Below are positions 1-64,000 of a DNA stretch of 64,000 nucleotides, in pieces. Numbering within the stretch: position 1 is the stretch's first letter; each line of letters starts with the position of its first letter. The stretch covers positions 35,620,440-35,684,439 of the forward strand of contig OX485807.1 in NCBI GenBank assembly GCA_950295325.1, read 5' to 3'. The notes under the pieces are model-generated. The model saw only the letters and a program-made list of their open reading frames with translations, ran no database searches and was not told where the DNA came from. Both the position numbers and the translations under genes were made by a program. This DNA comes from Polytrichum commune. Lineage: Eukaryota; Streptophyta; Polytrichopsida; Polytrichales; Polytrichaceae.

Positions 1-860
1 TTTCATAATCAAGTGCAGCAATAATATTTAGACTTTGTATATATCCATCTCTCCACTGTCCAGTATCTGTCACGGCAGCTGTAAGCAATGTGGCAAATGC
101 GCTTCCTGACCTCACGAAGCATGGCCCAATCCTGACAATTTGTATCACACGATCCTAAAATACCAATTCATAAATGGTGTTTCCGAGTCTTTGCTTGCCT
201 TGTTATAAACATCTTCAGCCCCTAGCTAGGTCTTGCTTCGTGGGTGGGGCTGATGATGCCTAGGCACACTAGGCGAGATGTTCGAATTGTCAAACAAAAT
301 CAGTTTGATTTTGGGTTTAGGGTCATCTCCCAATACCACCGGGACCACAAGACACTCAACACACAAGCTAATCGCGGGGTAGTATCTCGGAGGGCTTACG
401 GAAGGAGTTATTAATTCAAGTTATACCGAGCCGAACCTAACAACAATGTTGTCATTGATGGGATGATCATATAGGCCACTTTTGGCACCATTCTGTCAAC
501 ATCTTGGGCTGTGATAGTGTGAAGAGTGGTGGGTCGACATTTCTTTACGAACATAATCCCCAACAATTTCACGGTTGGAACCGGATGGAAAGTTTGGTGT
601 GATCAGGGGCATGAGCCGGTGGCTCAACAACGTGCCGTCCCTCTGCAATGACTTTGCACCGGTTACTGTTCATTGTTTCAACAAATATGAGAACGGGTGA
701 CACATGGGAAGTGGGGGGCTATTGTTATCGACTAGGGAGCGGCATACCTCCCTTGGTTAATGTTACGGAGAGGCCTACAACAACAACAACAACAACAATG
801 CATATTTGTCTGCCACATAACATTGCTAAGCTATACTTGGCACTTACCTAGATAGAAGAA
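1..860. other. Intergenic, no gene seen
   Basis: I see no convincing coding segment here. Positions about 490-620 share a diverged stretch with about 48460-48610 (both contain a run like TTTGGTGTGATC followed by GGGGCATGAGC), so part of it is a dispersed repeat. A short ACA/CAA microsatellite lies at about 777-798. Confidence 0.5.
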
Positions 861-868
861 TAATTCGA

Positions 869-1846
869 CCAAGGGTTGGGAGTAAACATGCCGTGACTAT
901 AAAAAAATGACAGCTTCATTTTTCTAGTTCCATAGCAAGGTCCCCATGAAACATGACATCTCTTTTATAGACAATGGGTCAAAGGAGCACGAGGCTTAGT
1001 AATGTCATGCATATTGAGCACCGGGTTTGCAACAAGGAGAGTGACTGATATTTTTTATTAATTAATTAATTTTGGCTTAAATGTGATGCATGTAGACGGA
1101 AACAATTGTGCTTGTGATTGCATCCATGAGTGACTAGCTAGGTAGGTCATTAATCTCAAGCAAGAAGTGATGAGTTATAGGAAACCTTTGCATATTTCCG
1201 GCCAAGGGTTAGGAATAAACATGCCGTGACTATCAAAAAATGACAGCTTCATTTTTTAGTTCCATAGCAAGGTCCCCGTGAAACATGGCATCTCATTTAT
1301 AAACAATGGATTGAAGGAACATGAGGCTTAATAATGTCATGCATATTGAGCACTCGGTTTGCAACCAAGTGAGTGACCGATATTATTTATTTATTTAGGC
1401 CTAAATGTGATGCATGTAGATGGAAACAACGGTGCATGTGATTGCATCCATGAGTGACTAGCTAGGTAGGTCATTAATCTCAAGCAAGAAGTGGTGTACC
1501 GTAGGAAACTTCTGCATATTTCCGGCCAAGGGTTGGGAGTAAACATGGTGTGACTATCAAACTATGACAACTTCATTTTTTAGTTCCATAACAAGGTCCC
1601 CATGAAACATGGCATCTCTTTTATAGACAATGGATTAAAAGAGCATGAAGCTTAGTAATATCGTACATATTGAGCACTGGGGTTGCAACCAAGTGAGTGA
1701 CCGATTACTTATTTAGGCTCAAATGTGATGCATGTAGACGGAAACAACTGTGCATATGATTGCATCCATGAGTGACTAGCTAGCTGGGTAGTTCATTAAT
1801 CTCAAGCAAGAAGTGGTGAACCATAGGAAACTTCTGCATATTTCCG
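869..1846. repeat. Tandem repeat, three copies of about 325 bp
   Basis: Three consecutive diverged copies begin with CCAAGGGTT(G/A)GGA at about 869, 1202 and 1526 (spacing 333 and 324). Each contains a block about keeping cool landmarks: AACATGCCGTGACTAT, then TTTTTAGTTCCATA, then GATGCATGTAGA, and each ends in GCATATTTCCGG. The third copy ends near 1846, inside the last exon of the MORN gene on the minus strand. A more diverged single copy lies at about 10200-10430. I recognise no transposon family in it. Confidence 0.85.
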
Positions 1847-4800
1847 GGTGCAAACTGCGGGGTCCGATCTCCTTGTAGTCCGATCATAGTGTGGTGGGAG
1901 CGAGCGTGTCCACGCAAGCCTAATGCACTCTTTCTCCAAGTGCTGTGAATTGGGGACCATCACAAAAGGCAGCGTGGGCTTCTCTGGGTCAGCATTCCGG
2001 CTGTATGAGCCTGCCTGTGCAATGTCATTACGCCACAAGCCTTCATACTGCGACTGCCTATCCTTAAAGTGAAAAACGCCCATTCCTTCCTTGGCGTCAT
2101 TCTTGAATTGTCCTTGGTAAACGTTGCCGTTCACTGTGGTCACACAAAATCATTTGACAAACGGCACCCATTAGAGTACACCCACGCTGCCATTTATGAC
2201 CAGTGTCCCTGCCACACTGGACACTTTTAAATTATATCTACGACTTAAACTTACAGTCCTTCAGTGTCCACAGTTCCCAAGCTTCAGAAGTGTGTGTCTG
2301 ACCACTTGTTACTGCTTGTAGGGCATCTTCTTGGGCTCTTTTATGTTTATGGACTTTTTACAGCACAGGCCGGCTGCTGCATGAGCCCAGGAAGAAAAAA
2401 CATTCTCCTTTTGAAATCTCAACAGTTGATGCATAAAATCATGAACATTCAATGACACCGTACTCGTGTTTGCCCATCAGGCTTCCGTGAATCAGCTCCC
2501 CCAACTTACTTACTTACCCCCTTATTTAATTCAGAACTGGCACAGTTTTGGGTTTTTCCTCTTTATTTAGTGGAAGAGTAGACGACGCTTTGGTTTCATG
2601 CAAGGACCACTAGAATTGGAGGTTTCTTGAAAACATAGCATTCTAGTTCCTGCATCACCATTGAATTTTTGAGTACTGCCTACACGTCTTTGTGTTGTTG
2701 CACAACAATATGTGTGATCATGTGAGAGGTTTGGAACAATTTCCTCCAAGTGAATCAACCCAAAAAACAAAATCCTCTTTATCTATTCACCTATTCTACC
2801 CCACCTTTGTTCATCATGTGTAGTTTTTTAAAATTTTAAAATTTTAAAATTTTAAAATTTAATAATAAATTTTTTTAGTGGGTGGAGAAATAAGCAAAAG
2901 GAACAGGGAGATGCGTTTTTTTTAGCCACGTATCATCCAACTTTATTTCTGCCCAGTGCCCTTATATAATGGGCTAATGGGCAAGTACCATATAAGCTAT
3001 AGACCTTCAAGTGCAGACAATAACTTTACATGCAGGCATATATATATGCCCGACTCTGTTCTCAGTATTTGACACCGCTTGCTGGTGGACCGACTAAAGC
3101 TTAAACCGACAACAAAACCTTCATACCCTGACATTTCCACCCGAAGTCATGGAGCTTGCTCCCCACTTTTGGGCTAATCTCGGAATACGAAAACTGACTA
3201 AGGATCCAGGATCACATGAGAAGAGCGAAAAAAGCAGCACAAACTACAACACTGATATGGGTAATTTTTTAGGTTGCCTCTTCACCCATGCAAATCGGGT
3301 TGGGTCAAAATCAGATCACAAAAACTTACATAACATATATTGTTCATTCATTCGTATAGGAACTGCAGTAAAGAACAGAAGAATTACTGTGTTTAGTTGC
3401 TGTGGTAAGAATTACTCAAAATAGTATGGAACGCCGATAAATTAGCGTGGGGCAACCAAATCGCACATACCAATGTAACACTAGATAGTCCTATCAGTGT
3501 GGGCCACGGCGTTTCTCTAGAACCCACATTATTTCTCAAGTCACGTCAAATCTCTAGTTTTAAACTAGTGTGAGCCGTGTTAGGTGTTTATTTCAGGAAG
3601 TTGATGTGGGTGACTACTTGATTTTATGCTATTTTTTTTCCTTGAATTGGTACTCAAAGTGTTGGTTGGGAGCCTCCAAGAAGACTTAGGGGAAGACCCA
3701 AGGCAAGGCATTGCACCCCTATATTCATTTGAGTGGGTATATGACAAGGCTTGCAATTAAGAATGGACACTTAAGAAAACACATGTGACAATGAGATTGG
3801 GCTACGTGCTCACAATTTAGACACCATTCCATGTCCAATGATCAACACAATTGGGAGGGGAGACTCTCCACAGTCTTTCAAAGAGAAAGAGAATCTTCAC
3901 TGTTGACTTGATCTTATTAGCTTTCGCATGTCAAACTCCGATTTTGAAACTTGAAATGACAATTTGCATGGTTCACTATTGCTAGTTCTAATAATCAATT
4001 CCCGAGCCTGTTATTATACGGCCATAAATGTCTCTGGAGTTGCAAGTGCTCACAAATTGGGCGCCTATTCCTTGTGATAAGGGTGATTAATAAGGGGGTG
4101 AGGGATGTGAAATTCTTACCCATGAATAGGCTGCCCAATCCTTCCCGTTTCCCATCCACCCATTGCCCTTGATACACATGATACTTCTCTTCTTTTGACG
4201 TCCAGTCCCTGTATGTTTGGTGACCCATCCCATGCCGCCTTCCCTTCTCAAACTCGCCATCGTACATCTCTCCTCCAAATCCATATAGTAGCCCCTTGCC
4301 CTGCATTTAGAACTTGCATATGAGTTTTAAACCTCCTTTTTCCTTCAACCTTAACCCCTAAACACGTTTTGAGCAATTTTATACTTATTGTGTAGTCGCT
4401 CTCTCTATATATATACTAGATGATATGTAACCTTCATCAAACTTTTTCCAAGTCACTTTGTGTGGGTGTCAAGAAGCATAACCTTCCAAGATAGCAAGTT
4501 ATCTCTCTCTCTTTACCAAATAGTCACCTCACAATCTTAGATCATGTTCTACAATTTCAAAATAGACTATGAAAGAAGAGGCCCAAATCGAGTTCCACAA
4601 GTGTTAAGGGGTTAACCCCTAAACACTTATTGAGCCTGATTTGGGTCTCTCATACATATAATATTTTGAAATTGTATAACGTGAATATAGATTGTGATGT
4701 GAATATTTGGTAGAGAGAGAGAGATAGCTTGCTATCTTGGAAGGTTATGCTTCTTGACACCCATACAAAGTGACTTGGAAAGAGTTTGATGAAGGTTACA

Positions 4801-7033
4801 TATCATCTAGTATATATAGAGAGAGAGCGACTACACAATAAGTATAAAATTGCTCAAAACGTGTTTAGGGGTTGACCTACTGCGCAAAAACTCACAAAAC
4901 AAATGTTGGAAGAAATTGAGACGGAAATCCTGTTGTCTGGAATCTGAATAGGAGGATGTTGCAATCTAGTCTAGAATGCGGGGTTCAGCTTCTTGTGAAG
5001 AAGTTACGAGTGACAACCACAAGGGATATGAAAAGGTTACATAGCACCTAGTATAGAGCGAACATACACAATAAGCATAAAATTTCTAAAAGTGGTCATG
5101 GGGTGAATCTACTGTGCAAAAACAGATGTTGAAAAATTGAGCCGCGAATCCTGTTGTCTGGAATCTGGATATATATATATAGGAGGATGTCGCGATCTAG
5201 CCTGGAATGCCAGTGTGAACTGAGTCTTGTGAATGATCAAGCTACGAGTGAAAATCACAAGGGATAGATATATAATTAAGAGCCCCGTGTGTACTCACAT
5301 GATAGTAATTGGCCTTCCAGCTACCACGATATCTGCGCACATAGTACTGTCCCTGAATGACCCAGAAGGTACCGTGGCCTTCCCTTTTCCCCGCCTTCCA
5401 TTGTCCCTCATATCTGGTCTGACTCTTGTACACATGCATGCCCCTGCCTGGAACACCCATTACTCTGCATTATTGAAGGTCTGACACAGGAACATTTCAA
5501 ACGTTGAAAATTTGACACCGCAGCTGCAGACAGGGCTTTTGAATTCTGAGGTTTCAACAACAGTGTCCGGGAGGCTTTCGGGCATGATCGGTCGAGATCC
5601 TAGCTAGTTTTTCCAAGACCAACTGGTGACATGTTGACATCTTTTGGATTTTCTTTATTAGATCGGGGAATTTTCTGCAAATTACTCACTCTAAATGGAT
5701 CGGTAAATTTCCTGAAGTCTTGAGTTTGAACTGGTCATTTCTCAAACTCAGCCGGGTCATCTGTAACTAGCGGTCGGCTCTCCTCGTTCATTGTGCAAGA
5801 AATCAGAGTGCGGAAAACATAGATTTTCTTAAGTGTGTGTAATGGGTGCTCTCCCTAAAGAGTATGAACATCTTGGAGATGATACAGTTGGTGAGATTCT
5901 TTTTGCTAAGGTCTTAACCTCTGAACGCTTTTAGCATGTCCATACCAGTTGTGTAATATTTTCTCTCTATGCTGGATGATATGAAAATCTTCATCAAATT
6001 CTTTACAAGTCACTTTGTGTGGATGTCAACAAGTGTAACCTTGTAGCCCACAAGCTATCTCTATCCACCAAAAAGTCATAACACGATGTATTTTCATGAT
6101 TTATAGTTTCGAAATACTGAATGTATGAGAGGCCCAAATCGGCCTCAAATGCATCTAGGGCTTAAAGTTGAATCTTGGTAGATGGGAGAAGGCTTTTGTG
6201 TCCAAAGATAGAGTACAATTATAGAGCTGTCCTTAAATTCAACTGGAGTTTTGGTCAAGAGTTGGGTGTTTTGCGTGCAATACTTTCCATGTTCGGTAAG
6301 TTTTTGATGCATGCTTGGAGTCGGTGTGGGGGTTTGAAAAAAGAACATTCCATATAGGTTCATTGAGGTCCAAACTCAATGTAGCATGTTGTTGGACATG
6401 GAAAGTGTTGTATGCAAAAACAACCAACTCTCAACCAAAACTTCAGTTGGATCAAAGGACAACTAATGAGGTGTGGAATAATGAGAGCTTGCCACTTGAC
6501 TATACTTGGCATTCATGTATGTAAACCAAGGACCTTGATACTTTGGAAGTTCATTCTTGAAGCTACAACAAACAGAGAACGTCCTTAGGAAGACATGATG
6601 GTTAAGCATGCTATGAATGAAATGGGAATTCAATTGACAATGACTACATCATCTTCTTGATGAAGGTACCTCCCTTCACAGACAGTAATGATCCAAATTA
6701 CACCAAATGTAACAAGCTGTTTTGAAAGCACATATATAGTTGATCAGTGTAATTCAGTGTCAGATTTTTTTGACACTAAATTGGTTGGTGGTTGTGATCA
6801 TGCATAAATGTGCTAATGAATGAGTGAGTTTGAGATGATGATTACAAACCATCTCGCAAATTGTTGTGCCATTCTCCACAGTATCTGTCTCCAGAAATCC
6901 AGTAGACAGCTGACCTATACCCTTCCTTGTTGGCAAGGCGATCCAAATAGTGGCTGTGAGGCTCTTTCTCAGCTTCCTCCTTGGCATTGTTGCCATCTTC
7001 TTCGCTGGTGCTTAAAACTGGGCTAGGCTCCAT
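1802..7033 (-). CDS. MORN-repeat protein, MORN3-like (4 exons, 281 aa)
   Basis: Coding exons on the minus strand are 6850-7033, 5299-5447, 4120-4300 and 1802-2133. All introns are GT-AG, phases agree (1, 0, 1) and the total is 846 nt, stop included. The protein has a short acidic N-terminus (residues 1-40) and about seven MORN units of the YxGxWxxxxxxGxG type: YCGEWHNNLRDGRG (from 51), YEGQWKAGKREGHG (73), YRGSWKANYYHGKG, YDGEFEKGRRHGMG, YQGQWVDGKREGLG, YQGQFKNDAKEGMG and YEGLWRNDIAQAG. Order, spacing and the degenerate last unit followed by a Pro-rich tail resemble animal MORN3, a sperm/flagellum-associated protein; that assignment is from memory of the family. MORN units commonly form membrane- or scaffold-binding beta hairpins. 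The ATG at 7033 was chosen because the match starts just after it. The frame stays open upstream to a possible acceptor at about 7087, so a 5' coding extension, for example a 36-nt exon at 7528-7563, is possible. The last ~16 residues come from a tandem repeat. Confidence 0.85.
2821..2870. repeat. AAAATTTT-type low-complexity run
   Basis: Four to five successive TTTTAAAAT units lie at about 2829-2862 inside intron 3 of the MORN gene. No other feature is visible in this intron apart from AT-rich sequence. Confidence 0.8.
4351..4880. repeat. Foldback element in MORN intron 2 (about 525 bp)
   Basis: Two long inverted arms of about 235-260 bp each lie at about 4351-4590 and 4612-4880. The left arm starts TTAACCCCTAAACACGTTTT and the right arm ends with its near-perfect complement. 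Both arms carry a short CT/GA-rich block next to TATATA, and the complementary halves of ATGATATGTAACCTTCATCAA. Partial relatives occur at about 5025-5115 and 5890-6145 (direct, more diverged). It is probably a non-autonomous foldback/MITE family; transcribed with the gene it would form a long hairpin in the intron. Confidence 0.85.
5890..6145. repeat. Diverged arm of the intronic foldback family
   Basis: This stretch in intron 1 of the MORN gene matches the left arm of the foldback at 4351-4880. Shared landmarks include GATGATATG, CTTCATCAAA, AAGTCACTTTGTGTGG(A/G)TGTCAA, CAAGCTATCTCT and GAGGCCCAAATCG. It looks like a single older arm without its partner. Confidence 0.7.
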
Positions 7034-9490
7034 TTTCTTGTGCTTGTCAACACCACATCCTAGAACTGGGTGCTTAAACAGAACCTGGGGATAAGATGGG
7101 CAAAAATGTGCTTAGACTGGTTCAGGTTTCCATTTTTTTTGTGGTCTTACACAGAGGAACAGTTTTCAAAGGCACAAATTTAGTGCAATAACAGAGCACT
7201 CATGTTTGAAACTTTATGGCAATTTATAGTCATCCGTTCTAAGTGAGATCGATGAGATCAGATAGGCATACTGCAGCTCCCTGCATTTTTACAGTTTGAG
7301 CTTTCCGAGCTGTTTAACTTGAAGGTTGAATCATGTCAACATACATGGTTTTCATTGGGAAGTATAAATCCTTTATGAAGAACATCGACATCCCTAAGTT
7401 CGGTCCAGGCTCTGAAGTCTTGGAAGCGGTGAAAAGTTCTTAGCCATTCAAAGACTTATCTCTGACACTTTGGACATCTTGCAAGAAGTACTAAAGATAA
7501 TCATGCTCTCTGAATTTGGTATGTTACCTTGAAGTAGGCATTGTCTTGCACTGGAGGTGCTTGCTGAAAGATCTGACTTCACAATGATTACTGTTGCCGA
7601 AACAAAACCAAAGACGCAGAATGTGCATACAGCTTTTAGGTTAGGGTTGTCTGATATGCATCGTGCAATATGAAATGCGATTACTTGACAATGATAGCAT
7701 ATCTTAGCCCAAAGAATAAATGCCTTTTGTAACAAACCTGAACCGAAATCACTCTGAAGACTACTTTACAGATTCTTCACCAAAATTGTGGACTTGGGAC
7801 GCCGAGATTCATAATAAGTTCCTGATCAATTTTCCCTCCCATACATGAATGTTTACTAGTCGAGTTTGAGAACGTTGGGTCCCTCCCCTGCCTCCAATTC
7901 CTGAAAGTTTTGGATTCCAACATCATCTTTGAAGGCTTTTCTTTCTATTGCAATCTCCATTAGCTTTCTCAGGTTGTCATTCTTTTCTGACAGATCCAGA
8001 ACTGTCAGAAACCAGATCCAGAACCAGGAATGGAGGCCATACGAATGTGGCTTTCGAAGCTACATTGAATTGGATTGTGGATCTTGGTTTCTTCTCAGTA
8101 ACAATGCCTTGAACATGCTGAAAGGTCGCCTTTCTGGGAGCAGAATCATAACTCCTGAATCAAGAAAATATCATAAGAAACTGCAAGTTGGTCACAATGC
8201 AACGTAGAATTCACCTTTTTTTTTGCTTTTTTGCTTCTTTTTTTTTTCAGCAAGTGTGTCATGCCAAGCATGCATGGGGTTGTAAGGGGAGGGCGTGTCC
8301 TTTGGGGCACCAAAAGATCTATTTCCAACTCACAAGAACTTGATTGGTATACCAAGTCACTCCAACCCTAATTAACTTATCCCTAAAACTGCGTCTATGT
8401 TAGTGACAGAACGTAGTGACACAAAATTAATGGCAACCTTATACTTACAACTATTGACCAGCCTCTGCCTCTGGGAATGCCTCAACTCCTTTCGGATCCC
8501 CAATATTGAATTTCCACTCAAGAGTAAGTATGTGCTTGCAAGATTTTGTGTTGCACACGAGAAGATTTTCACTTGGAAACTGATTGTCTCAATTCTTCTG
8601 TATAATTACTGGTAACAACTAGAGCCATTTCGGCGAGTTGTCTTGCCTATGCCCTCTTACAAGAATGAACAGTGGGTGATGATGTATTAATGATTTCGCG
8701 GATGGTGCACAAAAATTTGTAGAGATATCTTTGGAGTTTGCTAAGATGTCAGATTCACCAGTCTATGGAGGTTATCTGAATCGCCTACAAGAACTCAAGC
8801 TGATAGGCGACCTGAACCTTTACCCTTATTTGCAATGTGGAAGGTCACGTGTGTTTAGGGTACAGTTTCTTGGAGCACCCAGATTCACTTCAATGCAATG
8901 GCCAGCATAACAGTTCCTTCACATGCACACATAAAGCATAACGTAGCAACATAAAATCCGTCCGGGAAATTCCAGTAGAAAGAATTACAGGATGCCGAGG
9001 CTTCGAGATGCCACGATTCCAATCGGCCGCAAACTGTATCAGAATATGTTGAAATTTGGGAACGCCTCTATCATTGTAAGTCGACCGACTCCTGTCCATC
9101 AGGTTTAATTTTGCCGAGCTCAGGTTTATGTCGGCTTTTATATATCATGAAGGCAATTGACCTCTGTCACCGCAATTGATGATGCCGATCTGGAAACTTG
9201 AGATACTGATAAAAACATGTTGTGAGCTATGATGCAGTTTTTTGGCCTGATAACTGTGTTGATGTCTTTGGAGATTAATCCCACTCCTGCATTCAGCCCA
9301 GGCTGGTACGCTATCAACTACTTTTCCAGAATTGTTCTTTGAAATGACTTTGTGATCCATTTTTTGAAGTGCCCAAAGTCATGATCATTGTGATGATGGA
9401 TAAGAGGTCGCCCACCTCACGTACAGAATTGCTCTTATGTTCAGTTTTTTTTGTTTTTTCAACTCTCTCTGATATAAAGCCCACCCTCAA
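7034..9490. other. Unresolved region between genes
   Basis: No gene could be assembled. On the minus strand a short coding-like segment ending at about 7848 reads LSEKNDNLRKLMEIAIERK; it is helical and charged, and follows a possible acceptor near 8000. A second segment at about 8460-8540 ends in a good donor (GTT|GTAAGT). Their phases do not join into one frame in my reading, so they may be decayed exons or chance. A TATATAGAG motif at about 9491 could be the core promoter of the gene that follows on the plus strand. Confidence 0.35.
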
Positions 9491-9521
9491 ATATATAGAG
9501 CGTCGTAGCCTGCGGGCGAAG

Positions 9522-11612
9522 ATGCTCTGCATTCATGCTTACTCAGTCAGGTGCCAGAGTCTATATATATCTGATGCATGAGAGTTTTGAACAAGAGAAA
9601 AGAACAGTAACATCATCTTGTTGAAACTTAATGCACCAGGTTGTTGATACTTCTGGGAGGATCGATGATGCTAGCAGGACTGACAGGGTTTGGAGGCACA
9701 ACCCTGCCGTGTTGCTACATGGGTCATGTTATCATGATGTTCATTTCCATTCTTGGATGTGGGGTTTTTGCTCTCGTAATATTTGGGCAGGTCTATATTC
9801 TTCCTCTTCTTGTAGTGCTTCAAAGCTTGCCTTGTTCAATGAACTGAAATAAAATTGATTTAAAGCCCAGGAAGCCAAAAACTTATGGGACTACAAGTAC
9901 GCAAGGTCGAGTCAAAAAACTAACGGAGTGCTGTGGACTGAGACAAACAACTATCAATTCCCGATGATTAAGTTGGTAGAAAGACTTGAGCCTACCCACT
10001 AGTGCTATTTTTGAAATAGGGAATCAAACCTCTCTGTAATGGAGTTGCAAAGGTTGCCTCGTTTTCAACTACATTGTACTAGGATTAATTGGGATAGTTG
10101 GTCACCAGCTAGTCTCAATGGTGAGTCTTTGCATTGAGGTGCAGTGGGTAACAATGAATTGGATTGCATTGGAATGTGGATAATAATCCTGCAAGTATTA
10201 GCTAGGAGCGTCATGAACATTGCTAAGCTCCACCTGCCACTTACCCTAGGCAAGAAAACATTTTGGCCAAAGGCTGGGATAAACATGCTGTGGTTCCAAA
10301 AAAACAGTGGCTTCAGTCTCAGTGCCACAGCAAAGTCCCCAAGGAACATGGCATCTCCTAATTTGTTTAGAGTGGATGAGGGAGCACGAGGCTTAGTAAT
10401 GTTATGTGCTTCATGTGCTTGTGGGGAATATATTTTCACTGAATATTTGGACACTGGGTGTCGCAGAGGGCTAAGGTGGTGGCCAGTTTCAAGAGCACAA
10501 GATGGCCAGAAGCTACAGTAAGATGCTTCACACCACTGTAATGACGGCAATTTGTAAACAATTGGTATTTGAGAATATGTGTGTTCTCAATCAGTAGGCA
10601 CCAATTCAATGTTCAGTAGCACAATACTTTTGCAATGAGTTTATCCATCAATTAAACTTAGCTCATGGCAGATGTGTGCATTCTGTATGTCAGGTGGACC
10701 ATTACCTGTCAAGTGTTTGCTGGCTGTACCTCTTTATGTGCATATTTGAGGTTGGCCCTGTTCTTGCACTACCTACTCATCTCAGTATGTGGATTCCACC
10801 AACATCATTAAATTCAGGTCACATGTGTATCGAAAGATTTTCATATGCAAAGTTTCATCTACTATCAATGTATGTGCAATTTAATATGTTATTGACATTT
10901 TCAGATTCTGCTTCTACTGTTTGTGCATGAATGTTTTCTTGGTGCCCACACAGGTGTGTGCATTGATAGCACGTTGCATTTTTCAGTGGTTGCCAGCTGA
11001 ACGATTTGAGGTTTGAGCAATTGAAAGACTCCCCAAAGTGTGCTTTGGTGTATATATATGTATGTTCTTTTCGTCAAGTAGTACATGTAGTTTGCTACAG
11101 TTCTGTGCAAACTACAGTTTTCTGAAAGGCTGTATTGCACCACATTTTATACAGACTGTTGAACAAACTCGGGATGCTCGGAATGTGTCAATGGGAAAAA
11201 TGCGTCGTGATCTGTAAGTGCAATGAGCCTATAAAGTTGATGATCCGTTTATGATCTCTTTGATGCATTTGGACACTTTTGGAAGGGAACATTCTCCTGA
11301 CTTGCTAGAATCTTGTTTTATGATGGAACTGTCCAGTGGAGAACAGAGTGACAAGGTTGATAGAACAACAGCTGATACTATGAACGACAAGGTGAAGGAC
11401 AAGTATGCCAAGTAAGTTTCATCTAAGACTTTTACAAAACAAGACTTCTGTCGGAATATGATGACTTATTGTAAAACTATATAACTTGTTGTAAAACTGT
11501 GATTTGTTGTAAATCTATGGCTTATTCACAAAACTATGACTTAAAGTGCCTAAGCACCTGTGTGCGCTAAATGTGCAGGTGGAGTCATGAGTCATGGGGA
11601 GATCCTCACTAG
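9522..11612 (+). CDS. Possible tetraspanin-like membrane protein (7 exons, tentative)
   Basis: Phase-compatible exons on the plus strand are 9522-9550, 9640-9790, 10694-10750, 10905-10955, 11155-11213, 11286-11411 and 11579-11612 (507 nt, 168 residues plus stop). The predicted N-terminal half has three hydrophobic segments. The first is LLILLGGSMMLAGLTGFGG, the second is VIMMFISILGCGVFALVIFG, and the third is built across exons 3 and 4 (CWLYLFMCIFE joined to ILLLLFVHEC). The Gly-rich second helix, short loop and a third helix containing Glu is the TM2-loop-TM3 pattern of tetraspanins. The C-terminal half is hydrophilic; no CCG motif and no fourth helix were found, so either the 3' exons are wrong or the gene is truncated. 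Exon 4 needs a weak donor. TATATAGAG lies about 30 bp upstream of the ATG. Every exon is short, so the whole model rests on splice-phase agreement. Confidence 0.33.
10200..10430. repeat. Diverged copy of the 325-bp tandem-repeat unit
   Basis: This stretch inside the long second intron of the tentative membrane-protein gene shares ordered landmarks with the repeat at 869-1846: CATTGCTAAGCT, CACTTACC(C)TAG, GGGA(T/G)(A/T)AAACATGC, then CATGGCATCTC and GGAGCACGAGGCTTAGTAATG. It shows the unit is dispersed as well as tandem. Confidence 0.75.
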
Positions 11613-12560
11613 AAGCCCATCGAATGTACAGCACAACATATAATACCTATCTCCACCAAGAAACACTGTCAGCAACATTACCCTTGTGGGCTGAAATGAC
11701 TCAATTCTAAGAACTCATGAGCATTGACAAGGCGACATGAACATCATAGTGTCAGGCACCCTGCAATGAACTGCGGGATAAATGAACGGCCTCAAGAACG
11801 CCCCAGAAGTTTAAATTTATGAAACAAGAGTCCCAGGGGGGGGGACCAAAAAACATGATGAACGATAGAAGTGATTTGTATAAAAAGCGGTTTCCAAGAA
11901 TGGAAATCCGTTGTCAAGAATAATCAAAGAAGTACAGGACACCATCTTCTTTTAACTTTGATGAAGTCCAGCTTTTTTCCTGCATTATTCTACCCTAGTT
12001 GCCAAGTTTTTTGTGGAAACTAAGAAGCAGTTGCGTGAGCTTTGAAAAATGAAGCTTTGATCTAGCTGTGCTACTACTCTCTTCCCACAAATAGTAACAT
12101 CGAACTCGGCAAATCCAACTATGTACAAGGTCAATGTGCGCCAGAAAGTTGCTTGCTTCTGAGGAAGAAGCTCAGCCATCTCCGTTTCACTTGAGTAATA
12201 AGGACATTCGAACTCCCTACAACTTGCAGCACCCTGATAAACATCACACGGTATTTATTAGTTGTAGACGAAGGCAAACTCAAGATTCTAAATCGAGTCA
12301 ATTAAATTTGCAATTAGAGGTCATGTACAGCCGATGATATACTCATGTAAGGAATCGCCATTACAACAAATAGATTGGCTTCTTTACCGTAAGCTTAGTG
12401 TGCCGTACTCCTTGTTCTTTGTGGCCTTAGACCTCGTGCCGCCTTTGCTATGTCGATCTGTTTATCCTGTAACAAATTCGGTGACTTTAGGAGGCAAGTG
12501 GAGGCAGATAAATTCATTTCAATGTTCAGGAAATGCCAGAAACTAAAACTAACAACACAT
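11613..12560. other. Intergenic region, convergent gene ends
   Basis: No gene seen. Short imperfect repeats of TTGTAAAACTAT type occur just before it (11465-11545), and a run of nine G lies at 11837-11845. The stretch separates the tentative plus-strand gene from the 3' end of the minus-strand nuclear-protein gene. Confidence 0.5.
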
Positions 12561-12564
12561 CTGA

Positions 12565-15500
12565 TCAGCAAGGTGTTAAATTCACCCAGAAATCTAATCT
12601 CACTACCTTTCTGAATTGGGCACGTTGGGTTCTTGAGCTGGTGTCATTTTGGCCGACGTTCTCTTTCGTCTCATTGCTCGTGGGATGCAACACATTCATC
12701 GACCGATCTTTCAGAGCTTCCTTCTTTTTGGCCTGCTGGACAAAAAAATATAACCAGACATCATCAGGTACCAGATCATCACAGCTCACACTGCACAGCC
12801 AAAAAGAGTGATAAATCCTGCACATTCACACAACTACTGACCCTCTCAAGAACAAGAGGCCGTGTTATAAATCCTACACATTCATGGGTACTCCAACAAA
12901 GGAGACTGTTGCAAAAGCATCATCTCGCCAAAAAGGTGCAAATGCGCTACCTTTTTCTTGTCCTTGCCGTGATCAGAGATTTGTTTTGAGTTTGTCGTCT
13001 CCTCCAAACCTTTGTGAATTTGGTTCTCCTTGTCAACACCAGGCAATGCATCTGTCGTTGTTGAGATTCGTGCTTTCTTGGCGCTGGGTATCTCGCCCTC
13101 AGCCACCACCACAACATCCTCACAAACATCCAAATTCTTCTTCGGAGACGATGTTGCCTTCGGTGAAATTCTCGCCTTCTTCGCACTCGGTAAGTCTCTC
13201 TCAGCCCTTGGCTCGTCGTGTACTGGAATTGTTGCTGCAAACTCAATAGGTTGTTGTTCGTCAACCTTCGAGACTACAGGGGAGATCCCCTCAACGACAG
13301 TTGAAAACTTGGGTTCCCAATACCCTTCTGCCATTTTCTTCTCAGCATCCGCCCTCCACATCGACAATTTCCCTAAGATTTGATTAGCCTTGGCGAGAGT
13401 GGACTCGATGTTGCTCTGAATTTTTTCCAGGGGCGCTATGAGACGGTTGTTGTTGCTGATGCCCCCCCCGGATGATGATTTCGTAACAACAAGAGGATGA
13501 TTCATCTTTGTTTCTGCCAGATGGTGATGACCCCCGGACTCCTTTCTGGAGTCTTCCTCGTCCAAATTTTGTGCATCGCTCGGACCAGAGCTCGTAGGAA
13601 CCTCCTCCTTACCACATTCCAATTCACCAAAGCCTCGATGATTCGGAGTGAACCTCCCGTCGAGATCAGCTTCCTCATCGACGTGGTAATTATTGCTGCA
13701 GCCAATAATCTCCTCATCGTTGCAAGGAGGGAGCACAACGGCGAGCTTCTTCTTCGTGTGAATTAAGTCGACGCATTCGTGGACTTCCAGTACCTGTACC
13801 TCATCATCAACTTCTTCTTGAACAACATCCAGTTTGCCATGGGACGACGTTCCGACAGGCGAATCCTTGGAACAAACCTCTAACTCCGTAGAGTTGACAT
13901 GAGCATCTTCATATGAAAGATCAAGAGCGCTTGGGGGACTACCCATGCACGCCACATCTTCATCCTCATCAGATTCTGAACCTCCCATCATCATCTGTGG
14001 GCTACGCGACCCATCAGTCTTAGCTTCCAAAGCTTCAGAAGCTTGTCTTACATCTTCAGGCTCATCTTCACCTTTGTGAATCTGCGAACCAAGAAGCTCT
14101 TTGTGCAAGGCCAAGTTCCTATACTCGAACACTGTTTCAGTTTCTTCGTCTCCCTTGGTGTCAACAACAACTCCTTCTTCATCCTCAACTTCCTCGGGAG
14201 TGGAGTGGGATCGAATTCCACCCAACAGCTCCATGTGCAGGGCGGAATCCTTGAACTCGATCCCTGTGTTGGAGATCTCTTGGTCATTTTCTTCTTCTTG
14301 TGGTACTTGCTTAGGGGGATCCCGACTTCCAATGACCTTGTAATCAACCAGATTGTTAGCAAATGTCACTCTCCTTCCGACTGCCTTCAGGACAGGTAGC
14401 ACTGCTGCCTTTGAGGTTATTGGTTCCTTGTCCTCGTGACCTTCCTCTTGATCCTCTTCTTCCTGATCTTTCTGCTGGCTCCGAAGCCTGGACTTGGTCT
14501 TCCTGGCTGACTTGCCGCTGGTGGTGTCAAGGTTAATGATGGTCACCGGTGGCTGACCCGTAGCCTTTGTGGGAGTGCTAAGCAAAGCGGAGAATGGAAC
14601 AGGTGGAAGAGTGTCCCTGCCCCTTGTGGACGCAACTGCGAATGCCGCCCCTGCTCGCTTCTTCGGCGTCAGACCTCGGGTTTTGGGACTACTGCCTGCG
14701 GCGACAAAAGGAAACGACACTTATGAATATGAACCGAGTGTGAATGGGAAATGATACCATGGGTCAGAGCAAAAGGAAATGTTCTGGGTAAGAAATGCAC
14801 AATAGCACCAACCCACCCAGAAATCAAAGATGATTCCATATCTTCCTGAATCTTATCTTAGTCTATTAGACTGTCCGGAATTTCCCAATGTACTTTGAAT
14901 TATGGCAGGGAGTAAATGCTTAGATAAATGTGCTGGGAGAAGAATGCAGATTGGCACGAAGCCACCCAAAATTAATCCTTATTTTTTTATATCAGTCTGG
15001 AATTTCTGAATGTACCTCGAGTCTCGGCAGGGAGCAAGAGGTTACAGGAAAATGCGTTGGGAGAAGAATGCAGAATAGCACGAATTTACGCCAGAACTCG
15101 TAGTTCATTCCATAATTTTCATTATCTGTCTTCTATAAGTTTCTGAATATACCTCGAGTTTCGGCATGGACATTGTTGGACTTTTCCTCAGGAACAGTCG
15201 GAAGACTTCTCTTCAGCCCCCGCTTGATGGGAGTTATGTTGGGCAGACCGAAGCTGGAATCCTTCTGTCTGTCTGAAAACACATTCTGCTTCTCACCACG
15301 CGGCTTTGCAGGAGAGGCCTTTGCTTTGCCAGATGCAATTAGAGCTGCCAAGGATGTCTCGGGTAATTCTGTCCTCTTCTCCAGCTTCAGCTTCATGATC
15401 GTCGTCTTCGCAATCCCCAATGAATTCAGGCCCACTGCTCCTTTGGATGAGTTCCCACCTTCAAACTGCACATGATATGAAACGGGAACCCTCAACAGAC

Positions 15501-16489
15501 AAATCTTCATAGCACTCCACGTAACAACTAATTACTGCAGGAAATTCCATCACTACATTGTGAAGAAACTGTGTGGCTGATGCATTAACCTTATGGAAAC
15601 TAGGGATTCTTTATCAAAGCTTAGAACACCCTTTCGTTTTCATGTCATTGACTTCCACACCGCGAAGCAGATCGCTTTGTGGTATCCACCTTCAAACTCC
15701 ACAAGAAAAGAGAACCCTTAAGCAGACAGAAACCTTTAGAGCACTCACTGACGTAACTACTCAGTGCTGCCGAAAATCCCGTCACTACATTGTGAAGAAA
15801 TCTGCCTGGCCGTTGGATCAATCTTCAGAATAACCATATATTCCTTATCAAAAAAAGGCTTAGGAGACCCCCTTGTTTTCAGGTCATAAAATGCCATTGA
15901 CTTTCACACCGAGTTTTGTGAACCTCATTTTTGTAAAACTGGCTACGATAATCTCTCCATTTAAATTCCGTTTCTTTGTCAAGCATCCTCAATGTTCGTC
16001 AAGTCTTGTCACGGTCGATCTGGTGTATACACTTCAATTAATCACAGTGCATAAATGGTACACATGCTGGACATCCCTCTCTTTATTTCCCAGTTTTATT
16101 CTCTCAAGTATGGAAAACAAGACCCACCACTAATTTTATTGTGACAGGATTTTTTGCGCACAGTGTAGCTCTTTGAAGTGCCATCAATAGACAGACCTGT
16201 ATGAGATGCCATGCATCCACACTAACGGAGGAGAAACCCAAAATTCCTGTCGTCTGCAGTACGAAATGGCAACAATAGGAGAAATGCGAAGGATTTAAAA
16301 GCGAAAAATGCGTAGGGGCTGTGAACAGACAGAAGTACTCACAGGAACATGGGCCGAGAGAGCATCAGCCATGGCATTGTTGGTCTTGTTCGCAGCGATT
16401 CGATATTGTTTGCACAGCGCTTGAAGCTCCCTCCGTGGCAAGCTGTATAAAAATGCTGCCTCGGGCTTCGGTCGCCTGAATGTCGACAT
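12565..16489 (-). CDS. Nuclear protein with SAP-like N-terminus and KEN box (4 exons, 790 aa)
   Basis: Exons on the minus strand are 16343-16489, 15153-15465, 12951-14695 and 12565-12732. They are GT-AG with matching phases (0, 1, 0) and total 2373 nt with stop. Residues 15-45 hold a conserved helical motif, LPRRELQALCKQYRIAANKT followed by NNAMADAL, which I recall at the N-terminus of plant-specific, mostly uncharacterised acidic proteins. It resembles SAP-like DNA-binding helices, as in the animal spindle protein NUSAP1. Visible motifs are a basic exon 2, RVTF at about 262-265 (PP1-docking type), and a duplicated ALHxELLG unit at about 305-312 and 349-356. Long Glu/Asp-rich stretches follow, then a duplicated PSAKKARIS nuclear-localisation-like motif and a KEN box at 709-711 (DKENQ), an APC/C degron type. 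A cell-cycle-regulated chromatin or spindle protein is my inference. A CT-rich tract ((GA)n at about 17001-17022 on the plus strand) lies upstream, as is common in plant 5' UTRs. The final exon lacks recognisable features and is the least certain. Confidence 0.8.
14760..15150. repeat. Tandem triplication reaching the exon-2 splice donor
   Basis: Intron 2 of the nuclear-protein gene holds about three diverged copies of a ~130-bp unit. Anchor points are TCTGAATATACCTCGAGTTT (15142), TCTGAATGTACCTCGAGTCT (about 15007) and a weaker copy CCAATGTACTTTGAATTATG (about 14884). Each is followed by a GGCA(T/G)GGA block, and downstream lies AGAAGAATGCAGA(T/A)T(T/A)GCACGAA. The first copy contains the real exon-2 donor. 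Confidence 0.75.
15440..15910. repeat. Tandem duplication around the exon-2 acceptor
   Basis: Two diverged copies spaced about 230 bp apart share CCACCTTCAAACT(G/C)CACA, then AGCACTC(C/A)(A/C), then CACTACATTGTGAAGAAA and CTTATCAAA. The first copy spans the 5' end of exon 2 and its acceptor; the second lies wholly in intron 1. Confidence 0.75.
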
Positions 16490-19160
16490 TTCCACTCCAA
16501 GAAAATCCTCTCAACAAAAAGCACTACTAACCCTAAACCCAAAACACACCTCCAAGCCTTGGAATCCCCACACCAAACCACTTCGATGCACCTCGAAGCT
16601 CCCAACTTAAAAAAATTCGCCGCTACACCATAAAAGAAAAGAAATTCACAAACCTAGTGACGCCCAACGCACATTGCTGCAGAAAGATTGACGCTAACTA
16701 CTACCAATGCTGCTGCTGCTACTACTACTACTACTACTTCCTCTATGGTTTTGAGGAGCAGCAAAATTTTGATGACCTCAACGGCCACGTGTAGTACTGG
16801 GACATGTTGGAAGGAGGAAAGAATGGGAGCTGGAAACTGGAAAATGATGACGGTAGGTATTCAGAGGACGGAGAATTTTTGCGAGACAAGATGTAAGTAG
16901 GGCAACTACGGAATGAGAAAGAAGTCGAGAATTGCATCGTTGTCTATGATTTGGTGCGTTTGTTTGAGCGGTGGAGAGAGAAGAAGAGAATAACAGAGGG
17001 CGAGAGAGAGAGAGAGAGAGAGCTAGAGAGCGCACCCGCTCTCAAGAGAATTTGAACGTGGACAGAGTGTAGGATGGATGGAGTAGCCGTTGCGGGAGGT
17101 GAGGGATGATATTCATCCACACGCTTCTGCTTCAGGTACTACCCGTTTGTTGCGTGAGCTGGAAACTTTGGGGACCACTGCCCGTGCTTCCCCCGGTCAA
17201 AAGAAAAGAAACTATGCTTTTCACACCTAAGGTAGGGGTGTCCTAATTCGGTTACTTATCTTTATCGAATACCTACATTTGAATTGGTATATGATTAGGC
17301 GTGGCTCCACGAAAGGATGCCAAAAAGACATGCGTTTAAAATAGATTGAATTTTGTGCTGAAAATTTTGATAACCATTTTAGGTTCAATAATCAACATAT
17401 TTGGGAGGACTTATATAACCGTTCAATGATCACAAGAATCTTCACTCTAATAACAAATAAGATATTCATATGAGCTCCTAAAATTATGAGGAAAGTGGCT
17501 CCAGCCTCAACTTAATTTTGCTAACCATCTCAAACTAATTGTGTGTTTTGTATCCTAGGAGAAGTGGGCTGGTAAACAAACAATTTAAGACCCATCTACC
17601 TTATTTATGTGACCCACTATAATTTTGACGTACTACAATAACTTTTGGTCAATGCAACTCTTCTCAGTCCATGCCATATGTAATCCCATAGTATCATCTG
17701 TTCAAACTACGAATATGGAATTAATGTTTTCTTAAAACCAAAACATGAATTAATGTGAGTTGAAAAATCTAACATCAATATTTTAATACCACAAATACAA
17801 GCATGTTGTAAACATTTGTTTTTTTTATATATTAGTTGCTAATCATTCACATATTCATGTTCTTATTAATTAAGAAGCCACTTCAAATTTGAATCCACTT
17901 CAAACATAGTGGGTCATGATAGTTTCTATCCACACTAACTTTTAGTCCACAATAATTGGTGTGGAAGTTGTAGATGATACAAAGGGTGGGTTTACACTAG
18001 GGTTCAAGGCCAAAGAAACTTCCAAATCGAGTGGTCTTATTGGTTGCAAGAAATATGTTTGGATCCAAGGGCATCAAACCAATAGAATTATCTGCACAAT
18101 CCCTCAAAGATTAAGAAAACAAAAAAGTTTGGTTCCTTTTTGAGAGACAAGTTTTCCATTAAAAAGATAGATAGAAACTCCAACCCCTTTCAAGCAAGGG
18201 GCCGGCGTGAATAAAGTGTCCGTTCGTAATGCCAATGACCCGATGCCCGCTGGACAAGGGGACATTGGGACAAATACTACTCTCCCCTTTCAACTTTCCA
18301 TTAAAAAGTTGTTAGTTCGTCTTGATGTGGAGTTTGATAATATGTTTTGAGTGATTTTTCCGAGTGATGTTGTCATGTGTGCTATCACCATATGTTTGGA
18401 CAGTGCAATTTTTATGGGATTGAAATTTAAAACAATTAGTCTCGAATCATGAATGATTGAATTTGAATGTGAAAAAGTGCGATACTAGATATTTTACTTC
18501 CTATTATAGCCATCTGTTGACATAAGTGAAGGACCTGGAAATGCAAACCGTGATGCAAACGAAGTGGTAGGGGCTATGGATTTTACCTCTCTAAGAAAAC
18601 CATTACGCACAAGTCCAAGGGGAGCCAAGCATATAATCATTCATTTCAACATAAATGATTGCATGGTCATTCTTATGTAATGGTCATCTTATTCAAATTA
18701 TTTGATCACATTGATTTTTTCCAAGATATCCACTAAAATTTGCAAGGTATAATATTCAAAATATTTTATACTAATAGATCGTTGTAAATAACATAATTTT
18801 TTTTATAAATCATACAATGAAAAATCAATAAAAATCAATACTCAATGTTTATCAATAGGCATTGAATAATCTTCATTGTTAATATAGGCTTAGCTATTAG
18901 ACAATAATGTTATTGGTAGCGACCAGGAGCAATTATGAGTGTGTTTATTATTGATTTTTATTATCATTTAGTTTATAAACCAAGTATGTTCATAAGTTGG
19001 TTGGTTATTAAGTTATATCATGGGTTGAAAACATCCTCATTAATACAATGTCACTCCATTTGTGACATGCTTTTCATTGGTGGATCCATCATCACTTTGA
19101 ATTAAAACTACCCCCAAGCCTAAGACACTTTCATTAATGTGCAAATGGAGGTCCTAGTAA
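16490..19160. other. Upstream region and AT-rich intergenic DNA
   Basis: The first 600 bp upstream of the nuclear-protein gene hold a (CTA)n tract at about 16712-16738 and (GA)n at 17001-17022; they are probably promoter and 5' UTR. From 17.2 to 19.1 kb the sequence is AT-rich with no open frame that I recognise and no clear terminal repeats. Confidence 0.45.
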
Positions 19161-19479
19161 CATCTTGATGTCAAAGAACTCGAAAACTACCCAACATGTC
19201 CTTCAAAGTCTCAAAGGCTTGACTTTGCTCATACTCCTAGACCCATTCATGGTCTTTAGAGGTAAGCTTAGTAAGAGGATTGACAATGAGGCTGAAGTTC
19301 TTTACAAAATGGCGATAAAAATTTCCCAAACCCAAATGCATGAAGCCAAGGTACATTAACGGGTACCAAAATTTTCCACAAAGTATCTACTTTCACTTCT
19401 TGAACTCTTAATCTCTAGAGACAATCATATGTCCCAAATATGGTAGATGGTCATAGAAGAATTTATATTTTCCATGGTG

Positions 19480-20110
19480 GAGGCGTAACCCCAACTTTTG
19501 CAACTACTCAAAATGGCTTGCAAGTGTTTCACGTGCTCCTCTAGCGTGTCACTAAAGATAATAGCATTATTGATGTAGCAACATGTAAGGCCAATCCTCC
19601 CAACACTTAGTCCATCACATGTTGAAATTTAATAAGTGCATGCTTCATACTAAAAGCAATGAATTTCCCATGATAGAGTTGATCCTTCCAATCATAATCA
19701 ACTCTCCAAAATGCCGTCTTGACTCGATCTTGGAGCCAAATAGGCAGTTGGTGATAACTTGATATTAGATCCAATGTATTGAATATTTGAGCCAGCCCTA
19801 CCGCATCAAACAACCTTTTTGGGTTGGCATCTAATAATGATCCAACTTAGTCTTCTTATTTACTGGGTGGTAATTATTGCACTTATTTTTTCAATCAAGT
19901 TTCCAAAAATGTCTTTTTTTTTAAGGCATTACAATAGCATATGCATATTCCCCATTGGAGAGTTCAATTAGACCTGCTTTCAACAATTGTAGGCAACAAG
20001 TTTGAACCTTGATCCTTTCATAAATACTCAATTTGTAAAGACGCCTAAAAATGGGATAGTCATCCTCGACATGAATGTGAATTGGTTTGCCTTTATAACC
20101 TCCAAGGTCC
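19480..20110 (-). pseudogene. Gypsy reverse-transcriptase fragments (inactive)
   Basis: The minus strand carries RT landmarks in pieces: a PIFRRLYKLSIYERIKVQ-like start (about 20060-19990), FNTLDLISSYHQLPI (about 19780) and YINNAIIFSDTLEEHVKHLQ (about 19570). The catalytic YxDD box, normally Tyr-x-Asp-Asp, reads Y-I-N-N here, so the enzyme would be dead even without the frameshifts. Further downstream only scattered similarity is left. Confidence 0.75.
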
Positions 20111-20754
20111 TTAAGGCTAAAGGCGAAACATTCCCTATACGAGCGAACAAATGCATGTACCCTTTGTGCTTTATCATCCATTGGATTATGGCCCAAACTC
20201 CAAGACGAATCATCGAATTCAGTAGTGTCATTGTCCGTCTTAGGCTCACCATTGGGTGCCAACCAGTGTTTTTTTTTCAAAAGAAATGGGTCTCTACATT
20301 GGCTCTTGGCCCATCCATTGGCTAGCTTCTTTGGCAATTTGAGTTGGCTTGAAGGAGCCCTAGCTGGCCACGTGGGATGACTTAACATATGGCGAATGCG
20401 ACTAGATGTCATAGAAGGTTTGAGTATGTGGCGATATATAATTTTTTTGGGGCGAGTGTATGTGGCTATGTTTTGCCAACATAGAGTTGAAATATGGCCC
20501 CCACTTCCTACGTTGTTGATGTAAATGTGGCTAATACAACCCAAAGTACATCAAAATTTGGCTACATCTAAGATTCAATGTACAAAAAATATTTGTTCCA
20601 CGGCCCATGGGAAGAATGCTCAAAAATATGGCTACAGCCTATACATGTGAGGTATTCCTCCTCAAATACTAGGAGAGGGCCACAAGAACATGTCCCATAA
20701 CCCTTGTCCAAACCCCAATGAGCAGAAATAAAGGAAAAAAAAGACGGAGAAGGG

Positions 20755-20800
20755 GAAAGAGAAGGGGCTTGGCTTGGCTTGGCTTGGCTTGGAAACAAGC
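20755..20800. repeat. GCTTG short tandem repeat
   Basis: Four to five successive GGCTT/GCTTG units occur at about 20766-20792. The surrounding 20.5-21.0 kb is GC-richer than its neighbours, and I see no gene in it. Confidence 0.8.
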
Positions 20801-21676
20801 CAAACTTAAACAAAAAGTGGCCACCTGCAGAAACCTAGGCGCCCGATGTGGAGGGAGTCTAAACTTGCCGGGGCTTGCCTCGTAGGATGGTGGGGACTTT
20901 TTGTTGGCAGGAGAGGAGCAGAGCGGCGATGGAGAAGCACACAACGGGCTTGGGGTGGCGATACGGGCGGCCGTGATTGAGCCGGGGGGTGGCCTCTAAC
21001 ACCGTGGTAACGGGGCCGGGTTGGCTACAATGCATGCCGCCTGACCCGGTTTGAGGCTAACCCAACGGGCATTTTCAAAATAAACCATGTGTAAACATAG
21101 CATGGCCCTAAGTAGTGTAGCAAAAAACATCTGTATAGCCAGATATAAAAACGCTGGTGCCAACACGACATTTGACCATCAATTGGAGGGTGGTGGGGCA
21201 TTTTGAATACCCCTAACATCCTTGCTAGATTTACCTTTGTCTTGAAAGGTAGCTCCGCATGCATTCTTTGTGAAGGGGGTGTGCTCTCATTAAAAACACG
21301 GTCGAAAATTGCTTGAATATCCTTTGTCCTTAGGGTTTGAGACAAAGCTACAAAATCTTTTGAGCTCAAAGCTCCTTAGTAGCTTCCCACTTGAGGCGAC
21401 AAATTTGCTTAACTTTCACATGCTTAGGGACAAGGATGTTTGTTTGAAAGTTTGCCGCCTATCCAGAGCTCTTTGTCCTGTGAGATGCACTACGGTCATG
21501 TTGCGATCGTGATCATAGTTGAGGTTGAAAATGTAACAAACAAAGATTCAATTTTGCCATTGCATGTGGACCACCCTAGGTGTATTCAAGCCTCCTTGAT
21601 CAAGTTTTCCAATCCAAAAGGAAGGGGATATAGTGCTTGTTGGCAATCAAGGTGTCATAGTTGGTGGCCCTTCACT

Positions 21677-22237
21677 CACGGGTAGGTCACTTAGTGCATT
21701 TTAAAAACGACGTGTGGCATAATATAGAGAGGATTAAAATCATTTGAAATAAAAATTATAAAGGAATTCCAAATAATGAAGGGGCCATTAAATGTAGACA
21801 ATCCCATTATAAGTAAGTTAGATGGACATAAAATGTGGGCCATTACTTTTTTGTAAAATTAATATAGGGGCTGAAGATAAGGATCCTAGAAGGTATATTT
21901 AGTATGTTTGCTATGGTCTCCTATGTGTTTACTTCATAACTTTGTTTGCAATGATATTATTGTTTGCACCCTTCTTTGTTTCCATGGTTTCCCTTAACAC
22001 TCGTCAATGCGTTAGGAAGTAGATTAGCTTTTATTACTTAAAAAGAATATAGAGTACAAAAAATTGCAGTGACTTGGACAATATAAGTAATGGAAGGGTG
22101 CAAACAAATGGGCCATTTTTGAAATTTAAGTAATTATAGGGAGGCTTTAATTCAGCCCTTGAAGGTAAATAGCCCCAAAACAAAAAACCCCCAGCCGCAC
22201 GTGGTGCACAAAAATGCCTTAGAGTGACCTACCCGTG
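21677..22237. mobile_element. 561-bp TIR element with 8-bp target duplication
   Basis: The ends are inverted copies of CACGGGTAGGTCACT (left from 21677, right to 22237); similarity continues imperfectly for about 40 bp. The element is flanked by identical 8-bp CCTTCACT at 21669-21676 and 22238-22245. It has no coding capacity, so it is non-autonomous. An 8-bp duplication suggests hAT, but the terminal sequence is not a classical hAT end; a MULE-like origin is the alternative. Confidence 0.85.
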
Positions 22238-22241
22238 CCTT

Positions 22242-22525
22242 CACTAATAGAAAACTATGTCAAAAAGAACCGCAGCTGAAATTGGTTGCAGTTCTTTTGA
22301 CCAGCCTGCTCTCCAGTCGCTAAACGACTGCAATTTTATTTTTGCTTTAGCAACTCAAATTTTAAGAATTTAAGGGCGTGTAATATACCGTTGGAAAGGT
22401 CAAAAAAATTCCTTTCCAAAGGTATAGTACACGCTGCAATTATTATTAAATATCAGTCACAAAACATAAAAGAAAAATTTGTAGTCATTTAGCGACTATA
22501 GATCAAGCATAGTTTTCTACTAGTG
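22242..22525. mobile_element. CACTA-ended MITE (284 bp)
   Basis: The termini are CACTAATAGAAAACTATG and the inverted copy of CACTAGTAGAAAACTATG. There is an internal inverted pair around TCCTTTCCAA/TTGGAAAGG, and GCGACT(A/G)-type motifs near both ends. It has no coding capacity. The left end overlaps the target duplication of the 561-bp element, so that element inserted at the edge of this MITE. Confidence 0.75.
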
Positions 22526-22609
22526 TTTGTAACTATATACTTCAATGAGAATTAAGCATAGGTGGGCCATTGCCTATGCAAAAAATCAAACGCAATGCAT
22601 CCTTAGTCT

Positions 22610-22770
22610 ACCCTATGTCAAGTTCCCTTGCCACTAACCAAAGTAAGAATGGAATATGGACAAGGCTCAAAGTCAACATCTCGTAAGCTTAGCTGCTTAG
22701 CAAGGTTCTTGCCAATCATCACCAGTTGGGCCCCACTATCAAGTAGAACTTGCAACGATTTAATAGTTGT
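22610..22770 (-). pseudogene. Gypsy retropepsin fragment
   Basis: A minus-strand segment contains LLDSGAQLVMIGKNLAKQLS followed by about 25 residues of hydrophobic/charged sequence, matching the DSGA active-site region and flap side of Ty3-type aspartic proteases. The Asp-Ser-Gly-Ala core is intact, but the reading frame is short and bounded by stops. Confidence 0.7.
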
Positions 22771-22922
22771 CAGTAAACCTGAAAATGACATTGTTGTTAG
22801 CTAATTGCACAACTCCAGGGACAAGGCGCGCTCGCTCTTGGGAGAATTTAGCCGGAACTTGAGACATGTATGCGGCTCCAAAATGGGCCTCCCACGTAGG
22901 AGATGAGATGGAGGAATCATCT

Positions 22923-23151
22923 TGTTGGAAGTTACTGTTACACTCATCGGTCTCCATCATTACTTTCCTCTCCTTCCCTCCTTATCCCGATAAGATCTCA
23001 TCCATGATGTCAGCAAGTTGCTGAGTCATCTAGACCTCTCAATGCATCACTAAAGATCGGTGTTAGGTTAAGACTGAAGGTATAAGTATCGTAGAAGGAA
23101 GCATGTTCACTCTCTCTTGTTGAAATAAATATGTAATCTTTAGAAACAACA
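22923..23151 (+). repeat. Copia 5' LTR (229 bp)
   Basis: Direct repeat of 24986-25212. It starts TGTTGGAAG and ends AAACAACA, followed at once by the primer-binding site. A TATAAGTAT motif at about 23082-23090 is the likely TATA box of the sense promoter. Confidence 0.93.
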
Positions 23152-23163
23152 TGGTATCAGAGC
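23152..23163 (+). other. Copia primer-binding site
   Basis: TGGTATCAGAGC directly abuts the 5' LTR. This is the plant Ty1-copia site complementary to the 3' end of initiator methionine tRNA. Confidence 0.92.
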
Positions 23164-23257
23164 GAGCTCCTGTAGCTAGTGGAGATACATGTAGTGTATT
23201 GTAGGAGTACATAGAATAGAAAATGTGAACTGACAAGAAGGTCAGCTGATAGCCACC

Positions 23258-24334
23258 ATGACAGAAGTTAGAAACATCTCTGTTGGTGAAACCAACAAAC
23301 TAGATGGTGCATCCAACTACCACGTATGAGGCCTCAGAATGAGAGCAATATTTCGGAGAGAGAAATGGTGGGTGATTACAGAAAACAAGATTGAACCACT
23401 TGTATTTCCAACAATGATAGGTGGAATCAAAGTAGAAGAATGCTTAGCCTTAGAGTTTGAAATGACCAGAATGGGAAAACCAAGCATCTTCCTTGGAGCA
23501 AAACTAGTCTACGATCAAGATGGAATATGGATTCATCAGAGGAGATACATCAAGGATCTTCTCCAAAGGTATGGAATGGAGAACTGCAATCCACTCAGAG
23601 TCCCTATGAGTACAAGCGCAAATCTGAAAGCATATATGAGTTCTAAACTAGCTGATGCTCATCTCTTCAAATCAATTTGTGGATCTCTAATCTATTTCTG
23701 AAACACCCGCTTCGATATTTGCTTTGTGGTGAGCTGTTTGAGTAAGTTTGCAATTGCACCACATGAAGCTCACATGACCGTCCTCAAAAACATCTTGCGT
23801 TACTTGAAAGGCACTCTAGACTCAACCCTGTTCTACCCTTTTGGTGACGATCAACCCTTAGTTAGTTTTGCAGACTCAGACTACGGGGGATGCAAAGATA
23901 CAAGAAGATCTACTTCAGGTATAATCCATAAATTAGGGAAAGTTACAATTGACTGGAGAAGCAAGAGACAATCTAATGTTGCCTTATCAACAACTGAGGC
24001 AGAGTACCGAGTCTTGTGTGAAGCCACAAGAGATATTGTATACCTGAGAAGGTTGCTATCTGAACTAAGAATCATCGGAGGTGATCCTACGCATGTGCTT
24101 TGCGACAATTAGTCAAGTATCAGGCTAGTTCACAACCCTATTCTTCATGAGAAGACAAAATACATCGAAATATACTACCATTTTGTGCACGAGAAATCTG
24201 CAAAAGGAGAGATTGAAGTGAGCTATGTACCCACATCCATTCAACAAGCAGACATTTTTACAAAGCCGCTCACGGCATACAGGCACGCCTGCCTGAGAGA
24301 GGAGGCTGGACTACTGAAACTTCCCTTAGGATAA
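23258..24334 (+). pseudogene. Copia gag/RT-RNase H fusion remnant
   Basis: The frame starts with ATG at 23258 and a gag-like N-terminus (KLDGASNYHV, then a stop where Trp is usual). A deletion junction near 23400-23440 leads into the last part of RT, marked by GKPSIFLGAKL. RNase H follows with FADSDYGGCKDTRRSTSG, STTEAEY and a C-terminal ADIFTKPL. In-frame stops occur near 23332, 23699 and 24110. The first 175 residues after the junction match Ty1-copia proteins well, but integrase and the RT catalytic box are absent, so it cannot encode an active polyprotein. Confidence 0.88.
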
Positions 24335-24950
24335 TCTCCCTCTAGTACTAGATTGTGAAGCTCTAGAATAAATCTTGCTTGCAGCAACAACTACATAATG
24401 CTCAGCCTCCTGGTAAGACTTAAAACTCTTATGTTCAGCTCCGCTAAACCCATCAACTTGAACCTTACATTCTGACCAACTTATATATACTCCTGGACGA
24501 TACCCACGTCTGACCGCATAATATTTTCCCGCACTTGACCTGTAAGTGTTGATAGAATCTGTAGAGCAAGGTTCGGGCTCAGGATGAAGAACGGGACTCG
24601 CCACACCCTCAGATTCGAACTCTCCCGGTGAATCTCCTGCAGCATCCACGAAAACTTCAGTCTCTCCTTCTGACAACTTCAACTCATCATCAAAGGACTC
24701 CTTCAACCAAGCATCAACGCCTTCAATTACGAAATCACACACCTGCCGAAGTGCGCCCACTAGGAACTAGATTCCTATGAGGAATACTTCCCACTGCAAA
24801 CGGACAAGCTTGAAGTTAGTTTCAGTGTAGAATCTGTAGAAGCCTCTGATAAGGCATTCAAAATGGTTCGTACAAACTTACCGTAGTCAAGTTCTCTATA
24901 TGTTGTTGAAGAGAACTGAACCATTGAGCAGGTTGACGAGAGTGAGACAT
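24326..24950 (-). CDS. Antisense gene in copia: hybrid-binding (Cauli_VI) domain protein, 2 exons
   Basis: Exons on the minus strand are 24882-24950 (23 codons from ATG) and 24326-24742; the intron is 139 bp with donor ACG|GTAAGT and acceptor GGCAG|GTG, phase 0 on both sides. The product is 161 residues. Residues about 24-90 are acidic. Residues about 96-140 form an RNase H1 N-terminal-type domain: KYYAVRRGYRPGVYISWSEC, then KVQVDGFSGAEHKSFKSYQE and AEHYV. The family (hybrid-binding domain, also in caulimovirus P6) binds RNA:DNA hybrids or dsRNA. Trp and the aromatic/basic residues typical of the fold are present; no RNase H catalytic domain follows on this strand. The stop overlaps the end of the copia RNase H frame by 9 bp. 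The ATG is 36 bp from the 3' LTR, so transcription would have to start in the LTR in antisense. Exon 2 alone has no internal Met, which supports the spliced start. The alternative is a captured host gene fragment that is not expressed. Confidence 0.7.
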
Positions 24951-24972
24951 CGGAATGAAGGGACTAGAGCTT

Positions 24973-24985
24973 GAGCAAGAGGAGG
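24973..24985 (+). other. Copia polypurine tract
   Basis: GAGCAAGAGGAGG lies directly before the 3' LTR, where plus-strand priming occurs in LTR retrotransposons. It is imperfect (one C). Confidence 0.7.
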
Positions 24986-25212
24986 TGTTGGAAGTTACTG
25001 TTACGTTCATTGCTCTCCATCGCTACTTTCCTCTCCTTCCCTCCTTATCCTGATAATCTCATACATGACGTCAGCAAGTTGCTAAGTCATCTGGACCTCT
25101 CAATGCATCACTAAAGATCGGTGTTAGGTTAAGATTGAAGGTATAAGTATCATAGAAGGAAGTATGTTCACTCTCTCTTGTTGGAATAAAGATGTAATCT
25201 TTAGAAACAACA
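24986..25212 (+). repeat. Copia 3' LTR (227 bp)
   Basis: Direct repeat of 22923-23151 with a 2-bp deletion and about 16 substitutions by eye. It is followed by the CATCT target duplication and then gypsy gag sequence on the minus strand. Confidence 0.93.
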
Positions 25213-25217
25213 CATCT

Positions 25218-26430
25218 ATCCACTTCTTGAAGGCAATGATAGCCTTATCAACAAGTTGGGCTTTCAAAGCTTCCAAGTTTGTCTCTATGACTCGAGAGGG
25301 AGAGTCTACCAACACACGAGCTACAAAAACAACATGGACAACCACATTACCCTTCAAAAGTCAACCGGTTAAGTAAAATACATGAGAGGGTCTAGAGTGG
25401 AGGAGACGTAAATCGTGCCCCGAGAACAACGGAAAATGGATGAGCCGGTTAGCCAAATAAGAAGATGAGGGTGTTGTCAGATGTTCAATCTCCTAGACAT
25501 GTGGAGTATATGATGACTTGGAAGTCGATGCTTATTAGCAAGACCACATGACAATAATAGGCAAGGATGACCTGGTATGACGAACCCTTGAAATGCTTTG
25601 TGTTTCAAACGGGATGGCAAGGGTCTTTCCTCTTGTTTGTGCTCAAGTAGTTGCTGCCCCATAGACTTCTCCTATAGCTCCAAATATATATGAAGTTGGA
25701 TCAGCCTCAGTTGAGGCTCCAAAGGTTGATAGAGTTGTTAGAGCAACTATTGGCTTAGCTTCTACTGTTTGAGCTGAAACACTCAACAATTTTTGGATGG
25801 TGCCCTCCATCTTAGTAAGTTGAGCTTGAAATGATGGGGACTTTTTGGTGTAGTTTTTCAGTCGAAACACATAATGAAGTTTGAAGCAATGCTCCGCATT
25901 GTAGTTGAGGTAGTTGCGATGCAAACATTTCATTGGCTTCTTGGTACCTTAGTCTTTGTCATTCTTATTCAAGGGTTTCTTTGACTCCTCTAGCTTGGAT
26001 TTTTGTTTCTCAAGAACCTCCTTCCAACCATGAGAGTGGTTAGGCAAAGGCACGTCAATTGAAGCTAAATGACCAACGGATGCAGGGGTGGACTTTTCTA
26101 CCTTTTTCTCGGCATTCATGACTAGTGAAAGAGCCAAATGCCTTGCCTCCTTGTTGTAAAGAACATTGCTAAGCTTCTCTACCACTTGGAAGGCTTGAGC
26201 AAATATAGCTTGGCCGTTGAACTTGTAAGTAAATTTTGGCCTTGCTAATTCTTACAATTTCTTCTACTACTTCGAGATGTACATGTCTAAGGTTTAGCCT
26301 ACGTAAAGGCATCCCTGGCTCTCAAGAAAACCTCTCTAATCTAGCATACATACTATAGGGGGTATCATTCTTCTCAATTTGGAAATTATGAATGGCTTGC
26401 ATTCGATCCTCGGGGAGTTCACTAGACATG
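25218..26430 (-). pseudogene. Gypsy gag remnant
   Basis: Minus-strand pieces read as gag: a capsid-like segment with MQAIHNFQIEKNDTPYSMYA (about 26400-26340), a Lys-rich linker (about 26185-25949), a degenerate zinc knuckle (C-x-H...EHCFKLH, about 25930-25880) and a helical segment with NLEALKAQLVDKAIIAFKKW (about 25290-25230). Stops and frameshifts separate the pieces. Confidence 0.6.
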
Positions 26431-27600
26431 TATATATGTATACACGTGCGTGACAACGGTATTTATTCAAGGGGTATTTAATTATCCATCCTTAATTTCT
26501 TGTACCGTATTATTATATAATTTGCTAATTTTTTGTTTTTTAAATGACCCTATAATTACTTTTAAATTTGATGTAGCTTTAATTTTAAGCTAGGTATGTT
26601 CATTATAATTATTTGATTTTGCTCCAAAGGGTTTAAGAGCATTCAAAGTACTAAGTCACCAAAATCCAAGGCACAACAAGGTTTTACATTAAGAGTGTTC
26701 ATAAACAGTTTCAAACAACAAAATCAGCCCATGTTCCTCAATCAAGTTACACGCACAATTAAACACAACGATACTGAGTGTAAAAAAAAAACAATTAAAA
26801 CACCAACAACAAAGCACGCAAAAATAGGGTCCATGCAATAATGTAGAAGGGTATAGAGTTAATACTACAACATCCTGCTTGAAGCAGACAGACACAAGAC
26901 CAACCAAAACTCCTCTAATTTATCTTGAGAAATTGTTTCTAGCATTTAAAAACACTTGCAAAACTGTTCATAGCAAATGAAAGATGTCATGTTCATCTTG
27001 CAAAACAATTCTTAGCTTTTAAGAACACTAGTATATAATCAACAAATAATGCATGCCTTTAATCCTAAACCCAGGAATCCGTCATCCGCCCTCATCAATC
27101 TTTCATCCCATTTTTTCAACTGAATCGACATAGTTTTTCATCCAAAATCTTCCCGCCTCTGAACACAAAGGACACCCTATTTCAAAAAAAACCTAGGATC
27201 CTTAAATCCTACGGTATATTTTTACAAATATTTTAAAAATATGCGTTATTTGTATCAAGCCTATATTATTTATAATACAAATTTTATCATACATACTCAC
27301 CTATATTACTTGTAAGAAAATTCTAAGTTTTTCCTTTTGTGAATATAAATTACCCTATATTTTCCTGCACATTGTTTTCTAATATTATCGCAATGAACTT
27401 CCCGAGATTCGATCCCGATGAATGCCTACAAATTATGGCTCCAGATATTAGAAGAAGACCTCCAAGGGTTGGAATGCAAGAGGTTCTCCCACCTCCTCAA
27501 TGGTAGTTTGGGTTGTTTTTGCAAGTTGAGTCATGAATGGCTTAGGAGCCATCCGATTAGCTACAACAAGAGTCCCAGTGGCTAAAGGCTTGTCCTCAAC
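26431..27600. other. AT-rich region, nothing recognised
   Basis: AT-rich DNA beyond the gypsy gag remnant. It may contain the element's degraded leader or LTR, but I could not pair it with a copy at the other end. Confidence 0.4.
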
Positions 27601-27627
27601 AACCTCTTTCTCCGGCTCACTCACTGA

Positions 27628-28105
27628 TTAAGGCATTAACTCTAGAATATTGGACCTTCCTTGATGGCTGCAATGAGCTCCACCGTTAAGTCCAATAGAA
27701 CTCCAACTCCTCAAGTTTTTTAGCATTGGCTCAGCTCCACTCCTCGTAGGCCAAAAGAGCCTTGAAATCCAAGTGTTGTAGCAACATCTCGAAAGCGTAC
27801 CAGCCATTAAAATTCCGCTCCCGCATCCAGGTGCAAAACCATATCCTGCACTCATTGAGAAAGGTGTTGGAGACTCTCCCCGAGAATTTGTTTTGGGTAT
27901 TAGAATGGTTGTCATCCTCCATGGCCTTGAACAAACAGGGAACCCAACCGGAAGTAATATGAGCAGATTCCAACGCCGATTGAGGCTTAGAAGCATCATC
28001 AAATTCTGCCAAAGATTCTTTTACGTCAGATTCCATGCCACCAATAAGGCTTAATGAAAGGGAGCAATAATAACGACTCCATGTCCTTACCATGCACCAA
28101 TCCAA
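27628..28105 (-). pseudogene. Possible retroelement gag-like fragment
   Basis: A minus-strand frame with one frameshift near 27730 contains WMRERNFNGWYAFEMLLQHL followed by DFKALLAYEEW, then AEPMLKNL. The Trp-rich, helical composition resembles gag/capsid segments of plant retroelements, but I cannot name the family. It is close to the gypsy gag and may be a second, different element. Confidence 0.35.
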
Positions 28106-28974
28106 TGGTTTTCTTGCACGTATAACTACCTAAGGATACATGGGTATCTAGGGCAACTTGCACAATCACTTTGGTTGCGTTGGCTATCAACCCAACCTCA
28201 CCAAGGGTTTCACGACACCCGCACCAATTCTCGTCGGAGTAAATAGGTTGTTACATGCACAATGGTCTCGCCAATGACCAATGTAACCTCACCACCACAG
28301 ACACCTACAACTTTGAAATAGCTCACATCTACAAACAAAGAAATGGGGCCCATACCCGCATCTGCAGAACAAAAATTTAAACTAGGCTTTGGGGTTGTAG
28401 GAAGTTGGAAAGAAAAGAGGAGCCAAATTAATAGACCAACATATAATAGTGCCAATTTAGGCTCTTAAATGACCCCCAAAATAGAAACTAACCTCATCAG
28501 TGCGTCCCTCACAAAATACCACTAAAGCATGATCCAAGAAACACTAAAACCCGACCCTAGATGCGATCGGAATCGATCTCCCAAAGTGTTAGGTGAGAAA
28601 CGTTTAAAGAAAATTTGAAATCTACCCAAGTAATAGCTTTGGATGAAATGAAGTGGTTGGAAATGTGGATGAACAATGTGGATGAAAATTTGTTGAATGA
28701 ATAAAGTGGATGGAGATTTGGATAAAATTTGTTGGACGAAATAAAGTGGATGGAGATGTGGATGAATTTTTTTCCGACAAAAAATCTCCTATAATTCCAT
28801 AACCTTCTTAGCAAAACCTAATGATTCTTGGCTGAACTTCAAAAATTCATAGAAAAATCACACAAACTCATATTTGAGCGTCTGAGATGTCCATATATAT
28901 TTTTTGAAATTTCTATTCAAATAAATAATTATGTTAAGAACAATGATTAAAGAGAGTAAGTAGAATGGAGCTTA

Positions 28975-29479
28975 GGGCCACTTCACACACAAGCCAATAG
29001 CCGTGACCATGAAATTGTGAGAGCCCAAAAGAAAGTGTCCAAAGGCCATCTCAAGACACCTCCAAAATCATCTAGTGTGGTCACGGATCCTCAAGTGTAG
29101 TGTGGAGTCATATGCGATTGGGTCCTCAACCAAATGCTATTTCAATGAATTTCTATTCATGTGGGTCCTCACACATGATAAAATAGAATAAATCAATGAT
29201 TGTGAGCATTTGAAGTGCCATGGTCTCTCGGTTTTGTGTTAGGCCTACCTCCACGAGGTGGTTTTTGAAAATAGTCCAAGTGACCATGAAACATGATCCA
29301 TTCGATGCCATGTAGGAATGCATGTAGATTTTACATCCATCTTGCATTCACATACTCTGTTGGTCCCTCAAGCTCAAGCGTAGCGTGAAGCGAACTTGGA
29401 CTGGCTCCGCCTTTTCCACCAATGAGAGTGCTTGCAGTGTAATGGTCACGGGCTCTCAGTCTCGTGTGTGAAGTGGCCC
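28975..29479. mobile_element. Tourist/PIF-like TIR element (505 bp)
   Basis: The inverted ends are GGGCCACTTCACACAC (left from 28975, complement ending at 29479). The element is flanked by TTA at 28972-28974 and 29480-29482, the duplication of the PIF/Harbinger superfamily. It has no transposase. A minus-strand open frame of 64 codons inside it (29153-29347) is conserved in the relative at 30705-31101, but I take it as a by-product of the repeat. Confidence 0.85.
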
Positions 29480-29483
29480 TTAT

Positions 29484-30700
29484 TCGAACTTTACTCTTTG
29501 CAATGCGGTTTTGCACTCAAGAGCTTGTTTCAAACAAGCCTCTTAATATCTCCAAGCAAACCTAATAATTTATCATCCTCTTGTGTTCATAAATAAGACC
29601 TCACCATCAAATGAAAAGAAGGGAAAAATGATCAAAAACCTGAAAATGAAACGAGTGAAAGGTCAAGCGATTCAATCCAGTTGCTTGAACGTAGCCACTC
29701 CTCCGAGTTCCAATGTAGCTCTTCATCACTTTTCCTTGTACTCCAAAATGCTCCAAAGCACTCCAAATAATCTTCAAAAGTTGATCAATTCAATAAAAGT
29801 TGATTCTTCACCAAGTGGATGAAGAATGAATCTAACACTAAACATTAAAGAAGTGTAAATGTTTACTCTTAAATCCACTTACCCTTGTCACTTGGTATTG
29901 CAATCAAGTCATTTCTAACCCTTAATTAAGCAAATATAAGAGTGCACTTGATAAAGAAAAAAAGTTATGCTTTACTCAATAGCAAAAATATCAACTACAT
30001 GAGGTCCGTCAAACTCTCTCTTTCTCTCTCTCTAACCACAAGGCTTGACTTGGCGAAGAATGCCAAGAAGAATGAGGATCTGCCCCTTAACCCCGCTAGG
30101 CTTTGCCATGTGAACCCTTATTAGTCAAGGATTTAGAATCCACTAAAACGGCTTAGTTTTCATTTCATGGATTAGGCTTATCAAGTGGGTTAAGGCTCCA
30201 CCAATGAGAGACATGTCATAGATGGGATGATATGGGTCCGTAAAGTGGCGTAGTATCATTGGGGATGCTTTCCATTTATGGCATGGTTCAATAACTTGCC
30301 AAGTCATGAACATACTTAGTTTATAAAATAAATAATAAAATAAATAAGTATAAAAATAACTCAACATGACCTTATGTCACTAGACAAAAATAATATTTGA
30401 ATTTAAAAAAAACTCCTATAACCATACCAAAAAAATGATCCCAAAACATAGATTTTGATCATAAGATGTACATAATTAGATTACTATGAAAGCCTATGAG
30501 AGTCTATGGTAAATTTTTCGACTACATCTATAGGCATTACTTTGGAGTTCATGACTATTTTTTTAGGTTTCTATTTCTTTTTGTTAAATTGCGTTGAAAA
30601 TCCCCTTTCAATCTACTCGCAAAGTTATAACGTAACTTAGTGCCTAAGGTTGGCGTCTTCTCTCTCTGATTATCTGTCAACATGTAAGGTTTGGAGCACA
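29484..30700. other. Spacer between inverted elements, no gene seen
   Basis: AT-rich sequence with short CT runs (TCTCTCTTTCTCTCTCTC near 30015-30033). I see no gene or terminal repeats here. Confidence 0.45.
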
Positions 30701-30704
30701 CATC

Positions 30705-31101
30705 TTGAGGGACCAACGGAGTATGTGAATGCAAGATGGATGTAAAGTCTACATGGATTCCTACATGGCATCAAATGGACCATGTTTCATGGTCACTTGG
30801 ACTATTTTCAAAAACCACCTCTTGGAGGTAGGCCTACCACAAAACCGGGAGACCATGGCCCTCCAAACACTCACAACCGTTGAATTATTCTATTTTATCA
30901 TGCATGAGGACCCCCTTGAATAGACATTCATTGAAATAGCATCTGGTTGAGAGCGCGGTCACATATGACTTCACACTACACTTGAGGGTCCGTGACCACA
31001 CTACATGATTTTGGAGGTGTCTTGGGACGGCCTTTGGACACTTTCATTTGGGCTCTCACAATTTCATGGTTACGGCTCTTGGCTTGTGTGTGAAGTGGCC
31101 C
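30705..31101. mobile_element. Inverted, truncated copy of the Tourist-like element
   Basis: This matches 28975-29370 in opposite orientation and ends in GTGTGTGAAGTGGCCC followed by TTA. The other terminus is missing (homology stops at about 30705, at GAGGGACCAAC). Together the two copies make a large inverted repeat around a ~1.2-kb spacer. Confidence 0.8.
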
Positions 31102-31104
31102 TTA

Positions 31105-32280
31105 ATATATGCCGCTATGCAGTTTGTAAATTAATAATCCTTGATAGGTTTGCAAAATTTTCTTGAGTTGCACAGGATGCACATGCTCTAGACTAATCAT
31201 ATGCTGTCTAAAAACTGCTTCAAAGCCGCATTATGCTGCCATGCAGATGAACTACATCACGGCTTCAAGGATTGCTCTGGAAGCACTACACTAAATCTAT
31301 GATTCGATGATGACTCTGATTATAATCGACCCACACTAATTGTTTTGCGATCATTGGGTGGCAATTAGAGAAGTGTCATGTGATGACACTTGATGCTACA
31401 TGACAAGTCACGAAGAGCAATCTAATTAACATCACACACCAGCTTTAACGCCACACTAAATTAGATATTTAGAGTACCAAGATGCTGTAATGAGTTGGCA
31501 AAATCATGAGGACTTATTCATTTCAAGGCTAGTGATATTCTCTTTAAACGACCATATAAACTCTCCAATTGAACCTAGAATCAACCTAGAATGTTTCATA
31601 TATTTTGACAGCGGAGTCCACTTTCACCGTCATTCTTAACCGCAATTCATGCCATATATCACCTAAATATACTTCAGTGTCCACTTACGAAGACAAAGAC
31701 CACGTAAGGCCCCCAAACCTTAGTCTCCTGAGTCACAAATTACAATTAGTACATTCAAAACATGAAGTGTTCGAAATTCTTACAACTTCGTCCAAACCAT
31801 GACAACTATTCAGAATTACTGAACCTTCTGATAAATGGACACGACAGACAGACACAATTCACGCAATTACAGAGCAAGAATCCTCAAACATGGCGATTAT
31901 GTATCATACAGGTGATAAGATACAACCCATCGAATGTCACCTTGCTTGAAGATGTGGATCTTAAAGATTGAAACAATTTTGCGCATGTTACAATTGGGCA
32001 ATCCCTTTGTTGCAAACTAAGTTTCCTCGAGATCCTACCTTAACCTGATTTCTACTTCCTTCGTTGCTCTACTGTCCAACCATTCAATACTGTACAACAC
32101 TGCCAACATTCCTCAAGGGTCTCAATTCTTGAAAACCTCGGTTTAGAGGACCCTAACCCAACAGCCGTAAATTGAACATGACGTATACTAGAAAAGACTC
32201 TTCTAAACTCACGGAATAAAATTCGGCTTGATTATGACAGCAAGATTCTTCCTGCTCTATGTAGCTAACGATCTCTGTGT
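31105..32280. other. Intergenic, 3' side of the hexose transporter
   Basis: No gene recognised. ACACTAAAT-type motifs at about 31290 and 31455 resemble ends of the MITE family at 41846. The last few hundred bases are probably 3' UTR and terminator of the minus-strand transporter. Confidence 0.45.
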
Positions 32281-34284
32281 CTATGGCATCACCTGCTTCG
32301 GTTTCTCCATGCCGTAGTCAGTAGGTTCGTCTTCTGCAGGGATGATGCGCTTCCAGAACCAGTGAGCGCGCCACACGTGAATCATCTCCTCGATGGGGAC
32401 ATTCTTGGTCTCTGGCAAGAAGAAGTAGATGAACACCGTCATGATGAACACCCATCCGGCGAAGAAGAGGAAAATGCCGTACTCGAAGTGGCACAGAATG
32501 GTCAAGAATGCTTGTGCGATGACGAAGGTGAAGATCAAGTTGGTAGCAACGGTGATACTTTGGCCAGCTGATCGAGTCTCCAGAGGGAAGATCTCACTAG
32601 GCACCAACCATCCGAGAGGTCCCCATGACCACGCGAAAGCTGCGACGTAAATGCAGATCATGACCAGGATTCCGGTAGCTTCACCCTTCGAGAGTTCGCT
32701 AGTACCACCGAACTTCAGCGCCAGAATGATTGCAATGACAATCTGGACACGAGTGGGCAGCAAGTGTGTTAATGATAATTCATCGCATTTATCGAACTCC
32801 AGTGAAATTTAGAAACAGAGTTTACACCTTGATACCTTAATGGAGGTCTTTGACAATGTGTTGTGATGAGCATGGAATTCGGAAAGCATACCTGAGATAA
32901 GAACATCTGGACACCACCTTCCAGGAACAGAGCACGCCGGCCAGCTCTATCGACAGTGGCAATCGACACAAATGTAGCCACCACGTTCACTGCACCGGTG
33001 ATGACAGCGGAATACAGAGATGCGTCTTGACCGAACCCGATGGTGCTGAACAGGACAGGGGCGTAGAACATGATGGCGTTGATGCCAGTCAGCTGCTGGA
33101 AGAAGGGGATGGCTATGGCCATAACCAGCTGAGGTCTGTTTCTCCTCTGCAAAATGTTTCGGAATGGGTGTTTCACCTGCAGTAACCAAATCATCCATCA
33201 TGTCAGCATCATCACTTGTCTACGATTCATCAATTGTCTATATATGAAGCTGTATTGACAGAATATTTTTCAGAAAGATCAGAAATTGAAACTCTTAACC
33301 TTGTGGAAATCGTGTCAAGATCAACAGGAACATACCCTGTTTGCGATTTCGGAAGCTTCAACCATATCATCATACTCGGCACCGATATTCTGGGTACCGC
33401 GGATCTTTGCCAGCACGTTTCTCCCTTTCTCCAATTTGCCTCTCTCAATCAAGCTGTTGGGAGTTTCGGGGCACAGCAGACCACCGAGAGTGAGGAGGAT
33501 GGCAGGGACACCCGCTAATCCGAGGGAAATTCGCCATCCATTTGGATGAACCTTGTCGGTGCCGTAGTTGATCAAGCTGGCAACAAGGATACCGATTGTG
33601 GTTGCAAGCTGAAACATGATGTTCAGTCCTCCTCGCAACTTTGCGGGTGCCATCTCCGACAAGTAAAGAGGAACTGACTGATTGGCAAATCCAACACCAA
33701 CACCAAGAAGGATTCGCCCTATGATGAGCATGGCCAAGTCGCGAGCACCAGCATTCAACGCGGAGCCGACCAGAAACGCAAGACCTCCACATAGCATGCT
33801 CACCTTGCGACCCGCCAAGCGTGTCGTGAAGGACGCAAAGAACGTCGCAACAAGACCAGCCAAATAGAGAGAGGACGTAAACAACTGCAATCCTTGGTTG
33901 TCGTACTTGCAGTAGTGACTCTCGTGCAGTTCGCCCGAATGCTTCTTGTTGTAAACGGTTGGGAAGAATTTCACAAGAAAGTCATCCATAGCCGTCACAC
34001 CCCCTGCACAAATCCACCCACAGTTAACCACCGCTCTCAATATCATAAGAAGCACAACAATACATTGGAAACGCCTATACTCAAACATGTGCATGCATGC
34101 AGACGATTCACCAGGAAAACAAAAATCGCGATGGTGTTGCAATCGATATATTACCTGAGATACCGATGTCATAACCAAAGATGAGACCGCCACTGGCTGC
34201 AACAATGCAAGCCAGGACCACAAACATCGTTGTCCTCCCTTCATAGGTCCGCCTCGGCCCGACCACCATTCCACCGCCCGCCAT
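32281..34284 (-). CDS. STP-type hexose/H+ symporter (4 exons, 514 aa)
   Basis: Exons on the minus strand are 34155-34284, 33336-34003, 32892-33176 and 32281-32742; junctions are GT-AG with phases 1, 0, 0 and 1545 nt in total. This is a complete major-facilitator monosaccharide transporter that moves hexoses with protons across the plasma membrane. Landmarks: [18 protein letters not shown] (36-53), AGRKVS (107-112), [20 protein letters not shown] (139-158), PETPNSL (222-228), [14 protein letters not shown] (293-306), DRAGRR (342-347), [17 protein letters not shown] (402-418) and PETKNVP (471-477). Cys75 in YCKYDNQ and Cys445 in LCHFEYG match the lid disulphide described for plant STPs. Length is typical (about 510-520). 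The ATG at 34284 gives the usual MAGGG-like plant N-terminus. All key motifs look intact, so the gene is probably functional; individual substrate (glucose, fructose, galactose) cannot be told. Confidence 0.96.
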
Positions 34285-34530
34285 TGCAACAGTGTCGAGT
34301 GAAACTCACTCGCTTAATTAGCTGTAGGTAAGGAGACTCACTCTGCAACCCGAAGTTAGACCAGCGCCTGAAATCCCAGGTGATTTTGAGAAGGCGAAGC
34401 AACACCGACAACACAAAGACAAGACGGACTCGAAACCAGGGGGAGTTACTTAGGGCTATGCTGACTGCAGCAACCTGCAGCTCCCCAGTTCGTTATGGAA
34501 ACACTTTGACAATCTCTCAAAACCAAGAAG

Positions 34531-34538
34531 TATATATA
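34531..34538 (-). promoter_or_regulatory. Possible TATA box of the hexose transporter
   Basis: TATATATA lies about 250 bp upstream of the ATG, in CT/AC-rich DNA. That would leave a 5' UTR of about 220 nt. This is position-based inference only. Confidence 0.4.
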
Positions 34539-34539
34539 C

Positions 34540-37500
34540 GAACTCCACCTGAGGTTAACCAGGAGGTCCCAATCCTGTCAGTGGCCAGAAGAATCCAACT
34601 CCCACGCGCGGTTACCCAACAAATCCGCTTGCTGAACAGACACACGCCCTCCGCGAACAAGAATCTCGGCGAACTAAACCGCACTGTTGTGCCACTCTCC
34701 CCGAACCTCTCGCACCCTTATCAAAACAAGAAAACTTGTCACACTCAAGAAAAATCTCCCAATTAGCTATATCCAAACTCTCCAACCCAATTGCTGCTGA
34801 CTCACTCCGCGTATTTCGCGATCGATCAGATCCTGTTGCTTACGAGCAGCTGGAGCAGAGCAGGATGGGCGCTGCCGAAAACAACGCAAGTGGATCACAA
34901 CCTCACCAACCTTCCCATGCTCCTTCCTTCCTTTCCCTCCTGAGGATCCCTCGACGAGATTCCAACACTCACACTCTACACCTACCTCAAACACATCCAG
35001 TCACACATATTTCCATCTTCGTGAAAAACTCCGGTCGGTGAATGCATGCCACCGCGGGATGAACACGGAAGCAACCTGCACTTACTCACTTTACTCTTCA
35101 CTCCGACCAGACTGTGCAATGCAAGGCAATGCAATCCACCAACCTACCAGCTCAACCTACTCAAATCCGCACAAGTTGCGCAATGTGAGGACTGAGCAAT
35201 CGGCACATTCTTAGTGTTGTCAATGTGTTTACATGGACTTGGTGTACGTTAAAACTTAAAACTGGAGGAAAGTTAGCGAGCGGAATGGCTATGGAGCCGT
35301 TTACAGAAGATCCCATCGCCATAAATGCTCATTTTCCTCGTCGTCAGTCATGCTTGGGAAAGGAAGTCAGACTCATCACTCATCACTCATCACCGATCAC
35401 TAGACGAATTAGTTGAGGCCTACTTAGCAGTAGATTGCTTGTACTTAGTGAGATGCTACCTTGGGGAGGTCTCTCCTTGTATTTTTCCCGGGAAACAATA
35501 ATAACCAAAATCACAGTGGATATAAGAAATCACAGCTGGCACACACATCGGTGTTTTCGGCGTGACTCACTTGAATATGTGAAGAAAAAGTTAGAATATT
35601 GTGGAAATCTGCCTCTCAAAACTGCAAGAGGCGGTGAACTTTCAAGTTACCTACTGATAGGGGGTACTGTAGCTGTAAATGCACCGTTTATTTCAGATAG
35701 ACTGGATTACACTCATTCTTCATATATATCTATCATGTCTTTATCTACATCTATATCTATATCTCTATCTATAAGTTAAGGGCACCTTAAACTGAGAAGT
35801 TTAGATATTTGGCACACATGCGGTACCCGTATTGCACCAAAACAAACTATATCCAAGTAGCGAAAGAGACCATGTGTACCGCAAGTTTTTACTTTTCTTT
35901 TTTGTCCCCTCAATATTGAAATAAATACAATCTTTGGAAGCTAAAAATTGTTGTTGGCACCCAAAACCCTCCATGGGGGGGCTAATGTCCACATGGTTGA
36001 CATTCTCAAAATCAAAATGTACTTATTATGCAAGATTTCAAAGGTGTTGGTTTTGGGTGATGTCTCGGCTTAAGGTGTTCCTACCTTATATCCATGGGAC
36101 CCTTAGTATTGGCTAGGGGTTCGCGGTGCCTACGTACTCTCATCCATTGCAGTGAATTGTATTTTTAACCTGTGACTAACCATTGTAGACAATTTGACTC
36201 TGGAAATAGAATCAAAGACCCCAAATTAGTCTAATGGAGTCAAATTGGATCGGTTTGGCCCTCAATCTTGTAGGGGATTTTTTTTAAATGAAGCCCCTTC
36301 ATCCACAATGGATGAGTTTACATAGACACCACGAATCCCAAGTCATAGGTCAAGTATACCCACACTTCAATATATCTATAATTATATCCATATCTATATA
36401 TTCTATGGTACACTTTGAGATTATTGTGGAGCATTTGAGACCACCAAAGTTATAAAGTCAGTATGACTTGGGGACCTTTTCACTATAATAGTGTACCACA
36501 TGATACATTTTGGGTTCAAAACATGGTGTATTAGTTTCATGCAACACGATCTCTACTTTAAGAAAATTAACTCTCTCACTAAACATATGATTAGTGTGCC
36601 CCCCTTTGTTTTTCATTGTCCCACATTATTTGTCTTGCAATCGCTGGTCCATGGGCACTAGGAGGGTGCATATGCCACTTGGAGCTACATGCACTCCAAT
36701 GAACATGGCACAACTGTCATGGAACAACTATGTACATGGCACAACTTGCACGTGTTTGATTACAATCCTTGTTTACTAGTGAGTTTCCTTATGTCAAATA
36801 CTAAAAACTAAAAACATACATATATGACATGGATCAAATCAACATCCAAATTATGTACTTGCATTTAAAGACACTCATGTCTTGTATATTAATCCAAATA
36901 TTCAATCACATAAAGGTATTCAACTTATTAACATAGTGCATTGGATTAATGAGCGGGGAGCAAGCACGGTTGAGTGTACGGAAAAAAATGTTACAGTATA
37001 CTAAAACCAATTTTATTTTTTTAGGTCAAACACCTAAAGTAGTAGCAAACTATTGTTTAAATTGGGTTTTTTCCATGGCGCCTTCTATTGTTGTGTTAGG
37101 TAATCAAATATAAAATCTCAAGATGAGATCTTCAAAACTTATCATTAAAAGTATTACTCGAAAGGTAATGGCTAAATTTGGTTTTGGATGTAGATTTCAT
37201 GACCTTTTATATTTTGAAGTTGGGTTTTTTTTCATATTCCTTGGATTCATTGTAAACTTGAGGGGACCATTACAAAAATTGTAGAAAACATCAATTTAAT
37301 GTAATTTTATTATATTTTAAACAAAATTTAGACAATTACATGTTCAATATACCTACTCGCACACTACTTGCACCGTGTTCTAAAATATGTAGACTTTACT
37401 TGGAAAAAAAATTGTCAACATAAATTGCTTGGCTTTGTAAGTCAATGCATTTTTCAAATGTTAAATGATCCTTTCCTTCACGAAATTCAGAGTTAATATG

Positions 37501-37860
37501 TAGTTTTGAATCACTTTCAGTAAACCTATGCGGGATAATGGAGTTGTGTACTTGATTGTGATTGCACCCAGTTCATTTGAGATAAGATTGCTTCTGACAA
37601 AAATGAAAGTATGAAGATCAAGGGCACGTTTTTGTGCATGGGTGCCCTCTCACATGCTTTGGGGTTAACACAAAGTCAAATACTGCATTAGCATAATTAC
37701 ATGATTGGTGCCCTCAATTGTCCAACCTTGTCAATCCACACGAGTATCCTCAGAGATGTGATTTATATTGGTTTTATTTATTTATTTATCATTATGGTTT
37801 TATGAATGGGAGAGCACATTGTTGGCTTGCAAAGCACTCAATATTGTAGAAACTTGAGCG
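34540..37860. other. Long intergenic region, no gene seen
   Basis: Promoter-side DNA to about 35.2 kb, then AT-rich DNA. A TCTATA/ATCTAT short tandem repeat lies at about 35725-35775 and a smaller one at 36370-36405. I recognise no coding sequence. Confidence 0.5.
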
Positions 37861-37864
37861 ACCA

Positions 37865-38900
37865 ATGATGTTGCAAACATATGACCATACCAAGCGTATA
37901 TATCTTATAGGCATAATAGGAAATGAAATCGCAGATCAATTAGCCAAAAGTGGAGCCTTCCTAGACAAATCCATCGGCATACTGGCTCAATGGAGTCCCA
38001 ACAGGTTCCCACACAGGTGCTATACACAACCTAGAAGCATACATCAATAAGGAACACATGAACCAAGAACTGAGACTAGCCCAATCTAAATTCGCATATA
38101 TAGACAAATGGACATCCAATGACCAAATCAACCATAAACTCTCGAACCAATTTTGGAAAGACTTCAGGACCACAAATGCCCAAATCGCACAAACTTTAAA
38201 CTATACACTATGCCCCAATAATACCATAGACACATGGCCACACTTACTTTCTACATGCTCAAACCCACACATAAAAGGGTTGCGTATAGCTCACCATAAC
38301 AAAGCAGTCCACCAAATTATACATAAGCGACAATGAATTATACACACAAGATATTATACACTCGTAAATGCAGGCAACCAAAACTCTAGACCACAAGACA
38401 ACACAGTCCCACAATGGCTTCTCCAATGTACATGCCCCACTATACCATGCACATACCTAGCCAAACTTAGACCAGACATACTATGCGTACTCAATGCTAA
38501 TCCCCCCTCCCCTTAATGCCAACCCCATCAAAACCCATACACTTCATTGAATTCACCTACTGCCATGATAATTTCCCAAATACTGCACACAATGAAAAAG
38601 CCGCTAAATACAACCAGCTCATACACGCACTTGGAACAGCCGGTTGGCAAGTCAACCCTCTCATCACCATCACAGCAGGTGTTAGAGGGGCTATTCACGA
38701 ACAACCAATTAAAGACTTAGAAAAACTAAAAATACCCAAAAAAATATCAAAACACTTATGAAACATCTACACCAACTAGGAAGCTAGACAATAAACAACC
38801 CCCCCTACACCCCCCATATACCCCCCCTAGATATTAGGTATTGCTCTTTCTCAAAAACTAAAGGAGCCCACCTCCCGAGAGGGAGGAAGTACTCTTACGG
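37865..38900 (+). mobile_element. 3' end of a LINE with RNase H and endonuclease-like domain
   Basis: Three plus-strand frames, separated by stops or frameshifts, follow each other. 37865-38050 ends an RNase H domain (GIIGNEIADQLAKSGA). 38058-38336 has a Cys/His motif of LINE C-termini (C-P-N-N...DTWPHLLSTC). 38516-38761 contains HFIEFTYCHDNFP, then KYNQLIHALGTAGWQVNPLI and AGVRGAIHE. The last has the spacing of a PD-(D/E)XK restriction-like endonuclease (E, D, then K-Y..L), but that is inference. Beyond it are C-rich sequence and a perfect hairpin at 38871-38886. No poly(A) tail was found. The 5' part of the element is absent. Confidence 0.65.
38871..38886 (+). other. Perfect hairpin with GNRA-type loop at LINE 3' end
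   Basis: CCTCCC, GAGA, GGGAGG: a six-base-pair GC-rich stem with a GAGA tetraloop, located about 110 bp after the last LINE frame. LINE RTs often recognise a 3' stem-loop of their own RNA; the role here is inferred. Confidence 0.6.
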
Positions 38901-39054
38901 TGACGCTTGGTCAAACATGAACACGGTATAGAGGAACGGGCTCCCATTCACGTCGGTGTACAAACTAAACCTGACGTTATTTTTATTTTATCTTTTAGCC
39001 CACATAATTTTTTATTCACGGTCCCTAGGTTTGAGATACTAATTAAGGAGAGGC

Positions 39055-39440
39055 GTCATTGCACGCCCTGGGCTAGATCGCATCTTCATTCAGCTAGGCC
39101 CCCACCCCCTCTCACGCCTCCTTCACTGCCCGGTCTTCCTGCCTGCACCTGCGTGAGAACTCTTCCTCATTGGGAACCAATGTGACAATACCCTATCAAA
39201 ACTATATATATTCCTGTTGACAACACTTTCATTATTCCCGAGTTAATTGATGGAGTTCCTTCACATGCCAAAGGAGCTTAATGGCTTAAGTGACTGGGTA
39301 TTGTCACATTAGTTCCCAACGGGGAAGAGTTCCTACGCAGATGTGGGCAGGAAGACCAAACAGTGAAGGAGGCGTGGGAGGGGCGGGACCCAGCCGAATG
39401 AAAATGTGATCTAGCCCGGGGCTCATTGCCCACACCTGAA
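39055..39440. repeat. Foldback repeat (arms about 135 bp)
   Basis: The left arm at about 39058-39192 and right arm at about 39297-39432 are inverted copies: GCCC(T/G)GGGCTAGATC at the outer side, CACGCCTCCTTCACTG in the middle and TGTGACAATACCC at the inner side. They enclose about 100 bp. It lies just after the LINE and looks like a non-autonomous foldback element. Confidence 0.8.
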
Positions 39441-39798
39441 GAAGTAAGTGTTAAACAACTAGGCTGCTCCAAAACATGAGTTTCTGTTGTTTTTGTCCTG
39501 CTTTCAATAGAAAGCGATGAGCTTATTTTTGGAAAGCTCATTGAACTCATTGTTGCAAGCCAGCAAGCTTTCTCAATCCCTCACAAATAAAACGAGAACG
39601 AGTCTGGAGTTTAGATCAGTCATATAAGCTGCTTGTGAGCTGCTGCAATGAGGATTTTAATTTCAATCACTTTTTATGTTCCCAAATCCGTTCAAATTTG
39701 TCAGGGGTTAATTATTCAGCTCAAAAACATAGTTCAAACAAATCTGCCTACTCTCTATGTCATTGAACAAGTGAGAGATATTGTGGTTGTGTCAATCA

Positions 39799-39836
<38 letters not shown>

Positions 39837-41840
39837 TCGCGACAACCCAAATTTTCAAAGTGGATCTGTAAAATGTTTGACTAATTAAGCAGTGCTCAAG
39901 TAGAGAATCTTTGAGGTTCGAGGGAGAATTCGAAGATTACAATGGCTCGACCATTGTAGCACTACAACATCTAGAGAGGTTGCACATAGAATAGGAACGT
40001 GGATGAATAGGGGGCTCTAAATAATGTTATGTGTGTTGATAAGTCGATACATATTTTGAGAGTTCAATGATTAAAGCCTAGGGGTTCTTATTAGACTCAC
40101 GGGCACTTTGCACCAGAGCTTGAGGGCCCATCACCACTTAAAACTAAAAATCTTCTGTTAGTGGAGAATGTCAAGATTGTCTCGCTTCACTTTACAGTAA
40201 GTAGAGCTCTATGAGGGCCTAGAAAACCAAGAAGGTTTATATGGAAGATAAACATGCATGGAGTCCTATGTGACACGCAATTGTTGAGGTCCTAGTTGTG
40301 CATGTTTTTATTTTTTTATGGTAAGGTCTTTGGATGATTTTGAAAGGGCCATTGCGAGTCCACAGTCACACCCCTCACATGCACATAGAAGTTGCTATGA
40401 TGTAAGTATGTGACTCCTCATTCATAGATTCTCATGATGGCATTGGAACTTAGAAGTGGAGGAATTGCAATTCCAACTCCAACCACACGTATAACTATCA
40501 TGATGATTGGGCACAACACTCCCAGGCATATTGAGGTCAACAAGCTCTTTCAATCCAAGTACAAGTTCTCATAATTTGCTCAAAACTTGTTTGTGCAAAG
40601 TGGATGCTCAACTTGCACACGACACCATGTACATGTTCTAAGGCGCCTTGCACTAAAAACACCTCCACATTTCTGCCATCTAAGAACTTAAGAAGTCACA
40701 TAGGATGAGTCAATGTTCAAACCCAATCCTAATGTAAAGCCCTTGTGTCAGCTTTGATGAAACCGAGCGATCCTATTGGTTGAAATTCCTTGGGTTTGAG
40801 TTGGCCCTCAATTAGGTCCCAAACATAAAGTGGGCTTAAGTGAGAAAGGTTGTGAGCTTCAAGATTAAGAGCTTGAAGAAAGGAGCTTTCTCATGGATGG
40901 GGAGCCTCTTAATATATCAATCAAACTTATTGAATCGAATCCACTTTGATACTCAAGCTTTTGACTCGGGTGCTTTCACTTTTTATTGGGATTACAATGC
41001 TTACATGGTCTCAATCATTCACTTTCGTGACCTCATACCAAGCAAGTTGGAGATTGCTTAGGAATATCAATAGTTTGGGCACTTATTTTGTGGGTTGTGT
41101 GTGGGCCAAGTCAACATCCTTTCAAGCATTCTAGGGCGTCTCTCTCTCTCACTAGAGATTTGCAAGTCAAGCTTCCCAATAAAATTTGAAATTTCAATAA
41201 AAGCTTGTCCAAACTAAATATCATACCTTCAAAAATGGCAAGCACATATACTTGAGCTTTAAAATAAATGGGCCTTATTTGGCTACTAGTCTAAATTGAA
41301 GGTCCATTAGACGTCTACTTTGGAGTCGTATGTGATTATATATGGATCAAAGATTGGACAAAAATAATAATTATATGCATTTGAAAGAGATTGGACTACA
41401 CATTCAACACTCGTTAATAAGTTACGTGTGATAGTAGTCAATATAATTGGGATAACCTACATGGAACCTATATAACCAATTAAGAAGAAAAGAACATTCA
41501 CTATGATAATGAATATTAAAAAATTATATGAGAAACCTTTGGTGGTTTCACTTTAGTTACTTTCTTGCAATTGATTGTGTTTAATATGCACCCAAAAAAG
41601 AGGAGAAAATTGGTTAAGACATTGATTGGGGTATCCACATACCACTTGCATCCACATACCATGATAATTTGTTGAAGTATATACGATGAAATTTCCTGGT
41701 ATGAGACAAGTAGAGGGAATTATCGTATACGAGCGTACATCTCATTCATTTTAATTGACAGTCTTGAAATAGTATGCAACCCGGAGGTTACTTTTTCTTT
41801 AGTTAATTTGATACCGGCATTAGCTTTAAAAAATCATGAA
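39441..41840. other. Intergenic region with (CA)n
   Basis: A (CA)n microsatellite occupies about 39799-39826, followed by (TA)n to about 39836. The remainder is AT-rich without a recognised gene. Confidence 0.5.
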
Positions 41841-41845
41841 CTACA

Positions 41846-42173
41846 CTAAATAGGATATTTAGTGTTTGATACACTAAGTACGAACGCATACACTAAATAT
41901 CACTAACCCTATGAAAGTAAGTAACATTAAATGTAAAATCAAACACCAAATATCAACTATGGTAATATGTGGAAGTTACTTGTTTGAATTTAGTGTTAGT
42001 AAGGATATGAAAAAAAGAGGATATAATAAGGGAGGTGGCAGTAGGGAAGGTAGCGACACATTTATGTCTAACACTAATTGTCAAAGAATTAAAAACTAGT
42101 GTTGAGCAGGGTAAGGTGATAACAAGATTATATATAATCATCAAACACTAAATATACTATTTAGTGTAATTTT
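41846..42173. mobile_element. MITE with ACACTAAAT ends
   Basis: Near-palindromic ends ACTAAATAGGATATTTAGTGT and ACACTAAATATACTATTTAG bracket about 330 bp. A second, truncated copy lies at about 44832-44963, and isolated ends of the same type appear near 48205-48245 and 56861-56886. No coding capacity. Confidence 0.65.
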
Positions 42174-42599
42174 CTCGAGGTCATTTGAGATGAATCGGCA
42201 ACAAACCTCTTATGTTGGATGGATGAGAGGTACGCTCATAAACAATGAGAATCCCCTCTATCCATGCGAGACATTGGCACTTTAAAGATCTTCATGGAAT
42301 TGGCATCATGCATGCCTTCCTCGAGCATGATAAAGCTCCGAGGAACAAGTGAAGTTGCCATAAAGAAGTGAAAGTCTATTGCAACAAGTCCTTCAAATTC
42401 TCCTCGAGCTGCCAAACAAAGTACACACATGGATTCCCCTGCCGCTGCATGCAAACTTAACTTAACCATTGAGGGACCTATATATATATATATATATGAA
42501 CCCATCTACAGTCCACCCTCTATAAGTGTTACCTCTATAAGTGTTAAAATTCCATAAGTGTTAACATTTTTTCTACTCCCTATTTGGGGAGACTACAAT

Positions 42600-43939
42600 C
42601 AGGCCATAAATTTGACACCCTAGCCAAATTTCCAGGGGACACCCTGTCCCAAATTTTGGGTGTCCCAAGGACACCCTACTCCAATTTTTGGGTGTCCTCA
42701 TAAATTTCTCTTAAATTTTTTTTTGGTCAAAATAGGTACAATTTTGAAAAATATATAATATCATTTCAAAATTTCAATTAAAAATCAAAAAAATCATTAC
42801 ATATCATAACTTGCAATGCAAATCAAACCTACAAGCGGCGGCCTTTCATAGCACACCACTTTACCCATACTTGTTCAAAGTCAATGGCCTTTATGGGGAT
42901 TTTTGCCATTGCAACTCTCATTTGTGCTTCCAAAGTCTCTAATACCAAACTACACCGTAAAGTAGATTTAATATGATTTTGAGTAGAAAATCCTCTCTCA
43001 CAAGAAGTTGTACTAGTAGGAATTACAAGAACAGCTTGCCACAACTTTGTCATATGAGGATATCTTCCAACATAGTCCAAATTGGAAGAATAAACCATCC
43101 AAGCTTGGTGCATATTAAGGTCACCACATGAAATATGAAGTGTATCCAAAAAACCTCGAAGCTCTGATTTTAAACCATCATCAAAAAGATTCCCTCCATT
43201 AGTGCAGAAGTGGTCAATGAAACTCTGAAGCCATAAACGAGCATTTCGATGAAGAAGTGTCAAGTCTGTTGAAAAACAGACAGGGCTAAAAGCATGTGAT
43301 TCAAAGGGAATTGCTCAAAACAATTTTGGTTGAAAAGCAAGAAAAACTCACATTGGTTGGAAGCAAGAAAAAACTCATATTGAGTGGAGGATGTGGAGGC
43401 ACCACGGTGATAGAAACATTTGCCTCGCCATTTTCCTAGTTAGCCTCGCTCTCCATTCACCGTCCTAGCTCCCGGTTACAAAGGAAATTGCAAGAGCAAA
43501 GTTGAACTTAAGTATGTGAGTGAGTGTAAGAAATTCTCCTAATGTTATGGGTTATGTTTTCCGGATACTTGAGCTGCACTTTATAGTACTCAAGTAATAC
43601 ATGTCATTTCAATTTCTAGTGTGTCAATTGACGTGTGATTTTTTTCTTCACAAGTCACAGTACGTGTCAATTTCTAGAATGTGCGTGTCAATTGACGTGC
43701 ATTTTTTTTTTGTGCAAGTTTTTGCGTGTCAAAAAAGAAAAACTTGCAAAAACTTTGTCAAACATATACGCTGATAGGCCCTACAAGTACAGGGGACACC
43801 CTGGATTTTTTTTGGGTGTAAAAAGGACACCCTTGTAGGATTTTTGGGTGTCCTCGGGGACACCCTGTTTGAGATTTGGGTGTCCTAGGACACTCTAGGA
43901 AGCAAAATACACCCCCCAGGGTGTCAATTTTATGCCCTG
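42600..43939 (-). mobile_element. hAT element with exact 8-bp target duplication
   Basis: The ends are CAGGCCATAAATTTGACACC (left) and the inverted CAGGGCATAAAATTGACACC (right). The flanks are identical 8-bp ACTACAAT at 42592-42599 and 43940-43947. Many GGGTGTCC/GGACACCC motifs form sub-terminal repeats. It holds only the C-terminal part of a transposase, so it is a deleted, non-autonomous copy. It inserted into the pogo-like element. Confidence 0.93.
42829..43263 (-). pseudogene. hAT transposase C-terminal (dimerisation) fragment
   Basis: The 144-codon frame contains the hAT dimerisation domain: a YPHMTKLWQAVLVIPTSTTS segment, then CERGFSTQNHIKSTLRCSL and ETLEAQMRVAM. The S..CERxFSxxNxIKxxxR motif is the family hallmark. 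The N-terminal BED finger and most of the catalytic RNase H-like fold are missing from the element. The frame ends with the sequence GRRL. Confidence 0.9.
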
Positions 43940-44273
43940 ACTACAATAACGTTAAGTGTTAAGTGTTAACTGATTGGCTACTCCCCTCTTTATAATTTTG
44001 CCCTCTATATATGTTAACTTATTATTATACTATATAATACCATACAATACAATATACTATAACATAGCACATATAATATACTGTAACATACCCCCCATTT
44101 AGAAATTATTAGGGTTTAGGATATTGACTACAAGTCCCTCCTTCGTCAACTCACTTTACCCTAGCAGGTTGAGCCAGTCTACTAGCGTTCGAATTTATGA
44201 GAATGTTGTTTTCGAATTTTAGACTTGTAGGGCGAATCACATACCATTAGAAAGCTATTGAGGAGAATTTGAC

Positions 44274-44570
44274 TTGAATAATCCTTACCAACCATCCAAT
44301 GAGGAATTGATGGAGATGTTCAACCCATATTCCTTTGTTGAGGAGGAGGATGACACTGAAACTCTTGCATCTGAACCTATAGCCCCTGTGTGTTACAAGG
44401 ATGTGCAATCTTCTCTTCAAACTTTACGTCATTATCTTGAGCAGAGGTCTACTGATGTTATGCATTTGGTCAAGAAATTAGAAAAGTTTGAGAAAGAGAA
44501 TGATCACCTACATGTGAATCAGCTCCAACAGACCTCTATAGATGCCTTCTTCCATCCTAGAGGAGTGTAA
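44274..44570 (+). pseudogene. Pogo transposase C-terminal fragment with PIP box
   Basis: The 98-codon frame has an acidic first half and a helical, heptad-like segment (LRHYLEQRSTDVMHLVKKLE), and ends with LQQTSIDAFFHPRGV. QTSIDAFF fits the PCNA-interacting consensus QxxIxxFF. Pogo and Tigger transposases end in a similar coiled segment plus QTxLxxFF, and Drosophila pogo is known to bind PCNA. The DDE domain is missing, so this is a remnant. The start is uncertain: an upstream in-frame residue run is open. Confidence 0.7.
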
Positions 44571-44831
44571 ATGGAGGAGTGAGACTCCTCAATTGTATTT
44601 TGGAACTTCATTTGGTATTATAACAATATTTTACTTGTGTTACATTTATACATGTTATGTTTTGATTTGTTAAACTCTATATTTCTATAAGTGTTAACAC
44701 TCTATAAGTGTTAACAATATTACCACTCCCAATTGTTAACACTTATAGAGGGTGGACTGTACATCTTGGTCCTCAACCGGACACGACCACCAAAACAAAA
44801 GGACATTGTGCTAAGTTGGAAGTTGAATCTA

Positions 44832-44963
44832 CACTAAATATGATATTTAGTGTTTGACACACTAAATACGAACGCATACACTAAATATCACTAACCTTAT
44901 GAAAGTGAGTAATGTTTAATGTAAACTCAAACATTAAATATCAACTATGGTAATATGTGGAAG
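44832..44963. repeat. Truncated copy of the ACACTAAAT MITE
   Basis: About 130 bp match 41846-41975 with few differences, sharing TACGAACGCATACACTAAAT and ATCAACTATGGTAATATGTGG. The match stops abruptly at the CACTACAAGG end of the next element. Confidence 0.85.
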
Positions 44964-47150
44964 CACTACAAGGAAAACACGAAAAAATGACTACGGCCAG
45001 ATGACCAGATATTACTATCGGTTTTAGGGTAGTCATGTTGAACCAAAGTGATGACTAGAAGTGACTTTAGTCATCATATGACTAGGTTTTTAGTCGTATC
45101 GGACATGACCTAGATGGGACCTGTGTAGAGAATGTGTGGGGGAGCATGTTCTCTACATAATTTTTATTTTCATGATAGTCATAATGAACCATATGACTAA
45201 AATTAGTACTTAGCTGACTACAATTTCCAGGTCCTAATAATGAATGGTTTTTATATTGCATTTGGACTTTCTTCATACTTATTCATGTTGTGAGTCCCCA
45301 GTCTTTGATCATTTCAGCAAATGTTTTATGGCAATGGCATTTTCGCTGGTTGTATATTGAATATTTAGAATACAACCATTTTTTATTTATTTGCAATGCT
45401 AATACTTATTTTCGAATTGAGTTCGATTAATTTTATGCAACATCATAGTTTATTTCTTGGCTTTGCAATATGCAATAACATAGTCCATACAATCCCAAAA
45501 AAATGATATGTGCATATAGCTCCTATCTTTGACATGCAACCTCCCTTCCTAATGTCAAATAACATCATCTTCCAAATCTGGATCTTCTTCCACAGTGTCC
45601 AACCCCCGGTTCAACGTCTTCCATAGTTAGAGCCCTGCATCCCCTCAATACATGGGTACCAGATGCCATGTCAATGGAAGTGGATATGGGCCTTGTGCCA
45701 TGATGTTCTTCGTCCTTGCCTTACTACAAACTATGCATTTCAGGTCTTTTGTCTATCTTTGATGATACTTTTGAGCTTCGTGGCTCTCTTCGTAAAATAA
45801 TCTTTCACCCATCTTTTCTCTTGTCATTTAAGAAAAAAATAATTGTTGTACATGAAGGGGAAACGCAAATGAGTCTACTGAATAAGGGATCAATTGATCA
45901 AATTTGAAGAGTGTGAATCATTTACACATGTATTTGATACTCCAAAAATTGTGAAGCAATTTAAAAGGAGAAACATTCTAATTAAACGCGTTATTCAAGA
46001 ACCTTGGTATAGTGGATTAATTTATTCGTATGGGACCTTTGTGAGCTCTACCTCCTTGAACTCCTCTTTTTCCATGGTAGTGACATCTTTGTCATCCTCG
46101 AGTCCATCATTAATTATAGTAGGATTGTTGTTGTAGCACATATTTTATAAACCATGGGTTTGCTTTGCACATACTTTTGAACTCCATTTTCAAAAGCAAT
46201 TGCCTTACAAATGACAATAATTCATTCATGGCCTGTGCTGTTTGCTATGCAAATACACCCCATCCCATGTATGGATGTGCTGACACTCTAACCTCCCACT
46301 TCCTATTCCAATATGTAAAATGAGTGAGCTTCAGAATTGCTTATAAACCCCATCGCCCATGGAAAGTATCTGTCCCAAAATTACACGTCAACTTTTGTTG
46401 GTCGCTAAATGAAGTAGGCTCTCTCTCCCTTTGAAGTAGTAGAGTAGCTGAAATTATAGACTTTAAAACAACAATTGTTGCGGCCTGCACATAAGGTCTC
46501 CGCATTTCCTACAGGTTTGAATGCAACATAGTAAACTATACACCATCCCACCTAGATATTGCTTAGAATAAGAAAAAAATATCAACAACATCTAGCAAGC
46601 ATATCATGATTAATTTTTTGAATTCAAGATCTCGCTTGTACTCTCGAAGATGTTTGCGAATGGTTTTCTTTGATAACATTTTGCATCCATGCATTTTTTT
46701 ATACAGGCATGCGTAACTTGTGAGTTGTTGTCTATATGCTTCCTTCTTCTCTATGTTCCACAATTACAACTGCAGAATATCCTCTCGTGTTCTCGGATCC
46801 ATTTCCAAATGTTTCTATGCAATTAAAGGGGATCCAATTCATTTCTTGTACATGATAGTCATGCGAAGGACATATACAAGTCCATGAATAACGGTTGGAT
46901 TATTTAGAATTTCACTATGATTGAAGTTGATCACGTCTATGCCTAGTCAACTTATGACTAGTTGTAGTGTTCAATAAAACAAATAAATGACTACCAATAG
47001 TCATCAATGCAGTAAGCAATGAAGAAAGACCTAAACCTAACAGAGGACCTGTGACTAAGACTAGTCATATATGTAGGACAACCATGACTAAATGTAGTCA
47101 TTCTCTTTGTAAACCAATGACTACATGTAGTCATGAAGAATTTAAAAAAA
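44964..47150. mobile_element. Possible CACTA-type transposon remnant
   Basis: The left end CACTACAAGGAAAACACG resembles plant En/Spm ends. Sub-terminal repeats of ATGACTA/TAGTCAT occur at both sides (45000-45190 and 46940-47130), as in CACTA elements. An inner minus-strand frame (46563-46763) with GCKMLSKKTIRKHLREYKRD is compatible with a transposase-associated segment. No matching right terminus or 3-bp duplication was found, so the boundary is a guess. Confidence 0.45.
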
Positions 47151-48240
47151 AATCTAAAACCTACATGCAACGTAAATGACATGTCTACCCTATCCCCGTG
47201 GGTTACCTATCCTATTGCCGCGTGATTTCATTGTAATTCCATGGCCGAGTACCTATTTCCGTGGCCGCTAATGATGGAATAATGAGGAAAAATAATGAGG
47301 AAAGTGACCATGGATTTGCTAACCGTCTTCCCTCCATCTTGCACTACTTGCAAATTTCGTATCCTATGAGAACTGGATCGATTGGAAAAAGTGGCCATTC
47401 TAGACCCATCTACCTTATTACATTCATGTTGATGTTCTAAGCCTGGTCAAATGTTGAAGCTCTCAAGTTGAAAGCTCGAGTGTAACGTGGACTTGAGTGA
47501 ACCAAGGGTGGAAAATACCCAACTTTTTATGGCCGATGCATTGGGATTTTGGTTTTAATGCAAAAAAACATGTATTTTGCGAATAAAACCATGGTTTTAT
47601 TCAAACTGCGGCCATACGTATTCCAATCGACAATTATCATCAAGGGTGGAAAAACCTCGACTTATTTTAACCGATACATTGGATTTTTTATTTTCATGCA
47701 AAAAAACCCAAAAAAACCAAATAAAACTGGATTTTGTTGGACCTCAAATGATTGGGTTTTCTTAAAAAAAAAAAAAAAAAACCAACTATAAAAAACCATG
47801 TGGGCCAACCCTGGAGTGAACAATTATAGGGTATTAAGGGTCAGCCACAAGTGCCTAGTGGGCCATTAAAAAGGAGCCCACATGTGGCAAGCCCTTCCTC
47901 TACACATGGAGATTGTCAGGAAAAATCACTTTGCCAACCTAATAAGTGCACTACTCTCCGGAAGGGTCACACTAGACTATAATACATGCCAACGGAAACC
48001 TTAGGGAACTCAATTACACTCGCAAAAGCCACTAACAAATGATCGTATGGAATTTTGCGTTAAAGCATGCTATATCGTTGTATTATTGTTGTAGAATTTT
48101 ATCAAGTAAAGATGTTTATGTTCTATAATGTCCAAACAACCAATTTCACCTTTGTAGGAAGAAAAAAAATGAGATATATAGTAAATAGATATAACAACGA
48201 GTAATTTCAAATAGTAAGTGACACTAAAGACAATGTTTAG
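47151..48240. other. Intergenic region with a short direct duplication
   Basis: Two diverged direct copies of about 120 bp lie at about 47502-47630 and 47642-47762; both start AAGGGTGGAAAA and contain CCGAT(G/A)CATTGG followed by AATGCAAAAAAAC or its variant. A long poly(A) run is at about 47764-47781. No gene seen. Confidence 0.5.
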
Positions 48241-48243
48241 TGT

Positions 48244-48440
48244 AGTTACAAATGAACCGGTTGAGTTTAAGATATAACTGATTCGAAGTCAAGTCTTCAT
48301 GAAACTTATCAATCGGTCTAGAGGAATGTACAACATATTCTTCATTTTATTCAAAAGAAAGATGTCAACATGTAACCAATTTACATTGGGAAGAATACGA
48401 CCTCGACCAATTATGCCCAAAAATCTCCGCGGACGCTGAG
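48244..48440. repeat. Dispersed repeat, copy 1 (diverged)
   Basis: Shares GATGAACCGGTTGA(G/A), AGAGGAAT, AAGATGTCAACATGTAACC and TATGCCCAAAAA in order with the copies at 49650-49863 and 52491-52690. Confidence 0.7.
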
Positions 48441-48649
48441 GTGTTGATCACACCGGTCGGTTCCAACACCATCCGTCGGCATCTCCGGCTGTAATAGTGT
48501 GAAAAGTGATGCGCCAACATCTATTTCTCAACATAACTTCCAACAATTTCATGGCTGGAACTGGACGGAAACTTTGGTGTGATCGGGGCATGAGCATGCA
48601 CAAGAGGCTTCCTAGCCAATGAGAATGCTCCTTTCTTCGAGCTTTCAAC

Positions 48650-49640
48650 TCTCAACCTCTCCGTGTAGTGGACTCATTAACGTCACTGCTCGCAGTTACA
48701 TTACTTACACTCGTTGCCCCAAGAACTAACATCTGACATCTACCTTATCTTCCTCCTCCACCTTGAGAGCCAACTTACTTCCATATCATTATTAAGTCTA
48801 AATCTGCACTAGCTGTGACATCCCATGGTTATCTTCTCGGGCCCAACATGAATGTACGGACACTGCTTAATAATGTAGAGTCTCGATTGGCAACATAATA
48901 TGTGCATGCATGTGTCTCAGAAAAGGCTGCAGAGCCTGGAGGATTAAGACAGGAAACGAGAGGAGACAGAGTCAAGTTGTGCTATGGCATGCCTGGAGAG
49001 CTTGACGCTGCATAAGCGTCATGGTGAAGCCATTGCCCTGAACTCAAATCAGCCGCCTGACTGATATTTTCTAACCCAGCTGGTGGGCAAGGTCATAAGG
49101 TAAGCGGAGAGGGTCTTTAACAAACACTTTTAGATCTACACGACCCACTTCTTGGACGATATGAAACCCACGATTTACTAATGCGTTTTGACTGCGTTAA
49201 TAATGCCAACTTATCGAGCACAATAATGTCACAAATATGACACTTTTTCCTCAGTGGAAGCTCAGTGATGGAGGACACTGGCACAATGCCTTTGAACTTT
49301 GAAGAGGGATGAAATCCTAGCCGCCTGGTAGCCAGGACTGGTTGCTCGTGGGACAATGGTGTCAGATTTACAAGAGTTTCCAACATTTATGCAAACGTCC
49401 AGGCTTGTATTGTGCCGGCCATGTCACAAAGCTCCTAACTTCCTAACCAACTCTACATGTGTTGCATAACATATTCAAGGTATGTGGTCAATCTTCTTAT
49501 TTGGACACCTATATTTTAAGTGGTATTTGGCAAGGATTACAGTTAAGAATGGACATCAAAATGACACATGGTGCTATGATGGCGTTTGGATCCTATCCTC
49601 ACATTAAATTAAACACCAGTCCAAGGGGTCAACACCTATG
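48650..49640. other. Intergenic, nothing recognised
   Basis: No coding or repeat structure that I can support. Confidence 0.4.
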
Positions 49641-49649
49641 TCCGGGAAG

Positions 49650-49863
49650 AACCGGCGGTTAGTTACAGATGAACCGGTTGAACTTGAGAAATAACCGGTT
49701 GAAGTTGGAGACTTGTGGAGGATTACCGATCATTTTAGAGGAATCTATAGAAATATGCCTCAAATGAATAAAGCGAAACCGGAAGATGTCAACATGTAAC
49801 CGACTGGATTTAGAATCACTAAGATCTTGACCGACTATGCCCAAAAACTTCCTGGGCACTGGT
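49650..49863. repeat. Dispersed repeat, copy 2
   Basis: Starts ACCGGCGGTTAGTTACAGAT and ends AACTTCCTGGGCACTGG. It is highly similar to copy 3 at 52491-52690, and both are preceded by GGGGA/GGGAAGA-type sequence. No coding capacity and no terminal inverted repeat seen. Confidence 0.85.
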
Positions 49864-49869
49864 CAACAC

Positions 49870-50900
49870 CGAACACAATTGGGAGAGCCAATGTCTGTTT
49901 CAGGAGAGATAGATTCTTTAGCTGGGCATCTCATAACGTTTTGCATCTCAACTGCTGTCTTTAAACTTATGATGACATTCTCCATGAATCACAAGTACTA
50001 GCCGCATCCAATAATATTTACCAATCCGATCAAATGGCTGAAACTGTGTGAATGGCCACATACTTGAGAGGTTAAGAAGAGCGACCACATAAAACCCACA
50101 TTCCTTAATGCACATCCCTCGTCATTTCTCATTCTCTTTAAACAGTCATGACATAGAAGCCCAATTGTCAACACTATTGAATCTAGAATGAATATACATT
50201 AAATGTACATGGCATGATTCTTTCAAATTCTTGGCGCTCGACACCATATTTAATCATGCCAAGGAGAAAACCTCATCAATGGTGGCCACATTGTCCATTC
50301 AAAGATCTCTGTTAGCTTCTATGGTACACACTTAGTAATTCCGAGCAGTAATTTTTTGGGCCCGGCTGCTCGGTGGTTGGCATTTTCATCATGTGACGAA
50401 AAAAATCTACTGTCTACACTGACAAAAAGTTTCCGGATCTGCACTATTGTTTATTACGATTCACTATGGAGCAGTTTGTCAGGTCCCCCACCATGATCAG
50501 AAGCTCTTTTACAGATAGACATTGCCACAAACCCAGGCTCCTTATACATAAGTTAGCAGGCTGCATCCTTTCATTCCAGAGCTACATCTTAGTCTTACGT
50601 ACCCTTGTACAAGCTGCCATGGGTGTTGCAATTTATTCTTGTCATCATTCTAGTAATTCTAGTAATTCTAGTGATGGAGCCCTATCCAACTCAATTGCCT
50701 ACATTGATATAATCTTCCATTTCGTTGGATTAATACTTGCTGGATAATAATAAAATATGACCTACGACTACTCACACAAAATTTAAGAGTTTGGAACTCA
50801 TCATGTTATGTTCGTGTTTTCCTTGTAGTGAACCCAAAATGGTGTCTATATTTTGAGCACATAGTCCATTCTTGTCAAACATACATTGTATAGTTTAGGT
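49870..50900. other. Intergenic, nothing recognised
   Basis: Only a short (TTCTAGTAA)n-like run at about 50646-50668 stands out. No gene seen. Confidence 0.4.
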
Positions 50901-50913
50901 CCATTCCAACCTA

Positions 50914-51137
50914 CATAACATTATTTAGATCCATAACAATGTTATGTGGGGTTGACAACATTCCACAAAATATTCCCGGATATTTCTCACATTCAGACCG
51001 AATGTGAGAAATATCCAGGAATATTCCATGGAATGCTGTCAATCCCACAATGTTTGAATCTGAGAAACATCCAGGAATATTTTGTGGAATGCTGTCAATC
51101 CCACATAACATTGTTATGGATCTGAATAATGTTATGT
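50914..51137. mobile_element. Hairpin MITE with CATAAC ends, flanked by TA
   Basis: The two halves of this 224-bp stretch are inverted copies: CATAACATTATT(T/C)AGATCC at the outside, then TAACAATGTTATGTGGG, and a second inner palindrome around AATGTGAGAAATATCC. TA lies on both sides. A shorter relative is at 54194-54302. No coding capacity. Confidence 0.8.
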
Positions 51138-51475
51138 ACAAGCCTGCCATATACCACTCATACAATATGTGTCCAAAATTTAAAGAAGAGTGACCGCATC
51201 AGACCCACAAACCTTATGTGTGCACTTCAAATGTAGGAGGATAAGTTCATGATCTCTAGACACACGCGCGTGGTTGAGGGCACTCAACTGAATGCCTGTA
51301 ACAAAACAAACAAGACAAGAGGAAGATTGATAAATAAGCACTCATCTGCACACAAACGTGGAAGCCTGTAAACTACAATTTTCTTGCTTAGTTTGACAAG
51401 TATATGGCACACATGATTCTAAATTTCTGGAACCCAAATCGCAAACCCCAAAACCTTACTTTCTTTAGGGTAACA

Positions 51476-52328
51476 GAGGTCCCTTAATACAGTACTATTT
51501 TGTGGCAGACTTCATCTGCTGCGGCAACTGCAGAATCGTATTCTTTTCTTCTGAGTGAATTGCTAAACAAGAATCTCAAAGGTCACAAATCTCTCAGCAC
51601 ACGACTCGTGATCTAATGCTGCGGTTTGCGTTCATAGTTATGAGGTCCCTTAACTTAATACAGTACTATTTTGTGGCAGACTTCATCTGCTGCGGCAAAT
51701 GCAGAATCCTATTCTTTTCTTCTGAGTGAATTGCTAAACAAGAATCTCAAAGGTCACAAATCTCTCAGCACATGACTCGTGATCTGATGCTGCGGTTCGC
51801 GTTCATAGTTATGAGGTCCCTTAACTTAATACAGTACTATTTTGTGGCAGACTTCATCTGCTGCGGCAACTGCAGAATCATATTCTCTTCTTCTGAGTGA
51901 AATGCTAAACAAGAATCTCAAAGGTCACAAATCTCTCAGCACATGACTCGTGACTTCATGCTGCGGTTCGCGTTCATAGTTATGAGGTCCCTTAACTTAA
52001 TACAGTACTATTTTGTGGCAGACTTCATCTGCTGAGGCAACTGCAGAATCGTATTCTTTTCTTCTGAGTGAATTGCTAAACAAGAATCTCAAAGGTCACA
52101 AATCTCTCAGCACACGACTCGTGATCTGATGCTGCGGTTCGCGTTCATAGTTATGAGGTCCCTTAACTTAATACAGTACTATTTTGTGGCAGACTTCATC
52201 TGCTGCATGCGGCAACTGCAGAATCATATTCTTTTCTTCTGAGTGACTTGCTAACGAGAATCTCGAAGGTCACAAATCTCTCAGCACATGACTCGTGATT
52301 TGATGCTGCGGTTCGCGTTCATAGTTAT
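51476..52328. repeat. Tandem array, five copies of about 171 bp
   Basis: The unit starts GAGGTCCCTTAA at 51476, 51642, 51813, 51984 and 52154, and the array ends at a sixth GAGGT at 52329 (periods 166, 171, 171, 170, 175). Copies are highly similar and share ACAGTACTATTTTGTGGCAG, CTGAGTGAATTGCTAAAC and GCGTTCATAGTTATGAGG. No coding capacity. Confidence 0.95.
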
Positions 52329-52490
52329 GAGGTATCCTTCCAGAGGACGTGTATTACGATAATACACCTCAGCTGCTACCTGTAAGGAAAAAACGAAAAA
52401 AAGAAAACTTAGAATTATGTCATAGAAGAAGTAGCTCAAGGAATGTGAGTTCGTTGCACTCTAAGGTATGTGGCCCAGGGCTAGGGGAGA

Positions 52491-52690
52491 ACCGGCGGTT
52501 AGTTACAGATGAACCGGCTGAGTTTGAGAAATAACCAGTTGAAGTTTGAGACTTCAGGAGAATTACTGATCATCTTAGAGGAATCTATAGAATATACCTC
52601 AAATGAATGAAAGCAAAACCGGAAGATGTCAACATGTAACATGTCACATGGATCTTGACTGACTATGCCCAAAAACTTCCTGGGCACTGA
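52491..52690. repeat. Dispersed repeat, copy 3
   Basis: Close match to 49650-49863 with small deletions near its end. It sits just downstream of the 171-bp array. Confidence 0.85.
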
Positions 52691-52699
52691 TGTGGCCTT

Positions 52700-54190
52700 A
52701 TTGTGGCCACTTCCCACTATTCCACATACAAAATTTAGTTGTGGGATTGGATTGGGAACTGTCTCATTGAAATAGTGATTGTGAATAACGTAGATTGTCA
52801 TTTCAAGTTTCACACTTGGAGTTGAGATGTAGAATTTTTAAAAGGACAAATTGAAGATTTCTCTCTCTCTCTCTTTGACTGATCACATGGGCCTCTTTAT
52901 GTGTGTTACCTTTTTGAACCTAGAATGGTGTCTAAGTTTTGAGAGAATACAGTCCATTCTCTTTGTGACACCCGTGTTTTTGGTGTCTATTCTCAAGATC
53001 TACAAACCTTGCCATGTTCCACTCCAATAAAGCTATCCAATCGAAAGTAGTGGCCAAATAAGGTCCACATGCACTAGATTCCTCTAATACGATAAAAAAA
53101 TGCAATCTAAATCTAAAAGTGTTTCCATCTATCCTATAGATGAATGGTCATGGTTACTTAACCCCTAACTTCCCAAGCGACCAATTTCTAGTTGATGGAT
53201 GATTTCTTCCCTACATTAACCCACCTCACTCAGTCATCCACATCAATTAATGAGCATAACATCAAGCCAACATGGATATGTGGCTAGATAAATGAGCCAT
53301 GCAATTTATAGATGATTAGAATATGTAAATTTAAATATGTCAAGTGCGAAGTGGTCATGTTTTGTTGTGTTGGGAGCTCATGTGAGGCTGTTGACTCCAA
53401 TCAATATTCACCACTTTAATGCAAACTTTATATGAACATCAAAGACGTTTATTTTGGTGAAATATAAAAGGTTTTTTATGTTCATGTAGAAATGCCATTT
53501 GTGCTCACATCGATTGTTCCGTTTAACATTTGAACACTCTCAAATTCTTAAGGAATTCTTTGCATATACGTGGTTAGAAATATGGGACAGTTGACATACT
53601 CCAAATGCAAGGTGGCTAGCCTATTGTGATTTGCACATTTTGGCATGAGGATTTGTGGAGATGCTCAACTATTGAATTATCCCTATCTAGTGGATCACAC
53701 AAGCCTTTCCACTCCTTTTCTAGGTGAATTTGATTGGTCAAAGGTCTTTTTGGAGGAATAAACATGGCATTTTCTTGGGCATCATTTCCTTCAATTGTTA
53801 TAATCTAAAAATCCCAAGAATTATTCGTGCCCATTTTTTTCCTCGTTATAGCTCATCTCCCATGCTTGAAGATCCTATGAACAAATCCCATTTCAACCTC
53901 AAAATTTGTCCATGAAAATTCCACAACCAACATTGAGTGAAATGCATTCAAAACAACCCTTTCATGGGCTTGGAAAGTTAAGGGTTAAGCTACCAAAGAT
54001 GGCGCCTTGCAAAGTAGGCGATGATAAGTACTTACCCGGCCAGTTTCAGAGGTTGGACCATCTTTGCCACCCTCAAAGAAAGCTTTTGTTCCTGTTGGTC
54101 CCTGCAAAATAGCCCCTCCATTGAGATAATTAGTTCCAAATTGGTCCTTAAAATAAATTTCACCAACAATTATTTTAACACAGGATGGAA
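52700..54190. other. Intergenic, nothing recognised
   Basis: AT-rich DNA with a (CT)n run at about 52860-52876. No gene seen. Confidence 0.4.
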
Positions 54191-54193
54191 GGA

Positions 54194-54302
54194 CTCCTTC
54201 CCATAACATTATTCAGATCCATAACAATGTGGAGAATACTATGTGGAATATTGTTAATCCCACATAACGCTGTTATGGATCTGAATAATGTTATGGGAAG
54301 GA
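54194..54302. mobile_element. Short hairpin relative of the CATAAC MITE
   Basis: TCCTTCCCATAACATTATTC, AGATCCATAACA and their inverted complements bracket a small loop, giving a nearly perfect 109-bp hairpin. The outer TCCTTCCC/GGGAAGGA pair is not in the copy at 50914, so the ends differ. Confidence 0.8.
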
Positions 54303-54489
54303 GGAAAGGAAAAGTTTACCTATGTGTTTTCATTAGACCATATCTACAGTATTCTCTTTCACTAAAATTTAACAGGATATTATCAATGGGGTCACTAAGC
54401 ATTTTCAGGAGCTATCAAAGAGGAGGTGAACAAATTAAAGTAGAGGTGGAGAAGTTAGGTCACCAGAAGTGACTTTCACAGAGACTATT

Positions 54490-55215
54490 TTTCAGTGACA
54501 CTTCTTTACGGGGACTTCAGTAAAAGAAATATCGTCATGACCAGGTGTTGAACCCCAGACTATTCAGTAAATGAAAGTTAACACTTCAGCTGCAGAATGG
54601 GAGTGTTGACAAATGCATCCAAATATGTGAATAACTATGTGAATTACCTCTAGCGGATGTAATGTTACAGAGGTTTGATTTAGTGATAGTTATGTATGGG
54701 AACTTCAGTAAAAGAAAGCTTGTAGCTGCCAGGAGTGAGCCCCGAACTTCAGTAAATGAAGGTTAGAACTTCAGAGGAAGAGGGAATTGTTGCAAATGAG
54801 CATACTTCTCATCCATCCAACATAACACTTGAACCCCTATAAGTTTGTGGCTGTATCATCTCAGATGATTTTGAGTAGACTAATTTTGGGTCTTTGAAGC
54901 TCATTCCAGTGTCAGTGAACCAATAAAAAACCCCTTCAGACTTCATACTATTTTGGGGCTTTTACGTTGTATGAATGAGAGGCACACTCACGTATGCAAT
55001 AATTCCCTCTCGCCAAGCCTAAGCCGCAATATGGATGGGTGGACAAAATGTATTTAGAGAAGTGAATAGGTCTACAAGAGGTAAATTTCACATACTAGGT
55101 TATTACTGGCGAAACTTATTTATGGGAGCATCAGTAAACAAAGACTTGGAGCTGCCAGAAGTTGGACCCAGAACCGTTCAGTATATAAAGGTTTAGTGCT
55201 TCAGCTGCGATATGA
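54490..55215. repeat. Three diverged repeats of about 100 bp
   Basis: Segments at about 54500-54600, 54685-54775 and 55115-55215 share GG(G/A)A(C/G)(T/C)(T/A)CAGTAAA, GCTGCCAG(A/G)AGT, and TTCAGTA(A/T)AT(G/A)AA followed by AGTGCTTCAGCTGC or variants. Their spacing is irregular, so they are dispersed rather than strictly tandem. Confidence 0.6.
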
Positions 55216-55748
55216 ATGGGCAGACAAATGCATTTATATGGGAGCCACTGAGTCCAACTAACTGTGGCAACCATATTAGGGGTCCGGTCAAAACTAAAAT
55301 TCAACTCCCTATACATTTATGGCTCATTCATCCCAACTTAATCTGCTAAACTAATTTGGGGTTTTCCATGCTACCTCCAGGATCAAGCTGCCTAGAAATG
55401 AATTTTCTATGTTTTCCTACACAATTGCCGCGTATCCTTGGCCTGAGGAGTGCTGAACAAAATTCAGTTTAAGTTTACCCAATGCTTTGCACAGTTTTAA
55501 ATGTGAAAAGACATTGTGAACATCTGGCGTAGACTGCAATCTTCACCTGAACACCCTTGCCAGGGCAAACTGCCCACCTGATGTTCTCTAAATGACGCAA
55601 AACCTGAACTGTTTTGCAATTTTGAGATTATAGAACAGGATGATTTGTTGCAACAGGGAAGACATGTGAGCTGATAGACAGACAGTTGTGGCTTCCAAGG
55701 AGAAAGGCAAGATCGATTCCGACTTGTGTCAGATGTCCAGGTTATTAC

Positions 55749-56752
55749 CTTGTGAACTTGATTTCGTACATCATCCTCCGTTACCCGTTTGGGATAAGTG
55801 AAAACTGGAGGTGGAGGTGGCGTCAATGGTCGGTCATAATCCACATTGTCAGGAGAAAATAGCTGCTCCACAATGTCATTGCTTCCATGAATGTATCATA
55901 ACATCACAAAGGAGTCTAATTTCACGTATCATCAATACTGACTTCACATTGATTCAATGACATCAAACTACAACATTGAATCAATGCCTAACAACCACAG
56001 GGTTGAAGTCCTAACTTTTATGTTTCTATAGTTTATAGTTTGCAAGAGCTAGAAGGTTAAATCTTATGTTGAATGAATGTTGACTGAATCTTCACCTAAA
56101 TGTTGAGTTAGTACTAAGAAGATATTATGCCGTGAAGGGTAATATGTATCAACTCTGACTCAGCATTACTTAAAACACTGGTCACTTACATTTCGAGATG
56201 AACAAAAGCAGACCAAGCATATTATTTTGCAACCAACGTGTACAAGAGAATTGCAGCCTTATCGTCAATTCTCGTCTGCACAAAATGCATGCAGCTCTAG
56301 CAGCTGTTGAGAAATTTCGACTTTGAAGATGTTGAGCATTACTGCCAAACAGTGGTTATACCTTCTCCAACATAGACATGAAGTGCATTTCCCTTCAAGT
56401 TCGATTGCCGTAAGGAAAACAGATGAAAGCATATAAACAAGTGCAATAGGATTCAAGTACCTATCCTGTATGACTCCCAATGACTGACTGCAACTCTTGT
56501 TGTTGTAAAGAAGTTCCTATGAGAGTGTTTTAGGGGTTAGGGTTTAGATTATTTCTGTGCTCCAAGATTGACGATGATGTTCAGTGCAAGGTTTAAGAGC
56601 TGTGGAAATATACCTACCGAGAGTGGGAATTTGGTGGGCGCCTCTAATTTTGATATAGGCCGCTTGTGGTTTTGGTGGCCGCACCATGAGTGTGGTTTCG
56701 GGGGCGGCTTCTGCTCGATCTTCTTCGGTGGCGACTCTGGCACTCTCTTGAC
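55749..56752 (-). CDS. Exon-like segments of an unidentified minus-strand gene
   Basis: Two segments look like real exons. 56618-56752 (135 nt) follows a strong pyrimidine-tract acceptor (a long C run, then ACTAG) and ends in CTCG|GTAGGT. In one frame it reads VATEEDRAEAAPETTLMVRP then PKPQAAYIKIRGAHQIPTL; in another it is also open (KKIEQKPPPKPHSWCG), so the frame is uncertain. About 55749-55885 ends in CACAAG|GTAATA and reads VEQLFSPDNVDYDRPLTPPP then PPVFTYPKRVTEDDVRNQVH. I recognise neither. More exons probably lie between and upstream: about 56360-56415 contains NLKGNALHVYVGEG next to a GTATAA donor, and about 56887-57000 reads VPYVKKYRDNFKSRSRKG. No complete model could be built. Confidence 0.35.
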
Positions 56753-57079
56753 CTAGTGGGGGGGGGGGGAATTAATGTGGCATTAAAATTGATACTCCAT
56801 GGTGATTAGAGTGGTCTTTGTGACTTATTATGTAACACCAATAGCTTGAATAGGTTGGGCCACACTAAATAAGATGTTTAGTGTAGCTAATCTTGCAGTT
56901 TCTCTTGGCATTGTTGTTTCAAGGAACACACCCCTTTCCGGCTTCGACTCTTAAAATTATCACGATATTTTTTAACATACGGAACGGAGAAGAAAAACCT
57001 CTGCCTGCATATGGATAACCCAGAAGAAGCGTATTGCGACTGAATTACCTGTGAACAGCTTCCTAGAAAAAACACACAC

Positions 57080-58140
57080 CTGTGATCTTGATCTTTTAAC
57101 TGTAGTTGAACTCAATCGCACATGCTACAGACTCATCAAGACCTCATCCAGGATACGCAGCCACTCCTTAAACCCCATATGTGATGAGTTCCTATACCCT
57201 CAATGTGTGATACAAATTCAGTCATGTCGGAAACGAAAAGCTGAGAGGGTTTAAGTTAAGGGGCATGATGGTACTCTGTGAGGAAGGCGACATTCGTCCG
57301 CCTGCCCTGGAACTTTGACTCTCGAAAACTCAATACTGGAGAAAATGCAAATACACAAGAAATTTCTCAGTCAGTTGCGGAGACGATTTGCGAATTTGAA
57401 GCTGCTCCAAGATTTGCAGCAAGGCAATGTAAGAGTGGCGAACCTATACAGAGGTGTTTCTGTCTTATAAGGAGTCCTGTGGATGACAGCTCTGGATGGG
57501 TGTCGAAACCATCCCCCGCCGGTCTTGGGCTCCTTATAATCTTCACGTTTGGGCCAATGGAACTGACACAACAACAACAAAAATAACAACAGACATTGGA
57601 AGAAGAAAACGAAATTAAATTGCCACAGAAAGCAATGAGACCGACTTGATTTAAGTGACGGTGGAAATTCTCAAGTCAAGTGATTGCATCCTTTTTCTAT
57701 TTCTCTTTCTCTTTCTCTCTCGTGTATGGTGATTGAGTGTTTCAGAAAGAAAGGATTGAACCTCGGAGAGATAGAGTGATTCATATCGATCAGGTCCAAT
57801 GCACATGGGGTTGCTTCCCATCGGAGGGCATGACTTGGGCGGCATTGTTGTACGCGGTTTCTCTTCTCACCCCTACTTCAACTTTACGATGGATTCCTAA
57901 AGGCAATCTCACAGTGCTTCGCAGCTTTGTGGTGAATTTCAATCTCTCATACATTTACTTTTTGTTTAAACGTCCTCCTAACGCTCATGCCGCCCTTTCT
58001 ACACCCAAAAAACCATTGAGCCTCCTAAAGGTCTTGTTCACTGTCGATTCAAGTTGTGTAGGAGGAAGAGATCCTAAGAGCGGTACGAGAACGTCGGAGA
58101 GGCCTTGTGGTGCCCTCACGTAGCTCACCTTTTCATTCAT
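57080..58140. other. Unresolved region
   Basis: The minus strand has coding-like short frames (MGFKEWLRILDEVLMS at about 57075-57125; FHWPKREDYKEPKTGGGWFR at about 57500-57560 behind a possible acceptor). They may be 5' exons of the unidentified gene at 55.7-56.8 kb. I could not join them in phase. Confidence 0.3.
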
Positions 58141-58149
58141 CAAAGGAAT

Positions 58150-58940
58150 CTAACTTACTATGCGTTTTGGAACTTTGAAGCGGCGAGCGCGCATGTGGAC
58201 GACGTTGTTGTAGTCGCCGTTTCAAAATTTCCATATTGTTTTCCTTTTAATGCTTTTGGCGTTGGCTTTGTTGCCTTCTGTCTTAAAATAAAAATAAAAT
58301 GTTATTGTTTTTTCAAATTGTTGGTTGTCGACGATGGCATGTTGAATGGACGGTGTGCGGATGGCTGGCTTAGGCATTAAATCATATGCACGGGTGCAGT
58401 GAGTATGGGTTTAAACTAGCATATTATACACTTCAAAAGGGTAAAACAATGATGCTAATCTAAAGTTCCAAAACGGCTTGCCGTTGACACTAGCATGTTG
58501 AGCAAATGTTGCGGGGATGGTCCAGGACATTAATTCAAATGCATAGGTGTAACGGGTTGGGATGGCACATGTTCATATTATCTATACAGTTTGGAACTAG
58601 GAAAGGGGTGAAGTTGCATGGACGTTGACATAGTTGCCATTCCAAAGTTCCAAAATGGTAGGCTGTCGATGGCAACGTGTTGAGCACATGTTGTGGGGAT
58701 GGTCCATGACTCATAACTCATGGGTGCAACGGACTCATGGGACATACAACATGAACCCAAACTAGTTTTATATACATTTGGAAAGGGTCAAACAATGAGG
58801 ACGCGTGGGTAGTGATGTAGTTGTCGTTCCAAAGGTCCAGAATGATTGGCCATTGATGGGCAACATGTCGAATGGACATTGCGGGAATGGTCTAGGACAT
58901 TCATTTCAATGCATGGATGGACCGGGACGGGCCCAAACTC
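58150..58940. repeat. About four diverged tandem copies of about 187 bp
   Basis: Copies anchored at about 58462, 58646 and 58832 share AA(G)(G/T)TCCA(A/G)AA(C/T)G, a GTTGA/GTCGA block and GCGG(G)GATGGTC(C/T)A(G/T)GAC. A more diverged one precedes them at about 58200-58400. Copies also share CATTTGGAAAGGGTCAAACAATGA-like sequence in the spacer parts. Confidence 0.65.
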
Positions 58941-58949
58941 GTCATAGCA

Positions 58950-59970
58950 CATGATTGAGCGGTGGCCTATCTCTTCAAGTCTTCCTTTGATGAGTCCATT
59001 CCTTGAGCTTTTGGGAAATTCAATGTGTGAAGAGGGGGGATGAAGAAATCACAGCTATGATGTGCATTCTTTGAACTCACCATAATCACACCATAGGAAT
59101 TGAACCACCCGTCTCTTCAAATCTCCCTGACTCGAACATCTGAAACTGGAATCCTCATATCTTAACTCTGAGGCTTGTTTCAATCTTGCAGGCCTTGCAA
59201 ATTGATGGACACAGAAAGCACAGGTCATGGATGAGTCGTCCATAAAAAACAAAACCTTCATAGTGTAGATCCTTAGATTTTGCATCTTGGTTTCACTGAG
59301 CTTGAAACTGCAGTCGAACTAGAAAGCAAATGGTGATCAGAGTAAAGCTGATTCAGTCATCACCTGCCTCTTTGCAAATTTGAAATCTGAAAATCTGAGG
59401 CTTCCCCTGTGTGCCTTGCAATTTGAGTGATGAAGGACCTCAGCCATTATGAACGACGTTCACTTGCATCATTGCTTTTGCAAAATGGATATTAAAATAC
59501 TCTACGACATTGCATCCAATTCACCAAGAAAATTGTGATCAATGCGAATTGGCTACGATTTGATCGACCTGCGTCTTTAAGGCTCTTTGACTCGAAATCT
59601 GATAGATGACCGTAAATATTCAGAATGGACAAGCGCTACAAAATTAATCTTCCAAAATTTGATCAACTAATACACATATCATCCCTTGTTGCACAAGGTC
59701 CCTGAAGTCATCACCTCTGTCCATGTTCCTAGATATTGAGACAAAGGTGATGAATTTTAAGCCCTTGTGCTGTATATACTGCAGCTAGCTTGCTCATTGG
59801 TACCTAATATTTGAGTTCAAGGTCAATGTATTTCTTTTTCACTGTGGTCGATGTTCGTCGCGAAGTCCAGGCTTGTAATATGAAATATCTGTCCTGTATC
59901 TCTCATATGGAATGATGTACTCCCATTAACCTAGATGAATTTACACTGCATTCAAAGCTTCTGAGGGGTT
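58950..59970. other. Intergenic, nothing recognised
   Basis: No gene or repeat supported. Confidence 0.4.
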
Positions 59971-59972
59971 TC

Positions 59973-61660
59973 GCCAAAACATCATGTGCAGATGCACATT
60001 GATTGTACAATGTTCGGTGAAATAACTCAACCTAACCTAGTTAGAACCCTAAATTGATTCTGAACCAATCTCCTAGACTTATTTCTCATGCTCTAGCCTG
60101 ATGAACTGTACACATGGCTACTTTCCGAAGGCAATTTACCTTAATGAGATGGCTGTGGCCTTTTCTTCGAGGTTGAAGCCATAGCCAACAGGAATTTGTT
60201 GGCTTTCTTCGATACCTCAACATGTGTACATGTGCTGTACCCTGCGAACTTGCAAAGCGGGACGAATCCTCTACTCACACTTCAATCCTTATTTCCGGCG
60301 AAACGGAACTGATTTGCATCGTTTTATGAGTGATCTTAGCAACGGTCTCCGGGTGCTCTTTTACACTACATCTCAAAACTTCAGGTGAAACTGTTGTAAA
60401 ACATCATGTGCAGATATCATCAACTGATGTACACTGGTAGTTCAATGTTTGGTGAAATAATTCGACCTAACCCTGGTCTATTGATTCTGAACCAGTCTCG
60501 TTAGATTTGTTTCTCATGCTCTAGCCTGACGAATTGTACACATGGCTACTTTCAGATGACAGTTTACCTTAATGAGATGGCTATGGCTTTTTTCTTCAAG
60601 GTTGAAGGCCATAGCCAACAGGAATGTGTTCCCGGTGCTCCATTGTTCGATCTCTCAACAAGTACACATGCGACGAATCCCGCGAACTTGCAAATCGCGA
60701 CGAGTAATCTACTCAGCCTTCAATCCCCTGGTCTATTGATTCTGAACCAGTCTCGTTAGATTTGTTTCTCATGCTCTAGCCTGACGAATTGTACACATGG
60801 CTACTTTCAGATGACAGTTTACCTTAATGAGATGGCTATGGCTTTTTTCTTCAAGGTTGAAGGCCATAGCCAACAGGAATGTGTTCCCGGTGCTCCATTG
60901 TTCGATCTCTCAACAAGTACACATGCGACGAATCCCGCGAACTTGCAAATCGCGACGAGTAATCTACTCAGCCTTCAATCCCCTGGTCTATTGATTCTGA
61001 ACCAGTCTCGTTAGATTTGTTTCTCATGCTCTAGCCTGACGAATTGTACACATGGCTACTTTCAGATGACAGTTTACCTTAATGAGATGGCTATGGCTTT
61101 TTTCTCCAAGGTTGAAGGCCATAGCCAACAGGAATGTGTTCCCGGTGCTCCATTGTTCGATCTCTCAACAAGTACACATGCGACGAATCCCGCGAACTTG
61201 CAAATCGCGACGAGTAATCTACTCAGCCTTCAATCCTCGGTTCCGGCGAAACGTGGCGGATGTTTTCCGTCGTTGTATGAGTGATCCTCGGGTGCTCTTT
61301 TACACTACATTTCAAAGCTTCTGAAGGCGAAACTGTTGCCAAAACATCATGTGCAGATATCAACTGATGTACACTGGTAGTTCAATGTTTGGTGAAATAA
61401 CTCGACCTAAACTAGTAAGAATCTCCTACACATTATTTCTCATGGTCTACCCTGATGAATTATACACATGGCTACTCAGAGATGACAAATTCTATCTTAA
61501 TGAGATGGCTATGGCCTTTTTCTTCGAGGTTGAAGGCCATTACCTATTTTTGTTCCCGCTGCTCTATTGTTCTATCTTTGAGCATGTTTACATGTGCTGC
61601 ATCGCGCGAACCTGCAAACCGGAAATAGTAATCTACTTAGCTTTCAATCCTTGTTTCTGA
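59973..61660. repeat. Tandem repeat array downstream of the PR-10 gene
   Basis: A core of three almost identical 255-bp units starts CTGGTCTATTGATTCTGAAC at 60473, 60728 and 60983 and ends near 61237. Degenerate outer copies lie at about 59973-60400 and 61330-61660; both carry AAACATCATGTGCAGAT and TTCAATGTTTGGTGAAATAA. Two spots, at about 60347-60363 and 61287-61299, include part of CGGTCTCCGGGTGCTCTTTT, which also occurs at the 3' coding end of the PR-10 gene (61710-61729). Plus-strand 67-codon frames in the units are repeat by-products, not genes. Confidence 0.93.
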
Positions 61661-61697
61661 TGTTTTGCACCGAGTGTTATGAGTGACCTAACTTAAC

Positions 61698-62976
61698 TTA
61701 ATCAGCAGCGGTCTCCGGGTGCTCTTTGACATATTTCTCGAGTGCTCTGTATCCATCATCGCTGAAGGCTTTCAACTCCTCCGGTGGGGCAACTGTCTCG
61801 TCCACGGGGATGTATTCGCACGTCCAATTGACGAGAGTCTCCGAATCGCTGTTTTTCCCTGGGGCGAATTTGATCGTAAACTTCGTGTGCGTGAAGCGAG
61901 GATCGCCACCCTCGATGGTGGTGTACTCGATCGTGTGAGTTGCTTTGTCAAAAACGTCGACGCGCTCCTTGAATGTTTGTCCAGCACCAGGAACTCCTGT
62001 TGTCAAAAAAGTTTAGTGCAAATAGGGCTTCCCTATGTCGGCGAGGTGCAAACCTCTTCCTTCCCTTAAACCAGCTGTTTCTACATCACTTCTGATGGTT
62101 CTTATGAAAGGAGGATTTGAAGCAACATGCTTGATATGAGGGCGTTGAGAGGAATCCAGTGAGACCATTTGCGTCTGAATTAGAGAATATTTGCACTTGC
62201 AGATATCGTGCTAAGAACTAATTAGCAGCAAGTTTTCTACAGCAGAGGTCACTCACCATCTAGCCTACCCCCGAGGTATTTGTTCTGACTTCTAAGAAAG
62301 TTTACGAAATTTCTTGAGATTTATTATCTTAAGAATGATTATAACACGAAAGCAAAGTGGTTCTAGAAATGTTTTAGCAGCTTTAAACCAGGTTCGAAAG
62401 ACGTTACAGATTGTCCAATCTCAAGGCACCAAATTTAACTTCCATAAATTGCAGCACATCACTGTGCTCTCCGAAATGTTCTTTCAATAAATCTCACAAC
62501 CTTCTTACTGATTCCATGTGGAAGGAGATCATCACAGTGAAACCCTTGGTCAGTGTTGTGTAATCTTGCTCAACGTAAACTGAGGGAATGAAGGATCAAT
62601 CAGAACTCAGCTACATAATCCAGCATCGGTCACAGATACCCTTGACCGGTCTGGACCTAACGATTGTTCACATCACATTCATTTTCAGAAAGAAATGATT
62701 TGAGTGAAGCGGAAGATCCTCAAGGTTAGAGTCAATCGAGGCGAGTGAAAGAGAGGGAGTGAGAGAGATCTGATTGTTACCGTCTCCTAGAGTTACAATC
62801 CGGATGGTCCCTACACCTCCATCGCCCTCCAATCTCTCCACCTTAGCAAAGACATGAGGCAACACACTCGGCAAGATCATGTCCGACCTCTTGGCCATCT
62901 TCCATGCCGTTTCCAGAGGGAGGCCGTGCACAAACTCAGCCTTCAGCTCCGCCATGGCCGTAGCAGAATCGATCAT
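61698..62976 (-). CDS. PR-10 / Bet v 1-fold protein (2 exons, 164 aa)
   Basis: Exons on the minus strand are 62781-62976 and 61698-61996; the intron is 784 bp, GT-AG, phase 1, and coding length is 495 nt with stop. Residues 51-60 read GDGGVGTIRI, the glycine-rich P-loop of PR-10 proteins. TIEYTTIEGGDP (about 87-98) matches the conserved KYxxIEGG strand. The C-terminal helix is rich in Glu, Lys and Ala and ends KEHPETAAD. Family members are small cytosolic proteins with a hydrophobic cavity that bind cytokinins, brassinosteroids, flavonoids or related ligands; many are stress-induced. The intron sits just after the P-loop strand, near the usual intron of Bet v 1 genes. A second ATG at 62955 (MAELKAEF) is the more typical start, giving 157 residues. 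No inactivating change seen. Confidence 0.93.
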
Positions 62977-64000
62977 CGCAACTCAACCGTGTCGAACTTG
63001 AAACCCTAGCACTTGATGGGATGAAGAACTCGCAGAGTGTGCAAAATTACAGAAACTAGTAGACACCTATCGAGGTAACCAAATGTTGCGTGATGAGTGA
63101 TCTGATCAGCTTGTTATGAATATTACAACTCTAAAGTACGAGCTTGCTCATTTGCAGCATCAACTAAGAATCTCTTGGACATCCTTTACGTCAAATTTAC
63201 GTCCCGGCAGTATTAATTCTCGAAGCATCAAAATGCTCCTTCTAGAAGCTGCCACCTGCCGTGAGCCCCATGTGCTGCAAGATCAGAGATTCTCACGAGA
63301 ACGACAAACTCACACAGCGAATCTGATGATGAGACCTGCAACGAACTAGTACTCGAATTAGGTTGCAGGAATTTCTCATTTTTGGGTTCCTCACTGAATT
63401 CTTCGGCAACACGGATCGACGGAATGGAAGCATAGATTAATTGATGAAGGAGATCATGCGTGGATTCTGACATAGGGTCCAAGAAATTGGCACACGACGA
63501 GAGGAAAAAAAAACCTATTTTCTAAATTATTTCAGTTTCAATGTGGGGCCAACTAAGTAGTAGCCACCACCTGGTTTTTGAAGACTGTTGCACTGCGGCG
63601 ACTGCAGTTGCAGGGCTGACCACGTGCATCATCCTTTCCGAGGCCCAGATGATCAGTCTACTTATCACCTACCACGTAATATACGATCCCCATCACTTTG
63701 CAATCGGTGCTTCGGTCATGTATGCGTCATAAGCCACATTGAAATTGTTCAGGTGCAATTTCAGTTGACTTAGTAGCCCAAATGGCAAGAAATCTAGCCC
63801 AGTTTACATTAAAATTGTATTTACTCCTCCAGTTCTTCGTGAGTCTGCGTAAAAGGGGCATCACATTGTAGTTTATTATTTTAAATTGAATTTTGTCTAA
63901 GCAGAGTATGTTTGCAATGCCAATGAGTACTTGCTCCAAGACATTTGCTTCATGCCACTCATACTATAACATCTATGGCCATAAGAGCACGCTTTTCAAT
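62977..64000. other. Upstream of PR-10; possible small exon
   Basis: On the minus strand an ATG at 63473 opens a 45-codon stretch (MSESTHDLLHQLIYASIPSI, later RVAEEFSEEPKNEKFLQ) that ends in TTGCAG|GTCTCA, a possible donor near 63340. I do not recognise it and found no partner exon, so it is only noted. The remaining sequence to the window end shows nothing supported. Confidence 0.3.

Follow-up and report, generated by a model that had tools for sequence, protein, structure and literature searches.

A putatively spliced antisense gene for an RNase H1-type hybrid-binding domain in Ty1-copia retrotransposons of Polytrichum commune

A 2.3-kb deletion derivative of a Ty1-copia retrotransposon in the Polytrichum commune genome carries, on the strand opposite to its pol remnant, what is probably a dead copy of an accessory gene of a Ty1-copia group, one likely to be spliced and to make a protein that may bind RNA:DNA hybrids or double-stranded RNA (dsRNA). 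The identity of the antisense gene can be stated with high confidence, and profile and structure matches place that of its hybrid-binding domain (HBD) beyond doubt. Hybrid or dsRNA binding as the working function of the protein is argued by analogy, with chances that fall short of even. A wider scenario, in which an old spliced antisense gene common to diverged copia lineages would supply an HBD in trans and the host has since taken over the copy at C1:73925133, keeping it under selection after the element decayed, is offered as a tentative and rather unlikely extension.

Structure of the element and of its antisense gene

The window, meaning the whole stretch of 64,000 nucleotides analysed (C5:35620440-35684439 of a 408-Mb genome), contains an element with all of the Ty1-copia LTR hallmarks, namely an LTR pair, a 5-bp target site duplication, a primer binding site and a polypurine tract. 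Its features, in window positions, are as follows:

22918–22922, no strand: left copy of the target site duplication CATCT (sequence)
22923–23151, plus strand: 5' LTR, TG..CA, 229 bp, Ty1-copia (direct repeats, LTR search)
23152–23163, plus strand: primer binding site TGGTATCAGAGC (sequence)
23428–23437, plus strand: internal deletion junction (blastn against L009, the C7 copy)
23428–24334, plus strand: copia pol remnant, end of reverse transcriptase (RT) and RNase H, with stops at 23701 and 24112
24326–24793, minus strand: exon 2, with helix segment, acidic linker, HBD and serine-rich tail (sequence, alignment)
24395–24526, minus strand: hybrid-binding domain PF01693 (profile search)
24743–24744, minus strand: splice acceptor of the sequence-only reading, in the window and C4, absent from C7 and C2 (copy alignment)
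24767–24769, minus strand: in-frame TAG in exon 2 of the window copy, relatives open there (alignment)
24794–24881, minus strand: intron, 88 bp, GTAAGT..TTTGCAG (copy alignment)
24882–24950, minus strand: exon 1, 23 codons, phase 0 (copy alignment)
24977–24985, plus strand: polypurine tract AAGAGGAGG, adjoining the 3' LTR (sequence)
24986–25212, plus strand: 3' LTR, 227 bp (direct repeats), presumed site of the antisense promoter
25213–25217, no strand: right copy of the target site duplication CATCT (sequence)

The primer binding site is presumably the initiator-Met site typical of plant copia elements. An earlier sequence-only reading of the window had reported LTRs about 7% diverged and a sense pol frame broken by stops, and both observations hold, with 16 of 227 LTR sites differing (7.0%; K2P 0.075). 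The full-length copy on contig C7 (L009), whose LTRs are 97.1% identical, has the antisense gene at the same place, and the order of its domains, with the integrase (rve, 111-210) preceding RT (RVT_2, 508-752), together with the Pfam domain Retrotran_gag_2, identifies it as Ty1-copia. Missing from the window element are approximately 3.17 kb of this copy, from gag to RT, including the integrase and most of gag, and 10 bp are common to both sides of the junction (blastn). A palindrome, TGACGTCA, occurs in the 3' LTR of the window element and in both C7 LTRs, is absent from the window 5' LTR and from C2 and C4, and is a candidate two-way promoter element.

As that reading proposed, a copia family carries an intron-containing antisense gene, located between the RT/RNase H remnant and the 3' LTR and opening with an ATG exon of 23 codons that ends ACG|GTAAGT. 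Gene and pol meet tail to tail, the stop codon of the gene lying within the pol end with a 9-bp overlap in the window (read from the sequence); in the C2 copy the pol frame extends further at its end. The donor GTAAG is kept in all five copies retaining the stretch (the window, C7, C2, one C3 and one C4). The acceptor had been placed at 24743; copies and relatives point instead to 24794, 51 bases upstream, and to an intron from 24881 to 24794. The window, C7 and C4 all have TTTGCAG|TGG at this site, which is mutated in C2 and falls in a stretch missing from both C3 copies, and which is in phase 0 with exon 1 of the window, C2 and C4; exon 1 of C7 has a 2-nt deletion. The intron is longer in C4 (103 bp) than in the window, C7 and C2 (88 bp each). 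The segment that this acceptor opens, WEVFL..FLVGALRR, is conserved as coding in database relatives, and a Q precedes the W in all three relatives reaching past it (P0007, P0010 and P0013), matching CAG|TGG. Expression of the window copy through 24743, as a shortened protein that skips the stop, is extremely improbable: the GT at 24881 and the AG at 24744-24743 do join in phase, but this AG (as CAG) is confined to the window and C4 copies, its use would lose the conserved helix segment, and another acceptor lies upstream.

Nucleotide identity for exon 1, intron and exon 2, respectively, is 96, 93 and 95% between the window and C7, 81-82, 70-71 and 80-82% between C2 and either of these, 88, 63 and 76% between one C3 copy and the window, and 87, 77 and 70% between C4 and the window. 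C4 departs from the trend, its exon 2 being no closer to the window than its intron, because its exon 2 is rearranged.

Read from 24794, exon 2 of the window copy contains the in-frame TAG at 24769-24767, and on this gene model the window copy is therefore a pseudogene. The frame had been described as open, which stands for 24766-24326 (146 codons, stop to stop) but not for the whole exon; it appeared open because the acceptor chosen skipped the stop. The antisense gene is present, whole or partial, in all seven copies of the window's family (family A: the window, C7, C2, two on C3 and two on C4), these copies having been found via the gene itself. A search with the family LTR gave seven places in five elements, four of which are among the seven copies, the fifth being C4:47582336. 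The expectation that further family members would have the gene at the same place was borne out, and each of the seven own-genome copies has a defect in it:

Window: TAG in exon 2
C7: 2-nt deletion in exon 1
C2: acceptor lost
C4, copy L013: frame broken and cut
C4, copy L012: HBD end alone left
C3, both copies: truncation

Two minor observations concern these stretches. A tandem array with a unit of approximately 72 bp lies beyond the gag remnant of one C4 copy (L013:848-1454; self-alignment), and a 209-codon open frame on the minus strand of the window (19921-20550) resembles, by eye, a piece of a retroelement polymerase and has no Pfam match.

The encoded protein and its possible function

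The antisense HBD recognised from the letters alone was recovered by profile search, with PF01693 matching the window frame over positions 1-44 of 44 (E 3.1e-20; 72.6-74.7 bits against a curated cut-off of 21 bits), and by matches to the RNase H1 HBD structures 1qhk (aligned over 45 of 47 residues), 6vrd and 3bsu. PF01693 was the sole Pfam domain in the antisense proteins scanned, and no RNase H catalytic domain was detected. The predicted protein would comprise a short N-terminal helix, an acidic and probably disordered linker and the RNase H1-type HBD, with no catalytic part; in an AlphaFold model of the relative P0010 the helix (2-38) is predicted with confidence, the linker is disordered and the HBD scores weakly, at a mean pLDDT of 52.6. 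Helix hydropathy (KD19) reaches 2.91 in family B, making a membrane segment plausible there; values of 1.0-1.85 in family A and 1.56 at L014 are unconvincing in this respect. Comparison of the helices outside the HBD gave no support for homology between families A and B or between A and C, with hhalign scores of 12.1 and 13.9 lying within column-shuffled controls (95% points 13.7 and 15.2, maxima 17.2 and 20.4); B against C, run without a control, scored 9.2. The helices of L014 and L052 are alike (46% over 46 aa, E 1e-7, genome search).

Since 35 bp separate the start of exon 1 from the 3' LTR, the promoter probably lies in the antisense strand of the LTR, and a transcript starting there would be the most likely source of the protein. 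An intron antisense to the genomic RNA is not spliced out of it, so the antisense gene, intron included, would be inherited intact through reverse transcription, a pattern that illustrates one way for an intron to persist in a retroelement. Judging from its domain, the protein may bind the RNA:DNA hybrid of the element or dsRNA. It could then aid reverse transcription, giving in trans the hybrid grip that is missing from the RNase H of the element, or it could shield sense/antisense duplexes. The sequence-only reading had proposed action on RNA:DNA intermediates, packaging or host silencing, each of which would be a conjectural role.

Like eukaryotic RNase H1, the antisense protein has an HBD at full profile length; unlike it, the antisense frame has no RNase H catalytic domain, and its HBD is unsplit whereas that of the host is split by an intron. 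The P6/TAV protein of caulimovirids is larger and encoded on the sense strand, and in a scan confined to Pfam no match besides the HBD was found in the antisense proteins. P6/TAV is likewise an accessory protein of a reverse-transcribing element with an HBD-like motif that binds hybrids and dsRNA in vitro, but it is a multifunctional pararetrovirus protein (PMC5902531).

RNase H1 HBDs increase affinity and processivity (PMC12652420), and the homologous motif of cauliflower mosaic virus (CaMV) TAV has in vitro affinity for RNA-DNA hybrids and dsRNA (PMC5902531); together these facts favour an accessory protein that would act on the element's own nucleic acids. A role in silencing is weakened because RNAi suppression does not require the TAV motif (PMC5902531), and by this analogy silencing suppression is ranked lower than help with reverse transcription. 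The target might instead be a host factor, as in CaMV, where TOR is bound and activated by the TAV domain that contains the homologous motif, a domain described as unneeded for RNAi suppression (PMC5902531). We regard this as improbable, given that the antisense gene has no tie to TOR here and that its HBD aligns almost throughout with that of RNase H1. For the preferred reading, an accessory protein binding the nucleic acids of the element, function is directly testable here, as the domain can be recognised and work on RNase H1 has identified its nucleic-acid ligand.

Selection on the antisense frame

A dN/dS well below 1 had been named as a check on the antisense gene, and this is what pairwise NG86 estimates gave, much of the selection that they record predating insertion. 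For antisense exon 2, dN/dS was 0.229 between C7 and C2 (Fisher p 6e-10), 0.271 between the window and C7 (Fisher p 0.002), 0.261 between the window and C2, and 0.32-0.45 in pairs with the more diverged C3 copy. The HBD alone gave 0.057 for C7-C2, 0.047 for window-C2, 0.136 for window-C7 and 0.20-0.43 for the C3 pairs. Sense pol yielded 0.138 for C7-C2 and 0.53 for C7-window, and in the former pair the antisense frame, at 0.229, is thus conserved like other retrotransposon proteins. The five other frames of the C7-C2 pair had values of 0.91, 0.97, 1.05, 1.18 and 0.31, and each contains 7-20 stops in C2, against 0 in the antisense frame. Family B is weaker than A in this respect, with 0.90 and 0.61 for the whole antisense frame and 0.118 and 0.189 for the HBD. 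The antisense gene family looks old and selected.

The antisense RNA rather than a protein could be what matters, with transcription from the 3' LTR regulating the element via dsRNA and siRNA. This has been considered for antisense accessory ORFs (aORFs) of plant elements (PMC7264820); for LTR elements, antisense RNAs have been found to induce silencing or reduce retrotransposition, and antisense RNA can itself be harmful to retrotransposition, as exemplified by Ty1 (PMC12786077). Selection in family A, however, acts on amino acids, is uneven along the sequence and is strongest in the HBD, which renders an RNA-only role quite improbable.

Distribution, relatives and known counterparts

A genome search with PF01693 scored 31 candidates, of which 20 were matches, and the surroundings of all 20 (10-kb loci or the window) were analysed, with copia pol placed by tblastn. 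At 18 of these places the HBD follows copia pol on its 3' side, in antisense orientation; of the remaining places one is a host RNase H1-like gene (L041) and one is L044 (C1:71958203-71958304), in whose 10-kb stretch copia pol was not found. The 18 places are not independent, comprising family A (the window, L009, L010 and two in L011), family B (L039, L040 and L042) and an unsorted rest, and copy counts from the protein, family and LTR searches are lower bounds. Outside the window's family, pol is 22-49% identical to that of C7, with one 18-aa stretch of L048 at 72%. The HBD lies 205-421 bp from the recognised pol end in 15 of 18 rows (17 of the 18 places, the window left out, plus fragment L012), the outliers being L017 (817 bp), L046 (1017 bp) and L048 (1809 bp). 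At L048 the integrase is the only pol part recognised, at L014 the recognisable pol ends within RT, and at L042 the HBD accompanies a short pol piece next to another element. Fragments L012, L013 and L052 agree with the antisense pattern; in L013 the fragment is antisense to gag, pol not being found there, and L052:2015-2421 (C4, minus strand) is a decayed relict, antisense to copia pol, whose helix and HBD pieces are scattered over three frames.

The HBD could also be a passenger, a fragment of host RNase H1 captured and carried along without function. Plant LTR elements are known to capture genes (PMC7264820), and one host RNase H1-like gene with PF01693 exists (L041:3689-5174, minus strand; C3:6046088-6047573), with its HBD split over two exons by an intron and an RNase H core further on. 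Against such a captured fragment, which we consider very improbable, purifying selection is frame-specific, the gene keeps its position and strand across elements whose pol is as diverged as given above, the intron splits the host HBD but not the element HBD, and open relatives occur among database proteins.

An HBD-bearing element was present at 1 of the best 150 of 1204 RVT_2 candidates, a ranking skewed by low scores for broken RTs; therefore most copia elements here seem to do without an HBD, and those bearing one seem to be a minority. The copia contrast loci L049-L051 contain no whole HBD in their 2.5 kb, a scan that excludes a whole domain but not a relict, because it also missed the truncated pieces of L012 and L013. 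In an RT tree of 16 rows (L018 and L046, mostly unaligned, were excluded at the outset, and L047 and L048 have no such RT stretch), the HBD label takes 2 changes, a number as low in 13 of 500 shuffles; the 86-column stretch has too little signal to demonstrate a single HBD origin or to rule one out.

In a database of predicted proteins, which favours open frames, family A has 13 relatives, 10 of them with a whole HBD at 63-88% identity; no domain was called in P0013 and P0014, and P0015 (95 aa) aligned over the HBD only. Family B has six relatives (five with the domain) and L014 five (four with the domain). No relatives with genomic context were found in viral_contigs or genome_contigs. L014:4870-5283 (C1:73924869-73925282) encodes an open 137-aa helix-linker-HBD protein from an ATG, with one full-length match place in the genome and 76-96% identity to its five database relatives, in which the HBD is nearly invariant (P0022-P0025) or lost (P0026). 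The adjacent copia pol, to which the gene is antisense, is split among three frames and interrupted by 6-7 stops. A search of the 10 kb of L014 detected no LTR pair, as was also the case for L039. We hypothesize that this is a candidate domesticated retrotransposon accessory gene, and as such it would offer a case of the host taking over an antisense gene of this kind; the alternative is that open copies reside in active elements elsewhere.

The antisense ORF lies between pol and the 3' LTR, the placement that characterizes the aORF-3R class of plant elements. Grande, whose gene23 belongs to this class, is a gypsy element, and the gene described here further differs from aORF-3Rs by its conserved intron and by a recognised HBD, as against TRP28, SMC or no domain. 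Examples comprise maize Grande gene23, rice RIRE2, Silene Retand ORF4 (TRP28) and PvRetro13, which share with the present gene an antisense position between pol and the 3' LTR and conservation, and which are family-wide in their own elements; for Grande an antisense promoter of its own has been shown (PMC7264820, PMC11963269). Retand is a gypsy element, whereas the present element is Ty1-copia (PMC11963269). As far as the aORF-3R account in PMC7264820 extends, these proteins have no clear similarity to others, SMC and TRP28 excepted, and the function of the plant LTR antisense genes is not known. An AlkB-type demethylase aORF in orchid Ty3/gypsy elements is similarly an extra nucleic-acid-acting domain thought to help its element (PMC12786077), but the domain and the superfamily are different.

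Among retroviruses, HTLV-1 HBZ and HTLV-2 APH-2 are likewise antisense genes that lie close to the 3' LTR and are transcribed from there, transcription of APH-2 starting at several points in that LTR and giving a spliced transcript; they differ in being transcription regulators, HBZ with a bZIP, no HBD is named for them in the part of PMC10186651 that describes them, and we claim no sequence relation. In the open-access literature, to which our survey was confined (subscription papers and preprints being outside its scope), no report of an HBD in an antisense aORF or of a spliced aORF in copia was found in the portions covering such genes (PMC11963269, PMC8220671, PMC12786077, PMC3985635, PMC5603734). 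Antisense aORFs as such are already known; the combination of an HBD and splicing in copia is the apparently new part.

Separately, dense clusters of high-scoring copia RVT_2 matches occur, one on each of seven large contigs, as if marking centromeres, an arrangement perhaps reminiscent of mosses. L049, with no whole HBD in its 2.5 kb, is a cluster member. The clusters lie at:

C1:33.41-33.47M
C2:47.27-47.32M
C3:33.16-33.20M
C4:35.45-35.52M
C5:46.55-46.61M
C6:25.46-25.49M
C7:13.58-13.68M
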